This document shows positions 1 through 64,000 of a stretch of 64,000 bases of DNA, piece after piece. Origin of the DNA: Chrysopilus asiliformis (Eukaryota > Arthropoda > Insecta > Diptera > Rhagionidae). Positions within the stretch are counted from its first letter, which is position 1. Each line of letters starts with the position of its first letter. Both the position numbers and the translations under genes were made by a program. The stretch lies in the NCBI GenBank assembly GCA_964034945.1, contig OZ035960.1, positions 106,549,933 to 106,613,932 on the forward strand, given 5' to 3'. A model generated the notes under the pieces. That model did not search any database. It worked only from the letters and a program-made list of their open reading frames with translations, and was not told the DNA's origin.

Positions 1-3000
1 GCACCACTTTTTTAAAATTAATCATTGGTCAAAAAAAACTTCGCCTGCGGCGCAAACGTCTTGTTGTTATATAAATCTAATTTAACTATTCCATTACATA
101 ACTGCCACAAACAGTTTTAAAATCTTGAGTTGGAATATGATTCGAAAAATATTGATTAACTTAGAGTCTCAAATTCCCATGGGGGACTCAAATTTTTCCT
201 ACGCCCAGAGGCCCAGATTGTCTAAATCCGCATCATTGCGGCTATTTAACGATTACCGCATGGAAGTTAAAGTTTTTCTTACATTTTCACCTTTGAAAGT
301 TCAAGAACGTAGCCGGATAAGACGTTTAGCACAGGTAGAAGCGATCTATAATTCTCGAGCTTCTTCGATCACTGAACTCTTCTGGCTTCAATGTTACAAT
401 AATCCAATGTGGTTCACCTTTCTGGTGATCTTTTGATCTTGATTCATTGTACGCTCATCGTTCATAGAAAAGTTCGTGCTGGGAAAGATGTTTTTTTTAA
501 AGTCTGCTCGATTTGATGTCACATCATATTCGAGTTGAGTTACCTTTTGTACGCGCAAAAAAAATATGTTCCGATGACACACAGAGAGAGGGGAATTCCG
601 GCCGATGAGAACCATTAACACTTGTTAAGTGTGTAGGTGTGCCATAATATGTCACTAATCGAATTACAGGTGAGTTTAAGATTACCGTATCAACTTTTTG
701 GTTTTTTTCTTTTACACACATGTTATTAGTTGGAAATTTTTTTCTTCTGGGGAAAAAAATAAATCTTGGTATTGATTGATTTGATTGATCTATTCTAATT
801 AAACCGTTTGATAGATCAATGTTCTATTTCTATGCGAGCAATATTCTATACATATAATCAAACTGTAAGGGGAATATTTTTTTAAATTTTGGATTTTCTC
901 AGAAATTTTGATATAACATTGATGTTTTGTATTTGATCTTACTAAAGCCAAAATTAAAAGTTTTAAATGTCATGTTTGTCTGTCTGTCCGTACATAACGC
1001 GAAAACTGACAACTGGCCCAACTGATTTCGATGAAACTCTGGAATAAATAATAAGATACTTTTTATTGACCTCCCCCCTCTCCTTCGATTCCCCTCCTCT
1101 GATATCTCTTAAACCATCGAAAGGATCCGGATGCGGTTTTCATTATTAGAGAAATCAGGCCTGAAGAAAAATTTTCACCCACTATTATTTACCCCCTATC
1201 TTCTCTGTTAAGCCCCTCACCTGCTATCTCCTGCAATTCTGGATGGATTTGGATCCGGTTTTCACCATGAGATACGTCAGCCCCCAGGGAAAATGTTTTT
1301 TATTGTGTCTAATAATTTTATTGTTTCAAAATGTATTTTGCAATGTCACCGGTATAGATAGATAGGCTAAATACTATGTATATAAAAAAAACGTTTGTCA
1401 CGACTGGCTCATCAACGATCAGCCCAAACCCCTGTAGCCATAAATGTACAATTTTCACAGCATATTCCATCCATGACATAGACGTTCACTATGGAGGGGT
1501 AAAATATTTAAGCCATTCAAATTCTAACATATAAAAGTCAGGTAAAAAAATGTCGAAAAATAATTTTTATCAAAATTTGCCATAAATTTCAGTTACTATT
1601 GGGTAGAGGATAAATTTTGCCTATCCAAAAAAAACATGTAGGCGCCGACGCCAGGTCCGATTTTTAATTGTAGATAATTATGTTTTCATCCGATAATTTT
1701 ATCTTGACAGCATAAATTTCGAGTTCATATCCCAAACACTTTGGAAAATCACACCATCTACGTACGAATATATGGATAAAAAGTAAATTAATTGTGCTCA
1801 TTACGAATATTTTTATTTCATGTCCAATTTCCATGCAGAATTTTCGTAATAGGCGAGACCCACCCGTCAAAGACTTTTTTGTGTGCTCTATGATAACAAA
1901 ATACAAATTTGAATAGCACAAAAAAACACTTTGCTTGAAGTTCCGCGTCAAGAATATTTTAATTTTAAAAAAACTGTATGATTTATTCAAGACAAAACGA
2001 ACTGATAATAATATGTTTTTGCACCATTTGCGAAAAAATTAATTTTTGTTGTATTTAGATAAGGTCAAGGTGTCATCTTATGAATGGGTTGTGTGAAAAA
2101 TGTAGGAAATTTGTCACCAAGTGAACGGATGTCTTTGCGCAAAGAGCGCAAAAATCTCGTGACTTTTAAAAAATTTTTCGAAAAAAAACTGTTGGCTCAC
2201 TTATCAAAATATTTTTCACTTTGTTTTTAATAGCATTAAAATGTTTTCAAAGTAATTTGTGTATGATTAGCAAATTGAGGAATTATCATTCGGTTGCCAT
2301 GTTTGATATTTCCTGTTCCGAAAATGTTTTGGTCTATAGGATTTATCGAAATTATGGTGACCATAAAAACTACTCAAGAAACTCTGAAAAATTTCCGTTC
2401 AACTTTTAATAAGAAATGTCCCTCAAAAGTTATTATTTTATGGTGAAATTCAAAGCGATTCCATTGAATAAGTAATAATCATAAAATTATTAATGTTTTA
2501 TTGTGATTTACTTAAGCCGCGCTATATTTTTTTTTTCTTAAATGACACTCAAAAGTCCGACGAACCTCAGGTGATCCGCATCTTATCCAATATTTTTTAC
2601 AATCTGTTTTTAAAGAAAAATACGTTGGTGTGGGTGAAGCGCTTAAAAATTCTTTACAATTTCTGTCTGATGACACTATAAACATAACCTTATGGCTGCA
2701 ATAAAAATTATTGGAGCACACAAATATTTTCCAGTTTATTGGAATTGTTTACACGTTTGATTACAAACAAAAAAAAATTAAATCGAAATATTTTTGTTTC
2801 TACTGAAATGTTTCTATTGCGTAATTGCACTATTTTGCGGCTTTCTATCTGTTAATCTTTAAATTCAATTGAAAATTTTTGGATCTTCAATCTAATTATT
2901 GGTAACCATGATTTAGCTTATATTAGTCAAGACTTTTCTCAAAAATTGATGTGACTTTAAAAAAGAAATCGGACAGCACATAAATTTGTACGAAAAATCT

Positions 3001-3143
3001 GTAAAAAGTTTAAACCCATAAATCCCAAGCAAGTTCAGAAATGGACCATATTTCAAACCAAAACAAAACGTAAAAAAATGCTTTTATTTAAAAAAAAATA
3101 TACTAAAAGGAAAAAAAAGACATTTTTGGGTGCTGTTTTAGTA
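1..3143. other. Gene-free AT-rich stretch with decayed repeats
   Basis: No supportable gene is visible. Around 970-1290 there is a decayed dispersed repeat with TGTCTGTCTGTCC and pyrimidine-rich blocks. At about 300-440 one frame reads QVEAIYNSRA, which resembles the integrase motif of BEL/Pao retroelements (QVEAILNSRPL-like), but nothing else of such an element can be followed. A GC-rich motif CGCCTGCGGCGCA at 42-54 recurs elsewhere in the window. Confidence 0.5.
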
Positions 3144-4069
3144 GGGGAAGCTGGGGCACATTCGGCAGGTTTTTTTCAAAGTCATTTCCTGCCAAATTCG
3201 TTTGATGAATTTGAAAATCTTGAAAATTTGTAAAAACTTTCATTATTTTACTATTAAATAGGAAATAGATTTTTTTTGTAGCTCTAAAGAAATATACGAT
3301 TTTTACTAATTTTAAAAAGGACGCCATTTTGCTGAATGTACCCCATGCCGGGGCACATTCGGCTTTTGAAGGGGCACATTCGGCGAATATACGTTATTTG
3401 TGTGATTTTACTAATTGAAAGACTATTAAATTTGAATTCATTTTATTAATTCTTTAAAATAAAATAAAAAATAAAAATTCATTACATATCACATAAAAGA
3501 ATGATTGAAAAATCCTATTTCACGAAATAGTTATCGAAATTTATATTAAAAATATATTATGTCGAATAGCGAGATGTGCCGACAGGATTCATTTAAATTC
3601 AATCTAAAATTTAAATTTAGTAATTTAAATTAAATCTCTCTTCTTAAAATCACGGATGTATTCAACATCACTTCTTAAAATCACGAAAGCCGAATGTGCC
3701 CCGAAAGTGTCAGCTTAATGTTTTCAGATTTTTTATCTAAAATACTGTAAATTAAAAGGCATTCTACTTTCGGGATTGAAACTTAATGTTTTTAAATGCT
3801 ATTTGCGCGAACTTTTTTAAGCGTCGGACGAAATTGACTTCAAAAATCCCTTACGTACCTGCATGGGGAAACTACATCAAACTTCCGAAAAACACAAAAA
3901 TACCTCTTGCTCGTCTGAGCGCGGAAATAGAACTGTCAGACTTTATTTAAATTCAAGTTATTGCATTATTGTGCATTTACGTATTTGATCGCTCCTTTCT
4001 GAAGCATTCTTGATACTGAAAATGGCAATGCCGAATGTGCCCCTTTGCCGAATGTGCCCCAGTTTCCCA
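3144..4069. mobile_element. TA-flanked MITE with GGGGCACATTCGGC repeats
   Basis: The ends are inverted copies of GGGAA(G/A)CTGGGGCACA, and a TA dinucleotide flanks each side (3142-3143 and 4070-4071). The subterminal motif GGGGCACATTCGGC occurs six times: plus orientation at 3153, 3350 and 3371, reverse at 3689, 4030 and 4047. No transposase frame is present, so this is a nonautonomous element of about 926 bp. The TA target suggests the Tc1/mariner/pogo group. The repeated motif is probably a transposase-binding site (inference). Confidence 0.75.
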
Positions 4070-4204
4070 TACCTACATTTTTTTTAAATAAAAGCTTTTT
4101 GAAACCTTTTTTTTGTTTTTATCCTTTTTAGCCAATTTTTTTAATTAGTATGACTAAAAATCCAAAATAACGTCTGTCTTTTGTTTATACTTTTTAAGTC
4201 TTCA

Positions 4205-4440
4205 TATATTCGAAGCTATCAGAGCAAAAGTGGCATAACTCACATAATCGAGTTTTTGTACTATTATTGTCTGTAAATTTTTGGAAAAAAAAATTTGTGT
4301 GGACTTTATTTCTCAATGTTGAAATGTTCTTTTGTGCATCCAAACCTTTTTATCTAAAAACTCACTCGCAATAGTGATCCAAACACAAAAAAAATCATGA
4401 TTTCGACATGTGGGTCACTCTTGCTCTCAACGCCTCATAT
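4205..4440. repeat. Second copy of the 52155-52857 outer element
   Basis: This stretch shares long near-identical blocks with 52155-52390, for example the segment reading CTCACTCGCAATAGTGAT. It ends in the inverted pair AGTGG..CTCACAT / ATGTGGGTCACTC. No gene is present. It is a diverged copy of a short inverted-repeat element whose better preserved relative carries a nested MITE. Confidence 0.65.
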
Positions 4441-5335
4441 ATTCTTGACTTTGAGATTTCCTTACAGACATTTTGACTCCAGAATCAGATTCAGCGACCC
4501 CAAAAACTCCCAGATGAGATTTTTTTCCGGAAAATTTGAGAAAAAGGATAATCACTTTATCCTTACTGGACCTTCCCTTCTCCTTATAAGGACGAAGTAG
4601 TGACAATCTTATATTGTCATCGAAGTTACGTGTTTGAAATTTTCCTGAATGCACAACAATTTTTTGTGGGGGACCACAATTTGTAATTACGACACTATAA
4701 TTTTTTTATAATTTACTAGCAGACCCTACGTTGCCAGCTTAAAGCTTTTTGTATAAATTTTAGAATGCCAAAAAACCATAAACAACTTAAAAACTTTTGG
4801 GAAAAAACGTTACCTTTACAGGACCTTCCGTTTCGAATTTGTAAATTCCAACAACGGATTCGTGATCCGCGACCCCGGAAATCCCCTTATGCCGATTTTT
4901 CCCGGGAAAATGCGAAAAAGGATATTTGCGTTATCCTTACAGGACCTTCCGTTTCGAATTTGGAAATTCCAACACCAGAGCCGTAATCAGCGACCCCAAA
5001 AACTCCATAATGCCAACCCAAGTAGCAAAAAAGGTCGTAAAGTGGTCGTCGTAACCATACAGTCACGAAACTAAAGTCGCGACGACCAATTTACGACCTT
5101 TTGTGTTCCTTGGGAACAAAAACCCCCTTATGCCGATTTTTCCCAGGAAAAAGGACATTTCCGTTATCCTTACCGGACCTTCTGTTTCGAATTTTGAAAA
5201 TCTAACATAGCTCGCTCCTGGCGACGCAGATGATTTTGCAAAAAACCGCGTAAAAATCGGTCCAGTAGTTTTAGAGTTTTGTAATCTCAAACAAACAAAC
5301 CAACAAACATCCATTTTTATATATATAGATAGAAG
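4436..5335 (+). repeat. Dispersed repeat cluster with AGGACCTTCCGTTTCGAAT units
   Basis: Several tandem-like units share TTATCCTTACAGGACCTTCC and GCGACCCCGGAAA. The right part (about 4715-5335) is the reverse-complement relative of 25305-25565: both contain GCAGACCCT..CGTTGCCAGC and end in a stretch with AAATCGGTCCAGTAGTTTT followed by CAAACAAACAAACATCC. A related array lies at 55020-55400. The tail resembles LINE-type 3' ends, but no reverse transcriptase frame is present. Confidence 0.65.
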
Positions 5336-5365
5336 AAGAAAAAGACGATTTTCTTGTCAACAATT

Positions 5366-5371
5366 TTTATT
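5366..5371 (-). terminator. Polyadenylation signal AATAAA
   Basis: AATAAA lies on the minus strand 38-43 bases past the stop codon of the small secreted peptide gene at 5409-5664, a plausible 3' end for that transcript. Confidence 0.5.
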
Positions 5372-5408
5372 ATACGGTTAAGGGCATTTTAAGCAAAACA
5401 ACTTTTAA

Positions 5409-5664
5409 TTACGACCGACGATTTCCTCCTATATTTTGTGCACCTTCAATAAAGCTAGATGGGTTAAAATCTGGAACTCCCGAACAGTTAGGCATCATTC
5501 CACCAGCAGCACCTGCACCAGGTATATTCATTTGGGGTGCAGCTAAAAATACAATATCCCAACATTAGATTTTGTTATTTAAAAAAAATATATTTACCAT
5601 CAATGTTGTAAATTAAAGCAATTGCAAAGAAAGCGACAAGCAAAACCAAAACTTTGGAATACAT
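5409..5664 (-). CDS. Small secreted peptide (66 aa, two exons)
   Basis: Exon 1 is 5664-5598 and exon 2 is 5542-5409; the 55-bp intron has GT and AG ends and splits an Ala codon. The product starts MYSKVLVLLVAFFAIALIYN, a clean signal peptide, and the mature part is about 43 residues rich in Gly, Asn, Pro and Met, with one Cys and an Arg-Arg-Ser end. It is too short to appear as one long open frame. A TATAAG box lies at 5734-5729 and AATAAA follows the stop. The architecture is that of insect immune or gland peptides, but I do not recognise the family. A single Cys argues against defensin-type folds; a linear or dimeric peptide is possible. The neighbours are repeats only, so they give no functional hint. 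Confidence 0.65.
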
Positions 5665-5728
5665 TTTTTGAATTTTTTATTTTTTTTTTCAAATAGAAAA
5701 CTTGAGTGAAAAACAACTGAAATGGTTT

Positions 5729-5734
5729 CTTATA
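5729..5734 (-). promoter_or_regulatory. TATA box of the small secreted peptide gene
   Basis: TATAAG on the minus strand lies 65 bases upstream of the ATG at 5664. Initiator-like TCAGTT (about 5720) and TCACTC (about 5709) follow it. The spacing fits a short 5' leader of 40-55 nt. Confidence 0.45.
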
Positions 5735-6039
5735 CTTTGATGGTTTAACTGCACATTTTAGAACCCTTTTATACTAAAATTTTCTAATTGCAACGAAATT
5801 TTAATTGCATTTTAAGGTGATAAACTTAACGAGGTTAATTGTAATTGTTGCATTAAAATGAAAAACTAAATTGATTTAGATATCCATAACACTTGAAGGT
5901 GTGTAATTAATTTTTATTGTTATCAGTTAACAACTTAATTTATGAAAATAATTACCCATCAAGAATCCAGTTTTAATCGAAAAAAACATAAGAAAAGCGA
6001 CAATCGCCAAGAGTCAATCGTCAAATACAAAATTTTTAT

Positions 6040-6535
6040 GAAAAAAAATCCATTTGTGTGGTAGAAGGAGAGAAGGATTGGTCCGACTGCATTTTGATGT
6101 ATGGAATAATTATCATATTTTAAACACATTTCGTCTTTATACATTTTTCGATACCATGCACCATTTTCGAGAAAATATAAAACCAGTTTTCAATTTGTTT
6201 GGGGGAGGAGAAAAAGAGTGGTCCAACTGGATTTTGATGTATAGATAAGTTATGTAAAATCATATTCTCACCTTAGAAATTTTCCAGTAAGACTCACCGT
6301 TTTCGAGATAACTGTAAAAAACTAGTTCGGTTGTATGGAGAAGGGGAGAAGGAATGTTCCGATTTTGCCCGTTCAAGAACCTAGTCTTGCTATTTACGAG
6401 AAACGCAATTATAGAAATTTTCAAGTTTCTACCTCACTCCTTTCGAAAGTTACGGTGTTCACAGACAGACAGACAAACAGACGGATGGACTGACAAACAG
6501 ACAGATGTTATAAGTATAGTTTTTTCTTCTAAAAG
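6040..6535 (+). repeat. High-copy dispersed repeat, two partial units
   Basis: Two tandem partial units share GGATTTTGATGTATAG-like text and a TTTTCGAGA block, and the second ends in (GACA)n microsatellite. The same order of blocks is seen at 8780-9400, 24448-24830, 29760-30060, 36618-37105 (reverse) and 58080-58330 (reverse). No coding potential is seen. Confidence 0.65.
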
Positions 6536-6541
6536 ATATAA

Positions 6542-6925
6542 TGCTACATTTACACGAATGACAAATTTGTCATTTTTTTCTTGTCATTATGTTAATTCCC
6601 GTGTAAATGGCATAATTTTTGTAATTTTTTCTGTCAGAAAATGTCAATCTCTCATAAAAGAATGAACTTGTCCATTCTTTTATGCCAGATTGTCATTCGT
6701 GCAAACGCAATATTAGTTATGACAACTTTAGTATTCAACTTTTGTCATAACTAATATTGCGTTTGCACGAATGACAATCTGGCATAAAAGAATGGACAAG
6801 TTCATTCTTTTATGAGAGATTGACATTTTCTGACAGAAAAAATTACAAAAATTATGCCATTTACACGGGAATTAACATAATGACAAGAAAAAAATGACAA
6901 ATTTGTCATTCGTGTAAATGTAGCA
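6542..6925 (-). mobile_element. 384-bp foldback MITE, copy 1 (TAA target)
   Basis: Two arms of about 184 bp are near-perfect reverse complements around a 16-bp loop. The ends are TGCTACATTTACACGAATGA and its complement, flanked by TAA at 6539-6541 and 6926-6928. Copies 2 (24831-25214) and 3 (42338-42721) have exactly the same length. The loop reads CTTTAGTATTCAACTT here and its reverse complement in the other two, so this copy is in the opposite orientation. A 3-bp TWA duplication is typical of PIF/Harbinger (Tourist-like) elements. Confidence 0.92.
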
Positions 6926-6928
6926 TAA

Positions 6929-7721
6929 GTATAGTTCAGATCATGCCACCCCTCCCCCGGAAAAATTCCTGCCGACACCCATGCCTATATAATATATCAT
7001 ATATAGCATAATAATTAAAACTAAAATTTCAATAACCTCCTTATAATCTATTCGATATTTTAACTTTCTTACATAATACCACATTTTGAAAATAAGTTTC
7101 GTGGCAAAATTTATTTTTTGTAACATTGAAAGTGAAAAGATTAGAAAAATCGTAAATTTCAATAAAATCCTAACCTCAAGGATCTTTATTTGAACTAAAT
7201 TTACTTCTAGAACAAATTAAAATTTATTATCCTTTGCATGACTTTTGATAAATAATTGCAAGACTTCTAATCTTGTAGATTCTACGTAAGGATGAAGGAT
7301 CTCTCAGAAGCCCCCAGTGTGAAAGAAATTTGAGTTAATAGTCGACAACGTCTGATGATTCTAATCCTAATAGTTTTAGCTTCAACATCCTTACGTCCAC
7401 TACGTTAAAATTTTACAATCCAGACCATTTTTATTGCATTTTAGTCGTGGTATTGGTGTATTTGTTTCAATGGCGCCACATTCTATCATCAGTATTCGAT
7501 TAATTCAGAGAAAAACTTTAAACAAAATGAAAAATAAGTAGAAAAGGGAAACTAATAACGTCTTATTTCTTTTAATTAAGCTTCAAGATTCTGAGAATTT
7601 TGTAAAATGTAATAATGTAAATGCAACTATATTAAAAAAAGAGATAGTGGATGGTTACATTACAGGATTCGAATTACGTAATTTATTTTTCATCGTAAAC
7701 CGGAATTTTAATGGAAAAACG
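6929..7721. other. Gene-free stretch
   Basis: No gene, RNA or repeat could be supported here beyond general AT-richness. Confidence 0.4.
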
Positions 7722-7723
7722 TA

Positions 7724-8711
7724 GGGTAAGTCACGTATAGATGCCCCACTAGGATAGATGCCTCACTGTTAAAAACTCGTACTTAACGAAACAAAACGGA
7801 ACATGTCATATCCTACATATCAAGTGTTTGCTCAATGAAACTTCAGTGCGTTGTTAAAATTCGCGAGAGTCGGGCGTGTTGCGGGATAATTGGCCATTTT
7901 TGTTTTCGAACAAGGGAAAACTCCAAAAACTTATTTTGAGCTGCACAAAAACTCTTGGAACTTTTGCTTAAAGAAGTATATATATATTTTTTTATTTTTT
8001 ATGTGTCAAATGGAGTGTTTAGTGTTTGCGAAAAAAAAATTTTTTTTCTTTTTATCCACATTTAATTTATTAAATAATTGGGGCATCTATCCGGTATGAA
8101 AAGGACAGACGCCTTCTTTTTTAAAGGGATAGTTGACCTTAGGGGCAAATTAACTCTAGGTAATAATATATACCTATTTGCTTTCCCACATTCATTGAAA
8201 ATACTTATTTATTATAGGTAAACATCCTATCCTTGGATTCGAAATTGAAAAACGGCTCGTGCGTCATATTCAGAAATTAGAGGCCGTTCGATTTCCTCCC
8301 GGAAGATACTGAATTTTGTTATTTTTTTCTTTATTATTTAATTAAATTTTTTTATATTGCAGTATGTGTATATTGGATAGACATATATGCATGTAAATGA
8401 ATTAAAATGCATAATAAAATTTTGTTATAACTTAATAAAATGTTTTTTTTTCCTCAAAGGCATCTATCCCACATGCACATTTGTCATGTTGGGCGTCCAC
8501 CCCATAGGTTGGGCATCTATCCCAAAAAGTAGAGACTAACAAAAACATTTTTATCACAGTAAAAGAAAAACATAATGTAAGTTTTTTTCGGCTGAAATTG
8601 TAGATAAGTGTACAGACTAATATTTAAAAATAAAAAAAAAATCGAAAATGTCTTTCTTCATTGTGAAATATAGCAAAGTCAAAATGTGGGGCATCTATAC
8701 GTGAGTTACCC
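7724..8711. mobile_element. TA-flanked MITE with GGGCATCTATCC repeats
   Basis: The inverted ends share GGGTAA(G/C)TCACGTATAGA and continue to GATGCCCCAC, with TA on both sides (7722-7723, 8712-8713). The motif GGGCATCTATCC or its complement recurs near 7733, 7752, 8080, 8459 and 8511 as well as in the right end. There is no transposase frame. It has the same layout as the element at 3144-4069 but unrelated sequence. A Tc1/mariner-type target site suggests that group. Confidence 0.75.
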
Positions 8712-8779
8712 TAATTATTTTTCGGCAACCAAGTGCGATAGAGCTTTGAGAATAAGTATTTGAGAATATTTGAAACAGC

Positions 8780-9420
8780 TGCATACAAACTCGACCACAC
8801 ATTACTTTTTTCGATGCCATGTACCGTTTTCAAGAAAATAAGAAAAAATAATTTCATTTGTATTGTGGAGAAGTGAAGAAGTGGTTCAATTGAATTTTCA
8901 TGTATGGATGAGTTATGTAAAATCCAATTCTAAATACATTTTCCCTCCATAAATTTTTCAATATGACTCACCGTTTTCGAGAAAATTGGAAAAAACTGTT
9001 TCGTTTGTTTGGGGAAGAAGGAATGGTTCAATTTTGTCCGTTCAAGAACTTAGCATAGCCATTTACCAGAAAGGTAACTATAAAAAAATTTAAGTCTCTA
9101 GGTCAATCCTTTGGAAAGTTATGGTGTTCACAGACAGACTGACAACCAGATAAACAGACAGACCGACAGACAGACAGATAGGCAGACAGACGGACAGACG
9201 GACAGACGGACAGACGGACAGACGGACAGACGGACAGACGGACAGACGGACAGACAGACAGACAGACGGACAAACAGACGGACGGACATACGGAAATCAA
9301 AATCTTTTGTCATCCCTAATACCCTGGTGTAGTTCATTTTTGTGTCCGATGATTGGTTCGATGCTTTGCAAACGGTATACTAAACCTAATATACTTCTAT
9401 ATGATATATCATGTAGTGTA
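8780..9420 (+). repeat. Dispersed repeat with (GACAGACG)n microsatellite tail
   Basis: Blocks in order: TTTTCATGTATGGATGAGTT, GAGAAAATTGGAAAAAACTG, CCGTTCAAGAACTTAGC, AAGTCTCTAGGTCAATCC, GGTGTTCACAGACAGAC, then about 120 bp of GACAGACG-type microsatellite, then CATCCCTAATACCCTGGTGT. The reverse complement of the distal half is found at 58080-58330. Long frames on both strands here are microsatellite artefacts. Confidence 0.7.
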
Positions 9421-10640
9421 TAAAAATTTATATGTTGAAAAAAAATTTATTCATTGGGTTATAGTGTAAATTGCGCGAGAACGTCGATTTTGTATAAGAA
9501 AGTCATGTGCTGTTCACATCAGATATTTTTGTCGGAGTCTGTCCTATTAGTTATCTCGGTGTAACTTTCTTTGTATTTCCTTGTAACACACAGAAACATC
9601 TTATTTCTTTTCAAATGGAATTTAGAACAAATACTTTGGTTATTTTTAGTGATTTCCTACAAAAGAATAATCTACCATAATTAATTTTTCTCCACATGAC
9701 TTAAAAAATATTAAATCACTTCTGCTTCAACAAAAAAAAATTAAATAACAATTATATCAATTCAACATCAACTCATATGTGTACGTAGTCCAGACGATTC
9801 TATTTACAGAATTATCTTAATTATCGGAATTTAAGTTATTTCCAAAAATACACCATTAACATAAACAATTATTTATTCTCCTTCAAACCATTATTATTAT
9901 ATTCGAAATTTGTAGTAAATAATATTTTTATACAGAATTCACTAGTAAATAATAATGTTATTTTCGTATTTAAATAATTCAAAAATGATGCTAATCGGTA
10001 TGATATGTGGAAAATATGAAATTATTATTATTACGGTAAATAAAAACAAACATTTATACAAATTTCAAGCCTATTGACAAAGCAGACATAGTGGAGCCCG
10101 ATGAGGTTTCACCTGAGATTTCATTTGCTTCGAGACGAAAAGACCGTGATTGATCACTTTTCACCTTTTTCGATTTGAAGGTTTGGTGGGCGTTAGTACC
10201 AGAAACTGATCGAACGGAATTGAACATAATAACAAGTTTCAATTTGAATGCCATGCCGTATTTTCTATTTACAACGTATGGTAATAATTAGCACTTTTTA
10301 TTATTTCAAAAGTTCATGTAAAACTCATGCGACTAGGTGCAAATATTTCACAACATCATGTGATTTTTTATTCAACACAACAAATTATTCCCTTCTCAGT
10401 ATTTTTGGTTCAATAACTATTGGGTTATTCTGTTTTCAAATTTTCCGTTGAACCTTGCAGTTTTCATATTGACCATACGTTGGAATTTTTTCAAAATCAG
10501 ATTCATTGTCAAAATGTCCCCTCTTGATTGTCAAATGGCCAAGAGATCAAGTATTTTTCGAACTATAATTTTTCCGTCCCAATCAAATTTTGATGACATC
10601 AACCAAATATCTCATAACATTTTCAAGGTAACATTAGAGT
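9421..10640. other. Gene-free stretch
   Basis: A 66-codon frame at 10254-10054 (minus) has unremarkable composition and no partner exons that I can join to it. Nothing else stands out. Confidence 0.35.
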
Positions 10641-10929
10641 GACCATATCTTTTTTTGTATGAATCCAGGACAAATTAGCGGTGGGGGGAGGGGGGCTAAG
10701 TTGACGAAATTTTTAATGCTTCGAAATTAATCGCGAAAATCCGAAATTAATCGCGAAATTTTTAATGCTTCGAAATTAATCGTGAAAGCCCGATTACAGG
10801 ATTTGTTTCAAATCTTGGTTTTTTTGTTCGTAACTATATTAAAAATATTAGTGGTCTTGATTGTTTTGCAAATACAATAAAAATTTCGCCCAGACAAAAC
10901 TTTTAGTAACAAATATCCCAGTATTGAAA

Positions 10930-11750
10930 ATTGTTTAAGGAAATGCGCCGCAAGCGATTTTTTTTTTTAGAAATATCAGTTGTAATCAACACAAAACTTT
11001 CGGTAAAAATATGTTAAAATTATAGTTTTTGAAATATCTCAAGAATTGTTAAAGAAACGTAAAACCCATTAAAGAAAAATATGTGTTTTCCCTATAAATT
11101 TGATCCTATGAATTTTTTCATAAAAGTGCATAGTTTTCAAGAGATTTTTAAAAACCTAAATGTTTTTCAAATATCTTTAAAACCGTTGGAGGTACAAAAA
11201 ACCATTAAAGCAAAAAATGTACAACATTTTATATCCTTTAAATTTAGTTATATTCATTTTTTCCCAAAAGCGCATAGGTTTCGAGAAATGATTAAAAAAC
11301 TGTATTTAAAACAATGCATGGACAGTACCCGTTATAGCTACAGTTACTATTCCAAAAGTTGATAGAAAACTCCGTTGCTAGATCAACCTCGAGTTATTTA
11401 AGATACGTACAACGGACAAACCGACAGACAGTTGCATGGACATCCTCACAATTTTGCCTGAAACGGATTTCGTATTGATCAGAAATTTTGTAAGTTCCCC
11501 CGTTCTCGAGTCGGCTTTCTCGAAAACGGTGAGTCATATTGAAAAATTTATAAAGGTAAAATGGGTTTAGAACAGGATTTTACATAACTCATCCATTCAT
11601 CAAAATCCAGTTTAACCTCTCTTCCCTCCACCCCCATACAAAGGGAATCCTTTTTCACTATTTTCTCGAAAACAGAGCATCGTTTGGAAAAATTTTCCTA
11701 CATCAAAATTCGTTCCATGCATCAAAATCGAACCGGACCACTCCATCCAA
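10930..11750. repeat. Dispersed repeats related to 58450-59240 and to the microsatellite family
   Basis: The segment with CCCGTTATAGCTACAGTTAC (around 11327) is matched in reverse complement near 58900, as are the flanking blocks with TTTTCGAGAAAT and ACCATTAAAG. From about 11510 the reverse complement of the 8780-9050 repeat follows. No gene is visible. Confidence 0.55.
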
Positions 11751-11829
11751 ATTTTTAACCAAAAATTTACCTGTCCTCATATAGAGTACTAGCTTGCATA
11801 CCCATCGTTTCCGGGTTAAGTTTTTTCAA

Positions 11830-12262
11830 ATTTTTTTTATGGTCTGTGTTGGAGCTAAACTTCAGGCCAATCGGCTCGGTAGTTTCTCCGCGAAAGGGTA
11901 ACATAGAGGAAGAGCTAAGTTTCGATATCACTTTACCCCCTCCCCTTACTCCCCCCACCTCTCGGGCTACTTTTTAATGGGTCTATGTTGGGGCTGGACC
12001 CCCGACGAACATCTATGCCAAATTTCAGGCCAATCGGTTCAGTAGTTTCCCCGCGAAAGAGTAACATAGCGCAAAAACTAAGTTTCGAAATGACTTTACC
12101 CCCTCCCCTTACTCCCCCCGCCCCTCGCGCTACTTTTTCGTATGCCTATGTTGGAACCAGAGACACTCATGCCAAATTTCAAGACAATCGGTTCAGCCGT
12201 TTTTGCGTGAAAGAGGAACAGACAGACAGACACCAACTCATTTTTATATATTAGTATGATTT
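11830..12262 (+). repeat. RTE-like 3' end with about 160-bp tandem units
   Basis: Three units carry AATCGGYTCRGTAGTTTC-type text; equivalent positions are about 11871, 12034 and 12188, so the spacing is about 154-163 bp. The last unit ends in GCGTGAAAGAGGAACAGACA and a TATATATTAGTATGAT-like tail. Such tails are usual for RTE-clade LINEs and related SINEs, but no reverse transcriptase is present. The fragment at 50930-51190 has the same style. Confidence 0.6.
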
Positions 12263-15200
12263 GGCGATTGGCACCTGGCAATTGTAGCTTTTCTTAGATT
12301 TTATACGTGTTTTATTTACCCCAGAATTTATTCCAAATTTTACAAAAACCTTGAAAAACATCTCAAAAAACTTTTTCTGACTAGAATGTTCTTTACTAAT
12401 TTTAAAGACGTTTTCACCCTTTCATTCTAAATCACGTAGACTTATTTATTTATGCTTTTCGATCAATTATCTAAACTCTATTAAATATTTTCGTTTCAGC
12501 ATAGATTTTACATTTTATTGCCAACGTATTTTGAGCCAAAGTTACATAATTTTCTCTGGCATGCGATTTCTTGCATGTTTGAACTTCAAGGGTGGAAATT
12601 TGGATCTTCAATCGAGGGTTCACCCATTTGGGGTAGGGTGTGCGGCCAAACAACAAAATCTGTGCAATTGGCTTGGCATGCATTTGCTGGAACATGTACC
12701 GAACCGAACTCAAGGTCTTTCTCCTCTAGAATTCAATGTGAAGGTTCAATCGATTTGCTGTGCATCACCCATAATTTCTGGGACCGGGGCAGAGGTTTAA
12801 AACCGGTCGATGTATCTGTTGTTGTTGTTGCACCTAAAAATACTTTTAGTAGAAAATAATAAAATTTATTTACAAACTTTAAATTCAGTGTTATGATTTT
12901 AAAATTTACGAGTTTATTGAGTGAGATATTTTTTGATGTTGTAAGGAAAACTAATAACGATTTTTCCAGAAAATTAAATCCCTTCGTGTCGTGTTGATAT
13001 TGTTTGAAATGAAAATCTAAATTTATACATTTTTGATGGGAAATTTCCGGAATATATGACTCTCTTCTGTGAAATTCACATTTAGTCAACTCTATCATGT
13101 TTTCTAATCAAAATTATCCCGATTGGATTGAATAAATTATTCGAAATTATTATAGAGTTTAATTTTTTTTCAAATAAGGTGGAACGTCATTACAGGCAAA
13201 GTTCGATTTACGCAATACGAATATTAGAAAAAAAAACTCTTATTTATAAAGAAAAGTTGTAACCAAAAACTTTTTCAAACTCCATTAAATCCGTAAACAT
13301 GTTTTTCCGTTATATTTGTATCTATTACAAGTGCATTTTTTGAATTTTTTGATCATACCCTTACCAGAAAACTGGAGAAGAAGGTTTAACCTGTGGTAAC
13401 TTGCTCTTTGATAGCAATAAGCTCAACTGAAAGTTTCATCCCAATCGGTTTGGTGGTTCTCAAGTTATTGGCGAACAGTTATTGACAAACAGATAGTATA
13501 ATAAATAAATCAAGGAAACTGGTAAGAAAGAAGAGGAACCTTGGTGTGACCCATGGTCCAAAACACGCTCCTTGAAAGTTTCATTCAAATCGGTTCGGTG
13601 GGTTTTGAGTTTTAAGCGAATAAACAAACAGACAAACTGACACACAATGACGGAATAAAACCAAAAGAACATAAACATTTAAACAGAAACAAATAGTTTT
13701 TATTTCAAAACACAAAAAAAATCAAACTGCAAGCAAACTTAATTTATTTTTTGATAATCAGGATCAACTAATTGACATTTTATCCGTTTTTTGGATTTAT
13801 TTATGATTTTTTTCATAAACTTTTATTATTTTTGTCCAAATAGACAAAAATCTTCTAAGAAAGTTTGAAAATTAAATTAACTGGCTTTGAATAATTTGAA
13901 AAAATGGATAGCAAAAATCGAACAAATCGAAAATTATTTTACGTAAATTATTTATTTATAAAGGCAGAGAATTTCGTTATCTCGTTATAATATCGAAATT
14001 ATCTAATGTATTCTTTCAAGCAGTTTTTATCGAAATAGAAGTTATATTACAAAAAGTTGATCTCCGACGTGTGACAGAATTAGAAAAATATATGTACATT
14101 ATTTCAAATTTGTTTGTTTTTCTTAACAAAAAAAATAATTTCAAATTTTTTGCGGAAATTCGTAATAACAAAACTGTCCTGCAAGAAACTTAAACGATGG
14201 GTATATTCAAAGCGTTGCGAGTAATACAAAACCATTCAATTTGAAAAGAAATACCACATTTGTAGTGATTTGATCAGAGTACCTAAAACACACTTGAGCA
14301 CAAATTGTCCAGTATTTAAAAAAGAACTTCAACCCTTTTCTAATATGGAAAAACAAATTAAGAAATCAGAAATGAAACAGAAATATTCGAGATGACTAAT
14401 AAGTCCTAAAAGTTCAAGCACTCAGATGACGAATTGATTAAAGGTCAGAGCGGTTTTCTGATAACTATTGCTCTTATCGATATCGATTTGTAGAAATCAC
14501 TGGATAATAAAACTGTGGCCTGAGCTGTGACAATTTAAAAATGTTCTATTGAACATTTTTGGATAAAATGGTTTTTGCCCTTAATATCTTATTATTTGAA
14601 GTTTGAACTACTAATTCTAAACTATTATCGCCAATTTCCTTATTTATATAGCGGTTGTTGTAAATACAAACTAAATGGTAAAAGTTTTGTTATGATTTTA
14701 TTTTGTGGTGAAACATTTATTTACCAGGAAGTTTTATTCACACATTCTATAATTTTGAATTAGGACTTTTAAGTTAAGATGTAACAATATCTGGTGTTTC
14801 TTTTCAGAATACATGATTTATTATTCTAAAAATTTTAAATTAAAATTTAAAACAAAATTTACAATTTTTTATTTAAATGCTCTGCCCCAACGAGGTACTC
14901 TATTAAGAAAAACACAAAATTACCGCGAATTTTGAAAATTTTCGATAGTGTAATAAATGTTTGCCAAAATACTTTCAATTTATTACCATTTCAACAAAAA
15001 TCATTTTTTTTAATCGGTCTGAAATTCGTTTTTTTGCAAAAAATACTCAAAAATCGTTACTAAAGAAATTAAAAATTGACAGTTCTTGTTTGAAAAAACT
15101 CAACCGTATGCAGTGTGAATAAGGTTTATTTCGAAACAACCCAGATTTTCCATCCCCTTCGTATTTCGTCCCTGGACTATCATTTTCAAGGCAGCCATTT

Positions 15201-15395
15201 TGCGTTCGATTTGATCTTTTCTTGGCGGAAAAATTACGAAAATCGAGAAACTCTTATCAATTAATCTCGATTTCGAGTTATCATGGGAGTAGTTAGACTG
15301 TTTCCCCGGAGTATCGCTAGTTTTTAGTAAGATTTGACCGTGTGTGACCAGCAAAACAATTTCAGTAGCAAACTTCTTCGGACGAGAGAGAAAAA
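12263..15395. other. Gene-free stretch upstream of the VWC gene
   Basis: At 12480-12860 there is an island of higher GC with overlapping frames of up to 121 codons on both strands and a GTTGTTGTTGTTGCACC run, which I cannot assign. At 13360-13660 there are two LINE-tail-like pieces with ATCGGTTYGGTGG. The last 300 bases probably hold the promoter and 5' leader of the gene starting at 15396. Confidence 0.35.
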
Positions 15396-18300
15396 ATGGC
15401 AGAAAAATTGGGTGAATTTCTTGTGTGTGTTTTGTTGGGCCTAATTGGATACGCAGACGGTAAGATATGGCCTTAAATTATAATTTGTAGCGTAAAAAAT
15501 ACATTTTCAAGTTTGTTTTCGCTTCCAATCGACTGATTTTCATCCTTTTGCAAAATTTCAATGCAGATGTGATTGCAGCTGGTTCCAGTTTTCTGTCCGA
15601 GTGCAGGGACTTCAATGGGAGGACTTACGAAAATGGGATGCACTACTTGCCAGGTCCAGATGTTTGCAAAATCTGCATTTGTGATAATGGGAGTCCGAAG
15701 GGATGCAAAGTGGTGCTCTGCACTCCGCCCAACGACTGTAAATCTTTCCAGGTGGGGAACTCGTGCTGCGAATACATTTGCTTGGATGACACCTTCGCTA
15801 GCAGCGCAGACCGAAGCACCGACTTTGGTATTTGACTGGTGGCCAGTGGCATAACTGCCACTTTGTCGCTGTCGCTGCTGTTCTTTTTGGTAAATCGGCT
15901 GAGGCAGAGGAAAATTAGAGTTAGGGAGAATCGACAGAACAACGAGGATCAGAGGAGCATCGGGAGTATTGGGTAAGTGTAATTGAAATGGCAAACATTA
16001 GATTAAAGGGCGGTAGATGGTGGTTAGAGCCCTATTGTGCTAGGACCATCGTAAGAAATCTTTGATGAGGGGAGAACTTACGAGAAATCAAATGTCTTTT
16101 GAACCTCCACTTCTTTAGTGTTAGTTCGATAGGATTTTCGAAAGTCCCTCTAATAGGCCACAAAGTTTGTCAAGAATCTGAGGACTTGTGAGCAGGATTG
16201 AGATTTTTGTTGAGGCCTTTTTGTGCTTTTCTTGATAAATACATTCAATCAGTCTATCATAGATCGTGTTCCCTCTACTACCCGCTAGAATTTATCAGTT
16301 ATTTTTTTTCTTGCTATTTGTAAACTGTCGTGACATTAATATCGAGGAAATAGCTTCCAATCTTTATCGTACACTTAATTGTAATTGTACTTAATTGCTC
16401 GAAATGTTTCTGCAATCAGACTTTCCACTTTTAGCTTCAGTCTTAACTGCACAAATTCGTCCTTGGCCCCGTCAAATTGAAGTTTCAACAATTCATATCT
16501 GCTACTGTTACACCTTAAGTTGTACGGTTACACCTAAAATTATAAAAACGGTCGACCCACTAAATAGTTAAAGTTTTACATGGATTGCAAACCAAAATGT
16601 TTATTTACTATAAATTTTCTTCCACGGAAGGAGGTTTAGAAGGGTTACTCAACCTTTAAAAAATGTCTCAATTCATTAAATGACCTTAAATTTTTCAGGT
16701 ACATTGGAGGAAATATGGGATACATGGGTGGTGGCTCAATCGGCATCGAATACCCCTACGAAGGCAACAGCAATCACTATCAGCTATGGAAGCCCCCAAA
16801 TGGATATTTTCCGCGTGGCGAAGCGCCACCGCCATACGAAGAAGCCGTGGCTTTAGCTCAAGCCGAGGCCATCAACACTCAATGCACCGTCAGGTAAGAA
16901 AATTTACAAAATTTCGCTACAAATAGCCGTATTTATGAATAAAATCTAGTAAATGTTTCGACTCTCATATAAATTTAGTACTAAAATGCGAGTAAAAGCA
17001 TTTGCTAAATTTTATTTACTCAAACCAATGCAGTATTTTTAAAAAATCGTGTAAATTTTTGACTTTATTTTAATAGTGTCGCAACAACAACTCATCGGAC
17101 ATTGCCAGTCACAATAAATCCATCTGAAAGTATTATAAACGATCCACAATCGAATATCACAACAAGTACTACGAATCTAATCAACATAAATATCAATAGT
17201 GCTGGAAATATTACGGCATTAGCAACCGGAGAAAATCATGCATCGCCATATAGGTAATTTCAAAACTGTGTACTGGTCCCACATAGAGACGATTTAAAAT
17301 TCTTGATTAATATTGCATGATTAATAATCGCAAATTATTTCTATGAAAATATTTAAAAAAAATTTCCTTTCACACATTAAAGTTGCGGCACACCATCATC
17401 AAATCAGCCGCGCTCCACCCAAACTCACTCAAACTGTTCGTCCTCCTCGTCGAGTAGCATAGGAGAATCATCGAATTTTTCCCGAAACAACACGAGCTCG
17501 GTTTGCATTCAATCGACTCAGCCGATCGCATTGCTATCTCAGAACAGCAACATTCAAATGTCATGCAATCAACAAATGTACACCACGTCCCAGCATCAAG
17601 CGATGGCCCAGCAGGTGAACAACGCAATTCCCCTGGTCGAGTGCACCTACCGAAACTGCACTCTAAACACGCAAAGCGCTAACATCAATCGATTATCAAA
17701 GGACTCCCACGTTGGTATTCAACAGTGCAACGTGGGCAATTATCCTCCGAATATGTTGACCAGCGGAAGCGGCAATTGCGGCATGGAGAACGAGATGAAC
17801 GCGATGAACGAAAACCAAAGAGAAATGAATAGAAATTCAATTCTACCACCGCCACTCTTCGATGAGGGTGGAGAAATGCGTCGCGAGGTAAATGGCACGG
17901 AGATAATGAAAACTCCGTCATCTTCGCGTCGCTATCATCGTACGATACCGCGTCATTTCACTGCTGTCGATCCATTGATATCAAATATGGATATGTCAGC
18001 GACCGATAATCAAAAATCTGCCAATCAGGCGAATAGCAATCCGTCTGCCATCAGTTCCGAGCACGCATTGATCGCCGCCTCGTCATCGTCCACATCAGCG
18101 TCGTCGTCGTCAACGTCATCATCGAATAAGAAACCAATGTGCCAATGTCCAATACAGCATGTCCCAATGTCATACATGGGCTCGAATCATTTCACAGCAT
18201 CACACAATACCAACAATGTATTCCTCTCGTCACTATCGACAAAGCTAACCGGTCAAAAGTCGAATTTGGTATCCAAATCGACATCGTTTTCAGCGTCATC

Positions 18301-20163
18301 CGGCAAAATTCAGACGATCTCCTCCAAGCATAATCTACCGCCGAATGTCAGCCATGGCGATGGTATTTCAATTGTGAAATCTGACCAACATTCGAATAGT
18401 ATTAGTAGTGGAACACTGCGACGATCTTCCAATCATCATCAGTCGAGCTCTTCGTCGTACGGCAGCCATCATAGTAACCATAATAAAATCGCAACCATAT
18501 CAAAACATGTCGTCGAATTGCGACACGATGCCCATCCCACCGCCAGCGTAACCGCTGCCACAGCCACTGGCAATCAGAGTCACGTGCATTCGATTTTAAA
18601 GACTCCCAATCTGAGAGAGAAGACCCACTCGAGCCACGCAAATACCGTTGGCGGTTCACACAATTCCCACCTCATGCTGAAGTCATCGGCAGCCGGAAAT
18701 GACGGTTTCAATCCGCCATTCCCGATTCAATTTATCGATGGCATGTCGAAAGCGACTACGAATGCGTTGGTAGCCGATAATTCGGGCGAGAATCCCGCCC
18801 TACCGCCGAAAATGTACAAAACCAGTCACAGTCTGAAGCATCAACAGCAGCACAGCCACCATCAGCAGCAGCAGCAGTCGCACCAGCAGCAACAACAGCA
18901 GAATCACGGCTCGAATCCGATATTTGTTTCGAAAATCCATACAATATCAAAGCCAATCGATGCCCAACCGATACCGCCTCGAACGTCTTCTAGCCATCGC
19001 GGTGGTAACACTTGTGGTCCTGGCTATCTCGGCCACCAACATCAGGCGCAGACGGCCGCCGGTCAGTCACAATCGCAGCATCATTTCTCCATAAATACGT
19101 ACACAAAGTCACTGCCACGCAAGGAGGAAAAGATCGTCGCACACTCCTTGACACTGCCGTCGTCCGGTCATCTGAGCTCCGAGAAATCACAGAGTCTGGG
19201 CAAAATCAACACCAGCACGTATTACCCAATCCAGAATGGACACGCAACGTATACGCTGCCGAAACAGGCTCACGGCAAGGTTTCTCTGAACAGCACAATT
19301 GCGAGTGTCGTCAGCAAAGTACCATCGGTGATCAGCATTCCCTCACCGTCGGTCTGCGAGGTCAACAACATACACGCATCAATGAATTCACCTGCTATGC
19401 AGCCAACACTATCATCGACAACAAACACGAATAGCTCTAGTCAACAGTATTTCAGTTCAAGTAGCAATAATAGCAAATCTGGCCACGGTAATCACAATAA
19501 CAACAGCATGTCGAATGTCATCTCCACACCCATAACCAAATCATCTTCAACGCTCTCGGCTAGTAGTGGATGTGGCACTATCGCCGCTCCGTCGCATTCC
19601 AATGAATCCAGCAATGCTGCCATAAAATCAACAACGCTGCCAAAAACGAAAAACTCGAATTCAAGTGCCGCTTATGCGGCAGCAGCCCAATCGTCCCAAT
19701 CGACGGGGGTTGCGAGCGGCACTTTGACACTGCCGAGCTCCAGCAGCAAGGCCGATGAGAAGCCGCTACCCGTTTGTACAACGTCGAAGAATTGCTCCAA
19801 TCCCAAGGAGCATTTCTTGCCGAATGACACGAGTTTGGATGATGATTATTTAAGTGAGTGTGAAAATTGTAAAACTGCGCATAGTTCACGGTATTATCTG
19901 GAGGAGGAAATCGAGGAGGCACCACAGGAGACTATGACTTTGCAGAGGAAAATGGATGACAAAGAAGAGGAGCCACCGTATTATCGGACTTCTTTGACGT
20001 TACCAACGAATACTAAGAAAAATTCGTAAGTAGAAATTGTGTTTGTTTGTAATACGCCCCGATTCTGATATAAATATTTTCCAGAACAATGAAAAACAAT
20101 AGGGAAACATGGTTCTCGTCTATCCCCGCCAGTTCATCGTCAGACGAAGAAGCGAATGAATGA
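15396..20163 (+). CDS. VWC-domain type I membrane protein with long Ser/Gln-rich tail; in-frame TGA
   Basis: Six exons join in one frame: 15396-15459, 15567-15972, 16699-16893, 17077-17253, 17383-20025, 20085-20163 (1187 codons before the final TGA). Residues 1-22 form a signal peptide. Residues 34-93 hold ten Cys in the order of a von Willebrand factor type C domain. A hydrophobic segment at 112-130 is followed by an Arg/Lys-rich stop-transfer. A PPPY motif lies at 200-203 and PPYY near the C-terminus; these could bind WW-domain ubiquitin ligases. The tail is Ser/Asn/Gln/His-rich with a polyQ block and repeated LTLP/TLP motifs. Codon 111 (15833-15835) is TGA, so strict translation yields 110 secreted residues. 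The layout is reminiscent of DGCR2/IDD-like proteins, but I am not certain of the orthology. Readthrough, an assembly error or a null allele could each explain the stop. Confidence 0.85.
15833..15862 (+). promoter_or_regulatory. Candidate stop-codon readthrough element
   Basis: The in-frame TGA (15833-15835) is followed by CTG. A perfect 7-bp hairpin, AGTGGCA-TAAC-TGCCACT, occupies 15845-15862, starting nine bases after the stop. TGA followed by C, with a downstream stem, is the usual make-up of leaky stops in insects. The frame before and after is the same exon and continues through every later splice junction. Confidence 0.5.
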
Positions 20164-20898
20164 GATTTAAGTAACCTTCTCTAAGGAAATCTATTTCTTT
20201 TTGAGAACTTCCCAAAAAATCACTAATATTAATATTATTAGTAGACAGTCAAAAGAAATTAAATAAAATACAAAATACTGAACCAAAAAAAAAAATCTCA
20301 AAGATATTAACCAATCAAAAAAAATGAAATGAAAACAAAATTATGATAGGAAATCTAAGAAAATTAATTTAAATTCACATAAAAGCAAAACCAAAAAAAA
20401 AAAGAAATGTGCAAAAAAACCAAACAAAATACACATGAAAATTTATGCTAATTGATATTAGATAAAAACAATTTAAGTATGTATTAACCACCAGTTGAAC
20501 AACATTTAATATTTATATGTTACGCGTTCACAAAATGTTTATTCATACAATTAAGTAATGAAAAAAAAGAAAACAGTAACAAATTTTTTATTAGTCTTAA
20601 TAAATTGTAGGATTTTAAGTAGGACGAAAAAGTTCAAAGAAGAAAATCGCAACGTCCCACGATATCGGATTCGTGGTGGGTTTTGTTCAAGAGGCAGGCA
20701 TTTCAAAAACTCTTTTTGGTTAAGTTTTCCATTAAAATAAGTTGTATATAAATTAGGCATTTCTTTTTTTTCTATTTTTTGTAATAAGTTATTAGTTTTT
20801 TAAGGCATTTTTATGTTTTTGTTTTTAAATAACAAAGTTTTATCAATTGTAAAAAATTGTGCAAGAGTTTCTTAAAGTTTTAACAAATTTGGGCCTTA
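20164..20898 (+). other. 3' untranslated region of the VWC gene (probable)
   Basis: AT-rich sequence follows the terminal TGA. AATAAA at 20262-20267 is the first candidate polyadenylation signal; AATAAA-like sequences recur further down. No other gene is seen before the MITE at 20899. Confidence 0.45.
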
Positions 20899-21267
20899 CC
20901 CCTGGGGCCCAATGAACGCAACGCTGTGAGCAACATTTCATTTCAGCGGCAGAGCCCATTGGCATCTCGTGAAGTAGTACAAATGACATAATACAAAGTT
21001 TTTTGATGATTTTGAAGCGATCATTTGCTTTGTTGGTCTTTATCTTTGTGATTTGTATGTTATGGGAATCACTAAAAATAACGACATTTCCCTAACCTCA
21101 CTTTATGAACTGTCAACGCAGAATTGCTGCGGCAAAGTTAGAAGTATGCAAACTTGCGTTGTAGGTGCGTTCTCTGCATTCACTGTGCTCACTTCAAATG
21201 ATTTCTATGGAACAAACTTGTAAGTGACAGTTTGTGCGTTCGCGTTGCGTTCATTGGGTTCCAGGGG
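20899..21267. mobile_element. 369-bp MITE with TTA target (Harbinger-like)
   Basis: The inverted ends read CCCCTGG followed two bases later by CCCAATGAACGCAACGC. TTA flanks both sides (20896-20898 and 21268-21270). The 3-bp TWA duplication points to PIF/Harbinger. There is no coding frame. Confidence 0.85.
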
Positions 21268-22402
21268 TTAGCATGTGCATCTTCTTAAAGGCCTGTGTAC
21301 ACGGTAGAGAAAATAGGCGACTGCGCTGAAAAAAAAATCTCCTTTACCAAACCCATTTACAAGAAACGGGACTTCTATGAGAATTTCTCTCATCCAAAGT
21401 TACACGAGAGAAAATTTCTGTAAAACTCTAGATAAGACTCTACCAAGTGTTCACATGATTGATGATATTTTTTATAGTTTCCAAAAAAAAACAAGTATTT
21501 GCGTTCGGTTGTACCTAAAAAAAAAGTTGTGGGCTTGTGTTTCCAATTCTACTCATCGTAAAGACATGCGATAAGTTGCATTACGTTTCCTGTAAAAATA
21601 TGTGTGACCTTTTGAGGATTTCCCCCCTCGGGGGTTGTGGGGAAGAGGGAAACGAGAAAACGCTATTAAAAAAGAGCTGGTGGACCGGTTTGCTTCAAAT
21701 TTTTCGAATTTTCGGTATTTATTAATGTTAGGGACTCGAATTTAAACAAAAATAGTTGAGAAAAACGAAAAATTGCTATAAAATAAACACCGGCAGATCA
21801 ATTTGCTTCGAAGATTTTACTATAAGATAATTGTCGCAGCAGTTGTGACCTTGCTATGTCAAGTATAGAGCCAAAAAAGCTACCGTAGCAGTCGTATCTT
21901 TTGTTCTCAAAAATCACAAAAAATTGTAAAGCTTTAGAAGAATTGAAAAGACTAAAAAGCTCCTAAAAAATGTGAAAATAAAAACAAATTGTTTCAAAAA
22001 TCCTCTGAAAAGTATGAAATAACTCTTTATTCATACTCCAACCATTCATGTCGTGTTTGATTTTGAAGCCATAGCACCCAAAAATAGATGTGAACATGAT
22101 AAAGAGTTTGTTCAACAAGTCTCTGGCCTACGAACTTTCAAAGTCAAATCGAGGAGTTTGATATCTGACAGGCTCTCTCGTCCCAGCCATTTCAATTCCA
22201 AATCGGGAAGTTTGATATCGTAGATAACAGATACGACATAAATGGCTGGAGTATGAAAAACGAAGGCGTTAACCATGAAAATTGCACCCAAATGACAATA
22301 AAAGTTGTACAATCAGACTTACAAATGGCTACTACATATACAAATTCCTATTTATTGGTGAAAACTGCATTAAAAACCTTTTTTTAACGCATTTTCACCA
22401 AT

Positions 22403-22445
22403 GAATGCAGTTTTCACCAATAAATGCAGTTTTCACCAATAAATA
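22403..22445 (+). repeat. Short direct repeat
   Basis: AATGCAGTTTTCACCAATAA occurs twice in tandem, and the reverse complement of its core (TTGGTGAAAACTGCATT) lies 60 bp upstream near 22357, so the region can also fold back. Confidence 0.6.
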
Positions 22446-22690
22446 GTCGTCCAGACGATAGCAGAAAGGGTGGGAGAGCTGTAAAAGGACAATGGCAGTG
22501 GAAGAGTTAAACAAACAAACGATTGCTAAATAAAATCCCTGCCTATTGGCCAAATCCGCTTCGAAATCGTTTCCATAGTTCAAGAGATAGCAGGTGAGGG
22601 GGCTAGGGGAAAGGGAAACTAATATAGTGAACTATCAAATGGTTGTTAGAAGGATTTTCCACCTACTGTCGATAGCCGCATTGAAATCGG

Positions 22691-22923
22691 GGCTGGAATC
22701 ATGTATTCCGACGCTTCTCTGTCTTTCTGTCTTCGACGCAGCTTTCAACTCTTAGCATCGCCTTGTCAGCAGCTTCAAATTTCCTGGAGCGACAGTCAGA
22801 ATCACGTTTCGATTCATAGTGACGGTTCCGCGAAATTTCAAGCTGTAGATATGGCGAAGTCAAGAGTCAAAAGCTGCGTCGAAGTCGAAAGACAGAGACG
22901 CGTCGAGATACAGGATTCCAGCC
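22691..22923. mobile_element. Imperfect foldback element
   Basis: The ends share GGCTGGAATC, then GTAT-CGACGC, CTCTGTCTTTC and GACGCAGCTTT blocks in inverted order. CGG is present at both borders, but this is too short to prove a duplication. The element is GC-richer than its surroundings and has no coding frame. Confidence 0.6.
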
Positions 22924-24198
22924 CGGGGTGAATGAAAGTAAACCATCCTGAGCTGTGCTTCGACATTAAAGGGTCTTCCTCTAAGCTCTGGCTAGAACTA
23001 TAAAAAAAATCCAATTTATCACTGATATATAAAAACATTTCTTTGGGTAATAAAAGTCAGAATGGTTTGGGTAATCAAATTTAACTATGCTTTGAACAAT
23101 TTTTACATATTGCAGTAAACTTCTTTGCGACCAGCATACATACGGCTTATATAATGTGTCAGAAGTTTACGTTTAAAAACACACTTCACCAAAATCTAAC
23201 GTCAATGACGTCTTGTAAATTTGAAGAAAAAAACTGTTCTCAAAACTTCCAAATTTGATATTAGGATCTTCTTTTAATTGATAACCATATTTTAAATAGT
23301 TTTGATTTATTTTACTTGCCAATTTTTGTTTCAAATTTGATTCTTCTGTATTCTCATAGATTTCAAAGTGATGGCAAAATTAAATTTCGAAAGAAATCAA
23401 ATTTGTTATTAACAGTTTAAAATGCCAATCGTACAAAACAATTTAGCAATATGTAGTAAGAAAGATAAATTAATTTCAGTAAGAGTTTAAACAGAAATAA
23501 TGTATTAAAATTAAAAATTAATTAAAATTAAACAAAAACCATAAACATGCTAAGATAAATGTAAAATTTAACATATAAAATGATAAATATATTAAAAAAT
23601 ATATATATATAGAATGGAATAAATGCAAAGAAGTAAAAATTCTCTATATTAGGCACAAAATTTAAATTTTAATTTTGCAAAACCAAAAATTTAAATTTAA
23701 AAAAAAAACTATTTGTAAATATGTCTTCGAATTATGGAAATATTATTTTGAAAAAAATACATTTTAGTATTTATTGAAATTTAAAAGAAAAACCAAACAA
23801 AAAAGTAAATGTGAGAAAAACTATTATTTAATGTAAAAGAATCTCTAAAAAAAATATCTTACTTTTTATCGCATATGTCAGTAATACAAAACAAAATATT
23901 TAAAAAATTGATGATAATTATATGAAAAATATGCATATTTAAACGTAATATATTATATTAAAATAAAATAAACTGTAAAACAGTAAACAGTATTAATGAG
24001 TGTTCAAATTAAATATTTAACAAAAATATAAACTATGAAATTAATAAATGCTAAGAAATCCGGCAAAAAGCTTTTCATTTTTATTTAGGGATTTTGTTAG
24101 CTCGACAAGCTCTTGGCTAAAAATACTTCAGAATACGGAGAAAAGATGCGTTTTAGTGCCAGAGATTTTGAAAATATAGTAAAATTCTCCACTCTTCT

Positions 24199-24256
24199 CT
24201 AGTTAGTGTTAATGCAAAGAACACTAAAGGAAATTATTTGCATTAACGCTAACTAG
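24199..24256. repeat. 20-bp-stem hairpin
   Basis: CTAGTTAGTGTTAATGCAAA pairs with its complement downstream with one G:T-type mismatch and an 18-base loop. It may be the ends of a decayed MITE. Confidence 0.6.
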
Positions 24257-24447
24257 ATTGGAATTCCTTCAGTGATGACACATTACCTAAAAATGACTAA
24301 TATCGATGGAACCAAAGGATTTCTTTGTAAACCTGGTTTGTTTATCCTATTATCCCGCGTGTTTATTCATTGAAAGGGATCCAAAATGTGCTTCTTATAC
24401 AAAAACATAACAAAAGCTATAATTGCCAATCTGGCAATCATTGGAGA

Positions 24448-25300
24448 CCCGTATGGTGATATTCGTACCAAAATTCCACTTTGAAGTCAAACTTTCCAAT
24501 AATATTTTTTGAAATTTATTCCAATCGGATTTTGATGTATGGGAGTTTTATGTAGAATCATATCCTAAATAACTTTTGTTCTTGCACTTTTTTGATAAGA
24601 TGCACCGTTTTTGAGATATTCACAAAAACCGTTTTCGTTCGTATGGGGGGTACCCCCCCTAATGGTCCATTTTTGCTCATGAACGAACTTGGCCTCGCAT
24701 TTTACGAAAAACGAATCTGCTTAAAATTCAAGTCTCTAGCTCAATCCGTGCGCCCGCAATCCGCGCCACAGACGAACGGACGGACATGCTAAATTCAACT
24801 TTTTTTATCATTCTAAACATAATGGTGTAATGCTACATTTACACGAATGACAAATTTGTCATTTTTTTCTTGTCATTATGTTAATTCCCGTGTAAATGGC
24901 ATAATTTTTGTAATTTTTTCTGTCAGAAAATGTCAATCTCTCATAAAAGAATGAACTTGTCCATTCTTTTATGCCAGATTGTCATTCGTACAAACGCAAT
25001 ATTAGTTATGACAAAAGTTGAATACTAAAGTTGTCATAACTAATATTGCGTTTGCACGAATGACAATCTGGCATAAAAGAATGGACAAGTTCATTCTTTT
25101 ATGAGAGATTGACATTTTCTGACAGAAAAAATTACAAAAATTATGCCATTTACACGAGAATTAACATAATGACAAGAAAAAAATGACAAATTTGTCATTC
25201 GTGTAAACGTAGCATAACTCATTTTTTTGTGTGATGACGGGATCTTGGCGTTACAAACGGTAAGGCAAATCTAAAATACCCTTTGGTTTCACCATACGGG
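24448..25300 (+). repeat. Dispersed repeat with CCCGTATGGTGA ends, split by MITE copy 2
   Basis: Inverted CCCGTATGGTGA / TCACCATACGGG bound a unit that matches 36618-37105 in reverse complement. Homology extends about 45 bp beyond the left end. The 384-bp MITE at 24831-25214 interrupts it; the copy at 36618 lacks the MITE. It is a member of the same dispersed family as 8780-9420. Confidence 0.75.
24831..25214 (+). mobile_element. 384-bp foldback MITE, copy 2 (TAA target)
   Basis: Same ends and length as the copy at 6542. TAA lies at 24828-24830 and 25215-25217. The loop AAGTTGAATACTAAAG is inverted relative to copy 1. The uninterrupted site at 36688-36690 (reverse strand) shows a single TAA. 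Confidence 0.95.
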
Positions 25301-25304
25301 TATA

Positions 25305-25565
25305 AAAATGGATGTTTGTTTGTCTGTCTGTTTGAGATTACAAAACTCAAAAACTACTGGACCGATTTTTACGCGTTTTTTTGCAAAATGATCTGCATTG
25401 TAAGGAGCAGGTTTTTAGCTATGTTAGATTTTCAAAATTCGAAACGCAAGATCCTGAAAGGATAACGTTTTTTCCCAAAAGTTTTTAAGTTATTTATGGT
25501 TTTTTGGCATTCTAAAATTTATACAAAAAACTTTAAGCTGGCAACGAAGGGTCTGCTAGTATAAT
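25305..25565 (-). repeat. Dispersed repeat, reverse relative of 4715-5335
   Basis: In reverse complement it reads from GCAGACCCTTCGTTGCCAGC through AAATCGGTCCAGTAGTTTT to a CAAACATCCATTTTTATA end, matching the 4715-5335 copy but lacking that copy's internal tandem units. Confidence 0.7.
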
Positions 25566-25681
25566 ATAAAAGATCTGTAAAAAGAGTCACAATAAGTGCT
25601 AAAATCAAAAAAATATCTGAAATTACCACCAGATACTTTTATGAGACGACGCACACTGTGTTAAAGGGTTCAACAGGTGGC

Positions 25682-25815
25682 AATAGGCCCTATTCCAGGA
25701 TCCGATATGAATGATTCGGATCGTAAACTCAATGTTGTTGTTGGTATAAACACTAATAACAACATTGAGTTTACGATCCGAATCATTCGTATCGGATCCT
25801 GGAATAGGGCCTATT
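25682..25815. mobile_element. 134-bp perfect palindromic MITE
   Basis: AATAGGCCCTATTCCAGGAT and the next ~38 bases are repeated in inverted order with at most one or two mismatches around an 18-base loop. TA may be the target duplication. It has no coding capacity and would form a strong hairpin if transcribed. Confidence 0.8.
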
Positions 25816-27668
25816 AATTCAAAAAATCAAACGCATGTTACACTCTCATTATTTTTTTTTTTGCATTAGTATATTAATGTCTGCACATTAAATCGGGTTT
25901 TTTTTACTACACTGGAATAGTAAGGGCCAGTAATTCAGTGTTTCCAATTTTTTGTGATTTTTCAGAAAAAAGTAGTTCGTATTCAAGTGTATTTGAGAAG
26001 TTTTAGTTATGGAACCTTCAAAAATTGGCATGTATTGACCCTTTATCTATCTACATATGTGACAGAACTGCCTCGACTCCGACTCCTGAAATTTTAGAAT
26101 ATCCGACTCCTGAAATGTTAGAATATTCGACTCCTGAAAGTCCAACTCCAACTACGACTCCTCCGGTCTAAAAAAAAATCATCAAATTACCTCAAACCCT
26201 AAATTTTTGGTTGCAAAACATTGTGATTTGACGAAAACTAGTGTGACGACTAACTAAAGAGTAGCCAACGAAGGTTAAATAACCGGTTCGAAGCTGGAAT
26301 TCACAAATTTTCTACAACTCACTCTTAAATTCTCTTGTAAAAATTGACCGACTCCGATTCCTAAAGTATGAGTTTTGTCCCGACTCCACAGTCCGTATTT
26401 TATCTTGTTTTCCATCACTTCAAAAACTTTTTCCCATTTTCGGATGTTTTTCTTTTGACAAAAACCTGGTCAATGACAAATTTCATGTTTCTACATCAAT
26501 TCGAGTTTTTCATTGTTTTTGCATAAAAAAATTGAACATTATACCAAAAATCAGGTACATAAATAAAGACAAGAATCCTAGAATAAATTTTCTATCTCTC
26601 GGCGCTACAACCGATTTCTGGTCTTGGTCTGCCGAACAAATTTTGGGGTCCCCAAAAAATCCAACAGCGGAAATGGAATCTTTAGTATGCCTTTGAAAAC
26701 GATTATTTTCCCTCATATTTTAACGCTTAACTGTCAAAAAATCAATAAAAATATTTAAATTGCATGCGTTACTAATAACTTTACAGTATTTTCCATACAT
26801 TTTACAAGTTCTATGAAAAACTCTGTTGTTTCTCATCTTTAGTTATCTAATCTTTGATTATACTCAATTATATTAATCATATGAAGTTTGATTATGTAAG
26901 AAAGGTATTACCGTTAGGTGGAATAAGCTGTTTTTGAAACAATTAAAACAACTTGTATTGGTCCAGAAATATTTCTTTATTCATCGAAATTATTTTTCTA
27001 TTACAGGTTATGTCATTTGAAAAAAAAAACTTACAAAACATGAACGCAATTTCATGTGTCGAGGGTTCCGTACACTAATTTAAGCAGAAAACATTATGGC
27101 GACAAACAAAAACCCCATTATTTTTTAATTATTAAAATCAACAAAAAATTATTCCGGTTAGAAGACAAATTAAAATTACTTCAATTTATAACCAAAACTA
27201 AAAATCTGATCTATATATCTTTGGTCGGTATTTAGAAGGTCTTGTCCACTCCATTTCATTCCTTTTTTTAACTTTTGACTTCAGGAGATTAAAAAAAAAC
27301 ACTTCTTTTGATCGATTTTTTAACAACAATCTACCAAGATCTCGAAAACTATTTTTTTGTGTTTAAAATAATGGAAGATTTTAATTGAAGCGTCCGTGTA
27401 ACTTCTACTTGGTGTAAAAAAGGTGTTTTTGGCAACATAGCACCTTAAATATCGGCGGATTTATTGACTCCATTTACCCCAAAAGAACTCAAACTTTTCG
27501 ACTAACCGTTCAGACATTATTCAGGCCAGTGATTATCAAATCAAACGGACGGAATGCCATCATAAGGATTCCTTCTGCCATTTTTTGGTACGGGACGGTA
27601 CGGAACGCTAAAAAATCAGTCATATAATAATAACAATAAAACAAAAATTCGTTAAAATAAGACTAATG
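25816..27668. other. Gene-free stretch downstream of farnesyltransferase
   Basis: Holds a 24-bp tandem repeat with CCGACTCCTGAAAT at 26079-26142. At 26530-26770 lies a copy of a repeat also seen at 54035-54250 and 54660-54835 (shared AGCGGAAATGGAAT and ATTTAAATTGCATGC). No gene is seen. Confidence 0.45.
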
Positions 27669-29491
27669 CTAAGGCTTAGATGAATCTGTCGATTCAATTT
27701 CTTCATCTTCACAATTGGAAAAGGTTGACTCCGGCTCGGCTTCCATTTGAGAGGTTTCACCTTCAGTTTCGTCGTCGACTTCGAAAATTTCAGCCTTGCT
27801 ACTTTTACTTCTATTTTCGCTAGCGAAAAAAATTAAAGCCTTCATAACGGCTGCCGGTGGAACATTGTACACCGGATGTGTCGGTAGAACTTCATTTTTA
27901 GATTCTCCAAGTATAAACGGATCCATTGTGTTGGCGCTGTGCTGAGATATCGCAATTCCACTGAGTGTGTAGCACGTGTGGTAAACATCGGGTGCTCTAG
28001 AATGATAAAAAAACAATAGTCAGTTTTTATTAATGACACCTGTGTAATCTTTTTAACAAAATTAGAGTGCAAAAACGTGCAATTTAAAATTCAATGTTTA
28101 GTATTGTTGAGAAATTTACATACTTTCCTGGTTTATCCAGCAGTCCACCAGCAGGCCATTGGCAACAAAGAAGGACATACTCCTGCAGAGCAACTCTATC
28201 AAATAACGGTACTTTTATTGCATCCATTGACGGTTCTAAAGAAAGACAACAGAACTGAAATAAATTTATTTTAGAATCAATGGTTAAATGTTACCAGTTT
28301 TTGAAATGATTGCTTGCAGAATTGGAAAAATCGCCCCCACCCAAAAAGAGTAGCATCCATCAACCAATTTATTTGTTCTACCTTTAAATAAAAACGTTTT
28401 GCGGTTAAACAATTTAATATTTACATCAAAAATCTAAAATTATAGGCTAGTGTAAGTTTTTTGATAGAGATCTACCTTGAAATCCCCCTTCGTACCTCAT
28501 CTGCCGACCCAATGACCAACGCTACAAGAAATAATTGATAAAAATAGAATAAATGTTGGCTTTCAAAGAATCTCTAGGACTAAAAATTACCAACAAGTTG
28601 TCTAGATCACAACATTCCGCCTTGCCAAGCATCACCAAAGACGCGAGGCCACAAAATGTGTATCCGCCATGAGCCTCTAAATCTGGTGCACCACCAAATC
28701 CCCCTTCATACGTCTGACAACTGCATATCCACTCAGCAGTGTTGGCGAACAGTTCCTCCTCGTCCTTCTGCGAGAAATTAGTCAACTTCGCACAGGATAA
28801 AGCACAGTAGGCCCCTCGGACATCGATCTCACCGTCAACATGAAGCCTGAAGGCTCCGTTATCCTCTCGCACTGACCACAGAAACTTCTTCAAGGAATCT
28901 CGGTCAATAGCTCGCATTGCCTTGTCCGATCCGATTATGCAAAGACTGTTGACAGCCGCATAGGTCGGCGCTAAATGGGGTTTTTGCTGAGGTCCGCCAC
29001 CGAAGCCACCGTCGCGATCCCGGCACTTCTCTAGGAAGTTTATTGTATTGTCCAGAACGTCAGCACCGAAGTGGAAGTTCAGCAGATGCGCAGAGTTTAG
29101 GATCCAGTAAATCAGCCACGGTCTGCTGCTGTCCAAACACTCGTAGGAAGACGAAAGGCCACGCAGGGATTTCTCCAAGTATTTTATGTGCTGTTCTCTG
29201 GAAGAGTTGGGAACTTCGCTGCTGGATGAGGAGGCTTTTGGGATAAATTTAGATTCGTTACCTGTGGATATGAGGCAGAGAGGCATCCAGACATTTTAGC
29301 TGTTCGAACCGGTCGAAGCACTTCTCAACAATCTGCTCCGTCGTCATCTGCAGAGGATAAGTGGAACTTTATTGAATTTCCCTGATAAAACTTATCAAAT
29401 TTACTTGTTCTCTGGAAGTAACTGTCCATATCTTCTCATCGTTGAACTTTTCTCGCTTTAAATTGGTAAAATCCCGGAAAATCGGCTCCAT
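27669..29491 (-). CDS. FNTB: Protein farnesyltransferase subunit beta
   Basis: Catalytic beta subunit that attaches farnesyl to CaaX-box proteins such as Ras, Rheb and lamins, working as a heterodimer with the alpha subunit in the cytosol. Seven exons join in frame: 29491-29405, 29347-29262, 29197-28591, 28521-28476, 28381-28295, 28235-28124, 27996-27669 (450 aa; family about 420-440). Prenyltransferase repeats are clear: DGGFGGGPQQKPHLAPTYAA, EGGFGGAPDLEAHGGYTFCG and EGGFQG. Zinc ligands are Asp283 and Cys285 (LVDGCYSFW) and His348 (VYHTCY). The last ~50 residues are acidic, as in other insect and vertebrate homologues. The start at 29491 is the first ATG and gives an N-terminus compatible with the family. 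The gene is divergent from Max with 938 bp between start codons. Confidence 0.96.
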
Positions 29492-30429
29492 TTCAGGCCC
29501 ACTTCAGAATTTTTGGAACCAAACAATTTGATCGATGTGCAGTTCGAAAATAACCTAAAATCAGATGCATTTGACAGATGGCGAGACTTTGTAGGGTTTA
29601 GGGGTTTTTTGATTTTTGGTTTCAAAACATCGGTTTCGAAAGGAAAAAAAGAACTCTGCAACGTAATTTATCCGCTCGTTTATTATTCCTGGACAAAAAT
29701 GAAAGAAATTCGTTTTTTTTACAAAATAAAGAAAACTGTTATACAATTGCCAAACACATTTTGAGGACAGAATGGATTTTGATTTACAGAATCATTTGTC
29801 TGGAGGTAGTCTGATGGGATTTTGATGTATGGTCGAGTTATGGAAAACACATTTTGCCTTTATATTTTTTTTGAAAAATCGCAGAAAACTTTCATTTGAA
29901 TGGGGCAGGGGGAAGAAATAACTCCATTAAAAGATTGCCTTACCCTTACTAATCGTATTTGTGGGACACGCAACTGTCAAATCAAGTCTCTAGCTCAATT
30001 TTTTCTAGTTATGGTGTTGACGTTCGGACATACAGATAAATTTCTTGCACCTCGTAACAAAAAACGTCTTAAACTATTATTATAAGTCAAATCAACATAT
30101 TTAATCAAAAATTTCTAACACGAAAATGTTAGTTCTTGGACTGCATTGGTTTATGTCTGACAAGTTTTTTTTGTTGATGCGATTGTCCATTCACTAGATT
30201 TTAGGCTCTCTAATGTGAAATGGGTAAATAACTTAGTTTGATGGGCATTAGGTCGTCACAAATGATATCAAGGTGGGTGATATTAATTAGCAATAGTATG
30301 TGAGAAAGCTTTTATTTACAGTTTCCAAATAATATAAATATTTTTGTTGAATTTGCTGGATTGATTTGTGCCAGCCGAGTGAGGTTTTTAAGTAAGTTTG
30401 TAAAAAATATTTAAATATTTGTTAAAACA
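29492..30429. promoter_or_regulatory. Divergent intergenic region between FNTB and Max
   Basis: The 938 bp between two divergent start codons must hold both promoters. About 29760-30060 is a decayed copy of the dispersed repeat (GGGATTTTGATGTATGG, CAAGTCTCTAGCTCAAT, GGTGTTGACGTTCGGACA). I see no convincing TATA box for either gene. Confidence 0.5.
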
Positions 30430-32358
30430 ATGAGTGACGATGAACGGGACATCGATATCGACGTTAGCGACGTAAGTTGAAGTGAACGATATTCCATTCG
30501 ATTTTTTTTTTTGCTAAAATTTCTGGTGGTTTATTTCAGGATGACGATTCCGATAGCACAAAACTACAGAGGCAATCAAATCCCAATTATTCTCAGGTAG
30601 GAATCGAAAGAATCCCAAACAAAGCGTTTTTCCGCCATTTCTAGGTGTATTAATCTTTATATGGTGTTGACAGTCACGTGTGTTGGCTAGAAGCAGCGTG
30701 ATTGCTGGCCGTTAAAAATATATTTCACTGAAATTCAGCTCAATGCGATTGTTTTTCGATTTTATTGCAGGCAGAAAAAAGGGCACACCACAACGCGTTG
30801 GAAAGGAAGCGGCGGGATCATATAAAAGATAGTTTCACGAGCCTTCGAGAAGCCGTCCCTTCGCTAGCAGGTGAAAAGGTAAATAAGGTGATTTGGGATT
30901 TCGAGTTAAATTCATTTGCGTTCCTGTGTGAACGATCGAATGCGACTCAATTAATTATATTCATGTGTTTCTCATGTTTGGTCTCTTTAAGGCTAGTCGA
31001 GCGCAAATATTAAAGAAAGCTGCCGAGTACATATCTTTCATGAGGAGGAAAAATCAAGCACACCAGCAAGATATTGAAGATTTAAAACGACAGAATACGA
31101 TATTGGAATCGCAGAGTGAGTTTTTCTGAAAATGTTGTCAGCATGTATGGAAGCGTTTTGATACTAGACTCATTGACATGACAGCAGAAGTCTTCTCTTT
31201 ATATAACACTTCTCGAAAATTTGAAAACCTTTTTCATGTAGTTTAGTGTAAATTTTGTGTCATGTATAGAAATCTCCGTTCCCGGCCCCTTTTTCAAACG
31301 GTAAAAATCATACACACCTTTATTCCAAACCGAGTGAACCAAAATAAGCGTTGTTTGTCAACCATAAACATGTTGACGATTGTCCAGGTATCCAAACGGC
31401 ATTAGATTGCTGAAACTATAAAAAATACATTTATCATCAACCATTGATGGCGAATAGAGCTATCAACCACTAATTTGGTTAAGGAAGCATTTTCACTAAT
31501 TTTGTTAACGAAACGTTCGGCTCAAGAATATATTTGACCTTAAGATACCAACATTTTCGCCTGCGGCGCATTTCTTCGATTATTTTCACTCGAAGAATTT
31601 GTTTCGGTTTACGTTTTGAAATTAATTTTCATTTGTTTCAAAAATATACATTATCTTTCAAAATACAGTAAAATGCACTGCGTTTTCGATATAGCATGAT
31701 TTTCAAATTATTCAGTAACACTAAATTTTACTTTCGTTGAGAAACGAAAAAAAAAAAATTAAAAAACCAGCGAAAGACGTAAAAAAAATCAATTATGCAG
31801 CGTCCTCCTAAAACGCAGTCGCGTTTGGTAATAAATCATGCTTTTGTCCAAGACCTGCCATTGAAATGTCTAGTGGAGACCGCATTTCCGGGAAATTGTT
31901 GTTGGCTTGTGGAAGCAGTTCTACACTTGACGACATAAAAGATCAAGCCACTGATCTGTATTCAGTATAGGTTGTCAGGGTCGTGCCCACAGGGGGCGGC
32001 GATCCCGTGCTGTCAAATCAAGACTTCAAAATACAAAACATTAACTTACTCGTTTCTGATAATCGGAATTCTAATTCGACCTTGACAATCAAAACTTCTC
32101 GCTTGGGTCTCTAAAGTGCCATTGCCCCTTAAGACTTATAATTTTGATTATACAAAAGATTTTTATAAATTTTCGACTTTTACAAAGTTTATTTTAAACC
32201 ATATATTTTTAGTTCGTCAATTGGAACGTGCGAAGGATAGCTTCTCAATGGGCGACCCATCAAAATCCGATGAATCGGACAGCACTGATGCCGATGATCC
32301 TGAATTAATGAATAGACTTAGTAAAAAGCCCAAAATATCCAATTACTCAATTCCATAA
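30430..32358 (+). CDS. Max: Max, bHLH-leucine zipper transcription factor
   Basis: Obligate partner of Myc and Mxd/Mnt; it binds CACGTG E-boxes in the nucleus. Five exons join in frame: 30430-30471, 30540-30596, 30771-30878, 30992-31115, 32213-32358 (158 aa). The acidic N-terminus is [14 protein letters not shown]. The basic region [20 protein letters not shown] (residues 36-55) includes the E-box contacts His40, Asn41, Glu44 and Arg48. Helix 2 and the zipper run from [20 protein letters not shown] into exon 5. The C-terminal tail is Asp/Ser-rich with KKPKI. Exon boundaries match those of animal Max genes, where exon 2 is optional. The fourth intron (1.1 kb) is the longest and contains one copy of the CGCCTGCGGCGCA motif. 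Confidence 0.97.
30675..30680. promoter_or_regulatory. CACGTG E-box in Max intron 2
   Basis: A canonical CACGTG lies inside intron 2 of Max, the site Max itself recognises. A chance occurrence cannot be excluded; six-base matches are also present at 34919 and 36284 in gene-free DNA. Confidence 0.3.
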
Positions 32359-32378
32359 AAACAAATATAAAACTATTT

Positions 32379-32384
32379 AATAAA
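32379..32384 (+). terminator. Polyadenylation signal AATAAA of Max
   Basis: AATAAA lies 21 bases after the Max stop codon, followed by an AT-rich run, indicating a very short 3' UTR. Confidence 0.55.
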
Positions 32385-32546
32385 ATCACCTTGTATTTAT
32401 TTATTTTTCAGTTTATTTTTACTTAGGAATAATAAATGGGATAAATTTTATTTAAAATAATTCTAACATATACAAAGATTTCTTTTTTTTTGTCGTTTTA
32501 TGTACTATGTTTAAATTTATGCAGGATATCGCAGTAATTCTATGTC

Positions 32547-32899
32547 CGGTATTACACTTGGCTTATTTAAGCCGGCAACTTTTGGGCTTAATAAGCCAAT
32601 GTGCTTACATTTGTGGCTTAAATAAGCCAATCCTGTTTGCATATGCTACACCAGTTTACATGTGTGTGTGTGGACTCAAACCATTGAAATTGCTGCTGCT
32701 CATATACTTCCCAAGATCTTTACCTCCTGACGGTCAGAACGAAAATGATTTCTGCCTACTACTTTTCCCAAACCGGTTCACACGCTGTGCATGTATGCAG
32801 ATTGTCGATAAGCCATTATTTCGAGTGGCAACTTTTCCCTCAGCCGTTTCACCCGAAAATCGGCTTAAGTAAGCCCGAAAGTTGCCGTGTGTAATACCG
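32547..32899. mobile_element. MITE with GGCTTAATAAGCC palindromes
   Basis: The inverted ends are CGGTATTACAC / GTGTAATACCG. Inside, GGCTTA(A/T)nTAAGCC palindromes occur four times, near both ends. GGCAACTTT(T/C)GGGCTTA is also shared between the two arms. The target duplication is not clear. No coding frame of note; it lies 190 bp beyond the Max stop. Confidence 0.65.
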
Positions 32900-35192
32900 C
32901 GCTTTGTCGATTGACTGTTACAAGAAATGTTTAAAAAGGGATTAAGTAAATATTATAAAAATGTGTTATTCGTAGATATTTTGAATATGTTGAGTGAAAA
33001 CTTAAAAATCATCATGACAAGGAGGGAAACTCTAATCAAAAAGAAATCAGTAAAATGGGGAAAAAAGGTTTTTTCTCCTTGCTTGTGCTTCTCTCAGCTT
33101 AAAAGGCATTCAAAAACTACACAACTGGAATCAACATTTAAAAAAATCAATTTTTAATGTGCTTTCCTAATGAACTACTGCGATTTTCCTGCATATTTTT
33201 TGTCCAAATAAGTTTTATTTAAAAGTTGTTTCACAACACGCAAATATGTTATCCCTTTTAGAATCGTAAACGCCAAAAGATTTCTTTGAACTGAAGGTAT
33301 GATTTGAATAATTATGCAAGAAAAAAAAATTTGTGTGATGTTTCTAAAACAGTGAAAATAGAATTTTTTTTAGTGTGAAAAGTTGGATTTCCATTTTAAA
33401 ATTTATCTATAAAATCCTTTCTTTGATACGCACAAATACCCTCAACTCTCCTTTTACACGGTTTCGAAATAACACGGTGCAAGACAAAAATGCGTCTCTT
33501 TTAATTTACTCTAAAGCAGAGTCGTCCACCTTTGGCTCACTAAGTTCCTCACATGCTTAAAATGTTTATCTCAAGCGACAAAGCATTTTACGGAATTATG
33601 ACCAATATTGTCACATTTTACGTTATAATTCCTAAAAGGTTATGTAAGTATTAAAAAACGGACGAAAATCCAGCAAATTCTATTAGTGAGACGCTTTATC
33701 CGTTTAGTAGCCTTTCTGCGGTTGATGCGAGTTGTGTGTCGATTTTTTCTCCGCTAGACTGATGTACAGTGAGGTATAAAAATTCACGTTATGAAGTATA
33801 TTTTATTTTTTATTTTCAATAATGAAGCGCTCATACCCTGATTCAGATTGGGAAAAACCACTTTTAGGTGTTTTAGAAAATAATGGTAATTTTCAGTGTT
33901 TGAAACTTGCAAAAAAACCTAATTTTGAGCATCATTATAATGCTTTGCCATTCTATTCCAGAGCTCTGGTAGGGTAGACCACAGAGAAGTATAATAGACA
34001 GAGAAACAATTTGCACTACGGTTTCTGTGGCATTTATGCTTCATACAAAACTCTAAATTTCCGTGGCTCCCCTGTTGGACGTATTAGTGAGTGGATCGTA
34101 AAAACCAATTCTCTCTCATTCGTCTGTGATGGCAGCCATCATTCGCATAGGATCATTCGAATAGGAGAGCTGGTAACGCAAAAATGAGATGAGAGTGAAC
34201 CGAACATCTCTTCATCTCTTTACCAACACAAGCATGGGGAGCTACGGCTAGTATAATTTTATTCGATTGAGCTGTGGAAAATCGAATACGAAAATGTCTA
34301 TCTGTTAAGCTACATTTATCTGTGGGTAGACTCTTTTCTCTCGATATTCGTGAGATCAAATAATAACATATGAAAAAGAAAAATATGAAAATGTCAAAAG
34401 TTTATTGGCAAACAAAATTTTGTGGTCCACTGTGTTTGTTCATATGACGTGAGCTCCACACTGAGAACGTGAGTGCTCAATTTTGTTATTGTTTGCAATA
34501 CGATACCAAAAAATTCCGAGTAGTGGCAATTCAACACAGATAAATTGGACATCTCTGCTCTAAAGCGTAATCTCCATACAGTCGACTTTCTTATCTGACG
34601 GAAAAAATTAGAAAACCAGAAAGAGATGAACTTTTGTAAGATTGTGCGCTTTTTGTGACAGTATGCAACTGCCGATAAAATGTCACAAATCAGACGAACA
34701 GTTCATCTTTTGTAGAGTGAAATCATTTGCAGATCGAAAATCGGTTGGGAAAATTAGAACTTTGGGTAACATGAAACGCAATACTATAGGAATCGTGTCC
34801 TTTTTACTACGGTGTTTTTACACGGTTTTTCGAGGGGCGTATCTACCGTGTAAAAAAAAAGAGAGTTGAGTTTGTTTTCAAAAAAATAAATAAATACCTT
34901 GTATTACCTTTTGGCATTCACGTGTTTAATTTTTTTTTTTCTTCATTTGATGATTTAGCTTGCAATTTTTAAACTCTGGCAGTAACCACATATAAATTGT
35001 TATAACAAAAATATACTTGTTGCAGAAATATAATCTTTTGAATTTTTATAATTATTTAAGATTTTTTTTTCTTTCTTTTGGTTTTTTTAATATGTCTGAT
35101 CGAACATTATTTACCTTAATATTCAAATGCAATAAGAATTTAAAAATTTTTCGAGAAAAACTATAAGTATATTTTTTACCAATTTCAAAATA
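32900..35192. other. Gene-free stretch
   Basis: No confirmed gene. A 51-codon frame with a TATA box at 33775 is listed separately. The text around 33522-33560 (GTCGTCCACCTTTGGCTCAC) recurs at 36497-36535. Confidence 0.35.
33822..33977 (+). CDS. Possible small ORF (51 aa), unknown
   Basis: The frame begins MKRSYPDSDWEKPLLGVLEN and ends at TAG 33975-33977. A good TATA box (TATAAAA, 33775-33781) lies about 40 bases before the ATG. Composition (Asp, Trp, Pro, Glu mixed evenly) is more protein-like than in the surrounding chance frames. There is no signal peptide, no recognised motif and no clear partner exon; GTAGGG near the end could be a splice donor. I do not recognise it, and it may be chance. 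Confidence 0.25.
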   Translation: MKRSYPDSDWEKPLLGVLENNGNFQCLKLAKKPNFEHHYNALPFYSRALVG

Positions 35193-35514
35193 CATTGAAA
35201 CCTCAATACTGTATACCCTCAGTACTGTATACCCCTCAATAGTGTATACCCCACAGAGAAAGTGTCAGGAGAAGGCAATGGGGGCGAAACAGCAGAAACT
35301 TCTTAAGCAACAAACAATAACTTCTTACTTTGCTAAATAACTTTGTAAATTAAATGTATAAATGAGTAAAACATTAAAAAATGTATTTTCTGTTTTTTAT
35401 AATTAAAACCATGACAATATTTTCTTCTCTTATAATACCCCTCGATATTGTATACCCCTCGATACTGTATACTACCCCGGTTTGATATCGGTATACAGTA
35501 TTGAGGTTTCAATG
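35193..35514. mobile_element. TA-flanked pogo-like MITE with CTGTATACC repeats
   Basis: The inverted ends are CATTGAAACCTCAATACTGT and its complement, with TA on both sides (35191-35192, 35515-35516). The motif CCTCRATACTGTATACC is repeated in tandem near the left end (35201-35254) and the right end (35439-35478). No transposase frame. Confidence 0.82.
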
Positions 35515-35661
35515 TACATTAGAGATTTGGCGCCATTGCCATAATTAGGGGAATTTAAAAGTACTTTGAAACTTTTTTTCTGTTTCTGTAGATTCTTGAA
35601 AGATTGAAGTAATTTTTATTATAGGAACCTCGAGAGTTAAGTTTAGTCTTTTCTCCGGTAA

Positions 35662-36034
35662 AGGTGCCGCTCCACATAAGAGTAAATACGCGAGTAACTC
35701 TCAAAAACTCTCGAGAGTTACTCGCAGGAGATTGTCCATTTGAGAGTTAATTTCGTCGATTTTTCTCTTTTCAAGACCAATATCTTTATTTTTATGACAT
35801 CTGGCTTTGGCGAGTTCTCGAGAGCTACTAGCGAAATTCAAACGCCGTTCGTATCTGGCGAGCAACTCCTCGAGAGTTCAGTGGGTGCGTGTTGACTAAA
35901 GCGTAGAATCACTTTTGACAGCTCGCAGAAACTAGCTCGCGAGTTTCTGCGAGCGACTCTCAGAGACGTGTCCATTTGCGAGTAGCTGCTATCGAGAGGT
36001 TCTCGCCGGCATTTACTCTCATGGAGCGGCACCT
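35662..36034. mobile_element. 373-bp MITE with TAA target (Harbinger-like)
   Basis: The inverted ends are AGGTGCCGCTCCA and its complement, continuing to GAGAGTAAAT or AAGAGTAAAT. TAA flanks both sides (35659-35661 and 36035-36037). Internally it is full of CTCGAGAG and GCGAGT pieces in both orientations. Confidence 0.85.
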
Positions 36035-36124
36035 TAAGATATTTTTTTTAATCATTTGACAATCGTTTTAACGGCAAGTTTTATCCCCAATTTCACAAGA
36101 ATTTCAAAAACAAAAAAAATTAAA

Positions 36125-36495
36125 TTGAATTGAAAACTCGATACTGTATACCCCTCGAAAGTGTATAACTCACATTTTGTTTAAAATCACACTCACAGGC
36201 AAACCTACGATAGTGCCACTCTCCGATTATAATGAAACTTTGATTATTTGTAGAACTATGAAAAATACTCGTCACGTGTTTTTTTACTTGGGCAGTAATT
36301 CGGTTTTAAGGGGGTTTCTTCTTAGGTTGGTTTCATGCAAAAAGCAAATAGTTTTTTTTCAATTACTCGACAACTAATGGCCGATTTGAATAAAACGTAA
36401 ATATGTAAATGAATAAAACATTAAAAACATGTATTCTGTGTGATTTATAATTGAAACCAAAACATTATTTTCTTCCCTGGTTTGATATTGTTATA
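36125..36495. mobile_element. Diverged second copy of the 35193 MITE
   Basis: ATTGAAAACTCGATACTGTA, then AATGAATAAAACATTAAAAA, TTATAATTGAAACCA, TATTTTCTTCCCTGG and TTTGATATTGTTATAC follow in the same order as in 35193-35514, but with many changes and without a clean right end. Confidence 0.6.
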
Positions 36496-36617
36496 CGTCG
36501 TCCGCCTTTGGCCCACTAAGCTCCTCAGATGCTTACAATTTTGATCCATAGCTACTAAATTTACTTGACAAAAATATTTAAAAATAAAATTGTTGACAAA
36601 TTTTTACAGTTTTTATA

Positions 36618-37105
36618 CCCGTATGGTGAAACCAATTTGCCTTACCGTTTGTAACACCAAGATCCCGTTATCACACGCAAAAATGAATTACACCCGTGTG
36701 TTTAGAATGATGAAAAAAGTTGAATTTAGCATATCCGTCCGTCCGTCCGTCTGTCTGTCCGTCTGTGGCGCGGATTGCGGGCGCACGGATTGAGCTAGAC
36801 TTGAAATTTTGCGCAGATCCGTTTTTCGTAAAATTCAAGGCTAAGTTCGTTAATGGGCAAAAATGGACCATTAGGGGGGGGTACCCCCCATACGAACGAA
36901 AACAGTTTTTGCGAATATCTCAAAAACTGTGCATCTTATGAAAAAAGTGCAAGAACAAAAGTTATTTAGGATATGATTCTACATAAAACTGCCATACATC
37001 AAAATCCGATTGGATAAATTTTAAAAAATCTTATTGGAAAATTTGACTTCAAAGTGGAGTTTTGGTACAACTGTTCGAATTTTGATACGAATATCACCAT
37101 ACGGG
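36618..37105 (-). repeat. Dispersed repeat, uninterrupted copy
   Basis: Reverse-complement relative of 24448-25300, bounded by CCCGTATGGTGA and TCACCATACGGG and carrying a GTCCGTCC microsatellite. Position 36688-36690 is the empty target (single TAA on the minus strand) corresponding to the MITE insertion in the other copy. Confidence 0.8.
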
Positions 37106-37854
37106 TTTCCAATAATTGCCAGATTGGCAATTATGGCTTTTGTTATGTTTATATATTCTAAATAGAATCGATTTTTTATTAGTTTTCTCAAAAAAAAATT
37201 TATTACATTTATGTTGCCTATATAAATTAATTTACATTAACTATTTGCGTAAATTTTAAACAGTTTTTTTAAATATTGTTTTTTTTTCTTAACTCTTATT
37301 TGACAAAAATCTCTTGCATATTAAATTATTATCAAATATAATCAAAAAAGTTTCCCCACTCTTAGAGAAATTACTAAAGCTTGATCCCAACTATTTTCAT
37401 TAATTCTTATTGCATTTAATTATATAGATGTACTTAAATTAACTAAACTGTTACAATTTTTTTGTTTATTTTTTTTTATAATCTTATTAAGTGAAGTAAT
37501 TTTATTAGTAGTGCGTTTTTTTTTTTGAAATATTTTAAATATAGCCATAAGAAATCTGTTTTAGTACATAAATGCGTTTTATTTTCATTTGCAATTAACT
37601 AAAACGAATAATTAATTACTGAAGAAGAAATATAAAAATGAAATTAATGTACTGAAATAAGTCTCCTCACTGACCATATTTTTTTTAAAGTGTTTTTTAC
37701 CTTGAAATTATTTTATAGAAATTATTTTTGCTTTTTGCTTTGATTTTTACTATTTTTACACATTATAAGCGCTGATTGGGAATTTTTTTTTATTCACCGC
37801 GTTTGATTTGTTTTTGTTTTTCTTTTTTATAATTTTTTTAATGATTTGAACGTT
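37106..37854. other. AT-rich stretch downstream of Rheb
   Basis: No gene is seen. On the minus strand an AATAAA at 37794-37789, 61-66 bases beyond the Rheb stop, is the likely polyadenylation signal. Confidence 0.45.
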
Positions 37855-39393
37855 TCACGATATGATGCAGCTGCTCTTTTCTTGCGTGTTGCTATTTTCG
37901 GTTTCGATTAAAACAAGCAAATTGTGGAATATGTCGGCAACGGACTGGAAAGTCATAATAATATTTTTTTTTTAAATCTCGGTTTGTTACTAAATTTTAT
38001 TTCAATATGAAAAAGAAAAAAAAATATTGGAAAAGTAAAAAAAAAATATTGGAAAAGTACAAGCATTCTACCAACTGAAAGTTAGTGGTTGTTTTTTGTC
38101 AAAGTTGTTAGCAAATAGAAAAAATACACTAAAAATTTAAGAAGGAAAGAAATTTTCACCTCAAGTCGAGGAGAAACCTCAAATTTTAGTGCAGTTTTCG
38201 GTCAAATCATTGCCTAATTTCGTTGTTTTCGCCCATGTACAAACAATTCTTGGTATTTTACTTTCATGTCTATAAAATACGCCAGGTTAAAGCACCCCCT
38301 AGATGCACAATATTTTTGATGAATAATGTTGAACGCATCCCTAAATAGCTCAATATTTTTATTCAATAACTCAATATCCCAAAACACTTTAAAAAAATTT
38401 TCTTTCCACTTCGTTTGAAGTCATAATGCTCGGTTTTCAAAATTCGGGCTAGATCTGACACAATATTGCGGATTTTTTTTTTAAATAAAAATTGTACAAA
38501 TAAGATCGACCACTGATTTTTCCATATTTAGAAATTTTGAAATTTGTGTAATAAAAAAAACTCTTCGTTACCTCATTTTGTTTGGCTGATGTCTCTAAGA
38601 ACGTCGCTTTCCAAGATTCGGCTAGTTTTCGTCCTTCTTCAGTAGAAACAGCGCGTTCCTGATGTAAATCTGTCTTATTTCCTACTAGAACTACAGGTAC
38701 ACTACAACGAATCACACATTTTCCAAGATCACTTCCAGATAAAGCAATTTTGCAAACGCAATTGAACTTACAGTGCTTTCCCCATAACATCTAACAGTTT
38801 CTCGTAGATAATTTGGATGACCTCAAAGGATTTTTGGCTAGTTATCGAATAGACAAGAACGTAGCCATGGAAGTCCATACTATACTGAGCCGGAAATATG
38901 CTATACTCGTCCTGCCCCGCGGTGTCCACCAGCCTGACCTCATATTCTTGGGAATTGACCCTCGTTATCTTCGTAAATGCTATCAAAGAAATTGGTGTAC
39001 TGGGGGGGGGGAATATTTCAGTCGGGAAAATCTACTCCCCCGACAATGAGCAAAAAGTGAAAAAATTTTCTTTTGTTGCTCACCGTCATGGCATGTTTTA
39101 AAGGCGTGTTATAAACAATGGGAATGGGAATTGAAGAAACATGAAAATTATTTTCCTACTCACTATTCTCGATAGTTGGGTCGTACGAATCGACGAATTG
39201 TCCTTCGACAAATTGAATACTCAGCGATGATTTACCTGAAAAATTTTAATGCACTTGAACTTGAGCTACGTTTAATAAAAACGGCGTAATAAAAGCCAGT
39301 GAAAAAATGATTGCGATGTTGCGAAAACAGAATTTCCCACTTACCTACTGACCGATAACCCATCATGGCAATGTTGCGCTCTTTCGGGGACAT
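37855..39393 (-). CDS. Rheb: Rheb small GTPase
   Basis: Activator of TORC1 on lysosomal/endomembranes, controlled by TSC2. Five exons join in frame: 39393-39345, 39235-39164, 38979-38772, 38701-38572, 37944-37855 (182 aa, the usual length). The P-loop reads GYRSVGKSS (residues 12-20); it has the Rheb-type Arg14-Ser15 where Ras has Gly-Gly. Effector loop is YDPTIEN (34-40), switch [10 protein letters not shown] (59-66), guanine-specificity motifs NKTD (118-121) and SAK (148-150). The last exon encodes [10 protein letters not shown] and ends in CIIS, a CaaX box with Ser at the last position, so a farnesyl rather than geranylgeranyl acceptor. That exon lies 630 bp away from exon 4. The start is the ATG giving [20 protein letters not shown]. 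Confidence 0.97.
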
Positions 39394-42334
39394 TTTTAAT
39401 GTCCTTTTTCACTTTTATTTTAAGGATAATGCAAAAAAAACCAACTGGACCTTCACGAATTGTTAAGTCGTCAAAAAAGGGTATTCCACACTGGGATAAA
39501 ATTTTGACAGTAAAGCGGGAGGTACAATACATCAATGATGACAGCAGCAGCAATAGCGAAAAGTTATCATTGACTGGGTAGAGAGCCTGTAAAATGGTAC
39601 CCTAGCCGAATAACGAGCGCGAAAACCTTTAAAAAAATTATTTTTGATCGCCAATTAATACAGAACTAACTGCAATTGGTGAATAGAAATAAAATAATGA
39701 TGACTGAAGTATTAATTTCTTTGGAAAGTCGTGCTTCTGGGAAAACAATCATTTCCCAAGGAAACAAGGCAATTTCCATATATAAGGCCCCATTTAAACG
39801 ATCAAAATTATTTGTCATTTGACATATAAGGCCCCATTTAAACGATCAAAATTATGCGTTTTTGACACAGATTTGTGAAGTAAATTGGATGTCCTAAACT
39901 GCACTTGATGCAATAAATTTGTCAAAGTTTTTGCTAGTTTTTTTATGAAAAAGAAGATTGTTCATAGCAATAGAGCAAAAATTTATTAGCGATGTTAGCT
40001 GTCCCTGCAGAAAAAAATGCTTTAAAACTGATTTTCTGGCAGTTTTTCTATTTTGTTTTTCAATACCCAGGATATTTTTATTCGTTCTACCCAAGGGTAT
40101 CTATCCGTACCAGCATCCGATCCTTTTTATTTTCTCTCCTGTTGTTTTCCTATTCGCTCCAGGGTTCTGAAATTTAACTAAATTCTGAAATATAATTAAA
40201 TGATAAAAATATCCTACAGTTAAAAAATTATATAGGTACTTCAAAAAATGAGAATTTCACAGCGTTTTCCGAAAGACGCGGGGTTTACCCGTACCTTACC
40301 CTATGGTGTTTTTATCCGTGATAAAAATTTTGGTACAAAAAAATTACAAAAAATGGATTTATCCCATTATCTGCAATGTAATAAAAATACACCGGTTTTG
40401 TGTTTTAGAATAAATATTTTAATAAATTCATCATGTTTATGCCTTAATTAAAATAGTGTTTCATATTAATAAGATTAATGTGTTTTTATTATAAATATTA
40501 TTATAACGATATGACGCTTTTGCGATTACAGTTACTTTATTTTTAATAATAATAAAATACGAAATTTTGTTAGAAAATACTGGTACGACATTTTAGTGAA
40601 ATAAATGTTTATATAAGTATGCTTGCAGCTTTCTTATCAATTTTTTCTCCTAGAAACCATTAAAAAGCTCTTAATATTATATGTTTTTTTTCGAATTTTT
40701 CATTGTTTTTGTTGGTAAATATTTCAATTAAAATCTTGTTAGTACATATTAACAAATGTATATTACGTAATAATCAACAGGAAAGGAAACTGATTTTATT
40801 CCTCTACAAATCCATTAAGATAAATTCAAATTAAGATGATTAATGATATTTCCATGTAATTCAATCAAACATTTTTCAAATGTGGTCCTCATCAACTCCA
40901 ACATGATAATTTATGTATATTAAATTGCTATGTATTTTTAAAATCTAATTGTTTAGAAGGCATCATATTAAAAATTATTTTTTTCTCATTTCTAAATCAG
41001 TAATTGATAAATAACATACTAACTGATAGTTTACAAATCAACCATTTTAGATTTATAGATTTATATGTAAGCAATGTTTTTAAATTCAGGGAAATTCTTG
41101 AGACTAAAATATATGTGAATATATGTTTTTTTTTCCTGAAAACCTTTTTATTGTTGAAAAAAATATCAACTAAAAATTTTAAATAATATATCTGCACACA
41201 CGAAAAGCTTTTTATAAAACTATGTTTGGTTGTTACTAAAGACTTTAACTGAATACTAAAACAATCAAAACTAATATCTTAACATAATATTAATTAAACG
41301 TTACAGTTGCAAATTAAAATTTTTGTGGCGATATATTCTTACAAAAAATTAAAATTCTTAAATTTTATCACCGTTTTTCGCTCTTTTGCATAGCAATTGA
41401 AATTTCTAATCAAATTTTAAATGAGTATTTATAAACTAGTTTGATATTATCATGCTTAAGAATAACAACATAAAAAACCTAATATTACTTGATCCTTAAT
41501 CTTGTTTTTATTTCTTTCTACTATATGAAAATTGGTCGAAAGCGCATTCCGTTTTATCATTTTTTAAGTAATTGCGGAGTATGGAAAACCAAAGCAATTT
41601 TTACCAAAAGCCATATTTTTTTAAAAAACCGATTCAAAATTCAATTTTTAAAAGAAAGGAATGTTTTTTTTTAATTTTTGAAAACTACTAAATTTTAATA
41701 ATTCGATAAAGTAGATAGAACAAAACCGATATTATTAGGCCATCGCCTTTAGAAAATTTTGGTTAGTGTTTGTTTCTGTGAAGCCTTACTCTAGAATTAA
41801 GTGAATAAAAAAAATATATATATTCAGGTGGAATTGAGAACCTTTTCCTTTTTGGAAGTCGGTTAAAAATACAAACCGCCTCAATAAAATTTAAATGTAC
41901 ATATCCCTAAATCTGTGTACTATTGATAAATCAATCAAAATAAAAGAAATTTCAATGGAAAATTAAAAAAATAGAACACACTTTTATTCTTGTAAAAATA
42001 TAAAGAATCTAAATATTAGAAATCAATTCCATCTGTAATACAATTCAACTTTAAATATTACTTTTAATTACCTTTTGATATTTTTAAATTATCTACAGAT
42101 TTGGTAAGGGTCTGTTATGGTACCAGGCATCTACACTTACAAGTTTTAATCCCAAAAACTTTTTTATCCCATTGATCAAAGCTCGAGTTGGTGGGAGAAA
42201 ACAATCCAAAGAGAAATTTCATAAAAGATTTCATTGTGGAAATTTCATGCAATTTTTTTGACATTTACAAATTCAAGATGGCGAAATCTAAATTCATTCG
42301 CAAAAACAACGAATTTTTACAAACAACACAATTG
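39394..42334. other. Gene-free AT-rich stretch upstream of Rheb
   Basis: The first few hundred bases should hold the Rheb promoter. A 31-bp direct repeat is at 39781-39855. From 40440 to 42330 the sequence is nearly all A/T with no supportable feature. Confidence 0.4.
39781..39855 (+). repeat. 31-bp direct repeat, 44-bp period
   Basis: TATAAGGCCCCATTTAAACG followed by ATCAAAATTAT occurs at 39781 and again, unchanged, at 39825. Two successive copies of one transposon end, or a local duplication, are possible. Confidence 0.8.
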
Positions 42335-42337
42335 TAA

Positions 42338-42721
42338 TGCTACATTTACACGAATGACAAATTTGTCATTTTTTTCTTGTCATTATGTTAATTCCCGTGT
42401 AAATGGCATAATTTTTGTAATTATTTCTGTCAGAAAATGTCAATCTCTCATAAAAGAATGAACTGGTCCATTCTTTTATGCCAGATTGTCATTCGTACAA
42501 ACGCAATATTAGTTATGACAAAAGTTGAATACTAAAGTTGTCATAACTAATATTGCGTTTGCACGAATTACAATCTGGCATAAAAGAATGGACAAGTTCA
42601 TTCTTTTATGAGAGATTGACATTTTCTGACAGAAAAAATTACAAAAATTATGCCATTTACACGGGAATTAACATAATGACAAGAAAAAAATGACAAATTT
42701 GTCATTCGTGTAAATGTAGCA
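42338..42721 (+). mobile_element. 384-bp foldback MITE, copy 3 (TAA target)
   Basis: Same ends and length as copies 1 and 2; TAA at 42335-42337 and 42722-42724. Loop orientation is as in copy 2. A few private substitutions (for example GAACTGGTCC and CGAATTACAATC) show it is an independent copy. Confidence 0.92.
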
Positions 42722-42724
42722 TAA

Positions 42725-44609
42725 GGCTTTGGAAGAGGATTCCAAAGGACTTTGTCTTTTCGTCTGCTATTTTTTGCTTCTTAAATTTCTTGTTTTGCAT
42801 GGATTGCTTTTTTCAATTAAAAGGCAGTTGAAGAAATAAATTTCCATGACATTTTCTGCCCAGGTGCGAAAAAAAATCTCATCCCGGTGCGAGATTTCTC
42901 GGGATAAAAAATCGGAAGTGTAAAAACCGATTATCTAAAAATTAAATAAACAGAATTCTATAGAAATGCGCAGTCAGCTACGTTGATTAAAGATTTATCT
43001 ATATATTAGGTATGTATCAATAATTTTTGGATTGTGTATTTTGTATTAAAAATTTAGTGATGTTTAATTATGATATTGTGTTTTTTTTTATTATTTTATT
43101 TATTCGTTACAACTTAGTAGCCTCCTTTGACTTAATTTTACATAATTGTAAAATTATATGTAATCGTGTATATAATGCAGGTTAGAGATGTTTTTTGTTG
43201 TTGTTGAATATGCATTTAAATATGTTTAGTGATGTAAATTTGTTTTGCTGTGTATGTGGACATGTATATATTTACAGCTATAATTCGTAATATAATTTTT
43301 AATCACCTCTTGTTATGATGTTTTTTTTTGGTAAATACTTTTAATAATTGCGATTGAAATTGTTTTACATTCTATTTTAAATGTTGTTTGATCGTTGGTC
43401 ATATTTTATTATAGTATCAAAAATTTGACATTAATATTAAATGTATTAGTTTAGAGTTTAGACTATTCCCGTTATTTTTTTCATCAAGTTTATCGCCCGT
43501 ACTTGCTAATGGAATGACCAAATATACTCGACTATGTATTTATTTTAAGTAGAATTTTCTCAAGATGACGTTGAAGAAGAAAGTGTGTGCAAATAAATAA
43601 GGCTAAAGGCATTAAAATAGCTGTTGCCGTTGTAAAATTATACTAGTTTTTGAAGTTTTGTATACAACAACAAAATATAACATAAACATTATTTTTTTCA
43701 ACATTACCAGAAGCTAAAATTTAAAAAAAAATCAGAACTAATATTGTATCTAACCACATTTTTTTGCACTATGGTGGTAATACTATCAAAGTATCAACCT
43801 CTATTCTCCCTAAAAAATGTTTGAAAAACGAAACTTTACTACTGAAAAAACACAGGCGCAAAATTAGAAAATTGCTTTTTTAAAGTAATTTAGAAGAAAA
43901 TTTACAAGGATTAAGTGAAGTTCAGCAGAAATTTTCTTCAAAATTCTCAGTAATTTCAAATTACAGTCAAAAGATTTAAATTATTAAACTAGCATCTAAA
44001 AAACAGATATTAATAGGGTGAACATACACCTCGGATTAACGGGACAGTCCCGCAGCTAGGCATATTGTCTCGACGTGAAGGAAACTAAACTTTTGTCAAG
44101 AATGTTTCAATTTTTTATTGGAATCTAAAAATTTAAGCATGCGGCGCATTTTTTTGAAGAATTTCTACCTCCAGCGTTTTTTTCTTTAAGAAATTAGGTT
44201 TATAAAAAGGGAACAAAATAATTTTTCCGCGACCGTCGCTTTGCCCTGTTTAGTACTTTTTGAGCACTAAAAATTTCGTTACGAACGTGATCCCTGATTT
44301 TTAGACATTTTCAAATATGTTTTTAACTATAATTAAGTAATTAGGAGACAATGTTGCTTGTTTTTCTTGCTGGCTTGACGAATTCTTATCAAGGCACACA
44401 CTATCGTATTCGTTCGTGTTTATCTGAGTCCGGCTTAAAAATTCAAAATCAAATTCCTTTTATTCATCGGTTTAATATAGTAGAGCCAACTAATTTCGTT
44501 AGTAAATATAATATTTATATTGTGGTCAATTTCAGATCCCGTTTGCTATTTAATTGTAGTAGAGATCACCGTTTGTTTTATAGTTTCTAATTAATTATCG
44601 ATAACGGTG
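42725..44609. other. Gene-free AT-rich stretch
   Basis: No gene is seen. A decayed transposon-like end (AGGGTGAACATACACC ... GGGACAGTCCCG) lies near 44018-44075, and the motif GCATGCGGCGCATTTTT is at 44137. A 79-codon frame at 44351 has no supporting features. Confidence 0.4.
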
Positions 44610-46773
44610 TTATCTAAAACTTAATAAATACATTTTTTGTAATCCAAAAATTATTATTGTTAGAATTTCGTAAAAAAATCTTCTGATATCAGCTGTTTTT
44701 CTTGATGAATTGCAAGCATCTGCGTCATCGCAGCTTTGTAGGCACCCGTGAACATATCTAAAATTAATAATAATTTATCTTAATTATTTATTATTTGTTT
44801 GTTTTTTACTGACCTATCATCGTAGTATAATCGACCGCAGTGAGACATTCGAATTATTTCAGTGTCTGTTGTTAACGTTCCACTATCTAATGCACATCCC
44901 CGAACCGTTATTGTTTCACCTGTATCATCTGAAAATTTTTATTAAAAATGTTTTGCTTATTTCATTGTAATCTAAATGTTAAAAAATTGTTTTAATCAAT
45001 ATATCGACAGCTATGTTCAAGACTATTGTAACTTAACTTACAACATCATCTGCGTTCAAACCTCATATATGCATAAATTACTTATAAGTATTTTCGAGTA
45101 CTAATAAGTCATGGCCGAATTATACAAGGTCTGCTTGACAGCTCAGTTTCTCTTGGCTCTGACGTCATCGGCAAGAAATTCTTATAAGACTCAATGGGAA
45201 TTTTCTCTAATTCGCAAATCTAGCTAACATCTAGCTAAACAACTCCGTACGCACAATCAACATTACAAAGAATTTCTTGCGGATGACGTAGCAAAATGGT
45301 GGATGTCAAAAAGTAACCAGCAGACCTGTGTATAATTCGGCCATGCTAATAAGTAACAAAAGTCTACTTATTAGTACTCGGCACTACTTATAAGTAATTT
45401 GTACATGTGGTTGGAAAGCAGTTGTTATCAAACTTGTTGAATTTTCACGAGGGTCGATATAATTGAATAATCAGATATTCCCAGTGATCAAAATTTGAAA
45501 TTTATCTTTATTCCCGTTAAATACAATTAAAAAAAAGTATATTACCGTAAAATCCTGAGATTTTAATGCAAGCCGTTGCAGGAAATAATCCATCACGTCC
45601 TTTTCGTCCACCCATACATGGTGATTCCAGTATTGCTGTGGAGTAATTGTTGTGAAATGGATCATCGCACGGTTTATTTGTGCCATTGAACGAAACACAC
45701 TTAAAACAGTCTATGGTATGAACTATAAAAAAATTACGATAATGAATGTTATTATTTGTACATTTTAAAGATCTGGTGTGCATTAAGCTTAAATATCAAA
45801 AAAAACGGAAAAATCGCCATTAGCTCATTTACATTCCCAAGTACAATTTGAGGTTACATTCCGGTTAAGAAACGTATTTGAAACCATGGTAACAAAACTC
45901 AAAAGTTTCACATTTGGTTTCTGTAACCTTTCAGAAACGTTTCAGAAACCCTATTTAGAAGCTGGTTTCAAAATAACCGTTTTTGGCGGGTTTATTCGGA
46001 AATTATCTAAAATGTAACCAAAATGTAACCTAAATTGAAGGTTTTTTTGTAACCACGGTTACAAATTGTTTCTTGGGTTACTGAGTTTTTTTTTACCTCA
46101 GTCATGATTAATAATTCTGACAATTATCGAATTTTTCAAAGTTTTCCGCGCTCGTTTTTCAACTTGACCGCCATTTTTACACGTTGAATTGACTACTCTT
46201 TGAATTCCAAGAAAACTACTGGAATTTAATTTATTATCAGACAGTAGCAGATATTGTAAATAAGGCTTTATCCAGTAGCTAAAACAAATACCTCTATGTG
46301 GTTTTACACATTTGTAGAAAAAATGTTTCAGCTTCTGAAATCAAATACACTTTCACTACCGAGTGTAAAGCCCAATTCAGACTAACGATTGCAATTGCGA
46401 TTACGATTGAGCTCCTCGACCAATGAGATCAAAGTTTTCATATCCTTGTCGTTGAAAGCTTTGATCTCATTGGTCAAAAAGCTTCAATCGCAATCGCAAT
46501 CGTTAGTCTGAATTGGGCTTAACAGTTTGTGAATGAGTTCAAAAATGCAGCCAGAGTTGAAGATTTTTTGAGGTTATCTTTATATCTTTCAAGTACTGGA
46601 ATCAATTTGTATGAAAAGATTCCAGCACTGGATGAATGTACCAGAAATAGGTCCATATAATCTATAAATATAAACAAAAAATTCTTACCCTTCGGCAATT
46701 CCAAGATAACAGATGCTATGATAATAAGGCAGAGTGTTTGGATACGTAATCCGGGCATTTGACTTAAATACAT
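44610..46773 (-). CDS. Ly6/uPAR (three-finger) protein, probable GPI anchor
   Basis: Four exons join in frame: 46773-46689, 45722-45546, 44928-44814, 44757-44610 (174 aa). Exon 1 encodes a signal peptide (MPGLRIQTLCLIIIASVILE after a first Met five residues earlier). The mature part starts near VHTIDCFKC and has ten Cys in a Ly6 pattern: CxxC early, then KPCDD, SPCMGG, TACIK, RGCALD, SHCG, GCLQSCDDADACN. The final CDDADACN is the hallmark end of the fold. A hydrophobic C-terminal segment (EILTIIIFGLQKMYLL) would serve as GPI signal, although charged residues make it weak. Insect members act at septate junctions, in channel regulation or axon biology; I cannot say which paralogue this is. Introns 1 and 2 contain MITEs (46369 and 45110). 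Confidence 0.88.
45110..45345. mobile_element. 236-bp MITE with 9-bp target duplication, inside a palindrome
   Basis: The inverted ends are CATGGCCGAATTATACA and its complement. CTAATAAGT is duplicated exactly at 45101-45109 and 45346-45354. A 9-bp duplication suggests a Mutator-like group. The host sequence is itself an inverted repeat (TTACTTATAAGTA ... TACTTATAAGTAA), so one element has entered another. It lies in intron 2 of the Ly6 gene. Confidence 0.85.
45837..46078. mobile_element. Possible MITE with GTAACC-rich arms
   Basis: CCCAAGTACAATTTG on the left pairs with CAAATTGTTTCTTGGG on the right. GGTTAC/GTAACC and GGTTTC/GAAACC pieces recur throughout. The borders and duplication are unclear. 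It lies in intron 1 of the Ly6 gene. Confidence 0.45.
46369..46519. mobile_element. 151-bp MITE with TAA target (Harbinger-like)
   Basis: The inverted ends are AGCCCAATTCAGACTAACGA and its complement, continuing to ACCAATGAGATCAAAG near the centre. TAA is at 46366-46368 and 46520-46522. It lies in intron 1 of the Ly6 gene. Confidence 0.88.
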
Positions 46774-47024
46774 TTTTCGATAATTTTCTGTTATACTCGA
46801 ACATAACGTTTAAATTTCCTTATTTTTAATATTTTTATGAACTTTTAACGGTTACTCGCAATGCTGGTTTCTGAAACAAAAAGAAAATAGTATTTAAAAA
46901 ATCTGAATTAAGCATTCTAAGATTACAACATATCTAAATGAACAACGAAAACCGGATAAAAAAAATTTTCCAAAAAAAAACTGGAAGTTTAGCGTGGATT
47001 TAGACCATTTTTCACACGCCTTAA

Positions 47025-47233
47025 TCCTAGACCCGTGTACTGGGCACTGAGTGCCCAGAACGATTTTTTGGGGTTATATTTTCCCATTGTATTTCTTACT
47101 TGTTTAACGAATAAACTACATTTTTATGATTTTTAAACAAACAAGCCATACATTTTCTATTAGAATTACATCTGAGTGCCCCGAGTGCCGAAGTACACAA
47201 TATATGGATGTTTTATAGTACACGGGTCTAGGG
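47025..47233. mobile_element. 209-bp piggyBac-like MITE (TTAA target)
   Basis: The inverted ends are (C/T)CCTAGACCCGTGTACT, starting with CCCTAGA as in classical piggyBac elements. TTAA is duplicated at 47021-47024 and 47234-47237. The inside has GAGTGCCC pieces. No coding frame. Confidence 0.85.
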
Positions 47234-47527
47234 TTAAACTATTTTTTCAACTATTTATAAAAGTTTAAAAAATTTCAACCGCGGCGGTTGAAAAAACGAA
47301 TTTTCGATTATTTTAAACTTCTAGATCGAATTTTTCAACTTTGTCAAACCAATTTAGTTTAAAATGTAAACCTCAAAAGCCGAAAACATGAAATTTTCAA
47401 CTTCAAATAGGTGAGTTTACTAGAAAATTGAAAACTTCAACCGAAAAATTTTCAACTTTGGGTTTAATTTGCACGAAGAAAAACTGTCAGAAAAACTCGA
47501 CTCGCGGAATAAATTTTGTATAAAATT

Positions 47528-47723
47528 CACAGAGCTTCTATAGAACAGAGGTTAAAATCACACTGAGCGACAAAAATATGGCGTGAAATATGGGATTTTA
47601 TCATTAGCTCGAAAGCTTTACGAAAGCTTTTTTCTGCTTGTGCTAATGATAAAGTCCCATATTTCACGCCATATTTTTTGTCGCTCAGTGTGATTTTAAC
47701 CTCTGTTCTATAGAAGCTCTGTG
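47528..47723. mobile_element. 196-bp palindromic MITE, 7-bp flanking repeat
   Basis: The inverted ends are CACAGAGCTTCTATAGAACA and its complement, and the two arms match nearly throughout. TAAAATT is duplicated at 47521-47527 and 47724-47730. The superfamily is unclear; the ends resemble hAT ends but an 8-bp duplication is not seen. Confidence 0.85.
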
Positions 47724-48882
47724 TAAAATTCACGGAGAAATTCAAGAAAAAGCCGCAAATGTAAACGAAGCCTAAAAAATTAGAAAAAATCTAGCCTAAT
47801 TTTAAACAGTGTTGTCAGGGACGAAGTTATAAACATTTGAATTCTTTGTCTGCCAACTTGTTACGCGTTAAATGAAAACCGCCCTCGTAAATGAATTTCG
47901 CACTTAACACGATCAAAAAATTTAAAATTCAATTTAAACTGCACTGAATAGCATTTCATAATAATTCAAAAATCATTTGAATTTCAACATTACCTAAACT
48001 TGTTCAGATAAACTCCAGTAATTTTCACATAAATATTAAATCGATTTCTTTTTAAACTTCGCCCAGATTGAAATGTGTACAAAAAGGAAACGAAAACAGA
48101 TTAGGTTAACCATAATACCGTAAAGGAAATTTTCTTTTGTCGTAAAATATGTTCGAGGAGATGATAAAGAAAATGAAAAGGAAAAACTTAAGCTGGCTGG
48201 CACAGCATCGATCAATAGGAAATTTTTCGGTAAATTAAATTCGTTTACTCCCCCCATAAAAAAAAAGAAAATTTACTGATCGAGTATATTTTTAGATTGG
48301 TCCATTGTCCAGCACATTCAGGTTATTATTTATTTATTCATTTTTTCATCATAGTACAATAGTAACAATTAATAGGCTGGGAATTCAGTGAAAAGGCGAA
48401 TTTTAAACGTTATTTTCTATAGAAATCGCCAGCTTAATTCCATTAAAAATGTTTCTCTATTCAATGGAACGATTTTCATTTATTCCTTTCAATGTGCACT
48501 CATTTTTTCCATTATTTTTTTTTTTGAGCAAGAGTTCGAAGACGCCATTGAAAACGTGTTATTGAGAAATTCAACAATTGTACTTTATAAATTTGTTATG
48601 CGAAACTTTATTTGACACAACTGACGACGACGAGATATCTCCATGAATAAGAAATCAATTTCATGTATAATAATTGGTTGATTTTGTACGTGTGTACAGA
48701 AATCGGTGTTTCTTTTTTGTCCTTCATGCAAGGCTGTATTTATTTCGAACTCGTCCTTTCGTTCAATTTTTTTTTCTCAACACTTTCAAAAAAGAATGTC
48801 CTGCAGAGTGAATCAGAAACTGTTGAAATACTTTTAGTGCAAACTAGGGGTTTTCAACATGTGTATCGCGTTCGTTAAAATA

Positions 48883-49129
48883 CAGTAATCCCTCCAACTG
48901 CGCGGTAGATACGTTCCACAAAAAGAGCGCGCAAACCGAAACCGCGCACTGTGAACCTTACTTTGTATGAAATTTTGGGGTTAGGAACATGTTTTTTTAA
49001 ACGAAAATTATAAAAAAATCCGCGCAACTGCGAAATTTTTCCACGCAGTTCGAAATTTTGGTATTAAAAACTTAACCGCGCAGTTGCGAAACCGCGCAGT
49101 TAGAAACCGCGCAGTTGAAGGGATTACTG
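48883..49129. mobile_element. 247-bp pogo/Tigger-like MITE (TA target)
   Basis: The inverted ends are CAGTAATCCCT(C/T)CAACTG and continue with CGCGG. TA is on both sides (48881-48882, 49130-49131). CCGCGCAGTT is repeated in the right half, and GATACGTTCCAC near the left end is typical of Tigger-type ends. No coding frame. Confidence 0.85.
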
Positions 49130-49272
49130 TATCTGATATAATTTTATTATACTCAAAATTCTAATTGAAGCCATTTAATTTATAAGGAATACAGTGGAAC
49201 CAAACACTCCTTTTTCAGTGATCAAGAAAACCTTTATTTGCCGAATGGAATTTTTTTTTTTTTGAGTGTATA

Positions 49273-50565
49273 ACACATGGATCAATAAGTCCCGAGACTA
49301 ACCCAGAGATGACGCTCGTAGTAAACCAGTAACCACGTCTTTCTAGAGTACTAACCTTTGCTTGAAACGTGTCAAAATTTTAAGTCGATCGGACCAGAAA
49401 CAGCTGAGTTATCGAGGTTGGAGTAAAGTCGTTTTGTAGTTTGTTTAAAAAATGGAAAAAACCGAGTTTCGTGTTCTGATAAAACATTGTTTTTTAATGG
49501 GTAAAAACACCGTGCAAGCGAAACAATGGATTGAAAAATGTTACCCGGACTCTTGTCCATCAAAAGCAACGATTTGTCGGTGGTTTGCCGAGTTTAAACG
49601 TGGTCGTACCGACACAAATGACGCGGAACGCTCGGGTAGACCTGTGGAAGCCGTTACACCGGAAAATGTGTGTGAAGTGACAAAAATTATAATGAAAGAT
49701 CGTAAAGTGAAGCTCCGTGAGATTGCTGAGATAACACAGATATCATATGGAAGTGCATTTACTATCCTTCATGAAAAATTGAGCATGAAAAAGGTTTTTT
49801 CCAAGTGGGTGCCGCGATTGCTTTCGATGGAACAAAAACAGCAACGAGTCGATGATTCAGAAAGCTGTTTATCGCTATTTACTCGCAATAAAAAAGATTT
49901 CTTGCGTCGTTACGTGTCCATGGACGAAACATGGATACATCACTACACTCCAGAGTCGAAGCGGCAGTCATCTGAGTGGCGCACAGCTGGCGAAAGCCGT
50001 CCGAAGCGTCCGAAAACGCAGCAGTCAGCTGGCAAAGTCATGGCGTCAGTTTTTTGGGATACGCATGGCGTGATTTTCATTGACTACCTCGAAAAAGGTA
50101 AATCGATCAACAGTGATTATTATATTGACTTGCTGGTGCCTTTGAAGGAGGAAATCGCAAAAAAACGACCGCACATGCAGAGAAAAAAAATCCTTTTTCA
50201 CCAAGACAATGCACCCTGCCACAAGTCGATGAAAACAATGGCAAAATTGAACGAATTGGGCTTTCATCTGCTTCCCCACCCCCCATACTCGCCAGATTTA
50301 GCCCCCAGTGACTACTGGCTCTTTGCTGATCTTAAAAAAATGCTCCAGGGAAAAAGATTTGGCTCAAATGAGGAGGTCATCGCTGAAACTGAAGCTTATT
50401 TTGAAGCGAAAGATAATTTTTTTTATAAACATGGTATTGAAAAATTGGAAAAGCGTTGGAACGATTGTATCACCCTAAAAGGTGATTATATTGATGAATA
50501 AAAAAAAAATTGGCAAAAAAAATGTTGTTTTCATTGTTAGTCTCGGGACTTATTGATCCATGTGT
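49273..50565 (+). mobile_element. Complete mariner element, irritans group
   Basis: Length 1293 bp. Both ends are perfect 30-bp inverted repeats starting ACACATGGATCAATAAGTCC, with TA duplicated at 49271-49272 and 50566-50567. It encodes one uninterrupted transposase. Nothing appears broken, so it may be recently active. Confidence 0.97.
49452..50501 (+). CDS. Mariner transposase (349 aa)
   Basis: Cut-and-paste DNA transposase that acts on its own 30-bp inverted ends at TA dinucleotides. The catalytic triad is intact: Asp158 (VSMDETW), Asp252 (HQDNAPCH) and Asp287 (YSPDLAPSDYW), with exactly 34 residues between the last two (DD34D). Two helix-turn-helix regions are at about 1-110, and WVPRLL stands in the linker. 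Length equals intact irritans-group proteins such as Himar1, to which long stretches (SAGKVMASVFWD, FIDYLEKGK, FHQDNAPCHKS) are nearly identical. The start at 49452 is the first ATG in frame and matches the family N-terminus (MEKTEFRVLIKHCF). Such elements are known for horizontal spread between insects. Confidence 0.97.
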   Translation: MEKTEFRVLIKHCFLMGKNTVQAKQWIEKCYPDSCPSKATICRWFAEFKRGRTDTNDAERSGRPVEAVTPENVCEVTKIIMKDRKVKLREIAEITQISYGSAFTILHEKLSMKKVFSKWVPRLLSMEQKQQRVDDSESCLSLFTRNKKDFLRRYVSMDETWIHHYTPESKRQSSEWRTAGESRPKRPKTQQSAGKVMASVFWDTHGVIFIDYLEKGKSINSDYYIDLLVPLKEEIAKKRPHMQRKKILFHQDNAPCHKSMKTMAKLNELGFHLLPHPPYSPDLAPSDYWLFADLKKMLQGKRFGSNEEVIAETEAYFEAKDNFFYKHGIEKLEKRWNDCITLKGDYIDE

Positions 50566-50567
50566 TA

Positions 50568-52154
50568 AGTATCACTAAAACTAACTATCTGAGCCGTTAT
50601 ACAGATACTACATACTTGCTGTATTTCGTCTGCAGACACAAGATACAGGCAGAGATTAAAGTTTCAATAAGGCATCAAAATGGCTTTTTGAGGATTAACA
50701 TTAGAAGATTGATAGATATAAATTTTCGTAACTCAGCAGAGCAACATTACATCTAGAATATGTACATACATACTAAGTAATCATAATTTAATATTTAAAG
50801 CGAGAAGGGATATCATTGACATATAATTGAATTTTAAAGTTCGGATTATATAAACTAACAATAAATAAAAAATGGGGTAAGGAGTGTCCATAAAATATTT
50901 CACGCCAAATTTATCTTTTTCGATCCCCCCATTACCTAAAGATATATTACGCCTGCAGTTGAATGGGGGGAGGGAGGGGTGGTGGGATCAAAATGTGGGA
51001 TGTATTTTATGGTCATCCCCAAACTAAATTTCGTCAATTTTACTGTTTTCCTGCTACATGCATCACTCGATAGTCCAATGTTAGACATGAGATCCCGGCA
51101 AACGGCCATGCCAAATTTCAATCCAATCGGTTCGGACGTTTTCAAATGATGGAGTGACAGACAGGATGAACATCAACACATTTTTATTAAGTGTTATTTT
51201 ATGGAAACTAGAGTAAACAAAAAAATGAATAAACGAAAAACCTAAACATTTTCGTAGTTTTCTTATTTTTCAAGCATAGTTTTTATTTTTATCAGTCTGT
51301 ATTTATTTTAACAGATTCAAAAAGCACTTTCATCAATTAAATGTAACCTTGGTTGGTTAAAAACCATTATCCTGCTGTAATATTATTTTAACACGGAGCC
51401 ATTCAATTAAAAATAAACACATTTTTCTGTACATTTTGCTCGAATACATTTCGAGGCCTATTTATTTTTCTATACGGTAACACGGTTTAATGTGTGTGCT
51501 TTTGGTTGTTTTCACAGGACGAATTATTTTAATCCTCAAATACCCTTCATTTAAAATTCAATCTGGTGAATCTTGTGTACGATAAGCAACAGAAACATGG
51601 ATCAACTATAAAATAACTTTGGTCGGCGATATTTAAAGAGGCAAGCGAGTTACCATGACATTTTGTTATCCAAACAAAAATTGTGGTTTCTTTTTACCCC
51701 AAAAAAAAAACGTTTCTCGTTTTCAGTTTTTATGATTATTTTCTTACTTTTGCTGCTCTAAGGACATTCTACAGCTTTTATTTTATTTTGTTGTTGTTCC
51801 TTTTTTGCTTATTTTTTTTTATTAAAGCTTGGATAAGAATGCCACAAAATACATTTGATGCATATCAACCCATTTAGGTTTTCTTATGCTCTGTTGTATT
51901 TTGATATCATAAATACTGTACAAAAATCAAGAACCGTTGTATTTGTAGATAAATTAATGGGTGGTATTTAATGGTTTCCCAACCATTTGGATTTTTTATG
52001 TTATTTGTTTTGAGAATTTTCGCATTTTTACAAGCTTTTATTTAGTTTCACTGGTATGTTAGGGTCAAATCTTGTATTCTAATTTTGACCCACCTCTACT
52101 TCTTCGATGGACTTTAAAGTGTGCACACATACGTAACCTCGATGACTATGCAAT
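50568..52154. other. Gene-free stretch with LINE-tail fragment
   Basis: At 50930-51190 a fragment with CATGCCAAATTTCAATCCAA, TCGGTTCGGACG and GAGTGACAGACAGG resembles the RTE-like tail at 11830-12262. Nothing else is supportable. Confidence 0.4.
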
Positions 52155-52857
52155 AATTGAGGCGTTAAAAGCTAAAGTGGACCAACCCACATAATCGAGT
52201 TTTTGAAGCTTTTCCACTCTGTACTATTATTGACTGAAAATTTTTGGAAAAAAAAAATCTGTGGACTTTATTACTCAATGTTGAAATGTTCTTTTGTGCA
52301 TCCAAACAGTTTTATCTAAAAACTCACTCGCAATAGTGATTCAAACACAAAAAAATTCACGATTTCGAGATGTGGGTTGGTCCACTCTACCCAGTGAACA
52401 AAAAATGTCTTATTAAGGCATTATAAAGGCATTATCTTAATGCATTATCTTTACCTTATTGTTGCCTTAGTTTTGTATAGGCCATTTCCGCTTATATAAG
52501 GCCTTACAACTAAGGCAACATTAATAGTAGATGTTTTTGCCCCGGTGATGGCGCTGATTGCTTAGATGGTAAAAATTTCTTTATTAAAACGGTCTTTAAG
52601 CCTTAATCTATTACTTTTTCTATAAAAATATTTACCGAGTCGTTTAAATTTTCCTGATAGCCAACACAAAACTTCAACAAAAAATAACTTTTTTAGTTCA
52701 CTTTTCCAACACACGCATAAAAGGCGCGTTTTTCCTGAGATGAACTTCCATCTCATTTTAATTTGGAGGCTTTTATATTATTTGTCTCATGTCTTAAAGA
52801 CACCTTAGCGATAATGCCTTAATAATTTTTCACTGGGTAGCTTTTAACGCCTCAATT
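52155..52857. mobile_element. Inverted-repeat element carrying a nested MITE
   Basis: The outer ends are AATTGAGGCGTTAAAAGCTA followed by (A/G)AGTGGACCAACCCACA. The right end is split by the MITE at 52390-52837; removing it restores the complement of the left end. Related to 4205-4440. No coding frame. Confidence 0.85.
52390..52837. mobile_element. 448-bp MITE (TA target) nested in an element end
   Basis: The inverted ends are CCCAGTGAA(C/A)AA, followed by ATTAAGGCATTAT. TA is at 52388-52389 and 52838-52839. The intact left end of the outer element shows a single TA at the equivalent position, confirming a 2-bp duplication. Confidence 0.88.
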
Positions 52858-54030
52858 GTGTAGGCCTGTACGTGGAAAAACAAAATGGCGATTGCAGACG
52901 CCATTTTGCCCAAATCGAACTAACGAAGTATTTATCGTGTGGGATCTTAAATGAAAGGGCTTAGAAAAATACTTTCCCTCTATAGCAGAAAATTACGTAG
53001 CAATTTTTCCTTAAAAACTAAGATAAAAGTTACTCGTAATATGCAAATCTCTCAACTCTTGTATCTTGCTTTTATTGTTGGGGTTAAATCCCTATGTATA
53101 TTTTTTTTTATTTTTTTTAAATGTTTTGGAGCTAATTAGAACAACGTTTTCCATACTAACCGCAGCAAGCGGTGCAGCATATTTTATCTGCTCCAGAATA
53201 TTAAAAAAACACACCTACCCAGTGTGATCAGAAAAATTCTCAATTTTTAAAAAAAAATTCAAACGTTGATATGAAAATTCTCGATAAACGTGTCAATAAA
53301 TAACATTTATTTTTAGAATATCATTTTCATAAACAAACGCACTAAATACAGAAGAAATTCATTTTTTGTTTATTTTATCTACTTTGCTTCCAATCCAATG
53401 AATTCACAGATTCGTAACCACGTACTGAATCGTAATGAAAGATATTCCCAAATATTCACATTTTATTTTACATTTATCTTAATGTTTAATTCTAATTAAA
53501 TTTACGTTTACTTAAGGCAGATGTGCCGTCTTGAATTTCTGTATAAAATGAATTTATTGATATTAACTTTGTATTGGAAATCTGATTTGAAATTTTCCTG
53601 CCGCATACCAACTACACAGGAGAATTAATAGCACTCTTACAGAACATACCATACCCACTTAATTTATCAATTTCCGTGAAAAGCTCATTTATATAAACTT
53701 CACCGAATCTTTAGTTGAGGAAGAATATTTTTCAAATTGGAATTTAAACAGAATATAATACAATATAAGCTCAACTGTTTTTACTTGGATCAATGGATGT
53801 ACAAAAGTTGATTTCCTAGTCTTTTTTTTAAATATTCAACACTGATATTAATTTTAAAATGAAAGGAAAAGGATTTCCAAGAGTGATGAAATTTTTTAAT
53901 TTAAGTTTGTGTGTAGAAGTGATCATAACTCGCGAAAGAATTTAGCTAGAGACTTAAAATTTGGTAAAGGTTTTTTAGAGAAAGCCCAAGAAAAAAGGTC
54001 CTGAGATAACTAAATAGAGATAAAAATTTA
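52858..54030. other. Gene-free stretch
   Basis: No gene, RNA or clear repeat could be supported. Confidence 0.35.
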
Positions 54031-54034
54031 GATT

Positions 54035-54835
54035 TCGTCTAGATTTTGGGAGCCCAAAAAATCCGCCAGCGGAAATGGAATATTTAGCATACCTTGTAAA
54101 GCGATTTTTCCCCTTCTATTTTGAATGGTTAGCCAAAGAATTTATAACCAAAGATAAGCAACAACAAAACTTTTCATAGAACTTTTAAAAAATATTGTAG
54201 GGTTTTCTCAATCAAGTAACGTATGGAATTTAAATATTTTTATTAATTTTTTGACAGTTAAGCCTAGTACGCAGTTCGAGTAAAATGAAATTTTAACGCG
54301 GTCTCCAAATTGGCACATTAAAACCGAAGTAAAAACTGTTTGTGGAGAAATCAAATATTCTTCCATTTTTTTTAAATTAAAAAACCACACTCGTTAAGAA
54401 AACTGGAAACAGAACCTCTATTATTTTCATCTGTCAAATTTTTACCTCGAATTTAATGTACCGAACAGTTAAAATGCTAGTAAAATCAAGTGGAGACTTT
54501 CTACGCCATCTAGTGTAGGCAACATTGCAACATGAGTTTTTCACATTATTTTACCAGCGAACTGCGTACCGCTTGGTAAAATTTCTGAGGTTAAATTTAA
54601 GCTCAGTGTTAAATTTGTATAGGAAATTTCATTTTACTCAAACTGCGTACTAGGCTTAAAGTATAAGGGAAAATAAATATTTTGCAAGGCATACTAAAGA
54701 TTTCATTTCCGGTGTCGGATTTTTTTCAGACCCTAAAATTTGTTCTTGAATTCTTATCTTTATTTACCTAATATTTGGCTTAACTGCCTAAAAATCAATA
54801 AAAATATTTAAATTGCATGCATTGCTTGATTAACA
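54035..54835. repeat. Rearranged dispersed-repeat cluster around a MITE
   Basis: The block with AGCGGAAATGGAATATTTAG (54070) and the block with ATTTAAATATTTTTATTAAT (54225) lie left of the MITE. Their relatives lie to the right in inverted orientation (54660-54740) and again near 54795 (CAATAAAAATATTTAAATTG). The single copy at 26530-26770 shows the two blocks in simple order. Confidence 0.55.
54262..54655. mobile_element. 394-bp MITE flanked by TTAA
   Basis: The inverted ends are GCCTAGTACGCAGTT(C/T)GAGT and continue to AAAATGAAATTT. TTAA is on both sides (54258-54261 and 54656-54659), as for piggyBac-type elements, although the end sequence is not the classical CCCTAGA. No coding frame. 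Confidence 0.8.
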
Positions 54836-55019
54836 CGTTGACTGCCGAACCAATTTTGCTAAAATATTTTATTTCAATTACAAAAATAGTCAAAATCGTA
54901 AAATCGCGAATCTTTATTTAGCTTGCTTTGATCTTCGTTAGTCTGTCTGGCTATCAGTTTATCAGGGTCAGATCTCTTAATATAATTTTGACCCACATTC
55001 ACTAATCCGATCAATTTGA

Positions 55020-55400
55020 AATTTTGCACTCATACTTGAATCCGATGATAAAACACTATTTTCACTACTTCGTCCTTATATGGATAATGGAAGGTCGTCA
55101 AATTTTCCGGAAAAAGTATTATCTGGGAGTTTTTGGAGTTGTTGAATCCGATTCTGATATTGATAAGTGTGTAAGGATAACGAAAGGTCCTGTAAGGATA
55201 CCGTGATTATCCTTTTCCTCAAATTTTCCGTAATAAATCTCATCTTGAAATTTTTGGGGTCGCTAAATCTGATTCTGATGTTAAGAATTCCGTAAGGATA
55301 GCAAAAGGTCCTGTAATGATAACGTGATTATCCTTTTCCTTAATGTTTCCGGAAAAAATCTTATCTAGTGGTTTTTTGGGTATCTGAATCCGATTCTGAG
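55020..55400 (-). repeat. Array of AAGGTCCTGTAAGGATA units
   Basis: Three units share GGATAACG(A)AAAGGTCCTGTA and TTATCCTTTTCCT(C/T)AA at about 110-120 bp spacing. Same family as 4436-5335, in the opposite orientation. Confidence 0.65.
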
Positions 55401-56680
55401 AAGTCAAACAATTAAGATATCGAAATTTTACATGAATTCAATACTTTATTATACTTCGTAAAAATCAGTATGGCTATTGAGCAAAGCAATAAAAATAGAA
55501 ATATATCCATTTTGGATTTTTACGGTTTAACAGATTCCCTCTGTTTGTTTTATGAGAAATAGTTTTCCTTAAAGTTTGACAACGTTCAAAGGCATTATTT
55601 AAGTTTGGGTTTATGTCATAAAACAAACTTATATTTATGCAAAAAAGGTGCGTATTTTGGGACAGATTTGTTTAACCAGAAGAATTTATTCATGAGAATT
55701 TAACAACCTTATTCATATATACTGCAAATATAGACATACAGTCGATCTACAAGTTTATATATTTCATACAAAAGTTCCACTGGTGTGAAGTTCGTTCACA
55801 TTTACATCTTTTTTATTTGTTGTTCGTCCTCTTCGGATGTGGGTTGATAAAATTGAAGCATAGGGGGATGCTGGCAAGGGCGCGCAGAGAGTCCTTGAAA
55901 CCATCACAAAAGCATAGGGAGTAAAGAAAGCTTGAAATAATATGGAGCACATGTGTGACTAAATTATATATGCAAGGATCCTTTGTAATAAATTTTTTGT
56001 TGTAGTAGTCAATATTTCTTTATTTCATTTTACTCACAGGTTTACTATTGTACCTTTTTCCTTAAAATTTTTAGGTTAGACGTATGTTCCTGCAAAAGAG
56101 CTTTTCAAGTTACGTGTATACGATTGGGCAAGTTTTTATATTCAAAAAAGGGTTTATATTTTATTTATAGCCAAAAATTTAAGTATTCTGTAACAGGTTT
56201 TTAGGTAATATAAATAGACTGAAATCAGACATTTTGTTAGTTTAAAATCGGTAGTACAAAACGTCAGTTGTTTTTTTTTCAATGTTGAAGAAATTCACAT
56301 TGAGAATCATAAGATATTCAGAGTTTTGTATGAACATAACAATTACAAATTTCACATTTAGATTCTGTATTATATCAACCTAAAATTTCCGATAAATCGG
56401 CCAATTAGTCATTAAAAATGACGAGGAATGGGAACGAAATTACGCGTAATTATTTATAGTTTCTTTCAAGTGCGAATTATGAACTCCTGAAAACGGTACT
56501 TCATTAAAAGCGGGTAAATTGCAGATACTTCAAAAAACGGAATTCCTAATATCCACAATTTTTACTGTTAAAAATTGACGTGAAATGGGTATTAAAGCTT
56601 AATTAGAATTTTTGCGCTACATCCCAAAGTGGGACTGCGTCTCTTCAATTGCGGTTTCTAACAATTTTCCTCCGTGCTGC
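55401..56680. other. Gene-free stretch
   Basis: No gene is seen. Confidence 0.35.
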
Positions 56681-57187
56681 CAGAGGCGGATTTAGACAAT
56701 CTGAGGCAGTAGGCGCAGGAAACATTTTAGATCCCATGACAATTTGAGGCTCTAAGTTTCCCAAACTTTTTCGGATATATTCCAACTCAAGGCTTTAAAA
56801 ATATTTTTGCCCCAATGTAATAAAATAGCTAAATTAGACTTTAAAACCAACAAAGGAAATATGCGCCACAGGCGAAATGTTTTTTTGACTAATGACTAGA
56901 TTTTAATGACTAGAGCGGACTAAAGACTAGAGTGGTACAAATTTTTTGGCTATGCGGTCATGAATTCCCCCATTCTAGAGCTTTGTATAGCCTTAAAAGA
57001 ACATTTCGAGGCCCCAACATACAGATGTGGGCCCCATTAGTCGTATGGAGGACCTATTAAAGTTTTAATTAGTCAAATTTTTCTTACAACTTAAGTAGAG
57101 TAAAAGTTTATATGTTTCTCTATTTTGGGCCTTAAAAACTGGGGCCCTAGGCGCGTACCTTTTGCCCTAGTCAGAAATCCGCCACTT
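56681..57187. mobile_element. 507-bp hAT-like MITE
   Basis: The ends are CAGAGGCGGATTTAGAC and, reversed, AAGTGGCGGATTTCTGAC, with further pairing (GTAGGCGC / GCGCCTAGG). CAG(A/T)GGCGG ends are typical for hAT. The flanking 8-mers CGTGCTGC and CCTCATGC match at only five places, so the duplication is decayed or coincidental. Contains ATGCGCCACAGGCGAAA at 56861. Confidence 0.65.
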
Positions 57188-57961
57188 CCTCATGCGCACT
57201 ACACGAACTGCAAACTTTTTTACACGTATTCTAAAATTTGTAAGGTGGGCGTCAAACTTTCTAGTTACTCTGGGCATAGCTTTAACACATTTAATACAGA
57301 AAAAAATATAAAAGTTATATAAATAATCCTTACTACCCCCCTTCCCCCTTTCCTTACAAAAATACCCATGCTCACCTTCTAGCTTTCGTTCTTTTATAGA
57401 ACTAGTTAAAAAGTTGATAAATGCCTAATCCAAGTAACGTCATAGAATTACTTTACAATTAGATACACTAATCATATGTAAGCAGCAGTTAATTTTATGA
57501 TTTGCGAATTAGATGAAATCAGGATAAAAAATATTACCTCGTAAGACCCACAAAATCAACACATGTTTCTCATTATGTGATGTCTATATAGGCTCATAGA
57601 ATTCAGTGGGGTACTTTCTGGAGATCTCAAGATTGATGAAACAATTAGGAATGAAACTTTCTATTTGAAGTCTTTTATGGAATAGAAGAAAAAATGGGAA
57701 ATTATACGGAGACGACAATAATGTGATGAAGATTGTATTCTTAATTACTTTTGTTTAGGAGATTAATCTGTATTATAATCAAAAGTTTCCTTGAATTTGT
57801 ATGTCGTATCTTTATTTATACATCTATTTTTTTTAGGTAGTAGTAATATGGAAATAAAAAGTTTAGTTTCCCTATTTATCTCTCCTAGCCAAAAAGGTGC
57901 AACTAATTGACGGTGTAACTTTTTTTAGGCTTGAATTATTATATAACAATTCTGCTTTCAA

Positions 57962-58013
57962 CATTATTTGTGGGCGTGTGTTTGTGTGATTAAACACACC
58001 CCCACAAATAATG
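57962..58013. repeat. 22-bp-stem hairpin
   Basis: CATTATTTGTGGGCGTGTGT with two further bases pairs with AAACACACCCCCACAAATAA-TG with one mismatch and an 8-base loop. Strong stem in an AT-rich context; no T-run follows. Confidence 0.7.
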
Positions 58014-58079
58014 AAACTCCAAATTTGGGAGATCTTCTAAAAATTAAAACCCTTTTTTAACTCTATATGATATAGGAGT

Positions 58080-59240
58080 ATATTAGATTTAGAATATCGT
58101 TTGTAACGCATCGGACACAAAAATGGACTACACCATGGTGTTAGGGATGACAAAAGATTTTGATTTCCGCATGTCCGTCCGTTTGTCTGTCCGTTTGTCT
58201 GTCCGTTTGTCTGTCCGTTTGTCTGTCTGTCCGTCCGTCTGTATGTCTGTCCGTGAACACCATAACTTTACAAAGGATTGACCTAGAGACTTGAAATTTT
58301 GTACGGTTGCATTTCTCGCAGATCTTTTGGGATAAAACCGATCTTTTCCACGTATTCGGGGTCGTGCTCGCCCCTAAAACATCTAATAATCTGATTTAAA
58401 AAAATATCGGTTGTGTTCAACGTAAAACTTTCCTCTGCAATATTTTGTTTTGGGAAAAAATGTGTAAAAATTAATTTTTTTTTCAAATATCTCGAGAACC
58501 GTTAAATATTTTCGCTCTTAAAAGTTTCGCTCTCAACGGCAAGAAAGTTTGCTGCAGTTTTCGACTCTCGTTCTCGGAATTTGCTGATTTGCAAGCGCAA
58601 TCGTTCTCTAAAGAGAGAAATTTTGAGCTCCGCGGTACTGTTCGTAGGAGTCAGAACGATCGATGCACAGTTTTCGTTCGCCCTCCCAAGTTTAAAACAA
58701 AACTGTTTCTATTTAAGTTTTCGCTCCTTGTTCAAAGCGGTTTGTGGATCTCCCATTAAAATGAATTTAAGCCTCGAGCGATAGCTGTTGGGTTTGATGC
58801 ATAAAAACCGTTAAAAGAAAAAAATATAGAAAATTTTGTATCCTTGAAATTTTGTTTTGTTAAAAAAAAATTGTAGCTTTCTATCAACTTTTGGAATAGT
58901 AACGGTAGCTATAACGGGTACCTTCCATACAATTTTTTTTTTAAATACTGTTTTTTGAAAATCTGTCGAAAACTATGCACCTTTATGAAAAGTGTATATA
59001 ACCAAATTCATAGGAAAAAAAATTTCCTACATTTCTTGCTTGAACGATTTTTACGTATCTCTAACGGTTCTCTACATATTTCAAAAAGATCAAGTTTTTT
59101 GAAAATTTCTCGGAAACTATGCGCTATTATGAAAAAATGCGTATAACCAAATTCAAATAAAATATAATTTTCTGCATTTTTCCCTCTAACGGTTTTTATG
59201 TATCTTTAACGGTTCTCCAGATATTTGAAAAAACATTATT
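58080..59240 (-). repeat. Dispersed repeat with GTCCGTTT microsatellite
   Basis: The reverse complement of the 8780-9420 family, with (TGTCCGTT)n at about 58165-58220. It continues into blocks shared with 10930-11380 (CTATCAACTTTTGGAATAG near 58879). A GC-richer insert at about 58515-58790 interrupts this homology. Confidence 0.6.
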
Positions 59241-61871
59241 TTTTACATACTTTTCCGAAACTAAATATTGCAGAGCATCGTTTTGTGTTGATCACAGACG
59301 ATATTTTTTATATAGAGATTGAATTTCAATGTAAGGAAAAGTAATGTTAAATCGAATTGTAAAAACTTTTTGGCTATAGGGGGTTTTTGTTTTAATAAAG
59401 AAGGGTCTGTAAAACACATTATGCATTTAGGATGAAGAGGAGAGGATAAACGGATAAATCCCATTTGAAAAATCGCCGAAATTCCTGATGGTGGAGCAAA
59501 GGGGAGTCCAAAAACGTGAAAAATAACGTGACGTATTTTCTGGACAGCTTCAAAAAAGAACGATTAAATTTCCTTTTCTAAAACCATTATAATTGTTAAT
59601 ATTTTCTTTCTACATTTAATTCCGTCATCTTTAAAAATTTCAAATTACTTAGCGCTAAGTGCTACATAAATCCGCACTTAATCATGTGTCATTACATTCT
59701 TCTAGGAGGATTTCTTTTCGTCAAATAGAAGTGACTCGCTGAAAAGGCAAAAAGGGAGGAGTAACACATTTTGAAATATGGATGTAGAAGACTATCAAGC
59801 ATAATAATTCAAATGAGCTTTGACGTTTTGCGCCTCGTTAAGGCATTTCCATGACGTCATTATGCGGAAAGTATCGACAGAATACGTCGCCTTATCACCA
59901 CAACGAAATTCTAGATAAGTGAAAAAATGTATGCAGTAAAAGAAACTTCAACTAAATTATGAGTAAGAATCGTTTTTCTTTTCTTTTTTTTGTCTACAAT
60001 ATAATTAATAAAGCTTACGTTTTTATGCAGATTGTTGCTTAATGTTCAATAGAAAACTGTTGACATCACCAAAGTAGATAGCATTGTTGCTGTTATTATT
60101 GCCACCCTCATTCAGCCCCTTCTATCGTTATGACGGTACGTAAAAGGGATGAAAATCTACTCAGTGACACCGAAATATCGGCAACAATGAAATGAATGTC
60201 GATATCCTTAAAACAACACCAACACTACAACCGCAACCGCTTATAATAACAAAAACAAAAACAATATAATTTCATATATACGAGTAATATGTATGTGTAT
60301 ATTTAGTTTTGTTGTTGTTGTTGTTACTTTTTCGAGATGATTTTTCCTTTTATTCTGCCATATTTTTATCACAATGCGTTCACAACTAATGGGCAGGGAG
60401 ACAAGTCGAGACAAGACGAGATATTTTACTTGATTTAACACATTATTACTTATTTGAGGGACTTTTCCTTATCAACACTGAAGCTTTCGTCTCACTCGTT
60501 CTCTCATTTTATATCATTTTTCTATCTATCTACAAATATATTTAGGTATGTGCGTTTTTTTTGCTATTCCTTTTTGTCGGCCTACATCGAAAGATAATAA
60601 CAATTTAACAATCGATTTATTTGATTAGCTAGCATCTAAACAACTAATTGGCCTCAAAGCAAATTGGTAATTTCGTATAAATACTCGCACATAAAAAAAT
60701 TGTGTTCCACAAAATACACACACAATCTAGAATATTAATTTTTTGTTAATTAAAAAAAATCACTTAACCTCTGACTGACTTTTTTAAACTTTCTCTCTTT
60801 AACAAATCATCAGATCTATTTTTTTACTATAGAAGAAACATTTCTAAACCACAATTTTCATTTCCCATTACCACCCTAAAAACATTTTCTTACAACTTCA
60901 CAAAACAAATTAATCAATTAGTTTTTCAATGGTTAAATTTTTTTTAATATCCTTGTAAGTTAAAAACTAAAAGAAAGAGACACCGGTTTATTGTTACATA
61001 ATCGGAATAGAAAATCTTTTTTTTTTCGTTAATTCAAAACCAGAGAATTTGGACTCTGTCTCCTATAATTCTCTGAACTATAAGTTGAAGTACTTCGAAA
61101 TGAAAAACTAATATTTTTGGTGGCCACCGTAGTCCTGCGAGTGTCTCAACAACAAAACTCCAACTGAATAAGCTCACCAGAGTATTCTCTCGGAAAAAGC
61201 TTTCCATTGAAAAAGGGATTGGCTAACGGGATAAGTGCGGATGAAAACTTTCAAAACATTCCAAGCGCCAAACATAAATATTGGCAAACATTGGAAGCAA
61301 CATTTTTATGCTAGCCAATATCGTGGCAGCACAATCTGATTACGGATTGTTTTCCCGTTAGCCCATTTGTGTGGTGACATGAGCATTTTTCATTGTTAAC
61401 TTTTCGCAGTTAACAGGGGTGATGCGTGACCCCAATCCGGAGATGTGTAAAAACTGCTTCAATTGATAAATTTTTAATTTTTCTTTAAAATAAATATATA
61501 CGCAAATTTAATTACATAAATAAAACTGCAAATTTAGTTAAATAAATAAAACTGAGTCGTTGGAGACGTGCGGGCCCCGTTCTGATTTTGATTTTTCAAG
61601 CGATTTTAATACCTTTTTGATATGGAAGATAAAAAATTCATTTTTGGTTTACATAACCACCTGCAAAGCTGTGAAATGGGAGACGATAATTTATGCCGAC
61701 TTCACGCTAGTCATCGTCAAGGGTAAAATTAAAGACGAACTAGTGAACAATATTAACCGAGGGCGCAAAATTTCATAAATCTATACAAGCCCTAAAGTGG
61801 TGTATTTCATAGGTAGTCCCTAAAGTGATGGTAATTAAAAAAGCGCAATTAAAATATATGAAAAAAAACAT
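59241..61871. other. Gene-free stretch
   Basis: No gene is seen. A GTTGTTGTTGTTGTT run is at 60309 and CAACACCAACACTACAACC at 60213. Confidence 0.35.
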
Positions 61872-63329
61872 TTATTTATCATCAATGAATTCTCTATCAT
61901 CTTCAACGAACTGCTTGCTGAGGTCTTCTGGTACTTCAATCTGCCTAATATTATCGATGCCAATCTCTTCTTCTTTTCTGAAAAACGAAAATAGACTGAT
62001 TTTAAAGTTTACTCAATTTTTTGGGTTTTGGAACAATACGAGAATTTTGAATTGTATAAAAATTCTCCCTTTCTCTCCTACTTTGTTTTTTCAACTTGTT
62101 TACCTTATCAAGATATCCACAATTTTTTCACACACCAAAAGCGCTTCGCGGTCACCACCTTCAGTTGCCTCCCATTTATGGTATTCACGCAAAATTTCGT
62201 AGGTTCCCTTCGCCCTCAAAAATTCACGATAGGCCTTCGTGGCGCACAATTGCAGTAAGGACTCCAACAGCATACGCCTTAAATCAGGATCCTCGACACG
62301 TTTCTTAGGCTCTCGGCCGATATTCAAGTACTGAAAATTGTAAAAATGACACAAAATCAAAGAATTTTCTTGAGTATAATTGATTACCTGCAGTTCAACT
62401 GGAAACTTTTCATTCTCTTCCTCAGTGAATTCTTCAGGACCAGCCAACGGATATAGCAAGCAGTATAAAGCATCATCGTGATTATTAATAATAATGTTAT
62501 GATAAGCTGGATCGAAACAAATATTTTTCAGCATTCCGATAGCACCACCCTGCCTGATAACGCTATCTTTGAAATAAACGAAGTGCGATTGTCTTTGGAA
62601 AAGATTTCGTTTATCGCAAAAGATCTGTCGACCCTTCGCCGTTTGGGTCAAGTTGCAGAAAAATGGACCTAAATAGGTTTATGAATTTATGTTGAATATC
62701 ACAAATCACTCCATGTTACCTAAATAATGAAGTTTCGCATGTTTGTTATCAGAGACCAAGCAATAGGTCTTCACTAGCCGTAGTATCAAGTTATTGTCCA
62801 CCTCCAATTCGTCGAGAATTGGATCTACTAATGCTTCTGAACGAGTCAAATTACACAAAACCATCGTCCATGGATCTGCCAGTTCTGTTTTTGATATCGC
62901 AATAGCGTCCACTGCCAAAGGAATTATACTCTAAAAAAGTATTTTGTTCGATAAGCGGAATTATCAAATTTAACAAAAAAAAAATCGTTAACAATACCGG
63001 AGTGCAAAGTTTATTCTGTTCATAGACTTTTTGGGCCCCCTCTTCTTCTGCTGTTAAATTAATCAATGATAAAACTGCATCCTTGGCAATTGTTTTGTTT
63101 TGATCAGTTGTTAATTTTATTAGCGTCTTAATTATCTCCTTGGATTTGAGTAGCATCATTTTGCCATCGGGACCTCCAGTCAGGCCTTCAGTTTTTTATA
63201 CAATTTAAATTGGTTTTTGTAATTAATATTTATGGAAAAAATACCTAACACATGACTCAAGGAAACAGCTTTTAGATCCAGACGTTGATCAATTCGCAAA
63301 AATTGCAGTAATTCATTTACGCTTTCCAT
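61872..63329 (-). CDS. HGH1: HGH1 homologue, eEF2 folding co-chaperone
   Basis: Armadillo-type repeat protein that, in yeast, works with the TRiC/CCT chaperonin to fold elongation factor 2. Six exons join in frame: 63329-63245, 63185-62998, 62930-62720, 62668-62388, 62330-62104, 61977-61872 (365 aa, close to the usual 360-390). Recognisable blocks: GLTGGPDGKMM, SLINLTAEEEGAQK, PWTMVLCNLTR, FFCNLTQTAKGRQIFCD, FDPAYHNII, LLYPLAGPEEFTEEENEKFP, RRMLLESLLQLCATKAYREF, GTYEILREYHKWE and a Glu/Asp-rich end (KEEEIGIDNIRQIEVPEDLS). The start at 63329 is the first ATG and fits the family. The stop codon overlaps an AATAAA, so the 3' UTR may be very short. Confidence 0.93.
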
Positions 63330-64000
63330 GGTACGAAATTTTCTTTAATAAAATATTTTAGAAACTTACAAATTATCCTGAAACATAATTTTTTTCATTT
63401 TAGCTCATAAACAATAAAAATTTTATAAAAGGTTTTGTATAGCCAGAAACAAAATAAGTCGCAATAAATTTTCATTTGCAAAAACTTTTTTGACTTTTCG
63501 GATAATATAAAAAAACCTCTAGAAAAACAATTCGCTTACAACAAACAATAACAAATCAAACCACACTTACCAGAATTAATTTAAAATAAATATGCAAGAA
63601 AATGTCTAAAAAATTCACTGTTTTGGGGCTTTGTTTATAAAAAAAACTTTTAGCACGTGCGAACAGAACTGTCAAACCCAGTAAGCCACAACCACTTTTA
63701 AAAACATCTCGAAATTAGAAAAAAAAGTAACGAAATTTCACGTAAATTTTACCGTTAGTGCTTTTAGAAGTTTTGCGAAAAAATCTTTTCTATGTTTTCT
63801 GGCTGAATCGTTGACTGTTCGAAAAGTGTCAAACCGTCTTTCATCGAAAAAAAATGTCAAAAAAATCAACTTTGTTTTCAGTTTTTTTTTGTTTCGACTT
63901 ACAACTTTATGGTGTGAATAGGAGCTAGAGATACTATAATCTAGAGAGTGGGCATCAGCACTTAAAATACTATCCTACTGAGTAGAACAGCGTAATAACT
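63330..64000. other. Upstream region of HGH1 at the window edge
   Basis: Contains the likely HGH1 promoter and 5' leader. No other gene is seen. Confidence 0.4.
63654..63659. promoter_or_regulatory. CACGTG E-box upstream of HGH1
   Basis: A canonical Myc/Max site lies 325 bases upstream of the HGH1 start codon, where its promoter is expected. Ribosome and translation-related genes are common Myc/Max targets in flies, so a role is plausible but not shown. Confidence 0.35.

What the first reader, a model, noticed from the sequence alone, without database searches (positions are those of the whole stretch)
15833..15862. In-frame TGA with downstream hairpin: candidate programmed readthrough that converts a secreted VWC protein into a membrane protein
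Exon 2 reads through a complete ten-cysteine VWC domain, then meets TGA at codon 111, then continues in the same frame into a 19-residue membrane segment and basic stop-transfer. Five further junction-checked exon pieces stay open for more than 1000 codons. A decayed gene would not keep such a frame. The stop is TGA followed by C, and a perfect 7-bp stem with a 4-base loop begins nine bases later, both features associated with efficient readthrough in insects. The stop sits exactly between the extracellular domain and the membrane segment, so termination gives a soluble form and readthrough gives an anchored one with PPxY-bearing tail.
Basis: partly seen in the sequence, partly recalled or inferred. 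Interest (0 to 1): 0.88.

Follow-up and report, generated by a model that had tools for sequence, protein, structure and literature searches.

The report
Fly receptor gene needing stop-codon readthrough
A fly gene for a cell-surface protein carries a stop signal between its outer domain and its membrane anchor, and related flies appear to share it, so ribosomes probably sometimes ignore the stop to make the full receptor and otherwise make only a small secreted piece.

Summary
Six GT-AG exons (15396-20163, + strand) give a 1,187-codon frame broken only by TGA-C at codon 111 (15833-15835), between a ten-cysteine VWC-like domain and a membrane helix with PPxY-bearing tail. A perfect 7-bp stem starts 9 nt after the TGA. 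Of 82 relatives examined, 21 (14 named: beetles, thrips, wasps, a bee) run through this point with a sense codon (Arg in 20, Pro in 1). All 47 named dipteran proteins fail to: 41 begin downstream and 6 hold the VWC but omit the residues around the stop, at five different junctions. No GT-AG intron within the exon removes the TGA in frame while keeping all ten cysteines and the helix. Best explanation: a Diptera-wide programmed readthrough switching a secreted VWC peptide to a DGCR2/IDD-like single-pass receptor. Insect readthrough is a known kind; this is an unusual member, with the stop upstream of four introns and about 91% of the protein beyond it. Not shown: the stop codon in any other fly's DNA, translation past it, or conservation of the stem. 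I could not see whether the Drosophila orthologue (probably CG42404) is already flagged.

The parts
15396..15459 (+). Exon 1: ATG, signal peptide (MAEKLGEFLVCVLLGLIGYAD...)
   Evidence: ATG with an in-frame stop TAG upstream at 15366; GT donor; hydrophobic windows within codons 6-27. No signal-peptide predictor was run
15567..15972 (+). Exon 2: VWC domain, TGA, membrane helix, basic stop-transfer
   Evidence: GT-AG borders; tblastn of P0002, P0003 and P0010 N-termini runs along it at 53-64% identity
15602..15781 (+). Ten-cysteine VWC-like domain (codons 34-93)
   Evidence: Cysteines; profile search of solved structures ranks collagen II VWC first (5nir E 0.0025, 1u5m E 0.0042); Foldseek top hit 5nir, prob 0.96 but E 0.035, model pLDDT 68.5; Pfam gives no VWC hit for the window protein
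15833..15835 (+). In-frame TGA (codon 111), followed by C; candidate readthrough stop
   Evidence: aligned to Arg in 20 and Pro in 1 of 21 continuous relatives
15845..15862 (+). Perfect 7-bp stem, 4-nt loop, 9 nt after the stop; part of a longer predicted hairpin (about 15834-15873)
15836..15892 (+). Membrane segment, codons 112-130, then NRLRQRK
   Evidence: 23 of 29 residues identical to P0026 over codons 113-141
16699..16893 (+). Exon 3, with PPPY motif (codon 200); first Met after the TGA is codon 163
17077..17253 (+). Exon 4
17383..20025 (+). Exon 5, long low-complexity tail with conserved islands, PPYY (codon 1145)
20085..20163 (+). Exon 6 coding part to the final TGA (20161-20163)

Best explanation
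The gene is the fly orthologue of an insect VWC single-pass protein that some beetle and thrips records call DGCR2/IDD. In or before early Diptera its juxtamembrane Arg codon (probably CGA) became TGA. Ribosomes that stop at the TGA release a signal-peptide-bearing VWC protein of 110 codons, which would be secreted. A fraction read through, helped by the UGA-C context and by the hairpin starting about 9 nt downstream, which would sit at the mRNA entrance while the stop is in the A site. A near-cognate tRNA inserts a residue (Arg, Trp or Cys are usual at UGA; general knowledge), the membrane helix follows at once, and the full receptor with two PPxY motifs is made. Shown: the frame, the domains, the TGA, the stem, the sense residue in non-dipteran relatives, and that dipteran protein models break at this point. 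Inferred: that the break in other flies is the same stop, that readthrough happens, its efficiency, the role of the stem, and a function for the short form.
For: Continuous 1,187-codon frame with one internal TGA. Conserved protein on both sides in the same frame. Of 82 proteins examined: 47 of 47 named dipteran ones break at or start after this point, 14 of 14 named non-dipteran ones are continuous, and of 21 unnamed ones 7 are continuous and 14 start after it (orders assigned by me from the species names). Six dipteran models that hold the VWC leave out the stop at five different junctions, as gene finders dodging a stop would. The window gene falls inside Diptera beside Hermetia. Stem statistics. 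The peptide at the stem permits all 7 pairs in the window and in the five dipteran or dipteran-like sequences where it is visible, against 3 of 21 continuous relatives, all three braconid wasps. UGAC is a leaky context and 3' structures typically begin about 8 nt after the stop (PMC3542737, passages).
Against: No translation data. No other fly's DNA was seen, so the stop, its context and the stem are directly known in one genome only. The protein searches see only certain lengths (about 650-2,080 aa, 60-192 aa), and one search scored a capped candidate list, so continuous dipteran proteins outside these could exist. CTG after TGA is not the CTA/CGG of type II signals (PMC3542737, passages). 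The stem's excess depends on the length chosen and two other places in the CDS score as well or better. No annotated short VWC-only protein was found, which may only mean the short form was never annotated.
Confidence: 0.85

Rival explanations
1. Two cistrons: the upstream ORF makes the VWC peptide and an independent start downstream makes the tail, as the database models imply.
For: 41 of 47 named dipteran models start downstream; four of them (tephritids, P0077-P0080) do not align to codons 1-221 at all.
Against: No shared start: among the other 37 the first aligned column ranges from 116 to 173. In the window the first Met after the stop is codon 163, yet codons 113-141, which such a start would not translate, are conserved as helix plus stop-transfer (23 of 29 identical to P0026). 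A tail-only product would lack helix and ectodomain.
Confidence: 0.05
2. Alternative splicing or a tiny intron removes the TGA.
For: Glossina, Culicoides, Anopheles funestus and D. busckii models contain such junctions. In the window one AT-AC pair of 51 nt keeps both domains; one GT-AG pair (15763-15846, 84 nt) keeps the helix but cuts the last three cysteines, and one (15828-15920, 93 nt) keeps the VWC but deletes the helix.
Against: The junctions differ between genera and five of the six models lose all or nearly all of the helix. In the window no GT-AG or GC-AG pair removes the TGA in frame while keeping ten Cys and the helix. tblastn with four relatives' N-termini found no second VWC or helix exon in the window at significant E.
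Confidence: 0.04
3. RNA editing (A-to-I) turns UGA into UGG (Trp).
For: A hairpin lies at the site; editing is named as an alternative explanation in PMC4528330 (section 23).
Against: The stem is short and largely downstream; editing would give Trp, while relatives have Arg or Pro. Not directly tested.
Confidence: 0.04
4. Sequencing error or a recent null allele in this individual.
For: One genome only was read, and the search of the window's own genome did not complete.
Against: A break at the same point in 47 of 47 named dipteran proteins from many families.
Confidence: 0.01
5. UGA encodes selenocysteine.
For: The codon is UGA.
Against: No Rfam match of any kind, SECIS families included, in 15300-22000 at E up to 1; the 21 continuous relatives have Arg or Pro, not Cys.
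Confidence: 0.01

Closest known systems
[quoted passage not shown] 2016, PMC5100048; FlyBase cases in PMC4528330)
   Same: Protein-coding conservation beyond a stop, most often UGA; predicted 3' RNA structure in 9-10% of candidates (33 and 34); extensions can exceed 1,000 aa.
   Different: [quoted passage not shown] Here the stop is in exon 2 of 6, the contiguous second ORF is 46 codons and ends in an intron, about 91% of the protein lies beyond the stop, and databases annotate the part beyond it.
headcase (hdc) readthrough in Drosophila
   Same: Stop plus downstream RNA structure that triggers readthrough (as stated in PMC5100048, section 9).
   Different: hdc uses another stop codon and does not change membrane topology (recalled); here topology would change from secreted to membrane.
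Type II viral readthrough (alphavirus replicase and others)
   Same: UGA-C and an extended stem-loop starting about 8 nt 3' (PMC3542737, passages).
   Different: Next codon here is CUG, not CGG or CUA; host gene. The viral structures were not compared here.
DGCR2/IDD (vertebrate) and insect 'integral membrane protein DGCR2/IDD'
   Same: Signal peptide, VWC, one membrane helix, intracellular tail (DGCR2 layout from a figure legend, PMC10362570, passages). Records P0001 and P0018 bear the name; cut-off names of P0003, P0006 and P0017 point the same way.
   Different: DGCR2 also has LDL and C-type lectin regions, absent here; the human sequence was not compared. A 2015 table lists no fly homologue of DGCR2 (PMC4487986, passage).

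Membership tests
Programmed stop-codon readthrough | In-frame stop followed by an open frame under protein-coding selection | tested here: met
   (protein conservation; no codon-substitution test possible without other DNA)
Programmed stop-codon readthrough | Stop conserved in relatives | tested here: inconclusive
   47 of 47 named dipteran proteins break or start after it, but only protein records were seen, not the codon
Programmed stop-codon readthrough | No splice, second-start, Sec or editing explanation | tested here: inconclusive
   Splice, second start and Sec tested and disfavoured; editing not tested
Programmed stop-codon readthrough | Leaky context and/or 3' RNA structure | tested here: met
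   UGA-C; stem 9 nt downstream, 1 of 2,000 recodings as stable for 15 codons; 2 of 585 windows elsewhere in the CDS as extreme
Programmed stop-codon readthrough | Translation past the stop seen in cells | not testable with these tools
   No ribosome or proteomic data
Insect VWC single-pass protein annotated as DGCR2/IDD | VWC, helix and PPxY tail aligned to named members | tested here: met
   46-58% identity in the N-terminal 221 residues to 14 of 14 named beetle, thrips and hymenopteran members; alignment
DGCR2/IDD (vertebrate) | LDL and C-type lectin regions | tested here: not met
   Pfam of the N-terminal 221 residues, which hold the whole ectodomain, shows neither. Hence DGCR2-like, not filed as DGCR2
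VWC domain | Ten-cysteine pattern and similarity to a solved VWC | tested here: met
   Pfam weak or absent (VWC2L_1st below cut-off in 2 of 6 relatives)
Selenoprotein | SECIS element | tested here: not met
   limited to 15300-22000

The most novel reading that the evidence does not exclude
A Diptera-wide recoding switch, as old as the crown of the order, in which a juxtamembrane Arg codon of an insect DGCR2-like receptor became UGA and nearby membrane-helix residues (S-G...A-T) changed so that their codons can form a readthrough hairpin. Every fly would then make a set ratio of secreted VWC ligand or decoy to anchored PPxY receptor from one mRNA, and the gene has been mis-annotated from a downstream Met in most flies.
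Probability: 0.6. Interest if true: 0.72.

Novelty: new member of a known kind. Interest (0 to 1): 0.64.

Why it matters
If true, the topology of a receptor in a whole insect order is decided at the ribosome. Losing the readthrough would abolish the receptor while leaving the secreted VWC, an unusually clean way to test what readthrough is for. It also points to a blind spot: searches that start from annotated stops and look for C-terminal extensions tend to miss stops in internal exons whose downstream part is annotated as the gene. The pattern used here (outgroups continuous, one clade starting after the same column) could be used to find more.

Tried and rejected
A search with the first 110 codons had one candidate and no match at E <= 0.001. 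Scans of viral and genome contigs for stray dipteran DNA found none, so stop and stem conservation could not be checked at DNA level. Pfam does not recognise the VWC; a profile search against solved structures does. The AlphaFold model is only fair (pLDDT 68.5) and no Foldseek hit reaches E <= 0.001. Rfam gave nothing. Literature: CG42404 occurs in one held paper, seen in the search listing only, hence not in the held main texts of PMC5100048, PMC3840789 or PMC4528330; their supplementary lists were not open to me and Jungreis 2011 is not held, so I cannot say the Drosophila case is unreported. Other searches for prior reports, seen as listings. What I saw of papers: PMC5100048 abstract, section 9, part 1 of section 3 and passages; PMC3840789 passages; PMC4528330 passages and section 23; PMC3542737 passages; PMC4487986 one passage; PMC10362570 passages. 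No lepidopteran name was among the hits; not followed up. The peptide-stem test was first run on 14 of 21 continuous relatives with hand-listed segments (P0028 left out for a residue not visible) and repeated on 21 of 21, which raised the non-dipteran count allowing 7 pairs from 2 to 3. The tree used 24 of the 82 proteins, chosen by me, plus the window.

Full report
What is there. On the + strand, six exons with canonical borders (15396-15459, 15567-15972, 16699-16893, 17077-17253, 17383-20025, 20085-20163) give one frame of 1,187 codons, from an ATG with an in-frame stop upstream to a TGA at 20161. It is interrupted once, by TGA at 15833-15835, codon 111. Before it lie a signal-like hydrophobic start and a ten-cysteine domain; right after it a 19-residue hydrophobic helix, a basic stop-transfer and a long tail with PPPY and PPYY.

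Is it a VWC domain? Pfam does not call it in the window protein and gives only a sub-threshold VWC2L_1st match in 2 of 6 relatives. A profile of 16 sequences against solved structures ranks the two collagen II VWC chains first (5nir E 0.0025, 1u5m E 0.0042). The structure search of a fair model also ranks 5nir first (probability 0.96, E 0.035; no match at E <= 0.001). UniRef names three relatives 'VWFC domain-containing'. I treat it as a divergent VWC.

Relatives. A search scoring residues 1-240 of the spliced protein, X at the stop, gave 75 proteins (only lengths of about 650-2,080 aa can be found). A second search with a Drosophila member, capped at 7,978 candidates and listed at E <= 1e-60, added seven (P0076-P0082). 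Over these 82 (orders assigned by me from species names) all 14 named non-dipteran proteins (8 beetle, 4 hymenopteran, 2 thrips) run without a break across the point, as do 7 of 21 unnamed ones. The residue at codon 111 is Arg in 20 of these 21 and Pro in one (Agrilus). None of the 47 named dipteran proteins does so: 41 start after it (37 with first aligned column 116-173; four tephritid models do not align to codons 1-221 at all), and six contain the VWC but omit the residues around the stop (Culicoides sonorensis, three Glossina, Anopheles funestus, D. busckii CG42404) at five different junctions; five of the six also lose all or nearly all of the helix. This is what annotation software would produce if every fly had a stop there. 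It is indirect: I saw no other fly's DNA. A tree of the window and 24 chosen relatives puts the window gene among the 18 dipteran rows (100/100) next to Hermetia illucens (93/95, below the tool's own mark for firm support; the tool warns of long branches and uneven composition).

Rivals. A downstream start fails because starts are not shared and the helix before them is conserved. Splicing within the exon: no GT-AG or GC-AG pair removes the TGA in frame and keeps ten cysteines and the helix; one AT-AC pair of 51 nt formally does, one GT-AG pair keeps the helix at the cost of three cysteines, and one keeps the VWC at the cost of the helix. Sec is disfavoured by the lack of any Rfam match in 15300-22000 and of Cys in relatives. 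Editing was not tested. Decay or error does not explain the order-wide pattern.

Signals. The stop is UGA-C. A perfect 7-bp stem lies 9 nt downstream, the only one of its kind in the CDS, inside a longer predicted hairpin. Given the peptide, such a stem is rare among synonymous codings (12 of 4,608), and the folding energy of TGA plus 15 codons is reached by 1 of 2,000 recodings, less extreme at other lengths (46, 10, 261 of 2,000 for 10, 20, 33 codons). Two other places in the same CDS are as extreme (2 of 585 windows), by raw energy the site ranks 31 of 1,167, and a dinucleotide shuffle gives 10 of 200, so by itself the stem is suggestive, not proof. The peptide at the stem permits all seven pairs in the window and in five dipteran or dipteran-like sequences (P0004, P0026, P0030, P0040, P0041; three of them unnamed), against 3 of 21 continuous relatives, all braconid wasps. 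A review states that UGAC is leaky and that readthrough structures typically begin about 8 nt after the stop (PMC3542737, passages).

Mechanism. Termination would release a secreted VWC peptide; readthrough would place the helix at once and yield the anchored receptor with PPxY motifs (WW-domain ligands, general knowledge). The TGA may have arisen from CGA by one transition; insertion of Arg would restore the ancestral residue. A stop that one substitution could remove, apparently kept across the flies examined, suggests that both products are useful; this is inference. Since four introns lie downstream, mRNAs that only terminate at the TGA may be prone to decay, also inference.

What is known. 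Hundreds of fly and mosquito stops are read through (PMC5100048, abstract and parts; PMC4528330, section 23; PMC3840789, passages). FlyBase notes that with very few exceptions annotated cases are C-terminal extensions and that the 2011 search was biased to them. The mosquito study generally explained second ORFs with exon breaks as splice variants when there was no coding signal before the break. Ribosome profiling reported eight extensions with a predicted membrane domain (Table 2); CG42404 is not among them. That the D. melanogaster orthologue is CG42404 rests on the name of the D. busckii protein P0076. The gene is therefore a new member, in an unusual layout, of a known kind; whether CG42404 is already flagged I could not see.

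Noticed in passing
window 49271-50567 (+): Intact-looking mariner element: 32-bp perfect terminal inverted repeats, flanking TA, 350-aa ORF 49449-50501 (Transposase_1 2.7e-23, HTH_48 2.2e-05).
   Followed up: partly
window 27669-29295 (-): Prenyltransferase beta-type exons (Prenyltrans 1.4e-62 for 28525-29292; 1.2e-05, just under the cut-off, for 27672-28016).
   Followed up: no
window 38449-38790 (-): Ras-family GTPase exon (Ras 1.1e-14).
   Followed up: no
window 62100-62678 (-): HGH1-like exon (DUF383 2.2e-26, DUF384 2.9e-18; the name HGH1 is recalled).
   Followed up: no
P0026-P0080 (dipteran and dipteran-like relatives): Dipteran orthologues bear misleading automatic names (kinase yakA, AF4/FMR2 lilli, mucin, histidine kinase) and 41 of 47 named models lack the VWC ectodomain, probably because they start after the stop.
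   Followed up: yes
window codons around 1043 and 1083 (exon 5): Two other stretches of the CDS fold as strongly relative to synonymous recodings as the post-stop hairpin (z -3.75 and -3.67).
   Followed up: no
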